Assembly: GCA_009886095.1 (NCBI GenBank)
Contig: VFJL01000044.1
Coordinates: forward strand, 1-38,989
Direction of reading: 5' to 3'
Source: Nitrosomonadales bacterium
GTDB taxonomy: Bacteria > Pseudomonadota > Gammaproteobacteria > Burkholderiales > Nitrosomonadaceae
DNA: 38,989 bases
In this document: positions 1 through 38,989 of the stretch, piece by piece
How the letters are laid out: the number at the start of each line of letters is the position of its first letter
How positions within the stretch are numbered: position 1 is the first letter of the stretch
Notes under the pieces: model-generated
Database searches by the model: none
What the model saw: the letters and a program-made list of their open reading frames with translations, nothing else
What the model was told of the DNA's origin: nothing
Position numbers and translations under genes: made by a program

Positions 1-326
1 CCCAGTTTTTTCACGCCGCGCATTATGCTGAGTTTCGCCACGCTGACTTTTACCCACGGCGCCTTGAACTCAATCAGGATAATTTGGGCGATGTGTTCGG
101 CCAGAGCTTCCAGTAGAGAGAAATGTTTTTGCGCGAGGGTTTCGTTGATGCGTTCGACAATGCGCGCGTAATCCAATGCATCTTCAAAATTGTCAGTCTG
201 GCAGGCGCGGCTTGACGGTAAGGCGATTTCCAGGTCGAGTTGGATAGTTTGCGCGACCTTGCGTTCCCATGGGTAAATGCCGATCAGGGTCTTGGCCTTG
301 AGTTCGTGTAGAAAAATGATATCCAT
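1..326 (-). CDS. folB: Dihydroneopterin aldolase FolB (3' end outside window)
   Basis: Folate biosynthesis enzyme that cleaves 7,8-dihydroneopterin to 6-hydroxymethyl-dihydropterin and glycolaldehyde in the cytoplasm. Reading the minus strand from the ATG at 326 gives a protein beginning MDIIFLHELKAKTLIGIYPW, with the family's TLIGIYPWE segment and later the DYARIVERI and LLEALAEHIA segments, which match the FolB fold in order. About 108 residues are visible; the frame is still open at position 1, so only the last residues (family length is about 115-120) are missing. It is divergent from plsY, with about 98 bases between the two starts. The assignment rests on motif recognition. Confidence 0.9.
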   Translation of the reverse strand, partial: MDIIFLHELKAKTLIGIYPWERKVAQTIQLDLEIALPSSRACQTDNFEDALDYARIVERINETLAQKHFSLLEALAEHIAQIILIEFKAPWVKVSVAKLSIMRGVKKL

Positions 327-424
327 AAGGAATTGAGGTGAATTTCGGGATGCTTCGTCGACAGGGAGTTTTCACGTAAAATCAAAAGGATTTTATTCCA
401 TTTATAGAGGCGGTGCTAATCGCA

Positions 425-1027
425 ATGACGATAATGGTTTTTATACTACTGGCTTACTTGCTCGGATCTGTTTCTTTTGCGCTGGTGGCGAGCTGGATTT
501 TCAAGCTGCCTGATCCGCGTACTTATGGTTCGGGAAATCCCGGTGCTACCAATGTGTTGCGCAGCGGCAAGAAAGCGGCGGCAGCGTTGACACTGCTGGG
601 CGATGCAGGCAAGGGTTGGTTGGCGATCATGTTGGCGCAACATTTCGCACCAGTCTGGGGGCTGGGTAACGAGTCGGTTGCTGCGGTGGCGCTGGCAGTT
701 TTTCTTGGCCATGTATTTCCGGTATTTTTGCGTTTCGAGGGTGGTAAGGGTGTGGCGACGGCAGTGGGCGTGCTGCTGGGATTGAGTCTGGGGATGGGGT
801 TGCTGGCGATTGTAACCTGGATGCTGGTCGTGGCGATCTGGCGTATTTCATCGCTGTCCGCATTGGCAGCGGCGGCACTCGCGCCAATCTATGCGATTTT
901 TTTTCTTGGTTTTGAGGTCAATACCCTGGCGGTTCTCATCATGTCGCTACTACTCATCTGGCGGCATAAGTCGAATATCGCCAATCTGGTTGCGGGTAAG
1001 GAAGCGCGCATCGGTAAGAGTGGCTAA
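425..1027 (+). CDS. plsY: Acyl-phosphate:glycerol-3-phosphate acyltransferase PlsY
   Basis: Inner-membrane enzyme that transfers an acyl group from acyl-phosphate to glycerol-3-phosphate, the first step of phospholipid synthesis. Visible signatures are [30 protein letters not shown] and a hydrophobic profile of about five membrane segments, 200 residues in all, normal for the family. The start is ambiguous: ATG 425 is used here, but the frame is open from a GTG at 413, and ATG 434 is also possible; a GAGG at 407-410 lies 14 bases from ATG 425. Its TAA stop overlaps the TAG stop of the convergent tsaD in the four bases CTAA at 1024-1027. Confidence 0.93.
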
Positions 1028-2067
1028 CTGCTAAGCGGCGCATTCAGCATCTCCAGATGCCATCGTGCTCTTACCGTAAAACTTCCTGATTGCTGGTCTC
1101 TGACGCCTGATTCCTTTAATCGCATTGCGCCCGCAAATGCGATCATGGCACCATTGTCGGTGCAAAATTCAAGTTCAGGATAGAAAACGACTGCTCCCAT
1201 TTGCTCTGTACGACGGGAGAGGCTTTCGCGCAGTTGACGATTAGCGCCCACGCCACCTGCGACTACCAGTTGGGTGAGGCCGGTTTGTATCAGTGCCGCC
1301 AACGATTTTTCTGTCAGCACCTCCACGATCGCTTCCTGGAAGGCAAGGGCGATGCCACCCCGGGTTTGTTGCGTGATTCCATGTTTGTTTGCCAGCGTTA
1401 GCACAGCGGTTTTCAGGCCGCTGAAACTGAAATTGAGATCGCCGCTGTGAAGCATGGGGCGGGGAAGTTTAAACTGTCTTGGTTTGCCCGATGCGGAAAA
1501 TTCTGTAGCGAGTTTTGACAGCGCCGGACCGCCGGGATAACCCAGTCCCAGCAGTTTCGCGGTTTTATCAAAGGCCTCACCCACCGCGTCATCCACGGTT
1601 TCACCCAGCAGCTTGTATCGACCGACACCACTCACTTCCATCAACTGGGTATGGCCTCCGGAAACCAGCAGCGCCACAAATGGAAAAACTGGTGCAGGGG
1701 TGGATAGCAGTGGAGACAGGAGATGCCCTTCAAGATGATGAATGCCCAGCACTGGAATCTTGAGCGCAAACCCCATTGCGGCGCCAACACTGGCTCCCAC
1801 CAGCAACGCCCCTGCCAGCCCCGGCCCCTGAGTGTAGGCAATCGCACCGATGTCCCGCAGTTCAAGCTTCGCCGCTGCCAAAGTCTGCCTGACGAGGGGC
1901 AGTACCCGCCGGATGTGGTCGCGCGAGGCGAGTTCCGGCACCACGCCGCCGTACTCGCTGTGCATTTCCGTTTGCGAATACAGTGCGTGGGCTATCAAAC
2001 CCCGCTCTGTATGATAGAGCGCGATGCCGGTTTCGTCGCAGGAAGTCTCGATGCCGAGTACAAGCAA
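1024..2067 (-). CDS. tsaD: tRNA N6-adenosine threonylcarbamoyltransferase TsaD
   Basis: Catalytic subunit that transfers the threonylcarbamoyl group to A37 of tRNAs reading ANN codons, working with TsaB/E/C. The 347-residue protein begins [13 protein letters not shown] and carries the HHLEGH metal site (His111, His115), the VSGGHTQL and [19 protein letters not shown] motifs and a C-terminal [12 protein letters not shown]. The only well-placed start is a TTG at 2067, since the conserved LGIETSCDE begins immediately after it; no strong Shine-Dalgarno sequence is seen. It is divergent from rpsU and convergent with plsY. The rare start may mean low expression. Confidence 0.95.
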
Positions 2068-2090
2068 TGGAGTGATGGTGGAATTACTCT

Positions 2091-2120
2091 TTTACAATAA
2101 GATTCATGCTGATATATAAT
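2091..2120 (+). promoter_or_regulatory. Sigma-70-type promoter for rpsU
   Basis: TTTACA at 2091-2096 and a perfect TATAAT at 2115-2120 are separated by 18 bases, about 70 bases before the rpsU start. This is the best sigma-70 match in the tsaD-rpsU gap and probably drives the whole rpsU-yqeY-dnaG-rpoD operon. It is a prediction from the sequence only. Confidence 0.65.
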
Positions 2121-2188
2121 GCAACGCTTTCTTTACGTCACGCCCGTCATTCACTTACATCAATTTTTAAGGAAAGGATCGCATCTTC

Positions 2189-2401
2189 ATGACCACTATT
2201 AAACTTAAGGAAAACGAGCCATTTGAAGTAGCCATGCGCCGTTTCAAGCGTACCATAGAAAAAACCGGGCTGCTTACCGAGCTGCGCGCCAGAGAATTTT
2301 ACGAAAAACCCACCGCTGAACGTAAACGCAAGCTTGCTGCCGCAGTCAAACGTACTTACAAGCGCCTGCGCAGTCAATTGCTCCCACCGAAACTTTATTA
2401 G
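2189..2401 (+). CDS. rpsU: 30S ribosomal protein S21
   Basis: Small basic protein of the 30S subunit needed for efficient initiation. The 70-residue product starts [20 protein letters not shown] and ends in an Arg/Lys-rich tail, exactly the S21 pattern (including [14 protein letters not shown]). A purine-rich AAGGAAAGG ending at about 2177 lies upstream of the ATG. It is the first gene of the macromolecular synthesis operon; downstream order is yqeY, dnaG, rpoD, the conserved proteobacterial arrangement with yqeY inserted, as is common in betaproteobacteria. Confidence 0.97.
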
Positions 2402-2447
2402 TACCAGCTGTTCCAACAAGCTTCCAGCACTTGGCGGCCAGCATTCA

Positions 2448-2585
2448 GGCTACCTCTGGAAATCTGGATCTCGTCGCAATACTTGGTCGCTCAAGAAAAA
2501 CGATTTCTTACTTATCAGTCATATGCCGCGTCTACATTTTTTGTTCTCGCCTTGTCTTGTTTAGAACTTTAAATTATTAGGGGCA
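2448..2585 (-). repeat. MITE-like dispersed repeat, copy A
   Basis: A non-coding element of about 138 bp filling most of the rpsU-yqeY gap. Its left edge (GGCTACCTCTGGAAATCTGG) and the reverse complement of its right edge (GCCCCTAATAATTT) form imperfect terminal inverted repeats of the form GGCnCCTCTAA. The reverse complement aligns over nearly its whole length with copy C at 17806-17944, including the shared stretches GTTCTAAACAAG and AACAAAAAATGTAGACGCGG. The right edge contains AGGGG at 2579-2583, the probable ribosome binding site of yqeY. Compared by eye. Confidence 0.75.
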
Positions 2586-2594
2586 CCCTTGATT

Positions 2595-3041
2595 ATGAGC
2601 CTGAAACAGCAAATCACCGAAGACATGAAAACCGCGATGCGTGCGGGTGACACCCGGCGTCGCGATGCCATCAGATTGTTGCAGGCTGCGATCAAGCAGC
2701 GTGAGGTGGACGAGCGCATTGAGTTGGACGATGCCGACGTGGTTGCGGCGATCGAGAAAATGCTCAAACAGCGCAGAGACTCCATTAGTCAGTACGAGGC
2801 TGCACAGCGTCAGGATCTGGCCGATGCCGAAAAATATGAAGTTGGCGTGTTGCAAGCCTATATGCCGCAGGCATTGAGCGACGCCGAAGTGGAGGGTGCA
2901 TTGGCTGAAGCCATTGCTGCTACCGGAGCACAGGGACAGCAAGACATGGGTAAGGTGATGGCGCTGCTCAAGCCCAGGCTCGCCGGACGTGCCGACATGG
3001 GTAAAGTATCGGCTATGGTCAAAGCAAAGCTCGCTACTTGA
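2595..3041 (+). CDS. yqeY: GatB/YqeY domain protein
   Basis: The 148-residue protein begins MSLKQQITEDMKTAMRAGD and contains the family's RRDAIRLLQAAIKQREVDER, EKMLKQRRDS and GQQDMGKVMALLKPRLAGRAD segments. It corresponds to the tail domain of the GatB amidotransferase subunit; its own role is not settled, though an aid to tRNA-dependent amidation is usually suggested. A TTG at 2589 lies in frame, but ATG 2595 fits the family start and the upstream AGGGG (2579-2583). It sits between two repeat copies inside the rpsU-dnaG-rpoD operon. Confidence 0.94.
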   Translation: MSLKQQITEDMKTAMRAGDTRRRDAIRLLQAAIKQREVDERIELDDADVVAAIEKMLKQRRDSISQYEAAQRQDLADAEKYEVGVLQAYMPQALSDAEVEGALAEAIAATGAQGQQDMGKVMALLKPRLAGRADMGKVSAMVKAKLAT

Positions 3042-3042
3042 G

Positions 3043-3297
3043 GGCGCCTCTAAAAGTCCGGATTCCGTCACAATATTTTCCTGTCTCTGCAGTTGCGTAA
3101 CAGTTACACCAGCAGACCCCAGCAGCAAACGTTCCCAGTGTAGAACCCCGCTTCCTGGATATCCAAAAATTATCCTATAATTAGACAGGTCTATTTGCAG
3201 GCGACCTTGGATAATTCTGAATCCGGCCCAATACATCGTTGCTTACAAAAAATGTTTCCTCCTTATCTTGTTTGGAACTTCAAATTATTAGAGGCGA
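3043..3297 (-). repeat. MITE-like dispersed repeat, copy B (composite)
   Basis: An element of about 255 bp occupying the whole yqeY-dnaG gap. Its ends are GGCGCCTCTAAAAGTCCGG on the left and, reverse-complemented, CGCCTCTAATAATTTGAAG on the right. Internally it shares GGAAACATTTTTTGTAAGCA with copy C, but it is longer than copies A and C and looks like two elements joined with extra sequence between them. The right edge carries AGAGG at 3290-3294, the likely ribosome binding site of dnaG, 10 bases before its ATG. Confidence 0.7.
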
Positions 3298-3304
3298 CTT
3301 GTAA

Positions 3305-5071
3305 ATGATTCCCCAGTCGTTTATTCAGGATCTGCTCAACCGCGTAGATATCGTCGATGTCATTGAACGTCATGTGCCACTCAAAAAAGCGGGTGCAAAT
3401 TACAGCGCCTGTTGCCCATTTCACAGTGAGAAAACGCCCTCGTTTACGGTGAGCTCCACCAAGCAGTTCTATCACTGTTTTGGTTGTGGCGTACACGGTA
3501 GCGCCATCGGTTTTATGATGGAATACGGGGGTATGAATTTTATCGAGGCAGTGAATGATCTGGCAGCTCGCGTCGGGATGCAGGTTCCGGTGCAGCAGCC
3601 GGAATTCCGCCATGGGATGGCTGAATCCGTAGGACAGAAAACAGAGAATTCCTCACAGGATCTGTTTGAGGTGATGAACACCGCTACGCGATTTTATCGG
3701 GAACAACTTAAGCATTCTGTAAACGCCATTGCTTATCTGAAAAAACGCGGTTTGACGGGTGAGACCTCTGCCCGCTTTGCTATCGGTTACGCGCCTGCCG
3801 GCTGGCAAAATCTGGCCGCAGTATTTCCTGCTTATCAATCAAAAGAGCCAGCAGATCCATTGGTTGAGGCAGGGTTGGTGATTGAGAGTGATGATGGCAA
3901 GCGCTATGACCGCTTCCGTGATCGCATCATGTTTCCGATTCTCAATCAGAGAGGGATGATTGTGGGTTTTGGCGGACGGGTGCTGGAGCAGGGCGAGCCT
4001 AAATACCTCAATTCTCCCGAAACGCCACTGTTCGAGAAAGGTCATGAACTTTACAACCTGTTTTCTGCACGCAAGGCGATCCGTGAAGCGGGGAGGGTGG
4101 TGGTGGTGGAGGGATACATGGACGTGGTGGCGCTCTCGCAGCATGGTGTCGACTATGCTGTAGCTGCGCTGGGTACTGCCACCACGCCTTACCATGTGCA
4201 GAAACTTTTGCGCCAGACCGATAATGTGGTGTTCTGTTTCGATGGTGATAACGCTGGCAGGAAAGCAGCCTGGCGTGCGCTGGAGAATAGCCTGGCGCAA
4301 CTTGTGGACGGCAAGAGTCTTAGCTTCTTGTTTCTGCCCGAAGGCGAAGATCCTGACAGCTATGTTCGTAAGTTCGGCAAGGAAGCTTTCGAGGGATTAT
4401 TTGGCCAGGCGCTACCCTTGTCAGTTTTCTTGTTCAAGGAGCTAACGGCACGTACTGATCTGCAAACCAGTGAAGGTCGCGCCAGGTTGGTACAGGAGGT
4501 AAAGCCGCTATTGGCACTAGTTACTGCGCCGACGCTTGCGTTGATGCTGCTAAAACGGTTGGCTGAACTTAGTGGTGCCAGCCAGGGAGAGTTGGAGGAT
4601 TTGTTGCAGATCAGGCGTATTTCATCCTCCCCATCCCGCGCAAGAGCGCCACGACCCCAACCTGCCTCACCCTACCGCTGGTTGATGCAGATATTGTTAC
4701 ACGATCCGGGCTACGTTCGGAAGCTCGATAGGGAGTTGCTCGTGAGGCGCAGTGAATACGCTGAAGAAATGGCGGCTGTGGTGGCATTGGTTGAATTTAT
4801 TGATACCTATCCCCATATTGCAGAAAATGCGGCGATACCTTCAATTATTACTTATTTTCACGATAGTCCGCATCGTGTGCTGCTGGAAAAGGCTGAGAGC
4901 GAGACTCTTGCCTGGGACGATACCATAGACCTGGAGGCGGAATTTTCCGGGGCGCTGGCACGATTACGGGAAATACAGCGCAAGCAACGTATGACTGAAT
5001 TACACAGTAGATCTCTGAGCGCATTCACTCCAGAAGAAAGGCAGGAATACCAGAGATTAATGGCATCTTGA
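3305..5071 (+). CDS. dnaG: DNA primase DnaG
   Basis: Synthesises RNA primers at the replication fork together with the DnaB helicase. The 588-residue protein has an N-terminal CHC2 zinc finger (ligands near Cys37, His40, Cys58 and Cys61, in CCPFHSEKTPSF and YHCFGCG), the catalytic core with RFRDRIMFPI and GFGGRVL, a TOPRIM domain at about 260-345 (VVVEGYMDVVAL and FCFDGDNAGRKAA), and a C-terminal helical domain expected to bind DnaB. The length is normal. The start ATG 3305 is set by the conserved IPQSFIQDLLNRVDIVDVI beginning; its Shine-Dalgarno site lies in the right end of the upstream repeat. It is third in the operon. Confidence 0.97.
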   Translation: MIPQSFIQDLLNRVDIVDVIERHVPLKKAGANYSACCPFHSEKTPSFTVSSTKQFYHCFGCGVHGSAIGFMMEYGGMNFIEAVNDLAARVGMQVPVQQPEFRHGMAESVGQKTENSSQDLFEVMNTATRFYREQLKHSVNAIAYLKKRGLTGETSARFAIGYAPAGWQNLAAVFPAYQSKEPADPLVEAGLVIESDDGKRYDRFRDRIMFPILNQRGMIVGFGGRVLEQGEPKYLNSPETPLFEKGHELYNLFSARKAIREAGRVVVVEGYMDVVALSQHGVDYAVAALGTATTPYHVQKLLRQTDNVVFCFDGDNAGRKAAWRALENSLAQLVDGKSLSFLFLPEGEDPDSYVRKFGKEAFEGLFGQALPLSVFLFKELTARTDLQTSEGRARLVQEVKPLLALVTAPTLALMLLKRLAELSGASQGELEDLLQIRRISSSPSRARAPRPQPASPYRWLMQILLHDPGYVRKLDRELLVRRSEYAEEMAAVVALVEFIDTYPHIAENAAIPSIITYFHDSPHRVLLEKAESETLAWDDTIDLEAEFSGALARLREIQRKQRMTELHSRSLSAFTPEERQEYQRLMAS

Positions 5072-5161
5072 GGGAAACCATTCGAACTGATTCGATTGAG
5101 TTTTGATACAATCTAAGTTTTTTTAGTTTCAGCTGTTCATATATATTATTTGGGAACTGAC

Positions 5162-7387
5162 ATGGCAAAGGCAGAAACGCAGGTAAAAGCAGCGGCGAAA
5201 GTGAAGACGAAGGCGGCGATTCCAGCAGCTACGTCCACAAATCATCGTGCTGATAAAACCGGGGCGGTGGCGAAAAAGGAAGCAAAGAAAGTAGTCAAAA
5301 CACCGGTAAAGGCATCGGAAAAAATGCCAGAAAAAAAATCCGCCAAGACACCGAAAAAAGAGGCCGTATCAGATGAAAAATCAGTTGTCGTGGCTACCGT
5401 GGTGTCTGCCAGTGTAGCCGAGATAGCCAAGGCGGTGATGGCAGTCAAGGAGCTGAAGCCACGTATCACCAAGGCAGCCAGGGCCATTGCGGCGAAGGAG
5501 GCCAATGGGGGGCAGGGTGCCGAGAAAGCGCAGCTCGTGCCACTGGACGTTGAAGCACGGCGCATGCGCCTTAAGAACCTGATCGTGCAGGGCAAGGAAC
5601 GCGGCTACCTGACCTATGCCGAGATTAACGACCACCTTCCTGACGACATGCTGGATGCCGAACAGATTGAAGGCATCATCAGCATGATTAACGACATGGG
5701 CATCTCTGTTTATGATGAGGCGCCCGATGCGGAAACTTTGCTGATGTCGGAGATTACGCCTACGGTGGCCGATGATGACGTGGTAGAGGAAGCTGAAGCA
5801 GCGCTTTCTACGGTGGACTCCGAATTTGGCCGTACCACCGATCCGGTACGTATGTATATGCGTGAAATGGGTTCGGTGGAGTTGCTCACGCGCGAAGGTG
5901 AAATCGAAATAGCAAAACGTATCGAAGAGGGTCTGAAGCATATGATTCAGGCGATTTCTGCCTGCCCCACCACCATAGCCGCAATTCTCGACCTTGCCAC
6001 CAAGGTAGCGCAGGATGAAATGCGAATTGATGAGTTGGTAGATGGATTGCTTGATCCCAATGCCCAGGAAATCGTCAACGAAGAGATTTCCGATGAATCA
6101 CTGGAGGAGGAGTTGTCTGCCGAAGATGTGGAAGACGAAGATAGCGTCGCAGTGGCCAGTGCCAATTTGCTCAAATTAAAGGCCGATGCGCTGGAGCGCT
6201 TCGCAGTAATTTATCAGGCGTATGCCGAGATGAAGAAGGTGTTGGCGAAAAAGGGATCAACCAGCAAGGCATACAAGGAAATACAGGAACATATTTCAAC
6301 CGAACTCATGGCCATTCGCTTCTCTGCCAAGATGGTAGAGAAACTTTGTGATACTCAGCGCGGACTGGTGGAGGGGGTGCGTGGTTATGAGCGTAAAATC
6401 ATGGAATTATGTGTGGTTAAGGCAGAAATGCCACGCAATCACTTCATCAAAGCATTTCCAGGAAATGAGGGCAACCTTAATTGGGTGACGCAGGAGAGCG
6501 CAGTTGATAAGCCTTATAGTCAGGCGTTGAAGCGTTATCAGCCTGCCATTATGGAGCAGCAGCAGAACTTGCTGGCGTTACAGAAGCAGGTTGGTATTCC
6601 GATCAAGGATCTGAAGGAAATCAATCGCCGCATGTCCACTGGTGAGGCCAAGGCACGCCGCGCCAAGCGGGAGATGACCGAAGCCAATCTGCGACTGGTG
6701 ATCTCCATTGCCAAGAAATATACCAATCGGGGGCTACAATTTCTTGACCTGATTCAGGAGGGTAATATCGGTCTGATGAAGGCAGTGGATAAATTTGAAT
6801 ACCGGCGCGGTTATAAATTTTCTACTTATGCCACCTGGTGGATCCGACAGGCCATTACCCGTTCTATCGCCGATCAGGCGCGTACCATCCGCATCCCGGT
6901 GCATATGATCGAGACTATCAACAAGATGAACCGTATTTCGCGCCAGATTTTGCAGGAAACCGGCCAGGAACCGGAGCCTGCGCTGCTGGCGCAAAAAATG
7001 GAAATGCCGGAGGAGAAAATTCGCAAAATCCTCAAAATTTCCAAGGAACCGATTTCTATGGAAACACCCATAGGTGATGATGAGGACTCTCATCTCAGTG
7101 ATTTCATAGAGGATTCAACTACGATGGCGCCTGCGGACGCAGCGGTTTACGCTAGCCTGCGGGACGTTACTAAAGACATTTTGGATTCTTTAACACCACG
7201 CGAAGCCAAAGTGCTGCGCATGCGTTTTGGCATCGAAATGAACACGGATCATACGTTGGAAGAAGTCGGCAAACAGTTTGACGTAACCCGTGAACGTATT
7301 CGCCAGATTGAAGCCAAGGCGCTGCGCAAGTTGCGCCACCCTTCGCGTTCTGAACGTTTACGCAGTTTCCTGGATACCGAAAGCTGA
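5162..7387 (+). CDS. rpoD: RNA polymerase primary sigma factor RpoD (sigma-70)
   Basis: Housekeeping sigma factor. The 741-residue protein is longer than E. coli RpoD (613). Residues 1-120 or so are a low-complexity Lys/Ala/Val-rich extension. Then come region 1.1 ([20 protein letters not shown]), region 1.2 ([20 protein letters not shown]), a long acidic non-conserved region, region 2 ([35 protein letters not shown]), region 3 and region 4 ([33 protein letters not shown]). ATG 5162 was chosen because GGGA at 5152-5155 is 6 bases upstream; an in-frame TTG at 5150 is less likely. Last gene of the operon. Confidence 0.97.
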
Positions 7388-7414
7388 TCAACTTTCGGTT
7401 GATGGGTATTTTTG
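7387..7414 (+). terminator. Rho-independent terminator of the rpoD operon
   Basis: A six-pair stem ATCAAC / GTTGAT (7387-7392 with 7398-7403) around the loop TTTCG begins at the last base of the rpoD stop codon. It is followed by GGGTATTTTTG. The T-run overlaps the left end of repeat copy D. Confidence 0.55.
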
Positions 7415-7469
7415 ATAATTCGAAGTTCCAAGCAAGTATTGTGACGAAATTCGAATTTTTAGAGATGCC
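7404..7469 (+). repeat. MITE-like dispersed repeat, copy D (internally deleted)
   Basis: A 66-bp element between rpoD and the tRNA. Its first half (GATAATTCGAAGTTCCAAGC) matches the left end of copy C, and its second half (TATTGTGACGAAATTCGAAT, then TTTTTAGAGATGCC) matches the right end of the family. The whole middle is missing, as expected for an internal deletion derivative. Confidence 0.6.
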
Positions 7470-7500
7470 TTGATTACTTTTACTATCAAGTACCCAGATC

Positions 7501-7577
<77 letters not shown>

Positions 7578-7585
7578 TATAGAAT

Positions 7586-7613
7586 AAGGCTTGCAGCGAT
7601 GCAGGTCTTTTTT
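7586..7613 (+). terminator. Terminator after the tRNA
   Basis: A ten-pair stem (AAGGCTTGCA with TGCAGGTCTT, two G-T pairs) around a GCGA loop runs directly into a T-tract, a typical Rho-independent terminator placed 9 bases after the tRNA CCA end. The remaining bases up to 7797 show no gene. Confidence 0.7.
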
Positions 7614-7797
7614 ATTTCTTATAATTTTTCTTCATGTAGGCACTGTGTAGGTTTTGCCGGACTGTGAGCTTCCCCCGAAAAATAGTCTTCCACCCCTTCC
7701 GGTGCCAGCCTTCAATAAGGAACTCCCGCCGGGCCGGTGAAGGTGTCCGGCTTTTCCCCAGCGGTAATTAGTCGCAGGGTAGGCGGGGGTAAACTCG

Positions 7798-8103
7798 TTA
7801 TGCGGCTATTAGTTGGGCGCGTTGCACCTTTGGTGCACCTGCCTTGCGTACTTGCCACAAGTCGTATGCTGCCTGCTCTGCAATCCATAAATCAGCCCGT
7901 CCGCCGTTTTCAACTCCTAACCAGCCCTCCAAACGTAACGCCATTTCCGGGGATATTGCGGCGCGTTCATTCAGTACGCGTGATAAAGCGGCACGTGTAA
8001 CGCCTAACTGCTTGGCGGCCTCGGTAATGGTTAACCCCAGCGCGGGCAACACGTCATCTCTCAATGTTCCGCCGGGGTGGGGTGGGTTATACATTCTGCT
8101 CAT
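7798..8103 (-). CDS. higA: HigA-family antitoxin (XRE-type)
   Basis: The 101-residue protein starts MSRMYNPPHPGGTLRDDVLP and has the HTH region ITEAAKQLGVTRAALSRVLN followed by ISPEMALRLEGWL, the standard HigA addiction-module antidote pattern. It would neutralise a HigB mRNA interferase and repress its own operon. A GGAG ribosome binding site lies just upstream, and the start is 12 bases after the stop of the HigA-HigB fusion gene, so the two are co-transcribed. Its natural partner toxin is represented only by the C-terminal half of that fusion, so the antitoxin is probably an orphan. Confidence 0.88.
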   Translation of the reverse strand: MSRMYNPPHPGGTLRDDVLPALGLTITEAAKQLGVTRAALSRVLNERAAISPEMALRLEGWLGVENGGRADLWIAEQAAYDLWQVRKAGAPKVQRAQLIAA

Positions 8104-8115
8104 GGTTATTTTCTC

Positions 8116-8430
8116 CTAGTGATAATCTTGATAGTCAATCAATATGGCATTCTCTCCATCAAAGTCGAACGTCATACGCCAGTTGCCATTTACCCAGATA
8201 GACCAATGCCCGGTCGATAGCTGGTGCAGATTCCATCCTGGCGCGTTCATATCAACGGGGCTTTTGGCAAGGTCTAGGCGCAATAACTGCTTCCCCAGTT
8301 TTGACGCATGGCGCGACAGCATCACTCTGGAAACTCCCAAGTGTTTGGCGAAAGCGGTAACACTCAATCCCAGGTCGTCTAACCAACCCGTCAAGACTTC
8401 GCTGGGGTGTGCGGGGTCGTGCATGTCCAT
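8116..8430 (-). pseudogene. HigA-HigB chimera created by deletion between tandem higBA modules
   Basis: An open frame of 104 residues whose first 37 residues or so (HPSEVLTGWLDDLGLSVTAF, then AKHLGVSRVMLSR) are the N-terminus of a HigA antitoxin. The remainder (LLRLDLAKSPVDMNAPGWNL, then WSIWVNGNWRMTFDFDGENA and DYQDYH) is the C-terminal two-thirds of a HigB/RelE toxin. The join falls in the antitoxin recognition helix at about LSR/HASKL. A GAGG site precedes the ATG, so the chimera may be translated. The toxin fold lacks its N-terminal helices, so activity is doubtful. Listed as a pseudogene because neither parent gene is complete. Confidence 0.8.
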
Positions 8431-8439
8431 AATTTTTCC

Positions 8440-8490
8440 TCAGTGATAATCAAGATAATCCACTAGCTCCGCGTCTATGCCGTCAAACGG
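8440..8490 (-). pseudogene. 3' tail of a first higB gene
   Basis: On the minus strand, immediately before the chimera's ribosome binding site, a frame reads PFDGIDAELVDYLDYH and then a stop at 8440. This matches the end of HigB and resembles the end of the chimera itself (FDGENAILIDYQDYH). It is the remnant of the upstream toxin of a tandem pair. Sequence above about 8490 is unrelated integrase remnant in another frame. Confidence 0.7.
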
Positions 8491-8494
8491 TGGC

Positions 8495-8602
8495 ACTTTT
8501 CACCACCCGCAAACCCGCTTTCGCTGGCACAAACTTAATCCCGATTTGCTCCAGTATCCATGCTTCAATCTTGACGTGCCACTTGCGCAGCAGGTCAAGC
8601 GG
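8495..8602 (-). pseudogene. Tyrosine integrase C-terminal remnant, copy 1
   Basis: The minus strand encodes PLDLLRKWHVKIEAWILEQI and then GIKFVPAKAGLRVV before running out of frame. This is the extreme C-terminus of a tRNA-site tyrosine recombinase family whose members carry RPLDLLRxWHxKIExWxLEQAGI just after the catalytic tyrosine. The core 8531-8602 is 72 bases long and about 86 percent identical by eye to 9221-9292 (10 differences), so the two come from related but distinct integrases. The upstream boundary coincides with the end of brnA. Confidence 0.65.
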
Positions 8603-8888
8603 TCTTGCGCATTTCTTCCCGGATTGTCTTGCGCACTATGGTTTCCAGGTTTTCCGCCTGCATTGCTTGCTTGAGCGTTTCATTTATCAAAGTTTGGTAA
8701 CCGCGCCCACCCGCCTTGGTCTTGAAGTATTCCAGTGTGACGCTATCCAGAAAAATGTTAATCCGGCGTTTTCCGGGTAATACAGCACCGTCCGTTCCTC
8801 GCTTGCGCAATACCAGCTGTCCGCTCGTTATATCGGCCTGTGTAATGGGCGCATCATCAGAAATTTTCATGATAGATTTTTTGCTCAT
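8595..8888 (-). CDS. brnA: BrnA-family antitoxin
   Basis: The 97-residue protein has a ribbon-helix-helix-like C-terminal half (KRRINIFLDSVTLEYFKTKA, then GYQTLINETLKQAM), as in BrnA antitoxins that bind BrnT and repress the operon. It overlaps the brnT 3' end by 32 bases if the first ATG (8888) is used; an internal ATG at 8870 would shorten the overlap to 14 bases. Its last few codons overlap the integrase remnant, suggesting the locus was inserted at or rejoined to that sequence. Confidence 0.85.
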   Translation of the reverse strand: MSKKSIMKISDDAPITQADITSGQLVLRKRGTDGAVLPGKRRINIFLDSVTLEYFKTKAGGRGYQTLINETLKQAMQAENLETIVRKTIREEMRKTA

Positions 8889-9129
8889 TCTTATCTGCCT
8901 TTCGCATGGAAATAATACGTATCGTTTTGTTAGTTTCTGCCGTAGTGATTATCACGACTTTGCCATGCAATAACCCCAGAGTGATATAGCGCGATTCGCC
9001 GTAGTCAAAGCGCCTATCTTCAAAGGTAACGGCTTGGGCGCTTTCAATAACGCTTCGCGCATCATCAAAATCCACCCCGTGCTTTTTCAGGTTTGCGGCT
9101 TTCTTTTCCGAGTCGTAGCTGTATCGCAT
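8857..9129 (-). CDS. brnT: BrnT-family toxin (RelE-like ribonuclease)
   Basis: The 90-residue product begins MRYSYDSEKKAANLKKHGVD and ends IRIISMRKADKNEQKIYHEN, the BrnT pattern (K-x-x-N-x-x-K-H-G-V near the start, RIIS-x-RKA near the end). BrnT cleaves RNA and is neutralised by BrnA, encoded directly downstream. The ATG at 9129 was preferred over a GTG at 9147 because it matches the family start. All key family positions look intact, so the pair may be functional, unlike the neighbouring higBA remains. Confidence 0.87.
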   Translation of the reverse strand: MRYSYDSEKKAANLKKHGVDFDDARSVIESAQAVTFEDRRFDYGESRYITLGLLHGKVVIITTAETNKTIRIISMRKADKNEQKIYHENF

Positions 9130-9179
9130 GGCGGGTTTAATATACACACAAAAGTAGATACATTCAAGTCGAGTTTAAT

Positions 9180-9310
9180 CACACCACCACATGCAGCGCA
9201 CCTAGCGCAGCCTTGGCATCAAACTTAATCCCGGCCAGCTCCAACATCCACTCCTCAATCTTGACGTGCCACTTGCGCAACAGGTCAAGCGGGCGGCGGA
9301 TGTAGTGTTG
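9180..9310 (-). pseudogene. Tyrosine integrase C-terminal remnant, copy 2
   Basis: The minus strand reads VQEQHYIRRPLDLLRKWHVK and then IEEWMLELAGIKFDAKAALG, ending at a stop near 9180. HY followed by RRP contains the expected nucleophile tyrosine of this integrase family. The catalytic-domain fragment at 9330-9593 lies just upstream but in a different frame, with the central catalytic residues missing between them, so together they are one internally deleted integrase gene. Confidence 0.65.
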
Positions 9311-9329
9311 CTCCTGTACCCCTTGCGGC

Positions 9330-9593
9330 TTATGCCCTTGTATTTTTGCAGTGATTCCGACCGGGCATCTCTACCCCGGCAACAGTGCAGGCTTTATCGT
9401 GGGCTATGCGCGGTTCCACAAGGTGCCAGGATGCAGCGCCTTGCTTGAAAATAAACTCATTGCGACGCGGCAAAGCGGCCAGCAAATGCGCCACATAGGG
9501 CGTTAAGGGAATAACTCTCAAGCCTTCCACCTTTTCGCGGATGGTCATATTGCCCCACTGAAAATCCATATCTTGCCAGCGCAGCGTTATCAA
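9330..9593 (-). pseudogene. Tyrosine integrase catalytic-domain fragment
   Basis: The 87-residue frame, opening with a TTG, has ITLRWQDMDFQWGNMTIREK, then VEGLRVIPLTPYVAHLLAAL and PRRNEFIF, characteristic of the catalytic domain of phage/island tyrosine recombinases. It starts right after the position where the first catalytic arginine (TGxR) should be, with an in-frame stop just upstream. It ends before the H-x-x-R box and is out of frame with the C-terminal remnant below. It is clearly inactive. Confidence 0.75.
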
Positions 9594-10024
9594 TTCGTTA
9601 TTCTAGTTCGCATTAAAAGCTGAATTTAATATTCAGTTCCATCCGGCAATCAATTTGATGGTTTCAGGCAACCGCTCAAGGTTTCGTAATCCTTTCATCA
9701 GTCGCAGCAGCTTTGGCGTGGCAAAGCCTCCTACGATTCCGTTCAGCACGCCGGAAATTTTTCATTCCGCGCGCGCGCCTGTGAGTCACCCTGGGAAACC
9801 GACTTAGGCCACACCAGAGCTTGAATGACAGAACGCACAACGATATGTATCATGGTGGCAGGTATTACTGCCACGCGAGCAAATGCAATTTTGAATAAGA
9901 GTCCACAAAATACCAGCTGTACGGTTGCCTTGGTTTTGTAAATATGACATTCAAAGCGCATCGTTTTCATGGCCTGCGTATCAGCCGATAAAACGCAGGC
10001 TCTGTATGTCATCAGGAATTCAAC
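9594..10024. other. Gene-poor stretch with a possible frameshifted small gene
   Basis: No convincing gene. On the minus strand a 75-89 residue frame (9743-10012) with a hydrophobic middle (VQLVFCGLLFKIAFARVAVI) ends early. A second minus-strand frame after it reads GVLNGIVGGFATPKLLRLMK, then GLRNLERLPETIKLIAGWN and a stop near 9638. The two could be one small membrane-associated protein broken by a frameshift. An eight-pair inverted repeat GCCTGCGT / ACGCAGGC (9972-10000) lies between this frame and the lactonase gene. The GCGCGCGCGC at about 9769 is a plausible slippage site. Confidence 0.3.
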
Positions 10025-10807
10025 ATGTCTCGTGCTCTGAAGGTTTGGCCGCTGCTCACCGGCACGCTGCGCTATGAGAAGACCATTTCAACCCGCAACC
10101 GCGGTCACGGTCAGTTCATCGAGGCGCCGATCCTCGCCTACCTGATCGAGACGCCGAACGGCCGCATCCTCTACGATGTTGGCTGCGATTACCGCAAGCT
10201 GGCCGATCCCGTCTTGTGCGTTAAGTACTTCGCCCCCATGCGCCCCCAGATCGAACCGCCCAACATGCAGGAAGCACAGCGCATCCCGCGCTATCTCGCC
10301 CGGTTGGGACTGACGCCATCTGATATCGACGTGGTTTTTATCGGCCATCTGCACTTTGATCATGTCGGCGGCATCTGCGATCTGCCGGGCTGCGAGGTGC
10401 ATATCCACGCCGATGAGCTGGTTGCCGCGCGTACCGGATTAGACGGCGGAGTGTTCGCCGACGAACTGGTCAATGCGGATCAATGGCACCTGCAGACCGG
10501 TGAATACACTATCGCGCCTGGCGTGCAGGCCATCACCAGCCCGGGCCATACCGCAGGGCATATGTCATTGTTGATTGAGCTGCCCAAAGGCCGGCCTGTA
10601 ATCCTCTGTGGAGATGCTGCCGATCTGATTGAAAATCTGTCTGAGGAAATTGCCCCCGGTTGCTGCTGGCAGGATAACGAAGAACTAGCGCTTGCCAGCA
10701 TTCGCAAACTCAAGGCTCTCGCCCATGCTGAAGATGCCGAACTCTGGCCCAATCACGATATGGATTTTTTTTATGGCTTGCCACAATTCCCAGCGTGGAG
10801 AGACTGA
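10025..10807 (+). CDS. Metallo-beta-lactamase-fold hydrolase, N-acyl-homoserine lactonase-like
   Basis: The 260-residue protein carries the dinuclear metal motif HLHFDH at residues 108-113, followed by VGG, a second site SPGHTAGH, then CGDAA and a C-terminal NHD, all in the order seen in AiiA/AttM-type lactonases. Such enzymes open the homoserine lactone ring of quorum-sensing signals, but the same fold includes other lactonases and esterases, so the substrate is inferred. No signal peptide is seen, so it is cytoplasmic. An AGGA lies 8 bases before the ATG. It overlaps or abuts the next gene, suggesting coupling. Confidence 0.8.
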   Translation: MSRALKVWPLLTGTLRYEKTISTRNRGHGQFIEAPILAYLIETPNGRILYDVGCDYRKLADPVLCVKYFAPMRPQIEPPNMQEAQRIPRYLARLGLTPSDIDVVFIGHLHFDHVGGICDLPGCEVHIHADELVAARTGLDGGVFADELVNADQWHLQTGEYTIAPGVQAITSPGHTAGHMSLLIELPKGRPVILCGDAADLIENLSEEIAPGCCWQDNEELALASIRKLKALAHAEDAELWPNHDMDFFYGLPQFPAWRD

Positions 10808-10812
10808 ATCTG

Positions 10813-11244
10813 ATGCCGACGTCATCTGGAATTTCTGCTGACCTCATCGCCAGTTATCGCGTGGCTGATTACCAGGCAGGAGCCGGTTCTGCCGTGGTTG
10901 TGCTACGTATCGATCAGTACTCCGAGTCCCTGTCGCTGCTCTTTGCGGCGTCAGGTCATCAATGTGGAACCTTCATCACCGCCTACAATCCGCATAGCCA
11001 ACCTCAAAATCTTGCGGCGAACCAAGCGGCACAAGCACGGCTACGCGACGAGTTAAACTGCCTTACAGACCAGATCATCGAAGGAACGAGTTTTGATCCA
11101 ACCGGAGCATGGCCGCCGGAGCAGAGTTTGCTTGCGTTGGGAGTAGGTCTCGCTACAGCCCAAGTGCTGGGCAGGCAGTTCGGACAAAATGCTATCGTCT
11201 GGGTTGGTGCAGACGCCATTCCCAGATTGATTTTGTTACGCTAG
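10813..11244 (+). CDS. DUF3293-like protein
   Basis: The protein (143 residues from ATG 10813; a GTG at 10795 would overlap the lactonase gene by 13 bases) has FITAYNPHSQPQNLAANQAA, GTSFDPTGAWPPEQSLLALG and QNAIVWVGADAIPRLILL. This is the pattern of the DUF3293 family, whose function is unknown. It is cytoplasmic with no membrane segment. It follows the lactonase with almost no gap and is probably co-transcribed, but there is no evidence for a shared pathway. Confidence 0.75.
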   Translation: MPTSSGISADLIASYRVADYQAGAGSAVVVLRIDQYSESLSLLFAASGHQCGTFITAYNPHSQPQNLAANQAAQARLRDELNCLTDQIIEGTSFDPTGAWPPEQSLLALGVGLATAQVLGRQFGQNAIVWVGADAIPRLILLR

Positions 11245-11275
11245 CTTCCATGGAAAAGAGCCGATTAATTCCCGG

Positions 11276-12142
11276 ATGTTGACCATGCGCAGATGGATTC
11301 TCATCGGAATGCTGTCGTGCCTGATCGCCATGGTAGTTGTCATCATCGGGATTGGCGAAGTGATGACAGGGCCGGCATCGACCGCTGTGGAATCGTTGTC
11401 GTCCGATTTTCCAGTCGAAGCGGTGCAGATTCCGCTTAACGCTGGTTCCAGCGTACACGGTTGGCTGGCGCGTGGCGCTCGCGGCGGCGGTGTTGTCCTG
11501 TTGGCCCATTCAATCCGCAGCAATCGCCTCGAGATGCTGAGCCGGGCGAGATTCTTGAACAAGCAAGGATATGGTGTTCTGTTAATCGATCTTCAGGCGC
11601 ACGGTGAGACGCCCGGGAAACGGATCACCTTCGGCGTCCGCGAATCGGAAGACGTGGAAGTTGCCGTGGCCTTTCTGCGAAAGACTTTTCCGTATGAACG
11701 TATCGCAGCCATTGGGGTTTCGCTGGGTGCGGCTGCTATCGTGCTTGCAAAACACTCGTTGAGGCTGGACGCAGTAGTACTCGAATCACTCCATCCGACC
11801 ATTGAGGAAGCAATTGAAAACCGGTTGAGACTCCATCTTGGCGAGTATGGGCCAGCACTTCTGCCGCTGGTGCTGACGCAGTTATCGTTTTATCTGGATG
11901 TTCCCATCGATCAGTTGGATCCCATTACCCGGATAGGTGATCTCAACGCGCCGTTGCTATTGATAGCCGGGAGCAACGACGAACACACGAAAGTACCCGA
12001 AACCGAGCGGTTATTTGCCGCTGCCCGGCAGCCGAAAGACATCTGGATTGTCCCCGGCGCGGGCCACTTTAATATGCACTCTTATGCTGGCAGGGAATAT
12101 GAGGATCACATATCTGATTTTCTCGACCGGCATCTTCATTGA
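11276..12142 (+). CDS. Alpha/beta hydrolase with N-terminal membrane anchor
   Basis: The 288-residue protein starts with a basic residue and a hydrophobic stretch (RRWILIGMLSCLIAMVVVII), a signal anchor that would place the catalytic part in the periplasm. The nucleophile elbow GVSLGAA has Ser149, and the C-terminal part has the expected acid region (IAGSNDEHTKVPETERLF) and catalytic histidine (VPGAGHFNMH), as in serine aminopeptidase/dienelactone-type hydrolases. The substrate is unknown. It lies 31 bases after the DUF3293 gene on the same strand. Confidence 0.82.
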   Translation: MLTMRRWILIGMLSCLIAMVVVIIGIGEVMTGPASTAVESLSSDFPVEAVQIPLNAGSSVHGWLARGARGGGVVLLAHSIRSNRLEMLSRARFLNKQGYGVLLIDLQAHGETPGKRITFGVRESEDVEVAVAFLRKTFPYERIAAIGVSLGAAAIVLAKHSLRLDAVVLESLHPTIEEAIENRLRLHLGEYGPALLPLVLTQLSFYLDVPIDQLDPITRIGDLNAPLLLIAGSNDEHTKVPETERLFAAARQPKDIWIVPGAGHFNMHSYAGREYEDHISDFLDRHLH

Positions 12143-12361
12143 GAGGATCGGAAAATATTATCCGCGTAAAGACCGGGATTTTTTACCAGGGGGAGATAGG
12201 CGATTACAGCTGTGCGGATGATCCCACCACCTCCGGTGAAAACGATGAATGCTATGAAGAAATAATTGAAGACAAACCACGGTTTTTTGCACTATTATTT
12301 TTCGCGCAAAAAAACGTGATCCCTTATTTTGTTATTTCGCCATTTTTAAAGAAATCATCCC
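12143..12361. other. Intergenic stretch without a convincing gene
   Basis: About 219 bases between the hydrolase and the J-domain gene. A frame of 89 codons opens with TTG at 12139 (TTGA overlap with the hydrolase stop), and its middle part looks weakly protein-like (DYSCADDPTTSGENDECYEE), but there is no ribosome binding site or family match and it runs into the next gene. The 3' part (12280-12360) is AT-rich and may hold the promoter of the J-domain gene. Confidence 0.3.
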
Positions 12362-13492
12362 ATGACCAGAACTCATGTCAAGACCGTCGCCGTGGTTACC
12401 GGCCATGACCAGCCCAAACTGTCCAAGGGACAACAGGCATTCAATAATCTGATCAAGCAGATTGAAAGAAATCGTGCCCAGTTGACTGACTGGGAAGCTG
12501 CCATTTCGCGCTACCAGCAAAAATACGCCCGTGAACTACTACCATTGGTTGAGGACTTGACGGATATGCAAGCCAAGTTGGTGCATTGCCTTGACCGGGT
12601 CAGCGATCAAAAAGGATTGACCAGAACTGAACGCCGCGTGATCGCCGGCGTGATCGCCGATATTGCCGAACAAGTGTTGGCTGGGCGTGACGATACGGAG
12701 TTGAAAGCCATTTACAACAAACACGGTCGTTTCGACTATGACAGCGAAGAAGCCGCGAGCATCAAGGGCATGAAATCCATGTTGGAGGATGTGCTGGGTG
12801 TTGATCTGGGCGATGACCTTGATGTGAGCTCACCGGAAGATCTGATTAAGCGTGCTCAGGCGCGAATGGAAGAAAATCGGGCGCAGAACAATGCTGACCG
12901 GCAGGCTTGGGAAGAGCGTCGGCCAAAACGAAAAAAATCAGCCAAACAACTCGCTAAAGAAGCCCAGCAGCAGGCCGAAGAGCAACAGGTCAGCCAATCC
13001 ATCCGCGAGATTTACCGAAAGCTGGCCAGCGCCCTACACCCGGATCGCGAACTCGATACACAGGAACGCGACAGGAAAACCGCCTTGATGCAGCGCGTCA
13101 ATCAGGCTTATGAAAAGAGAAACCTGCTGCAGTTACTGAAACTGCAACTGGAGTTGGAGCATATTGACCAAACCGCCGTCAACAACATCAGCGAAGATCG
13201 CCTGAAGCACTACAATAAAATACTGAAGGAACAACTTGCCGAACTGGAACAGGAAATCCGGCAAGTCGAAGGCAGGTTCATGGCGCAATTTGGTATATCC
13301 CCGTTCGTAAAAGTGTCCCCCGCCACTATCATGCGCGATCTTGCCACCGACATCGTTGGCACCCAGCACGCCATCCGCGATTTGAAGAACGATCTGCTCG
13401 CGTTTGAAGACATCAAGAAGGTCAAGGTCTGGCTCAAAAAAGTGCGGCGCCAGGCAGCTGAAATAGATGACTTCGACAGCTCCCCTTTCTGA
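12362..13492 (+). CDS. J-domain protein with long coiled-coil N-terminus
   Basis: The 376-residue protein is strongly charged and helical. A J-domain-like segment (SIREIYRKLASALHPDRELD, then RKTALMQRVNQAYEKRNLLQ) places the essential HPD tripeptide at residues 226-228, so the J domain is internal rather than N-terminal. The sequences before (TKVAVV onward, with a KKSAKQLAKEAQQQAEEQQ linker) and after look like coiled coil. J-domain proteins stimulate the ATPase of DnaK-type Hsp70s; the client here is unknown. It is monocistronic, since the neighbour downstream is on the other strand. Confidence 0.8.
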   Translation: MTRTHVKTVAVVTGHDQPKLSKGQQAFNNLIKQIERNRAQLTDWEAAISRYQQKYARELLPLVEDLTDMQAKLVHCLDRVSDQKGLTRTERRVIAGVIADIAEQVLAGRDDTELKAIYNKHGRFDYDSEEAASIKGMKSMLEDVLGVDLGDDLDVSSPEDLIKRAQARMEENRAQNNADRQAWEERRPKRKKSAKQLAKEAQQQAEEQQVSQSIREIYRKLASALHPDRELDTQERDRKTALMQRVNQAYEKRNLLQLLKLQLELEHIDQTAVNNISEDRLKHYNKILKEQLAELEQEIRQVEGRFMAQFGISPFVKVSPATIMRDLATDIVGTQHAIRDLKNDLLAFEDIKKVKVWLKKVRRQAAEIDDFDSSPF

Positions 13493-13735
13493 AGCCGCTA
13501 AAGGAAAAATGGATGCCGAAATATGTTAAAGGGGCTGAGCTGTTCGCCATGATCGGCGGTATATTCAGCGGGTTGAAGTCCCGTGAAAGGATTTGTCCAT
13601 ACGTCTTTTAAGCACCGGGAAGCAGTGTCCGAGTAAAATGGAGTACGACCCTGTAGCCTGACACAGGGGGGAAGGGGAGGGCTGCTGGATGAGCGCTGGA
13701 ATAACGGAAGTGGCGCGCATGTGTGGCAACGGTGT
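13493..13735. other. Intergenic stretch, possible structured-RNA remnant
   Basis: About 243 bases with no gene. The + strand contains GGGTTGAAGTCCCGTGAAAGG at about 13570 and, from about 13617, GGAAGCAGTGTCCGAG followed by GACCCTGTAGCCTGACACAG. This phrasing recalls the conserved non-coding parts of bacterial group II introns, but no intron end or maturase is seen and the match is from memory. Confidence 0.25.
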
Positions 13736-14128
13736 TCAGTATTGTCCCATGAGCCTTATCTCATCTTTGACAGCTATGACCCCCTTGATGCCGCTGGCAA
13801 TTTCGATTGCCTTGGTTCTGGCGCCGATGGTGCTGATGAAGCCGCTTAACCGAACCATACCTTTGGAAGTTTCGACGCTGATTTTCTCCCTGCGCAAGGA
13901 GGGTTCGTTGAGAATTGCCTCCTTTATCTTGGCAGTAATGACGTCGTCGTCGATGGATTTGGTTGCTTGCTCCTGTTTTGGCGTCGACGCGCCAGACTGA
14001 GGCGATTCATTCAGAGGTTGCGCAGCGGATTTACTCGTTTGCTCTGCAGTGGGTGTCACCACACACCCCGGCAACGAAAGCAGCAGAATGACAGAAAGGA
14101 AAGTGGTGAATCGATAGTGCAATGCCAT
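13736..14128 (-). CDS. BON-domain lipoprotein
   Basis: The 130-residue product starts MALHYRFTTFLSVILLLSLP, with a lipobox-like LPGC giving a lipidated cysteine at residue 22, then a low-complexity linker, then one BON domain (DDDVITAKIKEAILNEPSLR; VRLSGFIS; EIASGIKGVIAVKDEIRL). BON proteins such as OsmY bind envelope lipids or help with osmotic stress. ATG 14128 is chosen because AAGGAG lies 8 bases upstream; longer in-frame extensions lack a signal peptide. It is monocistronic and convergent with the J-domain gene. Confidence 0.86.
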   Translation of the reverse strand: MALHYRFTTFLSVILLLSLPGCVVTPTAEQTSKSAAQPLNESPQSGASTPKQEQATKSIDDDVITAKIKEAILNEPSLRREKISVETSKGMVRLSGFISTIGARTKAIEIASGIKGVIAVKDEIRLMGQY

Positions 14129-14244
14129 GATAATGCTCCTTATGCATGAACTACGGGTCTGGTTCTGCAGCGATGGCTTGCTCCTGGTTAACAGCAAGCG
14201 TTCATATATTCATATAGAGAGAGTAGCCGTTGTGTTGCTCCAAG

Positions 14245-14383
14245 GCTGATTCCAATTCCATTTCATCAATGACACTTCGTTGATATCCTCACTCGCGCCT
14301 TGCCGTACTATTCGTACTGTCTGCGGCGTTCGTTCGTCATCGCCTCGTTTAACTTTCGAACTGGAATCGGAATTGGAATAAGG
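14245..14383. repeat. Dispersed palindromic repeat, family 2
   Basis: A segment of about 139 bp bounded by GATTCCAATTCCA and, reverse-complemented at the other end, TATTCCAATTCCGATTCCAG. It contains an internal near-palindrome GCCGTACTATTCGTAC (14302-14317) and the core CTTTCGAACTGGAAT. A short version of the same ends occurs at 30905-30943. It fills the gap between the BON gene and the glycosylase gene and has no coding capacity. Confidence 0.55.
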
Positions 14384-14487
14384 TAGCAAGATTTGAAAGC
14401 TGGAGCATCGTGTAAATTCCCGTTACCGTTAACGCTGCCACTATGTGAAAATATGCCGATGAAGACAGTCTATGGGATGCTGGCGTT

Positions 14488-15036
14488 ATGAGCATGGAAC
14501 GCATCTATAGTTTTGCACCGATTTCAGATAGGAATGCAGAGATCCTCATCCTTGGCAGCATGCCGGGGTGCGCATCGTTGGCAGCTGACCAATATTACGC
14601 ACATGCCCGAAACGCGTTCTGGCGAATCACTTCCACACTGCTTCAGTTTGATCCAGTCTCTCCCTATGAGGTGAGAGTGCAGGCTCTGAAATCAGCCCGG
14701 ATTGCGCTGTGGGACGTGCTCCAGTCATGCCGGCGCGAGGGTAGTCTGGATTCGATGATTGAGGCTGGCACGCAGATTCCGAACGATTTCCATGCATTCT
14801 TCCGCACTCACCCGCAGATCACGCATGTGTTCTTCAACGGTGCAAAAGCGGAAGCCTGCTTCAGGCGGCATGTGCTGCGAGAGATTGACGACAGACCCAC
14901 CCGCTATGCACGCCTTCCGTCTACCAGTCCGGCGAATGCTTCCATGTCCTTTGCACGCAAGCTTGATGCATGGCGGATAATATTGTTGCCCAGCGAGTCC
15001 ATCAGCGCACCGGCAAGCTTGCTGTTGCAATCTTAA
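14488..15036 (+). CDS. Uracil/hypoxanthine-DNA glycosylase-like protein (MUG/TDG type)
   Basis: A base-excision-repair protein expected to remove deaminated bases (hypoxanthine or uracil) from DNA. The 182-residue protein has ILILGSMPGCASLAADQYYA, the ARNAFWRI segment and the second motif LPSTSPANA, matching the small glycosylases described as hypoxanthine-DNA glycosylases. Substrate preference cannot be told from sequence alone. Start is ATG 14488 or 14494. It is followed after 36 bases by the SLC13 gene on the same strand. Confidence 0.8.
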   Translation: MSMERIYSFAPISDRNAEILILGSMPGCASLAADQYYAHARNAFWRITSTLLQFDPVSPYEVRVQALKSARIALWDVLQSCRREGSLDSMIEAGTQIPNDFHAFFRTHPQITHVFFNGAKAEACFRRHVLREIDDRPTRYARLPSTSPANASMSFARKLDAWRIILLPSESISAPASLLLQS

Positions 15037-15072
15037 CTGTGACACTCTCACATTTCTCAGGCACCTAACCCC

Positions 15073-16455
15073 ATGACCATTGCTCCCAACCGCCACTGGG
15101 CGTTGCTCGCAGGGCCGGTATTCGCAGTTGCAATTGCGACGGCTATGAACCTGTCGGGATGGGAATCCAAAGCCTGTTGGACCGGTGCGGTAGCGATCCT
15201 GTGCGTGGTCTGGTGGATCTTCGAACCTATTCCCATTCCCGCCACTTCAATCATTCCGTTAGCAGTCTTTCCGCTCGCCGGTGTCCTGCCACAGGAGAAG
15301 ATAGCCAGCGCCTACGGCAGCGATCTGATCTTGCTGCTGCTCGGCGGATTCATCATCTCTACTGCCATGGAGCGCTCCGGCGCACACCGTCGCATTGCCC
15401 TAGGCATGGTTAGTCTGGTGGGTGGACACAGCAGTCGGCGCATCGTGCTGGGCTTCATGTGCGCAAGCGCAGCGCTGAGTATGTGGATATCGAATACGGC
15501 AACGGCGTTGATGATGCTGCCGATTGCGCTCGCGGTGATTGAACGCAGCCAAGACAAAAAACTGGCCATGCCGCTGCTGTTGTCGATTGCCTACGGCTGC
15601 AGCATCGGCGGTCTGGGCACACCCATCGGCACGCCGCCGAATCTGGTATTCATGCAGCAGTATCAGATATTCACCGGCAGCACGATCAGCTTCACGCAGT
15701 GGATGAGCTGGGGGTTGCCAACCGTTTTACTCATGCTGCCGCTGGCAGGTTTGTGGCTGACGCGCAACCTGAACTACCATGGCGAACTGGTGATTCCCCC
15801 ACCCGGTGCCTGGCGCCCGGAGGAGCGCCGTGTGCTGATCGTCTTCGGCCTCACCATCCTGGCGTGGGTGACACGCATTGAACCCTTCGGCGGCTGGAGC
15901 ACTTGGTTCGATCTCAAGGGTGCCAACGATGCCGCAGTAGCATTGATCGCGGTAGTCGTGATGTTCCTGATCCCAAATGGTCGCGGTGGCAGGCTGCTGG
16001 ATTGGGAGACCGCCGAGAAGGTGCCCTGGGGTATTCTCATTCTCTTTGCAGCGGGCATTGCCATCGCGCATGCATTCGTTGAGTCTGGCATCTCCAGCTT
16101 TATCGGCGGCCAGTTGACTACTCTTGCCAGCCTGCACCCGCTGATCATCATCGCAGTCATCGCGCTGGCGGTAACCTTTCTCACCGAAACCACCAGCAAT
16201 ACGGCAACCACCGTCTTGTTGATGCCGATTCTTGCGTCGGCAGGCATTGCAGCGAGTGTCGACCCAAGTCTGCTGATGGTGCCGGCAGCCATGAGTGCCA
16301 GTTTCGCTTTCATGCTACCGGTTGCAACTGCACCTAATGCCATCATCTTCAGCACCGGTAAGGTGCCTATTGCCAGCATGGCGCGGGAAGGACTGGTACT
16401 CAATTTTATCGGTGCTGCGGTAATTACCCTGGTCTGCTATGTTGTGGTCGCGTAG
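15073..16455 (+). CDS. SLC13/DASS-family anion:sodium symporter
   Basis: The 460-residue protein has about twelve hydrophobic segments and the family's two signatures in the repeated halves: GGLGTPIGTPPNLVFM and TETTSNTATTVLLMPIL. These contain the asparagine-threonine pairs that bind sodium and a dicarboxylate or sulfate in this family. The substrate (C4-dicarboxylate, sulfate or similar) cannot be fixed. The length is typical. The gene lies between unrelated functions, so context gives no help. Confidence 0.88.
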   Translation: MTIAPNRHWALLAGPVFAVAIATAMNLSGWESKACWTGAVAILCVVWWIFEPIPIPATSIIPLAVFPLAGVLPQEKIASAYGSDLILLLLGGFIISTAMERSGAHRRIALGMVSLVGGHSSRRIVLGFMCASAALSMWISNTATALMMLPIALAVIERSQDKKLAMPLLLSIAYGCSIGGLGTPIGTPPNLVFMQQYQIFTGSTISFTQWMSWGLPTVLLMLPLAGLWLTRNLNYHGELVIPPPGAWRPEERRVLIVFGLTILAWVTRIEPFGGWSTWFDLKGANDAAVALIAVVVMFLIPNGRGGRLLDWETAEKVPWGILILFAAGIAIAHAFVESGISSFIGGQLTTLASLHPLIIIAVIALAVTFLTETTSNTATTVLLMPILASAGIAASVDPSLLMVPAAMSASFAFMLPVATAPNAIIFSTGKVPIASMAREGLVLNFIGAAVITLVCYVVVA

Positions 16456-16566
16456 CACGCGACTGTGCTTCCTTCACGTTGATGCCTGCACTTGCCTGTG
16501 GCAAGATACAGGGGGAAATTTCATGGCGCCGTTAGCTGAGCAAATGCAAGGGGGAGGTATCAGAAA

Positions 16567-17148
16567 ATGAGCTGGCTTGAAAATATCGAACTGAGCGGGG
16601 CGGTGGTAACGCTTGAGCCTCTCGACATGAGTCATGTCGAGCCTTTGCAGGCTGCAGTAATGGACGGAGAGTTCTGGAAGCTCTGGTTTGCGCGAGTACC
16701 TGCACCGGATCAGATGGCAAACTATGTGATGCATGCTGTTACAGATGCGAAAGAGGGGAATATCGCATTTGCCGTCAGGCTCAGTGAAACCAACAGGATA
16801 GTCGGCACCACGCGCTTTTATAATGTTGATGAATTGAACAGAAGACCGATGCTTGGCTATACCTGGTATGCAAAATCGGTATGCAGAACGAGGGTCAACA
16901 GCGAAACCAAACTATTGCTGCTGCAACATGTCTTCGAGCAGAAAGGAGCCATTGCAGTAGAATTCAGGACACATTTTTTCAATCAGACCTCCAGAACTTC
17001 AATTGAAAGGCTGGGGGCAAAACAAGACGGGATTTTGCGCAACCACCAGATAATGCCGGATGGCTCGATCCGGGATACCGTTGTCTATTCGATATTGCAG
17101 CATGAGTGGCCATCGGTCAAAAACAGCCTGTTGAGCAGATCCGGCTAA
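16567..17148 (+). CDS. GNAT-family N-acetyltransferase (RimJ/RimL-like)
   Basis: The 193-residue protein begins with LSGAVVTLEPLDMSHVEPLQ and has FAVRLSETNRIVGTTRFYN, LGYTWYAKSVCRTRVNSETK and FRTHFFNQTSRTSIERLGAK, the RimL-type acetyl-CoA fold with the conserved N-x-x-S-x-x-x-x-E-x-LG block. The acceptor substrate is unknown. A GGGGGAGG lies just upstream. The following lipoprotein gene starts 24 bases after its stop, so the two may share a transcript. Confidence 0.85.
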   Translation: MSWLENIELSGAVVTLEPLDMSHVEPLQAAVMDGEFWKLWFARVPAPDQMANYVMHAVTDAKEGNIAFAVRLSETNRIVGTTRFYNVDELNRRPMLGYTWYAKSVCRTRVNSETKLLLLQHVFEQKGAIAVEFRTHFFNQTSRTSIERLGAKQDGILRNHQIMPDGSIRDTVVYSILQHEWPSVKNSLLSRSG

Positions 17149-17171
17149 CTATCGCCGCAAAGAGACACGAA

Positions 17172-17804
17172 ATGAAACAAACTTATTGGGTATGCATGCT
17201 AGCCCTGCTGTCGCTGGTTATTGCCGGATGCGCTACGACAAAAGGAACAATTTCAGGCGGCAAGTACCAGTCTCCTCTCAACAATTTCTCGGTGGCGCTG
17301 CCGAACTGGATCAACCTGAAAATACGCGATCAAAACGACGCTAACGGAGGAAGCGTCTCTTTCCATGACGATCTTGGTAATCTTTGGGCAATAACGTATT
17401 TGCGCTTATCTGCTGGTTCTGATGCAGCATTCATAGATAACGAGAAACGTTATGTGGCCTATCGCGATTACTTTAACAGCATTGCTGTGCCGGCATTTTC
17501 CAACCGGACATCGAAAGGCATACGTACAGTGCGCGAGGAATTTTTGGGTGAAGGTAAGAACAAGATCTATTTTGCGCTGATCGATCTTCCTGAAGGATCC
17601 GTGTTGATTGACCCCAAAAAACACCAGCAATTCGACGCCATAAAGGGACTGCTCATTTTCGACAGGAACGGATTCATCTATATGGTCGAGAACGAAATGA
17701 GTTCTGTTTTCGGCCGAGTGGATCCATCTACCTTGACTACCAAACAGCTTGAGCCATTGCAGGAAACATTGAACCGGTTAAAAGACAGTATAATTTTTAA
17801 ATAA
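17172..17804 (+). CDS. Predicted lipoprotein of unknown function
   Basis: From ATG 17172 the 210-residue product has a classical lipoprotein signal (MKQTYWVCMLALLSLVIAGC, lipidated at Cys20), so it is anchored in the cell envelope. The rest (SPLNNFSVALPNWINLKIRD; YRDYFNSIAVPAFSNRTSKG; IYFALIDLPEGSVLIDPKKH) looks like a globular domain of mixed strands that I do not recognise. An in-frame upstream ATG at 17106 would bury the signal peptide and overlap the previous gene, so it was rejected. Confidence 0.75.
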   Translation: MKQTYWVCMLALLSLVIAGCATTKGTISGGKYQSPLNNFSVALPNWINLKIRDQNDANGGSVSFHDDLGNLWAITYLRLSAGSDAAFIDNEKRYVAYRDYFNSIAVPAFSNRTSKGIRTVREEFLGEGKNKIYFALIDLPEGSVLIDPKKHQQFDAIKGLLIFDRNGFIYMVENEMSSVFGRVDPSTLTTKQLEPLQETLNRLKDSIIFK

Positions 17805-17805
17805 A

Positions 17806-17944
17806 GGGGCGTTTCTAATAATTCAGAGTTCTAAACAAGGTAAGGTAGAAACAAAAAATGTAGACGCGGGATTTAGTCGTTATGCATGGAAACATTTTTT
17901 GTAAGCAATAATGCATTGTGCCGAAATCCGGATTTAGAGATGGC
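17806..17944 (+). repeat. MITE-like dispersed repeat, copy C
   Basis: A 139-bp non-coding element starting two bases after the lipoprotein stop. The left end is GGGGCGTTTCTAATAATTC and the right end, reverse-complemented, is AGCCATCTCTAAATCCGGAT, giving the same imperfect terminal inverted repeats as copies A and B. It is in the opposite orientation to A and B and the same as D. It shares AAAAAATGTAGACGCGG with A and GGAAACATTTTTTGTAAGCA with B. Confidence 0.75.
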
Positions 17945-18009
17945 TCAAATTATTTTAAGAAAGGACACGCGCTAATAGGTGCGACATTCAGCCAATGATT
18001 GGAAATTAG

Positions 18010-18366
18010 ATGAACAGATACCTTGTACAACTCAACTTTGTTTCTTTCATCAAATTTAATTCTGTCGCATTTTGTTGCGCCAATACGCTACTCTCCCCAT
18101 TTAACGCGCTTCTCTATTTTCAGAGTGACGATACCACTACAGGGTTTCTCGCCCTTTTTCTGGCACCATTTGCCGGCCTTTTATTTGGGGCGCTTATTGG
18201 TATTCTAGGGTTCCCCTTGTATAGATTTCTGATCAGCCGCAGCCAGTTTCTTGCAGCGCTTTCCGGTAGATTCCAGGACATATCGGTTGATACCACTGAC
18301 CGCGACGTTCAAATTGCGGCTGAGGCCACCATGGATGCGGACCCCAAGAGTGCACCGAAAGATTGA
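18010..18366 (+). CDS. Small membrane protein, hypothetical
   Basis: A 118-residue frame with a hydrophobic N-terminus and one clear membrane hairpin (TGFLALFLAPFAGLLFGALI then GILGFPLYRFLI), followed by a hydrophilic tail (DTTDRDVQIAAEATMDADPK). I recognise no family. The N-terminal 30 residues are less convincing and the true start may be internal, but the glycine-rich segment and acidic tail look like a real protein. It lies between repeat copy C and a cupin gene on the same strand. Confidence 0.5.
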   Translation: MNRYLVQLNFVSFIKFNSVAFCCANTLLSPFNALLYFQSDDTTTGFLALFLAPFAGLLFGALIGILGFPLYRFLISRSQFLAALSGRFQDISVDTTDRDVQIAAEATMDADPKSAPKD

Positions 18367-18434
18367 CTCTAGCGCTTGGGATGGATCCCCAGTCACTGGC
18401 ACACTAGCCTATTTTTTTATCTCAAGAGCTCCCA

Positions 18435-18782
18435 TTGAAAGCCAAAGCCACTTTTGAGGAAGTCTTGTCCCGTATTCCCGGCCCCGTCACCGAGGATTGG
18501 TTAATGGGTGAGCGTTTTGCTGTTGCGCTGACTCATGGGTCAATGTCAATTGAGTATTACGCCCCAATCGGCGATGATCCGCAAACCCCACACGAACAGG
18601 ATGAGGTTTATTTTATTCATCGCGGAATAGGCAAACTTGTCATCGGTGGCAAGCGCCATTCTTGCAAGGCGGGCGATTGCTTATTCGTGGCAGCAGGCGT
18701 TAAGCACCGCTTTGAGAATTTCTCCAGTGATTTTGGAACATGGGTCGTGTTCTGGGGGCCAAAGGGCGGTGAGAGCCCTTGA
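18435..18782 (+). CDS. Cupin-domain protein
   Basis: The 115-residue protein is a single small cupin: motif 1 PHEQDEVYFIHRGIGKLVIG and motif 2 GDCLFVAAGVKHRFEN supply the metal-binding His and Glu residues of the barrel. A mannose-6-phosphate isomerase-like or sensor role is possible, but the substrate is unknown. The start is a TTG at 18435; the next ATG is 23 codons in and would remove conserved beta strands. An AAGAG sequence lies about 8 bases upstream. Confidence 0.75.
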   Translation: MKAKATFEEVLSRIPGPVTEDWLMGERFAVALTHGSMSIEYYAPIGDDPQTPHEQDEVYFIHRGIGKLVIGGKRHSCKAGDCLFVAAGVKHRFENFSSDFGTWVVFWGPKGGESP

Positions 18783-18919
18783 TCTATTGCCGCGCTAGAC
18801 GTGAAGCTAATCTGAACATTCCATCCAATTACGGCCGTATTTGGCAGGGTATTTGAACATTGATCCATGCAAATCACCCCTGGATAGGATGGATATGTAG
18901 AAAAATATGCGGAAAATTA

Positions 18920-18946
18920 TTGGCAGGACTGCTTGCCGGGTATACT
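18920..18946 (+). promoter_or_regulatory. Possible promoter of the metal-efflux cluster
   Basis: TTGGCA (18920-18925) and TATACT (18941-18946) are spaced by 15 bases, just before the histidine-rich small gene. The spacing is shorter than ideal and no metal-regulator operator palindrome was identified, so this is tentative. Confidence 0.3.
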
Positions 18947-18957
18947 ATTAGAACAAT

Positions 18958-19332
18958 ATGAATAAGCGCTTTATCTATCCTGCCGTCTTTATGTTGTACG
19001 TCAGTATGCTGACAAATGCATTTGGTTGGGCATTTAACGGTGAAGTATTTGCCCATGAGCTTGATCATGCGCATCATGCACTTTCTCTCGATCCAACGGC
19101 ACATCTTGAAGCTCACCAGCGTGCTGTTGCCAGTGGCGAAGGTCATCTGGATGCCGCTACCCATCTGTGTTTGCATGCGGCTGGACAATATCAACCCTTC
19201 TTCTTCACTGCTGCCCTGTTCGTACCCGCTGCCATCGGTGTGGAAACCTTGACCATATTTGTTCCTGTTATCGTTCCTGAATCCATTCCGGATTCGCCCC
19301 TTCGTCCCCCTCGAAGCACTTTCGCAAGCTAA
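18958..19332 (+). CDS. Histidine-rich small exported protein upstream of czcCBA
   Basis: The 124-residue product has an N-terminal hydrophobic segment (FIYPAVFMLYVSMLTNAFGW), a His-rich middle (HELDHAHHALSLDPTAHLEA, then HQRAVASGEGHLDAATHLCL with further His residues), a second hydrophobic segment (FFFTAALFVPAAIGVETLTI) and a proline-rich tail. It resembles small CzcI-like leader proteins that precede czcCBA operons and may bind or sense Zn/Co/Cd in the envelope. The family assignment is by position and composition, not by a firm motif. No symbol is given. Confidence 0.6.
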   Translation: MNKRFIYPAVFMLYVSMLTNAFGWAFNGEVFAHELDHAHHALSLDPTAHLEAHQRAVASGEGHLDAATHLCLHAAGQYQPFFFTAALFVPAAIGVETLTIFVPVIVPESIPDSPLRPPRSTFAS

Positions 19333-19516
19333 ATCTTCAAGTTACGCCGGATATAGTTCCTCGCAATTTGGGTAGATCGTGATCACCTGAAGCAGCGTCA
19401 AACATTATCCACTATGCTGACTTGTTGCATCTCTATCCTTGTGTCATGCCCAGCTCATCTATCATGTGGCTGATATGTGACTGATCGTTGACACATAACG
19501 TTTGCGGAGAATTTTT

Positions 19517-20965
19517 ATGAACTCTAGTGCATTGCTCGTGGTATCGCGACATTGGATACCGCCCGGGCTACCAATTGTGATACTGGGCTTCGCACTGAGC
19601 TGCTCGTTTCCAGTAATAGCTGGAAACACTTCTCTCGGCGCACCGCCTGATAGGGGGTTGGGTTACGCAGTTGCATCGCTGTCGGAGGAAAATAGCGATC
19701 TCACTTTGCATGACGCGGTGCGCCTTGCATTGCAGCGCAATCCCGAGCTGGCGGCTTTTGCCAAGGAAATGCGCGCTCTGGAGGGGGTGACGCTGCAGGT
19801 TGGACTACTGCGCAACCCCGAATTGGTCGTGAATGTTGAGAATGCCGGCAATGTGCAGAAGCTGCAAGGTGATGTCAATTCCTCCCATGCGGTCTCGCAA
19901 GAAGTAGTGCAGCAGCTCTCAACAATACGGATCAATCAACTGATCGAGCTCGGTGGCAAACGTGCCGCCCGGGTTATTGCGGCATCGCTGGGCCAGGATC
20001 TGGCTGGTAAAGACTATGAATTCAGACGCGTGGAGCTCATCGCCCGGGTGGCGAATGTATTTATCGAGGTGCTCGCGGGGCAAGAGCGATTGCGGCTTGC
20101 CGAGGAAACTTCGCAACTGGCACAGAAAGTAGTGAACACGGTGGCGCGACGCGTCCAGGCTGGCAAGGTGCCTCCGATCGAAGAAACCAGAGCTGGCGTG
20201 GCATTTTCCACCACGCGGATTGAGCTGGTGCAGGCGCAGCGGGATCTGGCAGCAGCGCGCAAACGACTGACTTTGCTATGGGGCAACACCTCCCCGCAAT
20301 TCAGCAAGGCGTTGGGAGATCTTGGATCGCTGGTCACCCTGCCAAGTTTTGAGGCGCTTGCGGAACGCGTGCTCACCAGCCCGATGGCACTGCGCAGCCT
20401 AAAAAACGTTGAGCAGCGTAAAGCGATGCTGGCAGTGGAACAGACACGGCGTATCCCAAATCTCACCTTGGGTGGCGGCGCCATTCATCACGCACAGCTC
20501 GGAGGCACGACCATTGTCGCTGGTTTAATGGTGCCGCTGCCGTTATTCGACCGCAATCAGGGCAACCTGCAGGAAGCCTATCAACGTGTGGATAAAGCAA
20601 TTGATGAGCAGGCGGCCACTGATTTACGGCTGAAAGCTGAACTCACGCAAGCCTACGAAGCTTTGTCGGCCGCACAGAATGAAATCAGCGTATTGCGTAA
20701 CGAGATATTGCCCGCGGCCAAGAGCGCCTTCGAAGTCACCAACAAAGGCTATGAACTGGGCAAGTTCGGTTATCTCGAGGTGCTCGATGCGCAGCGTACC
20801 CTATTCCAAAACCAGATCTTGTATGTACGTGCGCTTGCTAACTACCAGCGTCTGGTCAATGAGCTGGAACGTCTGATCGCAGGGCCGATTGATGGCACTT
20901 CGGATAGCACATCGAATCACCCGGTCACGCATGGTGACAACACAACCCAAGGATTAAAGGAGTGA
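19517..20965 (+). CDS. czcC: CzcC-type outer membrane factor (TolC family)
   Basis: Outer-membrane channel of a tripartite heavy-metal exporter. From ATG 19517 (GGAGA 7 bases upstream; an in-frame TTG at 19502 lies inside the ribosome binding site region) the 482-residue protein has a signal-like N-terminus and two TolC-type repeats (LHDAVRLALQRNPELAAFAK; LTLLWGNTSP; VPLPLFDRNQGNLQEAYQRV; GYELGKFGYLEVLDAQRTLF). The last pattern is diagnostic of this family. It is followed after 3 bases by czcB. Confidence 0.92.
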   Translation: MNSSALLVVSRHWIPPGLPIVILGFALSCSFPVIAGNTSLGAPPDRGLGYAVASLSEENSDLTLHDAVRLALQRNPELAAFAKEMRALEGVTLQVGLLRNPELVVNVENAGNVQKLQGDVNSSHAVSQEVVQQLSTIRINQLIELGGKRAARVIAASLGQDLAGKDYEFRRVELIARVANVFIEVLAGQERLRLAEETSQLAQKVVNTVARRVQAGKVPPIEETRAGVAFSTTRIELVQAQRDLAAARKRLTLLWGNTSPQFSKALGDLGSLVTLPSFEALAERVLTSPMALRSLKNVEQRKAMLAVEQTRRIPNLTLGGGAIHHAQLGGTTIVAGLMVPLPLFDRNQGNLQEAYQRVDKAIDEQAATDLRLKAELTQAYEALSAAQNEISVLRNEILPAAKSAFEVTNKGYELGKFGYLEVLDAQRTLFQNQILYVRALANYQRLVNELERLIAGPIDGTSDSTSNHPVTHGDNTTQGLKE

Positions 20966-20968
20966 ATT

Positions 20969-22480
20969 GTGGATAAACCTCAGCTTACTAAAATAATTAG
21001 CGTGATCGCAATCGGGGTTGTGCTGGGTGGGTTAATCCTTGCTTGGGACAAAACCGCCCCGCCCACCACAGCCGATACCACCAGCAAAACACCGATACTC
21101 AAAAACACGAATAATGCACAGTTTGAATTCAACGCAGGACCCAAAGGCGGCAAGCTGTTTACTACGGACGGTTTCAGCGTAGAGGTCACCATTTTTGAAA
21201 AAGGAGTGCCGCCGCAGTTCCGGCTTTACCTCTATGAAAACGGCAAACCGCTTCCTCCGGCTGCAGCCAAAGTCGCAATCACATTGTCCCGGCTCGGTGG
21301 ACCGGTGCAACTATTTAAGTTCACACCTGAAGCCGATTATCTGCTCGGCGATCAGGTGGTAGAGGAGCCTCATTCATTCGAGGTGGCAATTGTCGCTGAA
21401 CAGAATGGAAAAACGGTTCGCTGGGGTTATAGCCAAGTCGAAGCGCGAGTGGAAATGCCGGACGAGATGCTGAAGAGCATCGGCGTCGAGATACTTGTCG
21501 CCGGCCCGGCGACGATCAAGCCCACTCTTAAGCTGCCGGGCGAGATCGTGTTCAATCCGGATAGCATAGTGCAAGTGGTGCCGCGATTGTCGGGTGTGGT
21601 AGTCGCAGTAAACCGTGAGCCTGGTCAACATGTGCAGAAAGGCGAAGTGCTGGCGGTCATTGAGAGCCAGATATTGGCCGACTTGCGCAGCCAGTTCTTC
21701 GCAGCTCAGAGGCGGCTGGTGCTGGCGCGAACCACTTACGAACGGGAGAAGCAGTTGTGGGAAGAGAAAATCTCCGCCAAACAGGATTATCTTGCCGCCC
21801 AGTTGGTGTTGAACGAGGCTGAAATCGTATCGGATCTTACCTCGGAAAAGCTGCGCGCATTGGGTGTGCAGCCTACGACAAACCTGCAAGCGGGAAACTT
21901 GACTCGTTATGAAATTCGCGCTCCTATTTCCGGCCTCATCATTGCCAGAGCCGTGGCTTTGGGTACGGTTCTCAAAGAGGATGTGACTATTTTTACCGTG
22001 GCCGATATATCGACGGTGTGGACGGCTATCACGGTCTATCCGAAAGATCTGAGCGTGGTCAAAGTGGGGCAAAAAACGTCGGTCAAGGCAACCGCGTTCG
22101 ATGTCGAGGGGGAGGGAGTTGTCACTTACGTCACCACGTTGATCGGTGGACAAACCCGCACTGCCACAGCGCGGGTGATATTGGATAACAAAGATGGCAG
22201 ATGGCATCCCGGCATGTTCGTAACTGCAGAACTGGTGGCTGAAGAAATTGAGGTGCCAGTCGCCGTTTCAGCGGAAGCCATTCAGACACTGCGTGACTGG
22301 ACGGTGGTGTTCGGCCGCTACGGCAACTATTTCGAAGCGCGTCCGCTGGGACTGGGCCGTAGCGACGGCAAAATGGTGGAAGTGCTCAAGGGGTTCTCCG
22401 CTGGAGAGCAGTACGCAACAGGCAACAGCTTTGCTATCAAAGCCGATCTGGGCAAGGCTGGCGTAAGTTTCGATCATTAA
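20969..22480 (+). CDS. czcB: CzcB-type periplasmic adaptor (membrane fusion protein)
   Basis: Links the inner-membrane pump to the outer-membrane channel. The 503-residue product starts at GTG 20969, with AAGGAG (20957-20962) 6 bases upstream. It has a membrane anchor (KIISVIAIGVVLGGLILAWD), a Czc-type N-terminal domain (NAQFEFNAGPKGGKLFTTDG), the lipoyl/barrel-sandwich hairpin (VVPRLSGVVVAVNREPGQHV), a coiled coil, and a C-terminal beta-barrel (YEIRAPISGLIIARAVALGT). It lies between czcC and czcA in a tight operon. Confidence 0.92.
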   Translation: MDKPQLTKIISVIAIGVVLGGLILAWDKTAPPTTADTTSKTPILKNTNNAQFEFNAGPKGGKLFTTDGFSVEVTIFEKGVPPQFRLYLYENGKPLPPAAAKVAITLSRLGGPVQLFKFTPEADYLLGDQVVEEPHSFEVAIVAEQNGKTVRWGYSQVEARVEMPDEMLKSIGVEILVAGPATIKPTLKLPGEIVFNPDSIVQVVPRLSGVVVAVNREPGQHVQKGEVLAVIESQILADLRSQFFAAQRRLVLARTTYEREKQLWEEKISAKQDYLAAQLVLNEAEIVSDLTSEKLRALGVQPTTNLQAGNLTRYEIRAPISGLIIARAVALGTVLKEDVTIFTVADISTVWTAITVYPKDLSVVKVGQKTSVKATAFDVEGEGVVTYVTTLIGGQTRTATARVILDNKDGRWHPGMFVTAELVAEEIEVPVAVSAEAIQTLRDWTVVFGRYGNYFEARPLGLGRSDGKMVEVLKGFSAGEQYATGNSFAIKADLGKAGVSFDH

Positions 22481-22521
22481 GCCAGACAGCCAGCAGAAGA
22501 AACCAACCAAGGCAAAAAATT

Positions 22522-25500
22522 ATGCTTGAACGTATTTTGCGAATATCGATACACCAGCGCGCACTCGTCCTGCTGGCGGTACTGGCGATGGCTGCATTTG
22601 GCATCTACAACTCCCAGAAATTACCCATAGACGCGGTGCCGGATATTACCAACGTGCAGGTGCAAATCAATACAACGGCGACGGGTTATTCGCCGGTGGA
22701 AGCCGAGCAGCGCGTAACATTTCCGATTGAGATGGCCATGGCTGGCCTGCCCAATCTCGAATACACCCGCTCTATCTCGCGTTATGGTCTGTCGCAAGTC
22801 ACGGTGATCTTCAAGGACGGTACCGACATCTACCTTGTCCGGCAGTTGGTAAACCAGCGGATACAGGAAGCGAGAAGTCGGCTGCCTGCCGGGGTCGTAC
22901 CTACGATGGGGCCCATCTCCACTGGCCTCGGTGAAATCTTCATGTGGACCGTCGATGCTGAAAAAGGTGCGCGCAAACCGGATGGCACGGCGTATAACCC
23001 GACCGATTTACGCGAAATTCAGGACTGGGTCATCAAGCCACGATTGCGCACGGTTAAAGGCGTGGCAGAGGTCAATTCGATCGGTGGCTTCATCAAGCAG
23101 TTTCATGTGGCGCCTTATCCCGAAAAACTGATCTCTCTCGGACTGACGCTGCAGGATGTAGTCGCTGCGTTGGAGCGCAACAACCTCAATGTCGGTGCAG
23201 GCTATATCGAAAGAAGCGGCGAACAAAATCTGGTTCGGGTGCCCGGACAAGTAGCGAATCTGCAGGAAATTGGTGAAATCATTCTGGGCAGCCGCCAAGG
23301 AGTGCCGGTGCGCGTCAAGGATGTCGCTGACGTTCTTATTGGCAAGGAGTTGCGCAATGGCGCCGCTACGCAAAACGGCAAGGAAGTGGTGGTGGGTACG
23401 GCGCATATGCTGATCGGCGAAAACAGCCGCACCGTCTCAATAGCGGCTGCCGAGAAACTAGCGGAGATTAGTCGCAGCCTGCCGGCAGGCGTAACTGCAA
23501 CCCCTGTCTACAACCGTACCACTCTGGTGGACAAGACCATACGCACCGTCTCGAATAATTTGCTGGAAGGCGCTGCGCTGGTAATCATGGTGCTGTTCGT
23601 GTCTCTCGGTAATCTGCGTGCGGCACTGATCACCGCGCTTATCATCCCGCTGTCGATGTTGTTCACGCTCAGCGGCATGGTGGCCAATCAGGTCAGTGCC
23701 AACCTGCTGAGCCTGGGTGCGCTCGATTTCGGCATCATCGTCGATGGTGCCGTCATCATTGTCGAGAACTGTATCCGGCGTCTGGCTCTTGAGCAATCAC
23801 GATTAGGTCGGGAATTGACCCCCCCCGAGCGCTTTGCAGTGGTGTTCGACGCATCCAGGGAGGTGCGGCGAGCTTTGCTGTTCGGACAACTTATCATCAT
23901 GGTGGTCTATCTGCCCGTATTCGCACTATCCGGGGTGGAAGGAAAGATGTTCCATCCGATGGCTTTCACGGTACTGCTTGCGTTGCTGGGGGCGATGATT
24001 CTCTCTATAACATTTGTTCCGGCGGCGGTTGCTTTGTTTCTCTCCGGCAAAGTAACAGAAAAAGAAAGTGCCGCAGTGGTATGGGCAAAGAATATCTATT
24101 TGCCTGCATTGAACGCTGCCATGTGCAATAAGGGGCTGACAGTCACGCTCGCTGTGGTCATTGTGGTGCTGTCCGGTCTGCTGACGACGCGCATGGGCAG
24201 TGAATTTATCCCCAGCCTTGATGAGGAGGATATCGCACTCCATGCAATCCGCATCCCCGGTACCAGCCTGACCACTTCCATCGAGATGCAAAATGAATTG
24301 GAGGAAGTGATCAAGACCTTTCCCGAAGTGGAGAGAGTCTTCACCAAGATCGGCACCGCCGAGATTGCAACCGACCCAGCACCGCCAAATCTTGCGGACG
24401 TCTTCATCATTCTCAAGCCCAGATCGGAATGGCCGGGACCACACCACACCAAGGCGGAATTGATAACCGCAATGGAACACGCGATACGAAAGGTGCCGGG
24501 TAACAACTACGAATTCACCCAGCCAATACAGATGCGTTTCAACGAACTATTGTCGGGGGTGCGATCAGATGTCGCGGTAAAAGTATTTGGCGACGACCTG
24601 GACACCTTGCTTGTCGTGGGTGAGCAAATCGAGAAGATACTCGAAACTGTCCCTGGCGCGGCGGATGTACGAATTGAACAAATCATCGGGCTGCCAGTGC
24701 TTTCGATCCAGATGGATCGTGCAAAAATGGCACGCTATGGTCTCAACGGTGCCGACGTGCAGGATGCCATCGTTATTGCTGTCGGCGGCAGAAGCGCCGG
24801 CATGATTTTTGAGGGTGACCGCCGATTCGAGCTGCAGGTGCGACTGCCCGAACAACAACGCGGTGATATCGAGACACTCAAGCGCTTGCCAATCAGGCTG
24901 CCTGCTGTGAATACAGGTGTTGGTGTCAATATGCCGTTGGCCGGTCTACCCGCCTATGTTGCCTTAGGTGAAGTAGCCAGCCTTGAAATCGTCCAAGGCC
25001 CCAACCAGGTAAGCCGTGAAAACGGCAAACGCCGAATAGTGGTCACCGCAAACGTGCGTGGCCGCGATCTCGGTTCTTTCGTTAATGAAGCGGAAGCGCT
25101 CATCGTCGAGCAGGTACAAATTCCACCGGGATACTGGACGACATGGGGAGGACAATTTGAACAACTGATACTCGCAGCTCAGCGTCTGCAGATTGTGGTT
25201 CCGCTTGCTCTTGCGCTGGTCTTTCTGTTGATGTACACCATGCTCGGAAATGTTCGCGATAGCTTGCTGGTATTTAGCGCGGTTCCGCTGGCCATCACTG
25301 GTGGCATCCTCGCGCTGTGGTTGCGCGATATCCCCTTATCCATTTCCGCCGGGGTTGGATTCATCGCCATGTCCGGAGTGGCTGTATTGGACGGACTGGT
25401 GCTGCTGTCGTTTATTCGCAGCCTGCGAGAAGAGGGTATGACGCTGGACGATGCCATTCGGACCGGATCACTCCTCAGGCTGCGTCCGGTTCTGATAACA

Positions 25501-25689
25501 ACGTGGGTGGAAACTCTCGGTTTCTTGCCCATGGCGCTCAGCACCGGTACCGGCGCCGAAGTGCAGCGTACACTGGCAACAGTGATGGTCGGCAGCACTC
25601 TTTCGCAATCGCTGCTGACACTGCTGGTGTTGCCGGTGCTGTATCAACTGGCACATCGGCGGGATGTTCCTGACAAGAACACAGCTTAG
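22522..25689 (+). CDS. czcA: CzcA-type heavy-metal RND efflux pump
   Basis: Proton-driven inner-membrane pump of 1055 residues that exports divalent cations such as Co, Zn and Cd. It has the standard opening LERILRISIHQRALVLLAVL and two halves of six membrane segments. TM4 carries DFGIIVDGAVIIVEN, placing Asp402, Asp408 and Glu415 exactly where Cupriavidus metallidurans CzcA has its proton-relay residues. The motif fits the divalent-cation subgroup rather than the Cu/Ag CusA subgroup. It is the last gene of the efflux operon, 41 bases after czcB, and ends 11 bases before the convergent regulator gene. Confidence 0.95.
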   Translation: MLERILRISIHQRALVLLAVLAMAAFGIYNSQKLPIDAVPDITNVQVQINTTATGYSPVEAEQRVTFPIEMAMAGLPNLEYTRSISRYGLSQVTVIFKDGTDIYLVRQLVNQRIQEARSRLPAGVVPTMGPISTGLGEIFMWTVDAEKGARKPDGTAYNPTDLREIQDWVIKPRLRTVKGVAEVNSIGGFIKQFHVAPYPEKLISLGLTLQDVVAALERNNLNVGAGYIERSGEQNLVRVPGQVANLQEIGEIILGSRQGVPVRVKDVADVLIGKELRNGAATQNGKEVVVGTAHMLIGENSRTVSIAAAEKLAEISRSLPAGVTATPVYNRTTLVDKTIRTVSNNLLEGAALVIMVLFVSLGNLRAALITALIIPLSMLFTLSGMVANQVSANLLSLGALDFGIIVDGAVIIVENCIRRLALEQSRLGRELTPPERFAVVFDASREVRRALLFGQLIIMVVYLPVFALSGVEGKMFHPMAFTVLLALLGAMILSITFVPAAVALFLSGKVTEKESAAVVWAKNIYLPALNAAMCNKGLTVTLAVVIVVLSGLLTTRMGSEFIPSLDEEDIALHAIRIPGTSLTTSIEMQNELEEVIKTFPEVERVFTKIGTAEIATDPAPPNLADVFIILKPRSEWPGPHHTKAELITAMEHAIRKVPGNNYEFTQPIQMRFNELLSGVRSDVAVKVFGDDLDTLLVVGEQIEKILETVPGAADVRIEQIIGLPVLSIQMDRAKMARYGLNGADVQDAIVIAVGGRSAGMIFEGDRRFELQVRLPEQQRGDIETLKRLPIRLPAVNTGVGVNMPLAGLPAYVALGEVASLEIVQGPNQVSRENGKRRIVVTANVRGRDLGSFVNEAEALIVEQVQIPPGYWTTWGGQFEQLILAAQRLQIVVPLALALVFLLMYTMLGNVRDSLLVFSAVPLAITGGILALWLRDIPLSISAGVGFIAMSGVAVLDGLVLLSFIRSLREEGMTLDDAIRTGSLLRLRPVLITTWVETLGFLPMALSTGTGAEVQRTLATVMVGSTLSQSLLTLLVLPVLYQLAHRRDVPDKNTA

Positions 25690-25700
25690 TCGCCGCCCCA

Positions 25701-26663
25701 TCAATTTCCTGCTCGCAACTCACTCACAGACCGGCCAATTCTACGGCGCAGGAGGGTACGCAACGTTACCCCATTCGCGTAGCCAACCTGGGTGGCAATC
25801 AGATCAATATTGTCACTACTCGTTTGCAGCAAATGTACCGCGCGCTCGACACGCAGATCCTGAAAATAGGAAAGCGGGGTCTTGCCCAGCACAGTCTTCA
25901 GGCGACGGGCGAGGGTTCTCTCACTGGTGCCGGTTGCGCTGGCTGCTGCGCTAAGCGAGAAACCATCGGCCAGCCGGTGCCGAGCCCATTGTTCGAATCG
26001 CTCGACCAGCGGATCCGTATGTATGAGCTGATCAGGGATCATGAAAACTGCTTGCGATGGGCGCGGATCAATCACCAGAAAACGCGCCGTCAATGCTGCC
26101 AGCACCGGACTGCTACGCCTTACCAGCCATAGCGCCAGATCGATATGTGCTAGTGCCGCTCCCGCAGTGACGAAATGGGATGAAGCCACAACCATACGTG
26201 ACTCTTCCAGTATGACATGGGGGTAACGTTCACGGAACAACGGGGCCAACCACCAGGAGGTGGTGGCACTGTGCCCATCGAGTAGCGACGTGTTCGCAAG
26301 AACAAATGTTCCAGTGCAGGCAGCACTTACCAGAGATCCACTGTCAGCCCACTGCCGCAACAGTTCCCCTGCATCTGCCACGTCACGCCGCTCGAGTGCC
26401 ACCTGCAATGTCTCGGGCATTTTTGCCCCGAGTGCGGGAATCAGCACAATGTCCGGGCGCACAAGCTGTGCCGCCGCTACCACCGGCACCGATAGTCCCT
26501 GACTGGTGTGTACCCGGTGGCGGACACCCACCACAGTTATCTCAAAATGGATCGAAGGTACCCCGGCAGATTCCGCTAGATCGTTGGCAATACTGAAAGT
26601 GTCGAGCACGGTGGACAAACCGGTGTCAAAAACTTCATTGAGTGCAAGGATGTAGATACGCAT
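25701..26663 (-). CDS. GlxA-family AraC-type transcriptional regulator
   Basis: The 320-residue protein has an N-terminal DJ-1/PfpI-like domain (MRIYILALNEVFDTGLSTVL; VSAACTGTFVLANTSLLDGH with the cysteine of the nucleophile elbow; ATTSWWLAPLFRERYPHVIL) and a C-terminal AraC domain (SLSAAASATGTSERTLARRL; DNIDLIATQVGYANGVTLRT). This is the GlxA type, often controlling an adjacent catabolic or detoxification gene; here the divergent ABM-type monooxygenase gene is the likely target. An upstream in-frame start at 26705 lies in the shared promoter region and is less likely. Confidence 0.88.
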   Translation of the reverse strand: MRIYILALNEVFDTGLSTVLDTFSIANDLAESAGVPSIHFEITVVGVRHRVHTSQGLSVPVVAAAQLVRPDIVLIPALGAKMPETLQVALERRDVADAGELLRQWADSGSLVSAACTGTFVLANTSLLDGHSATTSWWLAPLFRERYPHVILEESRMVVASSHFVTAGAALAHIDLALWLVRRSSPVLAALTARFLVIDPRPSQAVFMIPDQLIHTDPLVERFEQWARHRLADGFSLSAAASATGTSERTLARRLKTVLGKTPLSYFQDLRVERAVHLLQTSSDNIDLIATQVGYANGVTLRTLLRRRIGRSVSELRAGN

Positions 26664-26766
26664 GGCAGGAATTATACCAAATTTGTCAATCTTGCCACTT
26701 GGCACGAACTGATATCTTCACTAAAGTCTGCCTCTCGTAGTTCAACTTCAGAAAGGAGAAATCATC

Positions 26767-27069
26767 ATGGTAAAAGTTGCCCTGTTAGTACGCTTGCAAG
26801 CCAAACCCGGGAAAGAGACCGTTGTCGCCAGCTTCCTTGAAAGCGCCCTTGCCCTGGCGAATCAGGAAGCCACCACGCCGGTCTGGTTCGCGCTACGACT
26901 GGGGCCGTCGACTTTTGGCATCTTCGACGCCTTCGCTGACGAAGCGGGACGCTCGGCACATCTGTCCGGCCCGATTGCGGCAGCGCTGATGGCCAATGCC
27001 GCTGAGCTACTCTCAGAACCGCCGCAGATCGAGCAGGTGGACGTGATTGCTGCCAAACTTCCGCACTGA
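26767..27069 (+). CDS. Antibiotic biosynthesis monooxygenase (ABM)/YgiN-like protein
   Basis: The 100-residue product (MVKVALLVRLQAKPGKETVV; FALRLGPSTFGIFDAFADEA; LSGPIAAALMANAAELLSEP) is a single ABM domain, a dimeric ferredoxin-like fold used by small quinol monooxygenases such as YgiN. A strong AAGGAG lies about 9 bases upstream of the ATG. It is divergent from the GlxA-type regulator, which probably controls it. The substrate is unknown. Confidence 0.85.
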   Translation: MVKVALLVRLQAKPGKETVVASFLESALALANQEATTPVWFALRLGPSTFGIFDAFADEAGRSAHLSGPIAAALMANAAELLSEPPQIEQVDVIAAKLPH

Positions 27070-27081
27070 AAACTGTAGCTG

Positions 27082-27116
27082 GCAGTCCGGATCAAGCACA
27101 GCAAAATCCGGGCTGC
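27082..27116. terminator. Hairpin between convergent genes
   Basis: An 11-pair inverted repeat GCAGTCCGGAT / ATCCGGGCTGC (one G-T pair) around a 13-base loop sits between the ABM gene and the convergent cytochrome gene. There is no T-run on the + side, so it may be a bidirectional or attenuated terminator rather than a classical one. Confidence 0.5.
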
Positions 27117-27163
27117 GTTGACCAGGCCAAAGAAAATTTACAGTAAGTTCCAGGCTTGATTAC

Positions 27164-28039
27164 CTAAGGCGTATTCTTCGGCCTGCGCTTTGCCGAGCTC
27201 ATCGCCTTGAGATAAGCGATGATTTCCTGCGTGACTATAATCCGGTTGGGAATTTCCGTTGCCAACGGTGGCATCAGCGTGTTGTAGCGCACACTCGCTG
27301 GATTCATGATCCAGCGAGTCAGGTAGTCGGGTTTGAGGTACTCGACCACACTGGCTGGGTAGTTGAGTTCAGGTGCCTTGCCGCCGCCTTCACCATTAAC
27401 CGTATGACATGCCATGCAATGTTTGCGAAAGTGCAGGAAACCGCGCTGTGCTTGCAGGGATGCTTGGACTGGCGGGGAAAGATTCGGAAAACGAGTCGCA
27501 AACGCTGTGAGTTCGATGCCGATCACCTGGTAAGGCATGCCGGAAGCGCCGTCGGCGAGCAGCGTTTGTGATTTCAGGTTGTCCCACACCAGGTAGAGTG
27601 GTCCAAGCTGAACCAACTCATTATTCTGCAATACGTTAATCAGTGTGAAGGGCGCATTGTCGGTATTGGAAAAAGCGAAGTACGCATCGTAGGCAAGAAA
27701 TTTTGCCACCGGGATACTCGGCTGGTATCCGTCCGCGCTAGTGAATACGATTTCCTCCGCTTGCTCCCATCCCTTGCCGAAAATATGTTCGAACAATGAC
27801 CGCACCGGATAGACCTGGTAGGTACGCTCTTTTTTCTCGTGTGCTTCGAAAATCTTGAGCGAAACTGCGGCAGTGCTGCTGCCAAGCTCAGCTAAAGACA
27901 AGGTTCTGACGACCCGTCCCTGGTCCTTGAACTCAATGTTGATGTTGTTTTGCGAGAATACCGGTGCTGGCAGGAAGACGTTGCCGCACAGGGCAACGAG
28001 CATGAGTTGAATATGGCGGAAATTTCTTGCAACTCGCAT
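27164..28039 (-). CDS. Exported c-type cytochrome with N-terminal oxidoreductase-like domain
   Basis: The 291-residue protein begins with a signal peptide (MRVARNFRHIQLMLVALCGN, cleavage near VFSQN). Residues 30-190 or so (DQGRVVRTLSLAEL; YQVYPVRSLFEHIFGKGWEQ; IVFTSADGYQPSIPVAKFLA) recall the fold of molybdopterin-binding oxidoreductases, but I see no clear cofactor ligand. The C-terminus holds one haem c site, CMACH at 208-212, with a likely distal Met in NTLMPPL. It is a periplasmic electron carrier of unknown partner. ATG 28039 was chosen for its AAGG site and the signal peptide; ATG 28078 would overlap pyrE by 14 bases. Confidence 0.8.
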   Translation of the reverse strand: MRVARNFRHIQLMLVALCGNVFLPAPVFSQNNINIEFKDQGRVVRTLSLAELGSSTAAVSLKIFEAHEKKERTYQVYPVRSLFEHIFGKGWEQAEEIVFTSADGYQPSIPVAKFLAYDAYFAFSNTDNAPFTLINVLQNNELVQLGPLYLVWDNLKSQTLLADGASGMPYQVIGIELTAFATRFPNLSPPVQASLQAQRGFLHFRKHCMACHTVNGEGGGKAPELNYPASVVEYLKPDYLTRWIMNPASVRYNTLMPPLATEIPNRIIVTQEIIAYLKAMSSAKRRPKNTP

Positions 28040-28064
28040 GCCCTTGCTGCCAAATTTCTTAGAG

Positions 28065-28706
28065 TCAGGCGACACCATATTGCGTGCGATAGCTTTGCAC
28101 CGCTTGCAGATAGTGCGCCAGGTCTCCTCTGTCCTGCAGGTAATGCATGATGCTGTCCAGATTGACGATGCTGACGACTGGAATTCCATAGGCATGCTGG
28201 ACTTCCTGCACTGCAGACAAATCCCCACTGCCGCGCTCCATTCGGTCAACGGCGATTACGACTCCGCAGGGTATGGCGCCCGCTGCGCGAATCAGCTCGA
28301 CCGATTCACGCACCGAGACACCGGCGGAAATAACGTCGTCCACAATCAACACCCGTCCGGCAAGCGGCGCGCCGACAATACTGCCACCTTCGCCGTGATC
28401 CTTTGCTTCCTTGCGATTAAAACAAAAAGGGTAGTTATGTCCACTTTCTGCCAGAGCGATGGCGATGGTGCTGACCAGCGGGATACCTTTGTAGGCTGGG
28501 CCAAATAACATGTCAAACGGAAGCTGGGCGGCGCGAATAGCTTTCGCGTAAAATTGTCCGAGCCTGTGCAAGGAGTCGCCGTCGTTGAACAACCCGGCGT
28601 TGAAAAAATATGGCGACATCCGCCCAGCTTTGGTTTTGAATTCACCAAAGCACAGCACGTTGCGATGGATGGAAAACTCAATGAACTCCTGCCGGAAATC
28701 GGACAT
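28065..28706 (-). CDS. pyrE: Orotate phosphoribosyltransferase
   Basis: Pyrimidine pathway enzyme converting orotate and PRPP to OMP. The 213-residue protein begins [20 protein letters not shown] and contains [23 protein letters not shown] (flexible catalytic loop with Lys and His) and the PRPP motif [13 protein letters not shown]. The length and start match the E. coli enzyme. It is divergent from xthA, with only 26 bases between the two start codons, so at least one promoter must lie inside a neighbouring coding region. Confidence 0.95.
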
Positions 28707-28732
28707 GGCTATGACGAACTGGAAAAATAGAC

Positions 28733-29506
28733 GTGCGAATTATAACGCTTAACCTGAATGGTGTGCGCTCCGCCGCGAGCAAGGGCTTTTTCCGCTGGCT
28801 ACCGCTGCAGGGTGCAGATATTGTGTGCGTGCAGGAACTGAAAGCTCAGGTTGCCGACCTTAGCGGGGAAATACTCGCACCCGATGGCTACCACGGCTAT
28901 TTTCACTGCGCCGATAAAAAAGGCTATAGCGGGGTAGGGATTTACTGCCGACGCAAACCTGACCAGATTATCGAAGGCGTAGGGGTCGCGGAGATTGATG
29001 CGGAAGGGCGCTATCTGCGTGCGGACTTTGGTAACCTGAGCGTGATTTCAATCTATCTTCCTTCCGGTTCCAGCGGCGAACACCGGCAAGCTGCCAAATT
29101 CTTTTTTATGCAAGAGTTTTTCCCGATACTGAAAGAACTTGCGGCCAGCGGTAGGGAGATCGTTCTGTGCGGTGACTGGAACATCGCCCACCAGCAGATC
29201 GATCTGAAAAATTGGCGTTCCAACCAGAAAAATTCCGGCTTTCTGCCAGAGGAACGCGCCTGGCTCAGTGAGGTTTTTGACCAACTTGGATGGGTTGATG
29301 TATTCCGGCGAATCAACTTGGAGCCGGAGCAATACACGTGGTGGTCCAATCGGGGGCAGGCATGGGCCAAGAACGTAGGCTGGCGCATCGATTATCAGAT
29401 TACAACGCCCGGGATCGCCAGCAAAGTTACAGAAGTTTCGATTTATAAGGCGGAACGTTTTTCCGATCACTCACCGCTCATCATCGACTACGACTATAGC
29501 CCATGA
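28733..29506 (+). CDS. xthA: Exodeoxyribonuclease III
   Basis: AP endonuclease and 3'-5' exonuclease of base-excision repair. The 257-residue product starts [20 protein letters not shown] (GTG start 28733, fixed by the family start) and has the metal-binding [40 protein letters not shown]-type and C-terminal [21 protein letters not shown] motifs. Its stop overlaps the next gene's ATG (ATGA at 29503-29506), indicating translational coupling. Confidence 0.94.
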
Positions 29507-30894
29507 CGCCCGCTGAACCATCCGGCTGGCTGCAAGCTTTCCGCATTTACACCCATCCGCGGGTGCTGGGAATGCTGTCACTGGGTTTCTCTGCCGGACT
29601 GCCGCTGTTGCTGATCCTTGGCACGCTGTCATTCTGGTTGCGGGAAGCAGGGATAGATCGCTCTACTATCGGTCACCTGAGCTGGATTGGACTGGCTTAT
29701 GGTTTCAAGTGGCTATGGGCGCCGCTGGTGGATCGCATGTCATTGCCATTATTGACCCGGTTGCTGGGCCGTCGGCGTGCTTGGCTGTTGCTGTCGCAAG
29801 TAGTCATCGCCATTGCGCTGATCGGCATGGCCAGCACTGATCCCCTTGAAAATCTGACGCATATGGTATTTTTTGCGCTGGCCGTTGCTTTCGCTTCCGC
29901 CACCCAGGATATCGCGCTCGATGCCTATCGTATCGAAGCCGTTGCGCCGAGGCTGCAAGGGGCGATGGCAGCCACTTATCAAGCCGGCTATCGCGTGGCG
30001 ATGATTCTGGCTTCCGCCGGCGTGTTGTGGATAGCTGCGGCGGTGGCTCCATCGGAAGTAATTTATGACCATGCACCCTGGCGCACTGCTTATCTAGTGA
30101 TGGCTGCCTGCATGGCGGTAGGCATTATCACTACGCTTATCATTCGCGAGCCGGAGGTTCCTGTCAGTCACCTTGTCTCGGAAAATGAAGCGCATGCCCG
30201 GCAAGCCATCGCCCACTGGAATCTGAACGCAACGGTCACAACTACGCTGGCTTGGCTATATGGTGCGCTGGTAGCGCCTTTCCGCGATTTTATCGTACGC
30301 CATGGCCGTCAGGCTTTGCTGATTCTGTCACTGATTGCGGTTTACCGTATCTCGGATGTGGTGATGGGGGTGATGAGCAACCCGTTTTATGTGGATATGG
30401 GTTACACCAAGGATGAGGTGGCAACCGTGTCCAAGGTATATGGCGTTATCATGACTATTGTTGGCGCAGCCATAGGCGGGGTGCTCACGGCAAAAATCGG
30501 TATCATGCGGACACTGTTTTTGGGAGCGGTACTGTCGGCATCGACCAATCTGCTGTTTGTTTGGCTGGCTGGACGCGGCCACGATGTGACCGGGCTAATA
30601 TTTACTATTTCGGCCGACAATCTGTCGGCCGGCATCGCTTCTTCCGCTTTCATCGCCTATCTTTCCGGTCTGACCAACTCGGCCTATTCCGCCACGCAGT
30701 ATGCGCTGTTCAGTTCCGTGATGTTGTTGCTGCCGAAATTCATTGCCGGATTTAGCGGTGACTTTGTCGATGCCTATGGTTACGCCAACTTCTTCACTGC
30801 CACCGCGATACTCGGTCTGCCAGTGCTGGCACTGGTGTGGTTGGCCGGGCGGGCAAAATTTGAGGCCATGGATTCCCCACCGCGCTCTGGGTGA
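29503..30894 (+). CDS. ampG: AmpG-family MFS permease
   Basis: Inner-membrane transporter of 463 residues with about twelve membrane segments, related to AmpG, which imports anhydromuropeptides for peptidoglycan recycling. Characteristic segments are YTHPRVLGMLSLGFSAGLPL, GLAYGFKWLWAPLVDR (here with the Asp-Arg of the family), FASATQDIALDAYRIEA and QYALFSSVMLLLPKFIAGFS. The ATG overlaps the xthA stop. In betaproteobacteria this pairing is common. The muropeptide substrate is inferred from the family. Confidence 0.88.
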   Translation: MTPAEPSGWLQAFRIYTHPRVLGMLSLGFSAGLPLLLILGTLSFWLREAGIDRSTIGHLSWIGLAYGFKWLWAPLVDRMSLPLLTRLLGRRRAWLLLSQVVIAIALIGMASTDPLENLTHMVFFALAVAFASATQDIALDAYRIEAVAPRLQGAMAATYQAGYRVAMILASAGVLWIAAAVAPSEVIYDHAPWRTAYLVMAACMAVGIITTLIIREPEVPVSHLVSENEAHARQAIAHWNLNATVTTTLAWLYGALVAPFRDFIVRHGRQALLILSLIAVYRISDVVMGVMSNPFYVDMGYTKDEVATVSKVYGVIMTIVGAAIGGVLTAKIGIMRTLFLGAVLSASTNLLFVWLAGRGHDVTGLIFTISADNLSAGIASSAFIAYLSGLTNSAYSATQYALFSSVMLLLPKFIAGFSGDFVDAYGYANFFTATAILGLPVLALVWLAGRAKFEAMDSPPRSG

Positions 30895-30904
30895 TGCCGG
30901 CCAA

Positions 30905-30943
30905 GCCTTATTCCAATTTCACTTTCGAACTGGAATTGCAATT
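30905..30943. repeat. Short copy of repeat family 2 between convergent genes
   Basis: GCCTTATTCCAATTTC followed by ACTTTCGAACTGGAATTGCA matches the outer ends of the element at 14245-14383 with the interior removed. It is imperfectly palindromic, begins 10 bases after the ampG stop and overlaps the metW stop, so it may act as a bidirectional terminator. Confidence 0.5.
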
Positions 30944-31559
30944 ACTTCTGTCGTTCAAACCGGTAAAACGCCAGCATTCCCAGTAGATTGGGTGCCAATG
31001 TAATCTGGTGATCGCCGTTCATCACTCTGCGTTCGAGGATATGCACGCCATGCTGGTGGCAGAATGCTTCAAAATCGCCCAGCGTACAGAGATGAATATT
31101 GGGTGTGTCGAACCACTGATAAGGCAGCGTCTCCGAAACAGGCATGTGACCAGACACAACTTGCAGGCGGTTCTTCCAGTAGCCGAAATTGGGAAACGAG
31201 ACGATACCTTCCCTGCTTACCCGCAGCATCTCCCTGACAATGCCTTCCGTGTGTTTCATCGCCTGCAGCGTCTGCGATAGAATCACGTAATCGAATGATC
31301 CCGATTCGAAACTGGACAGCCCCGATTCCAGGTCACCCTGAATCACGTTCACCCCGTTATTGAGGCACGCCAGCACATTGGCATCATCGATTTCCACACC
31401 ATAGCCACGGACATTGCGCGTATCGCGCAGATAACACAGTAGCGAGCCATCGCCACAACCAAGATCAAGCACTTTCGAGCCTGACTGCACCCATGCAGCG
31501 ATAGCGGCGAAATCAGGCCGGGACGCGATGGGTGAGGTAGGAGCAGTAGTGGCAGTCAT
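30942..31559 (-). CDS. metW: MetW-family methyltransferase-like protein
   Basis: The 205-residue protein has the SAM-binding motif VLDLGCGDGSLLCYLRD, then YGVEIDDANVLACLNNGVNV, FDYVILSQTLQAMKHTEGIV, VSFPNFGYWKNRLQ and PNLLGMLAFYRF, the MetW signature. MetW is required with MetX for efficient homoserine acylation in many betaproteobacteria; whether it methylates a substrate is unclear. Normally it directly follows metX; here one extra gene lies between them. The start ATG is at 31559. Confidence 0.94.
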   Translation of the reverse strand: MTATTAPTSPIASRPDFAAIAAWVQSGSKVLDLGCGDGSLLCYLRDTRNVRGYGVEIDDANVLACLNNGVNVIQGDLESGLSSFESGSFDYVILSQTLQAMKHTEGIVREMLRVSREGIVSFPNFGYWKNRLQVVSGHMPVSETLPYQWFDTPNIHLCTLGDFEAFCHQHGVHILERRVMNGDHQITLAPNLLGMLAFYRFERQK

Positions 31560-31654
31560 AATGTCAGATTAATATTCGCAGCAGGTATGCGCCGAACGGG
31601 ATGCGGCACGCCACAGGTTATTGTATCGCTGGAAGCCATAATCAATGTAAAGTT

Positions 31655-32350
31655 TCATTGCGCTTCCTGCGCCATCGCGATCAAAGCGTGCCTAGCCTGA
31701 TGCGCATCCTGCGTCATTTCGGGCAAATTGAAACGAAGTATTTTGCCATCAGCGCGCAGATCAAAACCATCACAGTCGATCCCCAGCATTTCTACCACCA
31801 GCGCCGTGCATTGATGAAAGTGCTGGCAGTAGCGCCGCAGGGCGTCGCGGTGATCCGCGTTCATGTGCGTAATAACGCCACCTTCCTGCTCGGTTAACGG
31901 ATAGGGTGGCAGCAGATAGCTATCTGCTGCCACCCAGTGGATTTTGCCGAAGCCGCCGATAAAGCGCAACGTTTGCGGCACGATGCGGTAGAAAGAAAAA
32001 TCACCCATAGCGAAAAGATTTTGCGCTTCCGGAAAATAGCGCAGGTAGCGCTTGCCCGTCTGAAGCTTATCTGGCACCGGCTGCGCTTCACCCACTACGG
32101 TGATACGTCCCTGCGATTGAATGTCCGGATTGTCCTGGCTATGCGTGACTAGACTCACGCGCGGATCGTGCAGGATGTTACGGGTGTGCTCCGCCAATGT
32201 GCTGATGAGAATAAGCAGGCTGCCATCGTGATCTACCAGATAGGGAGTGATGGAACCGAACGGATGGCCATTAAATTTTTTCGATAGGGTGCATAGCGCG
32301 CCATAACGGTGGACGCGTAACATCTGGCGGACTATACGCGCGTTATTCAT
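31655..32350 (-). CDS. HugZ-like / pyridoxamine 5'-phosphate oxidase-fold protein with DUF2470
   Basis: The 231-residue product has a flavin/split-barrel N-terminal half (LRVHRYGALCTLSKKFNGHP, then FGSITPYLVDHDGSLLILIS; PRVSLVTHSQ) and a C-terminal DUF2470 domain (GVITHMNADHRDALRRYCQH). This arrangement occurs in HugZ-type haem-utilisation proteins and related oxidases, but a haem oxygenase role is not proven. ATG 32350 is used since GAGG lies 5 bases upstream; an in-frame GTG is at 32356. It sits between metX and metW on the same strand, with gaps of 43 and 95 bases. Confidence 0.8.
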   Translation of the reverse strand: MNNARIVRQMLRVHRYGALCTLSKKFNGHPFGSITPYLVDHDGSLLILISTLAEHTRNILHDPRVSLVTHSQDNPDIQSQGRITVVGEAQPVPDKLQTGKRYLRYFPEAQNLFAMGDFSFYRIVPQTLRFIGGFGKIHWVAADSYLLPPYPLTEQEGGVITHMNADHRDALRRYCQHFHQCTALVVEMLGIDCDGFDLRADGKILRFNLPEMTQDAHQARHALIAMAQEAQ

Positions 32351-32393
32351 AGCCACCTCATGGGATCACCTTCTGAAAATGGTTATTGCTGTC

Positions 32394-33521
32394 TTACGTA
32401 ACAATGTTATCCATATAAGCCCGTACCAATTGATGATAATGGCGATCTTCCATCAGGAATGAGTCATGGCCGTGGCTGGAGGTGATCTCCGCATAACTGA
32501 CATTGAGTTCGTTATCCAGCAACGCCTTGATAATGGTACGTGAGCGCTCTGGCGAGAAACGCCAGTCCGAAGTGAACGACAGCACCAGGAAATTTGCCGT
32601 GACGGCACGGAATGCCGCACTCAAGTCACCGTTGTGCTCATGCGCCGGATCGAAATAATCCAGCGCCTTGGTCATTAACAAATAGCTATTGGCATCGAAC
32701 TGGTCGGCGAATTTATCTCCTTGGTAGCGCAGGTAGGATTCAATCTCAAACTCAACGTCGAAACCGAAAGCATACGTGCCGTTACGCAACTCCCGGCCAA
32801 ATTTCGCAGCCATTGAGTCATCCGACAAATAAGTGATGTGTCCCAGCATGCGGGCGAGCCGCAAACCGCGTCGCGGCACTACGCCATGCGAATAATAATC
32901 GCCACCGTGAAAGTCCTGGTCGGTAATGATCGCCTGGCGTGCAACATCGTTGAATGCAATATTTTGTGCTGTCAGCTTGGCGGCAGCAGCAATGACTAAT
33001 GCATGCCGTACCCTCTCCGGAAAATCGAGGGTCCATCGCATTGCCTGCATTCCACCCAGACTGCCACCCATCACCGCAGCAAAGTGGTCAATGCCAAGGT
33101 AATCCGCCAGCCTTACCTGGGTTTCTACCCAGTCTTCCACCGTTACCACCGGGAAATCTGCACCATAATGTTTGCCGGTCTTCGCATTGATGCTGGCAGG
33201 GCCGGTAGAGCCGTGGCAGCCGCCGAGATTGTTGACCCCGACGACAAAAAACTTGTGCGTGTCGATTGGTTTGTCAGGGCCGATCATATTATCCCACCAG
33301 CCCAGGTTTTTTGGATTGTCGGCGTATGAGCCTGCCACATGATGATTGCCGGAGAGTGCGTGACAGATCAGCACGGCATTGGATCTGGCCGCATTGAGTT
33401 CGCCGTAGGTCTCATATACTAGTTCGTAACTGTCAAGTACGGCGCCGCTCTTCAGATACAGCGGTGTGTCAAAGCGCGCGTATTGCGGAGTGACAATGTT
33501 GGTTAAAATGGAATCTTGCAT
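32394..33521 (-). CDS. metX: Homoserine O-acyltransferase (MetX)
   Basis: Activates homoserine for methionine synthesis by transferring an acetyl or succinyl group; betaproteobacterial MetX proteins may use succinyl-CoA, so the acyl donor is left open. The 375-residue alpha/beta hydrolase has [20 protein letters not shown], the nucleophile elbow [14 protein letters not shown] with Ser154, the Asp in [10 protein letters not shown] and the His in [12 protein letters not shown]. An 80-base leader precedes it (33522-33600), with a good -10 (TATAAT on the minus strand at 33612-33617). Confidence 0.94.
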
Positions 33522-33625
33522 TAACGGTATAAAGAAAATTCAGAAGAATTAGCCACGAGGTTACCCGATGCCCTATGAGACGGCAATGAGTATGAGATAT
33601 TCAAAGTGGTAATTATATAACCAAG
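33522..33625 (-). promoter_or_regulatory. Candidate structured leader of metX
   Basis: On the minus strand a TATAAT (33612-33617) is followed by about 85 bases before the metX ATG. This RNA would contain CTCATTGCCGTCTCATAGGG and then CATCGGGTAACCTCGTGGCT, with several short complementary runs (GCC/GGC; GGTAACC). It does not match the SAM-I, SAM-II or SAH consensus that I can recall. The -35 region is weak. A regulatory role is a hypothesis based on position. Confidence 0.3.
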
Positions 33626-33629
33626 TAAA

Positions 33630-35357
33630 TCAACCATTCAGCTTCGTCAGCAAACTGTGGATTTTTTTCGGGTCGTCAGTCCTGAGCATTTTATGCGTCA
33701 GTGGAGTAATTCCCGGCAGATGGCTTCTCAACACCTGTTGTTTAACTCGCAACAGTTGAGCCGGGTGCATGGAAAACTGACGCAGTCCAAAACCCAGCAG
33801 TAACCGGGTGAATAAGATGTCACCGGCCATTTCACCGCAAACTGCTACGGGTACTTTAGCACGGTTGGCGCTACGTATGACGTGTGCAACTAGCCGCAGC
33901 ACTGCCGGATGCAGCGGATCGTAGAGATGTGCAACCGAGTCATCGGTGCGATCGATAGCGAGTGTATATTGGATCAGATCGTTGGTGCCGATGGACAGAA
34001 AATCCAGTTTGCGCATAAAAATATCGAGACACAGTGCTGCAGCAGGAATTTCTATCATGCCGCCAATTTGTATTTTCTCGTCAAAGGCAGTCTTTTCCTG
34101 TCGCAGACTTTGTTTGGCATTTTCAATCAGGTGCAGCGTTTGATCAATCTCCAGAACACTGGAGAGCATCGGCACTAGAATTCGAATCTGACCATGACGA
34201 GAGGCCCGCAGGATCGCACGCAATTGGGTGTGGAACATCTGAGGTTCAGCCAGAGACAGGCGGATGGCACGTAACCCCAATGCCGGATTGACGGCAACAC
34301 GCTTGGCACTATCAAGATTCTTGTCGGCACCGAGGTCGAACGTACGTATCGTCACCGGCAGGCCGCGCATTTTGCGCGCTACAGTGCGATAGGCTTCAAA
34401 TTGCTCATCTTCGCCAGGCAGGTCATCACGGTTGAGGAACAGAAATTCGCTGCGGAACAATCCGATACCGGTGGCACCGTTCTCTTTTACCTGCTCGATA
34501 TCCTGCGGCAGTTCGATATTGGCAAACAGTTCTACAGTGATGCCGTCAAGCGTTGTGGCAGCGGTGGTTTTGATGCGCTTCAGTTTCCGTTTTTCCAGTT
34601 CCAACTGGCTTTGGCGTAACCGGTATTCAGATAACACGTGTTCATCAGGATCGACGATTACCACGCCTTGAGTGCCGTCGACAATTAGCAGATCATTATC
34701 GCGGATCAACTGCCGCGCGTGATGCAGCGCTACGATTGAAGGGATGTTGAGACTGCGTGCGACGATAGCGGTATGGGAAGTTAATCCGCCCAGGTCGGTG
34801 AGGAATGCAGTAAAGCGGTGCTGTTTGTACTGGATTACATCGGCGGGGCTTAAGTCATGGGCAACCAGGATACTGTCACCATCCCGCTGCACCGGCGGCG
34901 GAACATGGCCTGGATGTCCCAGCAAGGCTTTCAGCACCCGTTCCACTACCTGAACCACATCGGTTTTACGTTCGCGCAGATAAGCATCCTCAATCTGCTC
35001 AAACTGCGCCAGCAATACGTTCATTTGCTGAGTAAGTGCCCATTCGGCATTACACTGGTTCTGAGTAATGTAGGTTTTGGCTGCAACAGAAAGCGTGGAG
35101 TCGTCCAGAATCATGCGATGAAGATCAAGAAACGCGCCGTATTCAGCGGCGGCAGGGCCACTGGCAACCGAGGCATGCAATGACTCAAGTTCCGTGTGTA
35201 CCAGGGTGAAAGCAGCATCCAGCCGCGCTATTTCATTGCCGACCTCATCCTGTGGTACTGCATAATGCGCCACCTCCAGCGCGACATGGGAAACGAGGTG
35301 GGCATGGCCGATGGCGATGCCGTCGGAAACGCCGACACCGTGCAAGGTAAAGCTCAC
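33630..35357 (-). CDS. ptsI: Phosphoenolpyruvate-protein phosphotransferase (Enzyme I)
   Basis: Takes phosphate from PEP and passes it to HPr. The 575-residue protein has the active histidine in DLGGLTSHTAIVARSLNIP (His195), then GIGLFRSEFLFLNRDDLPGE, FDLGADKNLDS, NPALGLRAIRLSL, FLSIGTNDLIQYTLAIDRTD and the catalytic cysteine in AVCGEMAGD. The length is normal. It overlaps the ptsH stop by 4 bases. No sugar-specific EIIB/EIIC is present in the window, so the chain probably has a regulatory role. Confidence 0.96.
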   Translation of the reverse strand: MSFTLHGVGVSDGIAIGHAHLVSHVALEVAHYAVPQDEVGNEIARLDAAFTLVHTELESLHASVASGPAAAEYGAFLDLHRMILDDSTLSVAAKTYITQNQCNAEWALTQQMNVLLAQFEQIEDAYLRERKTDVVQVVERVLKALLGHPGHVPPPVQRDGDSILVAHDLSPADVIQYKQHRFTAFLTDLGGLTSHTAIVARSLNIPSIVALHHARQLIRDNDLLIVDGTQGVVIVDPDEHVLSEYRLRQSQLELEKRKLKRIKTTAATTLDGITVELFANIELPQDIEQVKENGATGIGLFRSEFLFLNRDDLPGEDEQFEAYRTVARKMRGLPVTIRTFDLGADKNLDSAKRVAVNPALGLRAIRLSLAEPQMFHTQLRAILRASRHGQIRILVPMLSSVLEIDQTLHLIENAKQSLRQEKTAFDEKIQIGGMIEIPAAALCLDIFMRKLDFLSIGTNDLIQYTLAIDRTDDSVAHLYDPLHPAVLRLVAHVIRSANRAKVPVAVCGEMAGDILFTRLLLGFGLRQFSMHPAQLLRVKQQVLRSHLPGITPLTHKMLRTDDPKKIHSLLTKLNG

Positions 35358-35623
35358 TCACTTTCCCCGAAATAATTACTAACCAGGTCTATCAGCGCGA
35401 GCATTGCCTCAGCTTCATCTTTGCCGGTGGTTTCAATGCCCAGAGTGGAGCCCTTGTTCGCGGCCAGCATCATTACTCCCATGATGCTTTTCGCATTAAC
35501 TTTACGGCCATTGCGCGACAACCATACTTCACTCTGGAATTGACCAGCCAACCGTGTGAGCTTGGCCGCTGCACGCGCATGCAGCCCCAATTTGTTGAGG
35601 ATTTCAATTTCTCTATTCTGCAC
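35354..35623 (-). CDS. ptsH: Phosphocarrier protein HPr
   Basis: Small phosphocarrier of 89 residues. With the GTG start at 35623, the conserved histidine falls at position 15 (LNKLGLHARAAAKL) and the regulatory serine at position 46 (NAKSIMGVMMLAA), the canonical numbering; this decides the start over the longer frame from 35653. Ser46 in this context is the target of HPr kinase/phosphorylase, which betaproteobacteria usually have. The start overlaps the end of the EIIA gene by 11 bases, and its stop overlaps ptsI. Confidence 0.95.
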   Translation of the reverse strand: MQNREIEILNKLGLHARAAAKLTRLAGQFQSEVWLSRNGRKVNAKSIMGVMMLAANKGSTLGIETTGKDEAEAMLALIDLVSNYFGESE

Positions 35624-36017
35624 AGTGAGATCCCGGATGAATATGCATGACACCTTCCCTGCCGCCGCTCAGCGCTTTCTCCACTACTATTGACAATGAC
35701 TCGTTGCGGTAGGTTAGCGCCCGCACCAGCATTGGCAGATTGACCCCGGCGAGGCATTCCACCTTGCCGGGGTTACTTAGCCGACTGGCAATGTTGCAGG
35801 GTGTCGCACCGCAGATATCGCTTAGCACCAGCACGCCGCAGCCATGATCAAGCTGCTTCACCAGTTCCAGCGCTTTGGACAGGGTGACGTCAGGGTCGTC
35901 CTCGATGGTGACATCAAGGTGCAACAGGTGTTGCGGCATTTCCCCCATGACGTGGTTGGCGCAATGGATCAGGCTGTCGCCCAGGTTGCCGTGAGAAATA
36001 ATCAGAATCCCGATCAT
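35613..36017 (-). CDS. PTS EIIA component, mannose/fructose (ManX) type
   Basis: The 134-residue protein begins MIGILIISHGNLGDSLIHCA with the phosphorylated His9 of the EIIA-Man family, followed by VLVLSDICGATPCNIASRL and VECLAGVNLPMLVRALTYRN. It accepts phosphate from HPr. With no EIIB/C/D genes nearby it is probably regulatory rather than for sugar uptake, as in many proteobacteria. First gene of the EIIA-HPr-EI operon on the minus strand. Confidence 0.93.
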   Translation of the reverse strand: MIGILIISHGNLGDSLIHCANHVMGEMPQHLLHLDVTIEDDPDVTLSKALELVKQLDHGCGVLVLSDICGATPCNIASRLSNPGKVECLAGVNLPMLVRALTYRNESLSIVVEKALSGGREGVMHIHPGSHCAE

Positions 36018-36056
36018 ATATTGACCTGTTGTGTAATGCTAAAGAGTAACGGATGA

Positions 36057-36469
36057 AAGATAGATTGGTATTTTAGCATTGTCGGCTGAGTGTGACCGAC
36101 CAGTTGTGCGGCACACGCTATGCGCGATGATGAATGCCGATCTTCACCAGTGTGCTGAAAATATAGCCCTGTTGCTGGTGATCCGAAGATACGTTGCTCG
36201 AATGGGCGGTGAGGCTCGCTGTCGAGGTTGTGGGAGAGCTGCCTGACTTAAAGGATCGAAATCATATCTTAAAATCACCGCCACCGCAGTTTTTAAATGA
36301 CTGACTCATCGCTCAACAGAAAGAAAAGCTGGTAGCATGAAACTGCTTACCCGTTGGAAGACGGAAAATAGAGGGAACCTCAATTTTGTTATCTGAGGAA
36401 TTTTAGGTTGCAGCTATTTTTATAGTTTTTTCTTTTGTCGTTCACATAATTGATAAAACAGGGAGATGC
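36057..36469. other. Intergenic stretch without a gene
   Basis: About 413 bases between the PTS operon and the three-gene unknown cluster. No convincing frame, RNA or repeat was seen. The last 60 bases are AT-rich and end in GGGAG at 36461-36465, the ribosome binding site of the next gene. Confidence 0.6.
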
Positions 36470-36472
36470 ATG

Positions 36473-36865
36473 ATGGATACGGAAAAGAACCCATTTGATG
36501 AGTTGTATGACAAGATTGAAAATGCGGTAAAGGATTTGACCACGCTAAAGGTAGTCACGGCGGTGGGCGCTGTAACCATCGGCCAGAACAGCGTCACCGA
36601 AAATGGTGAGACCCGCGAAACCCGTGTCGAAAGTTACCAGAATGCCAAAGCCATCATTAGCACAATAGACCTGATTGACGGCGACATTATGACCGTTATG
36701 GATGAAGTGTTTGTCAACGAGGCTACCTATGCCAGTATCCGCGATGAGCATCTGGAACGCATCAAGAGCGCCCAGGAAATTGTAGATAAAAACATGCAGA
36801 CCTTGCTTACTTTGGTCAAAGCTGTTGGCGACATTCTGGATGCCATTAAAACCCATAATAAATAA
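36473..36865 (+). CDS. Unknown protein 1 of a three-gene cluster
   Basis: The 130-residue acidic, mainly helical protein (MDTEKNPFDELYDKIENAVK; LTTLKVVTAVGAVTIGQ; then a charged TENGETRETRVESYQNAKAI and IDGDIMTVMDEVFV) has no signal peptide or membrane segment. The C-terminus (RIKSAQEIVDKNMQTLLTLV) looks like an amphipathic helix. I recognise no family. Two ATGs at 36470 and 36473 compete; 36473 has better spacing to GGGAG. It is followed after about 290 bases by the next unknown gene on the same strand. Confidence 0.72.
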   Translation: MDTEKNPFDELYDKIENAVKDLTTLKVVTAVGAVTIGQNSVTENGETRETRVESYQNAKAIISTIDLIDGDIMTVMDEVFVNEATYASIRDEHLERIKSAQEIVDKNMQTLLTLVKAVGDILDAIKTHNK

Positions 36866-36943
36866 AATATAGGGTGTAAGCAAAACTGGAGCGCTGGTGG
36901 GGGTGGCAGGTAATCCTGACCCGCCCGCAACAATTTGTACGAG

Positions 36944-36965
36944 TGGTTATAGCGTCCTATAGCCA
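36944..36965. terminator. Inverted repeat after unknown gene 1
   Basis: TGGTTATAG and CTATAGCCA form a nine-pair stem around CGTC, 79 bases after the stop of the first unknown gene. There is no T-run, so it may be a regulator site or weak terminator rather than a strong one. The rest of the 290-base gap shows no gene. Confidence 0.35.
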
Positions 36966-37157
36966 TCAACAGATCACGCTAGCGATATAGCCCCCCTCTA
37001 TTCTAAAGTGTCTTCGCGCTGATTATTGTCTATTAGAAGACGGCTCAAGCCAGCTACATAGCGACTGCCTACCTCGATGAAAAATGCATAATGTGGGCCT
37101 CAACCTGTTAATGCACTGGCGTGCGTACTAACAACCTATTTTCGAAGGATGCATTTC

Positions 37158-38165
37158 ATGGCAGAAAAAGATACTACCGATAATACGGGAGATGTTGCCG
37201 GAAATTTTAAGGATATTGTAAAAGATTTATTCAATATCGAGGTCAACACCATTTTGCGAGACAACATTTCCGCACAAAAAATGCCTAATCCCCGGCATGC
37301 CTTGCTGGATATTGGTAGCGAGTATTATGAAATCTTGAGAAAAATGGAAATTTCTCATCGTCTTTTTCATTGTGCTTCTTTGCAGGAAAATAGAACGGAG
37401 GAAATAGAGGGCGATGCAGAATTCGGATCTGTAGAATTTGACGATATGCGCCGTAAGTGGGGATTTTATACACAAGAAGAAGCAGATGAGGGTACGCCCG
37501 GCGACAAAAAAGTGCATTTGGTTGTGCAGTCGTTGGTATATGACCAGCTAGGTGGATTCGCTGCGTTTGACATTATGCGAACCTGGGCTGACAAATTTTT
37601 GGGAGATCCTTTTTTGGCAGACCCTAAAAAAAGGTATCTGACCGACACACAACTTTCTGTTCTACCACGTATTCGAGATAATGCCGACATGCTTAAAGGG
37701 ATGTTCATCGCGATGTGTCGTCGTGATAACAAGCTGAAAGAGAAGGGTTTGGCCGATGAGATGAAAAAGAAGCGTGGAAAGGAACTGACACCGGTTACAG
37801 TGGTGGAATTGAGTCAAAAAATTGATTTGGAGCAGACATTGATGCTGACCAATCAATATACCCGGTCAGAGATTGTGAGTACCGAGAATCTTTCACCATT
37901 ACCGTTGAAAGATAGCGAATTGGTGTTAATACGCAAGGTGTGGGAAATAGGTACGGAAGTAATTGCGATGCAGACGACTATTCAGGTAGATGGAGATGTA
38001 ATTACTCGCTTGAATCCGAATTTTATGGATGACAAGGAATCCCAATATTTGAGAGCGTATCATAATGAAGGGGTACGTATCGCTTTGAGCTACTGGGGAA
38101 ATTTAATTGCTGTTGCTAAAGAGTTGGTGCTGGCTATTGCGCGAGGAGTGTCGAACAAACCGTGA
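37158..38165 (+). CDS. Unknown protein 2 of a three-gene cluster
   Basis: The 335-residue soluble protein (MAEKDTTDNTGDVAGNFKDI; DIGSEYYEILRKMEISHRLF; VVQSLVYDQLGGFAAFDIMR; KEKGLADEMKKKRGKELTPV) is helical, charged and without signal peptide. Near the end it has VWEIGTEVIAMQTTIQVDGD and SQYLRAYHNEGVRIALSYWG, which look like a helical bundle. I recognise no family. ATG 37158 is preferred because AAGGA lies 8 bases upstream; ATG 37149 is too close to it. Its stop overlaps the start of gene 3, implying coupling. Confidence 0.8.
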   Translation: MAEKDTTDNTGDVAGNFKDIVKDLFNIEVNTILRDNISAQKMPNPRHALLDIGSEYYEILRKMEISHRLFHCASLQENRTEEIEGDAEFGSVEFDDMRRKWGFYTQEEADEGTPGDKKVHLVVQSLVYDQLGGFAAFDIMRTWADKFLGDPFLADPKKRYLTDTQLSVLPRIRDNADMLKGMFIAMCRRDNKLKEKGLADEMKKKRGKELTPVTVVELSQKIDLEQTLMLTNQYTRSEIVSTENLSPLPLKDSELVLIRKVWEIGTEVIAMQTTIQVDGDVITRLNPNFMDDKESQYLRAYHNEGVRIALSYWGNLIAVAKELVLAIARGVSNKP

Positions 38166-38734
38166 TAATGAGTATGTGGCGCGATTTGCAAGATGTAATG
38201 AAGATGGTCAGCGAGGGCGGCTTGCAAGTGGTAACGCTGATACCTGAGTTGGAAGGAGGTGCCGCCGTGTTCTCCCTATCCTCCACCTATCAAGGCAAAA
38301 TTTATGACCAACGAGGCATCCGCACGACTATCCAGTTTGATTCGGATTACATCACAACAATCTCACCAGAAGTGCTTGCCATGCCGGAATTGTGGCAGCG
38401 GCACACGGATGTTTTGCGGGAAAAATTAAGCATCCTGAAAAAAACGCAGTTTTGGGTAGGGAAAAGCTGGCTTCTGTTTTTAATTTACCCCGTTTATACG
38501 GTCATCTTTGCTCTAATGACGGAGGGATTTCCGGGGGAATGGTTGTCGTTAACCAGTGGTGCTCATGTGGGGATGGCCATGGGGCTAGTCGCGGGGGCAG
38601 CCGTAGTGCTGGCTCGAAAATTGTTCGTACGTCTCTTGCGTGTGCTCTTGCTGCCCCCAGTTTTGTGGGCAGCCAGGTGGTATGCGCAGCGGCGTTTCCA
38701 GCAGTTTATTTCCATGCCGGCGGCACAAGGGTAG
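38162..38734 (+). CDS. Unknown membrane protein 3 of a three-gene cluster
   Basis: The 190-residue frame starts with GTG 38162 (GTGA overlap with gene 2; ATGs at 38168 and 38174 are alternatives). Its first 95 residues or so are soluble (LQDVMKMVSEGGLQVVTLIP; IQFDSDYITTISPEVLAMPE). Two membrane segments follow (WLLFLIYPVYTVIFALM and GMAMGLVAGAAVVLA) and a basic C-terminal tail (ARKLFVRLLRVLLLPP). I recognise no family. The layout suggests an inner-membrane partner of protein 2. Confidence 0.78.
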   Translation: MIMSMWRDLQDVMKMVSEGGLQVVTLIPELEGGAAVFSLSSTYQGKIYDQRGIRTTIQFDSDYITTISPEVLAMPELWQRHTDVLREKLSILKKTQFWVGKSWLLFLIYPVYTVIFALMTEGFPGEWLSLTSGAHVGMAMGLVAGAAVVLARKLFVRLLRVLLLPPVLWAARWYAQRRFQQFISMPAAQG

Positions 38735-38989
38735 CCACTGTAAAGTAAATGGGTGTGCCGGTTTGTAGTGTGCAGAGATATTTTTTTTACCGCCCGGCAA
38801 AAACGGTACTGTTGCATTAGCGGGTACAGCCACAGTTTCGGTAAGCTATGCGTCAACGGCTACCGCCTGGCATCATCTCGGCTCCCCAATTTGTGAGGGT
38901 GTCCTGGATTTTGTGTAAACGGAATTTCTTAATATTGTTCTTCAGAGCCTACCGCACAGCACCGCACCGCACCACACCACACCACACCA
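38735..38989. repeat. Gene-free end with a pentanucleotide tandem repeat
   Basis: No gene is seen after 38734. From 38951 to the window end the + strand consists of nearly eight units of ACCRC (ACCGC, ACAGC, ACCGC, ACCGC, then ACCAC three times and a partial unit). Such a repeat can slip during replication and also breaks assemblies, so the window end may be a contig end. Confidence 0.7.

Follow-up and report, generated by a model that had tools for sequence, protein, structure and literature searches.

A rare, horizontally acquired cassette of three paralogous genes, with a YbaB-like fold predicted for two of its products, in a Nitrosomonadales bacterium

The three-gene locus

The last 2.3 kb of the window, as we call the whole stretch of 38,989 nucleotides analysed here (contig C20 of the 2.1-Mb draft genome of an ammonia-oxidiser-type bacterium from a family that includes Nitrosospira), contain three consecutive open reading frames on the forward strand, designated g1, g2 and g3 and collectively referred to as the trio (Table 1). 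The PTS genes ptsI, HPr (ptsH) and EIIA-man, recognised by Pfam, lie upstream on the opposite strand. The three ORFs are real and under purifying selection: dN/dS values (NG86) against the Nitrosospira orthologues are 0.18 for g1, 0.23 for g2 and 0.33 for g3, and 20 other loci carry homologues arranged in this order, so that the frames are more than chance openings. A gap of 290 bp separates g1 from g2 in the window. Searches of the locus for a promoter, a terminator, a repeat or an Rfam family gave nothing beyond chance.

Both g1 and g2 encode acidic proteins with a net charge of -10 each. The g3 product carries two hydrophobic spans (residues 100-118 and 136-154) and a basic C-terminal tail according to its hydropathy profile, an arrangement that would place both termini in the cytoplasm. 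The initial annotation of this DNA had proposed three consecutive same-strand genes ending with a two-span membrane protein, both of which our data bear out, and a GTGA overlap coupling g3 to g2. The more likely start of g3 is the ATG at 38168 (MSMWRDL, 2 nt after the g2 stop) and not the GTG at 38162, because its relatives open with M(S/R)MWRDL or MWRDL; the overlap would thus be merely apparent in the window. True ATGA overlaps between g2 and g3 are found at four other loci (L011, L012, L016 and L017), which suggests that translation of the two genes is coupled.

Table 1. Features of the three-gene locus, with their positions in the window
Feature	Position	Strand	Description and basis
g1	36473..36865	+	130 aa from ATG 36473 (ATG 36470 also possible); predicted bare alpha-beta3-alpha core, acidic; ORF, alignment A4, AF2 model
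g1 copy of shared motif, STIDLIDGDIMTVMDEVF	36656..36718	+	G70 and D71 invariant in A4; hhalign against g2 and g3
g2	37158..38165	+	335 aa; predicted core, its strands 1 and 2 separated by a helical insert; ORF, alignment A5, AF2 model
g2 helical insert, residues 45-264	37290..37949	+	Secondary structure of the model; gaps in A5; length varies among homologues
g2 copy of shared motif, MQTTIQVDGDVITRL	37968..38012	+	A5; hhalign g2-g3
g3	38168..38734	+	188 aa from ATG 38168 (38162-38734, 190 aa, from GTG); putative core plus C-terminal membrane hairpin
g3 copy of shared motif, RTTIQFDSDYIT	38324..38359	+	Q58 and D60 invariant in alignment A6
g3 two transmembrane spans and the short loop between them	38465..38629	+	Kyte-Doolittle peaks 1.82 and 1.82
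Dispersed repeat upstream of the cassette	36289..36386		Matches of ~95 bp at several places in genomes of the same genus
Dispersed repeat downstream of the cassette	38889..38938		Matches of 43-51 bp, 82-95% identity, at 11 or more places in G008

The upstream repeat is intergenic, and at least five genomes of the genus contain it at several positions. The downstream repeat (TTTTGTGTAAACGG) appears to resemble the end of an insertion sequence. In the sister genome G008 it recurs many times, and these copies often lie about 105 bp from the end of a contig; the contig of the window itself stops 51 bp past the repeat, ending in a simple repeat of the CACCG/CACCA type (38955-38989).

Several other features of the window were recorded in passing. 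A BrnT/BrnA type II toxin-antitoxin pair (8595-9147, minus strand; Pfam 1.9e-25 and 3.3e-9) lies downstream of a tRNA-Met gene and adjoins genes of the Hig type. Among these, an ORF at 8116-8430 (minus strand) matches Pfam HigB-like_toxin over residues 35-104, and its first 34 residues or so resemble the helix-turn-helix start of the adjoining HigA antitoxin (7798-8103); this ORF looks like a deletion fusion or the remnant of a second toxin-antitoxin pair. At 12362-13492 (plus strand) a 376-residue protein has coiled-coil-like flanks and a degenerate J-domain, which matches Pfam DnaJ at 1.5e-5 and so falls under the cut-off.

Searches against known families

None of the three proteins had been recognised in the initial annotation, which regarded the cluster as a candidate undescribed system, and this still holds. 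Neither g1, g2 nor g3 gave a meaningful match in Pfam, NCBIfam, PADLOC or PHROGs, housekeeping families included, and scanning 16 members of each protein against Pfam assigned no family to any of them. The single PADLOC match, of g3 to Cas12d (E 0.078), is at chance level. Trypco2, EACC1, EAD and other domains of conflict systems were considered as candidates and found unsupported in the same scans of 16 members per protein. These genes are not described in the partial collection of papers that was searched, and both the three families and the trio are new relative to those libraries and that collection.

Phage or viral relatives were sought as well: PHROGs returned only matches with E above 0.03, and neither a phage record nor an IMG/VR relative was found (queries P0002 and A5).

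Three diverged copies of one domain

The products of g1, g2 and g3 share a domain that reads T-x-I-x-x-D-G-D, followed by a helix with a conserved H. In the alignments (A4 for g1, with 16 members, A5 for g2 and A6 for g3) the corresponding stretch is STIDLIDGDIMTVMDEVF...H at the end of g1, MQTTIQVDGDVITRL...H at the end of g2 and RTTIQFDSDYITTIS...H in g3. Profile-profile comparison with hhalign aligned all three in the same register, with E-values of 8.9e-5 for g1-g2, 8.6e-5 for g1-g3 and 2.2e-6 for g2-g3. The N-terminal ends of the proteins are also alike, each with a helix followed by L-x-V-x-T, and P0004, the divergent relative of g1 from G431 described below, matches the g1 profile as well as that of g2. 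On these profile comparisons, a shared ancestry of the three genes as diverged copies of one domain is well supported. The picture of two soluble proteins with an unrelated membrane partner, drawn in the initial annotation, is hence replaced by one of three paralogues of a single fold, a view to which the structure comparisons below also contribute.

The copies differ in what has been added to the core. The g1 protein is the bare core, g2 is the core with a helical insert, and g3 is the core, in this case deduced from the profile match, with a membrane hairpin. The best conserved positions of g2 sit in two core pieces on either side of a middle part of variable length, and the invariant residues in A5 are E28, N30, K41, P43, R259, K260, W262, G265, E267, Q272, G279, D280, V281, H302 and W313.

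A predicted YbaB-like fold

The AlphaFold2 model of g1, built from 16 sequences (pLDDT 77, pTM 0.58), consists of a helix (residues 7-20), three strands (24-43, 46-66 and 72-76) and two further helices (78-82 and 84-128); the first two strands form a long beta hairpin, and the short helix precedes the long last one. The g2 model (pLDDT 78, pTM 0.73), predicted separately, has the same elements, strands 1 and 2 being set apart by the helical insert of residues 45-264. Of the earlier descriptions of an acidic helical g1 and a 335-residue helical g2, the acidity of g1 and the length of g2 stand; the g1 model is alpha-beta3-alpha and not purely helical, and only the middle of g2 is helical, its ends making up an alpha-beta ... 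beta-beta-alpha core.

When the models were compared with known structures by VIA-align, the best match of g1 was HP0035 (Z 6.7, 85/93 residues, rmsd 4.0) and the second was E. coli YbaB (Z 6.5, 77/80 residues, rmsd 3.3), with the next row at 4.4. For g2, YbaB entries took ranks 1, 3, 4, 5 and 13 (Z 6.3, 6.1, 6.0, 5.9 and 4.9) with matches spanning residues 8-331 around the insert, the other rows being helical bundles and receptors. The structural signal for YbaB came from VIA-align, and its Z values are middling (below 8). In a plain Foldseek search of g2 the H. influenzae YbaB structure 1j8b ranked second; Foldseek alone gave no E-value below 0.1, nor any match with E < 0.001 on PDB and BFVD, so that the structure prediction and Foldseek searches proposed for the cluster, as run on g1 and g2, returned YbaB-like matches of which none is significant by Foldseek alone. 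A sequence search of the PDB returned no match for A5 and one chance match for A4 (E 0.038, 22 residues). Resemblances of the g2 insert to She2p and to designed bundles (Z 5-6) were discarded, being at the level expected of any helical bundle.

In many bacteria the ybaB gene lies between dnaX and recR, and the YbaB/EbfC homodimer is tweezer-shaped. Helices 1 and 3 of the YbaB subunit are long, helix 2 is a short bridge, and the three antiparallel strands form the dimer interface; YbaB proteins bind DNA (PMC2720974). With moderate confidence, the predicted models have this topology, namely a first helix, three antiparallel strands, a short second helix and a long third one. Because the Z values are middling, the assignment leans on the two separate models and the order of their elements taken together; on that basis it is well supported that g1 and g2 carry a YbaB-like alpha-beta3-alpha fold as predicted. 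The same alpha-beta3-(short alpha)-alpha topology is seen in YbaB/EbfC proteins (PF02575; 1pug of E. coli, 1j8b of H. influenzae and 3f42, HP0035), and g1 resembles them further as a small acidic bacterial protein. It departs from them in its much longer strands 1 and 2, as do g2 in its helical insert, g3 in its membrane hairpin, and the operon in having three paralogues.

Direct homology to YbaB was dropped as a claim, since hhalign against 44 YbaB proteins gave E-values of 0.11-0.17 that were equalled by shuffled columns. Pfam scans found no PF02575 match in g1, g2, g3 or the members of A4-A6, and a genome-wide search for PF02575 located one classical ybaB gene (G000:C57), outside the window. 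Sequence kinship being undetectable, we speak of a YbaB-like fold and not of the YbaB family. Nor does the trio lie between dnaX and recR: it adjoins ptsI, ptsH and EIIA-man in the window, and lies between other genes in Nitrosospira.

Occurrence and horizontal acquisition

The trio is one co-inherited cassette, rare and patchy in its distribution. It is present in one of nine genomes of the genus. A search of 101 relatives for g2 returned only the genome of the window and that of Nitrosospira sp. Nl5 (G043, locus L005; 69% identity), and among 369 genomes of the class it occurs in two. When a profile of six g2 proteins was run against a collection of 85,000 species, 20 loci were recovered, including Nitrosospira, Anaerolineae and Chloroflexi bins, Candidatus Brocadia, Azospirillum, Roseomonas, Beggiatoa, Sphingomonas natans, Acetobacteraceae, Desulfobacterales and others, and thus four phyla: Pseudomonadota, Chloroflexota, Planctomycetota and Thermodesulfobacteriota. 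Seven Azospirillum megaplasmids have g2 as well. The initial annotation had asked whether the genes co-occur in other genomes, and they do: at each of the 20 loci the order is g1, g2, g3, with all three genes on one strand. The g1 gene was recognised by profile in 20/20 loci and g3 in 18 (E <= 0.01); in the remaining two, L017 and L018, g3 is weak by profile and the next ORF encodes a membrane protein with a Q-x-DGD motif. As the loci had been found through g2, the 369 genomes of the class were also searched with g1 alone, which returned the same two genomes and one divergent case, G431.

The cassette was acquired horizontally. It is low in GC, at 43% against about 53% in the surroundings, and most of its sequence falls within 42-46%. 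In Nitrosospira Nl5 the trio sits between a glutathione-S-transferase (GST) gene and a TerB-DnaJ gene, which lie about 2.6 kb apart; the same two genes were matched in 22 other Nitrosospira genomes searched, and in the five genomes that were aligned they are 178-230 bp apart, representing the empty site. In the g2 tree, in which some other branches are long and unsure, the two Nitrosomonadaceae group with three Chloroflexota (support 100/99), apart from the other Pseudomonadota. No integrase was recognised beside the trio.

Gene neighbourhoods

Across the loci the trio has no constant neighbour gene. In Chloroflexota, an FHA-M23-SH3 envelope protein is encoded directly upstream of g1 at L010 (2920-5709) and L011 (2-1654), the two copies being 64% identical. 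Other neighbours comprise nSTAND1 (L010), a GAF/PAS histidine kinase (L012), a caspase-hydrolase (L013), a TPR-cyclase (L016), an eCIS_core protein (L017) and a Ser/Thr kinase with a CHAT protein (L018 and L028), and on the Azospirillum megaplasmids the trio directly follows parA-parB.

As regards defence neighbours, no defence genes adjoin the trio in the window or in Nitrosospira, and circumstantial cases occur elsewhere. At L018 the sole CHAT gene of a 3.3-Mb genome lies 2.3 kb from the trio, and at L013 one of that genome's three caspases lies 3.1 kb away. By hand arithmetic, two CHAT or caspase genes were seen within 7 kb of trios in eight genomes where about 0.11 were expected, an excess that we take as a hint because the families were chosen after the neighbours had been seen. 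The divergent g1 relative of G431, in the region L109 8249-12634, is 133 residues long and matches the g1 and g2 profiles, while g2 and g3 themselves are absent. The next gene encodes an unrecognised 498-residue protein, and the g1 relative stands back to back with a multi-span patatin lipase gene and adjoins a HsdR-HsdS-YhcG-HsdM type I restriction locus. Its position beside the patatin and restriction genes is the strongest hint at a conflict role, and the arrangement as a whole could represent a separate undescribed system.

Interpretation and rival explanations

The explanation that we consider on balance probable, by a small measure, is that a horizontally moved trio of YbaB-like paralogues forms a membrane-anchored hetero-oligomer that acts as an accessory module. 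The three subunits would pair through the same strands, a pairing proposed by analogy with the strand-mediated dimer of YbaB and on the ground that the paralogues are always produced together. The C-terminal hairpin of g3 would keep the resulting hetero-oligomer on the cytoplasmic side of the inner membrane, and the g2 insert may provide a variable surface that binds a partner or ligand. Such a cassette would be accessory and not housekeeping, and is possibly tied to cellular signalling or conflict responses; this link is weak because the neighbours differ between lineages and the counts are post hoc. An extended version, in which the triplicated fold builds a membrane-anchored complex for sensing stress or invasion, with proteins such as CHAT, caspase or patatin recruited as effectors that differ by lineage, we regard as unlikely.

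The sensor-effector or defence role suggested in the initial annotation is not established by these data. Defence against phages or plasmids, by a membrane-anchored complex that senses invasion and then damages the membrane or recruits an effector, is conceivable though rather doubtful. The rarity, patchiness and horizontal movement of the cassette agree with it, as do the multi-span patatin lipase and HsdR-HsdS-YhcG-HsdM genes beside the g1 relative at L109 and the CHAT (L018) and caspase (L013) genes near trios (two seen against about 0.1 expected in eight loci); yet these two families were picked post hoc, no phage or viral contig yielded a relative, PADLOC is silent, the trio contains no effector, nuclease, other enzyme or toxin domain, and its neighbours in the window and Nitrosospira include no defence gene. 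The membrane-associated, multi-component conflict systems described by Kaur et al. 2020 (PMC7159879), of which EACC1, with its single transmembrane helix and constant caspase partner, is an example, resemble the trio as small conserved gene sets with one membrane component and a patchy spread, and in the caspase or CHAT genes near some trios. In the trio, unlike EACC1, the membrane component is a paralogue with two spans, and no peptidase is a constant partner.

Two further readings start from what YbaB-type domains do elsewhere. DNA binding by YbaB proteins (PMC2720974), the fold of g1 and g2 and the parA-parB genes directly before the Azospirillum trios would all suit a DNA-binding complex that g3 links to the membrane, for example in replicon positioning. 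We think this quite unlikely: sequence kinship with YbaB is undetectable, g1 and g2 carry their strong negative charge (not a decisive point), par genes are absent from every other lineage, and EspL demonstrates that a YbaB-type domain can serve protein stabilisation (PMC6319747). EspL, of the mycobacterial ESX-1 system, stabilises its ESX-1 partner proteins and is a proposed chaperone (PMC6319747), and is in turn the model for a trio that serves some secreted or membrane protein as its chaperone or adaptor, an explanation to which we give even less credence. The eCIS_core protein near L017 and the conserved upstream FHA/M23/SH3 envelope protein in Chloroflexota (L010 and L011) are in its favour, but no client or secretion gene is constant across the loci, and the neighbours in the window and Nitrosospira are housekeeping genes. 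The likeness, compared by function only, lies in a YbaB-type domain devoted to the stabilisation or assembly of an envelope-linked system (PMC6319747); in contrast to EspL, the trio has no ESX genes nearby, and EspL has no reported membrane-anchored paralogue or helical insert. The presence of the trio in only one of nine genomes of the genus, and the wide g1-g2 gap, might finally suggest spurious or decaying ORFs, or unrelated genes merely side by side. This reading is so improbable as to be hardly tenable, being refuted by the dN/dS values of 0.18-0.33, by co-inheritance across four phyla and by the shared domain.

Conclusions

Three protein families absent from the libraries searched gain a common predicted fold and a common origin, and their genes travel together across four phyla. 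Should the hetero-oligomer that we favour indeed form, a YbaB-like fold, so far known mainly from a small nucleoid-associated homodimer, would have given rise to an assembly of several subunits anchored in the membrane. At about 2.3 kb, the cassette makes deletion, expression and phage or stress challenge straightforward, and Nitrosospira offers naturally filled and empty sites for comparison.
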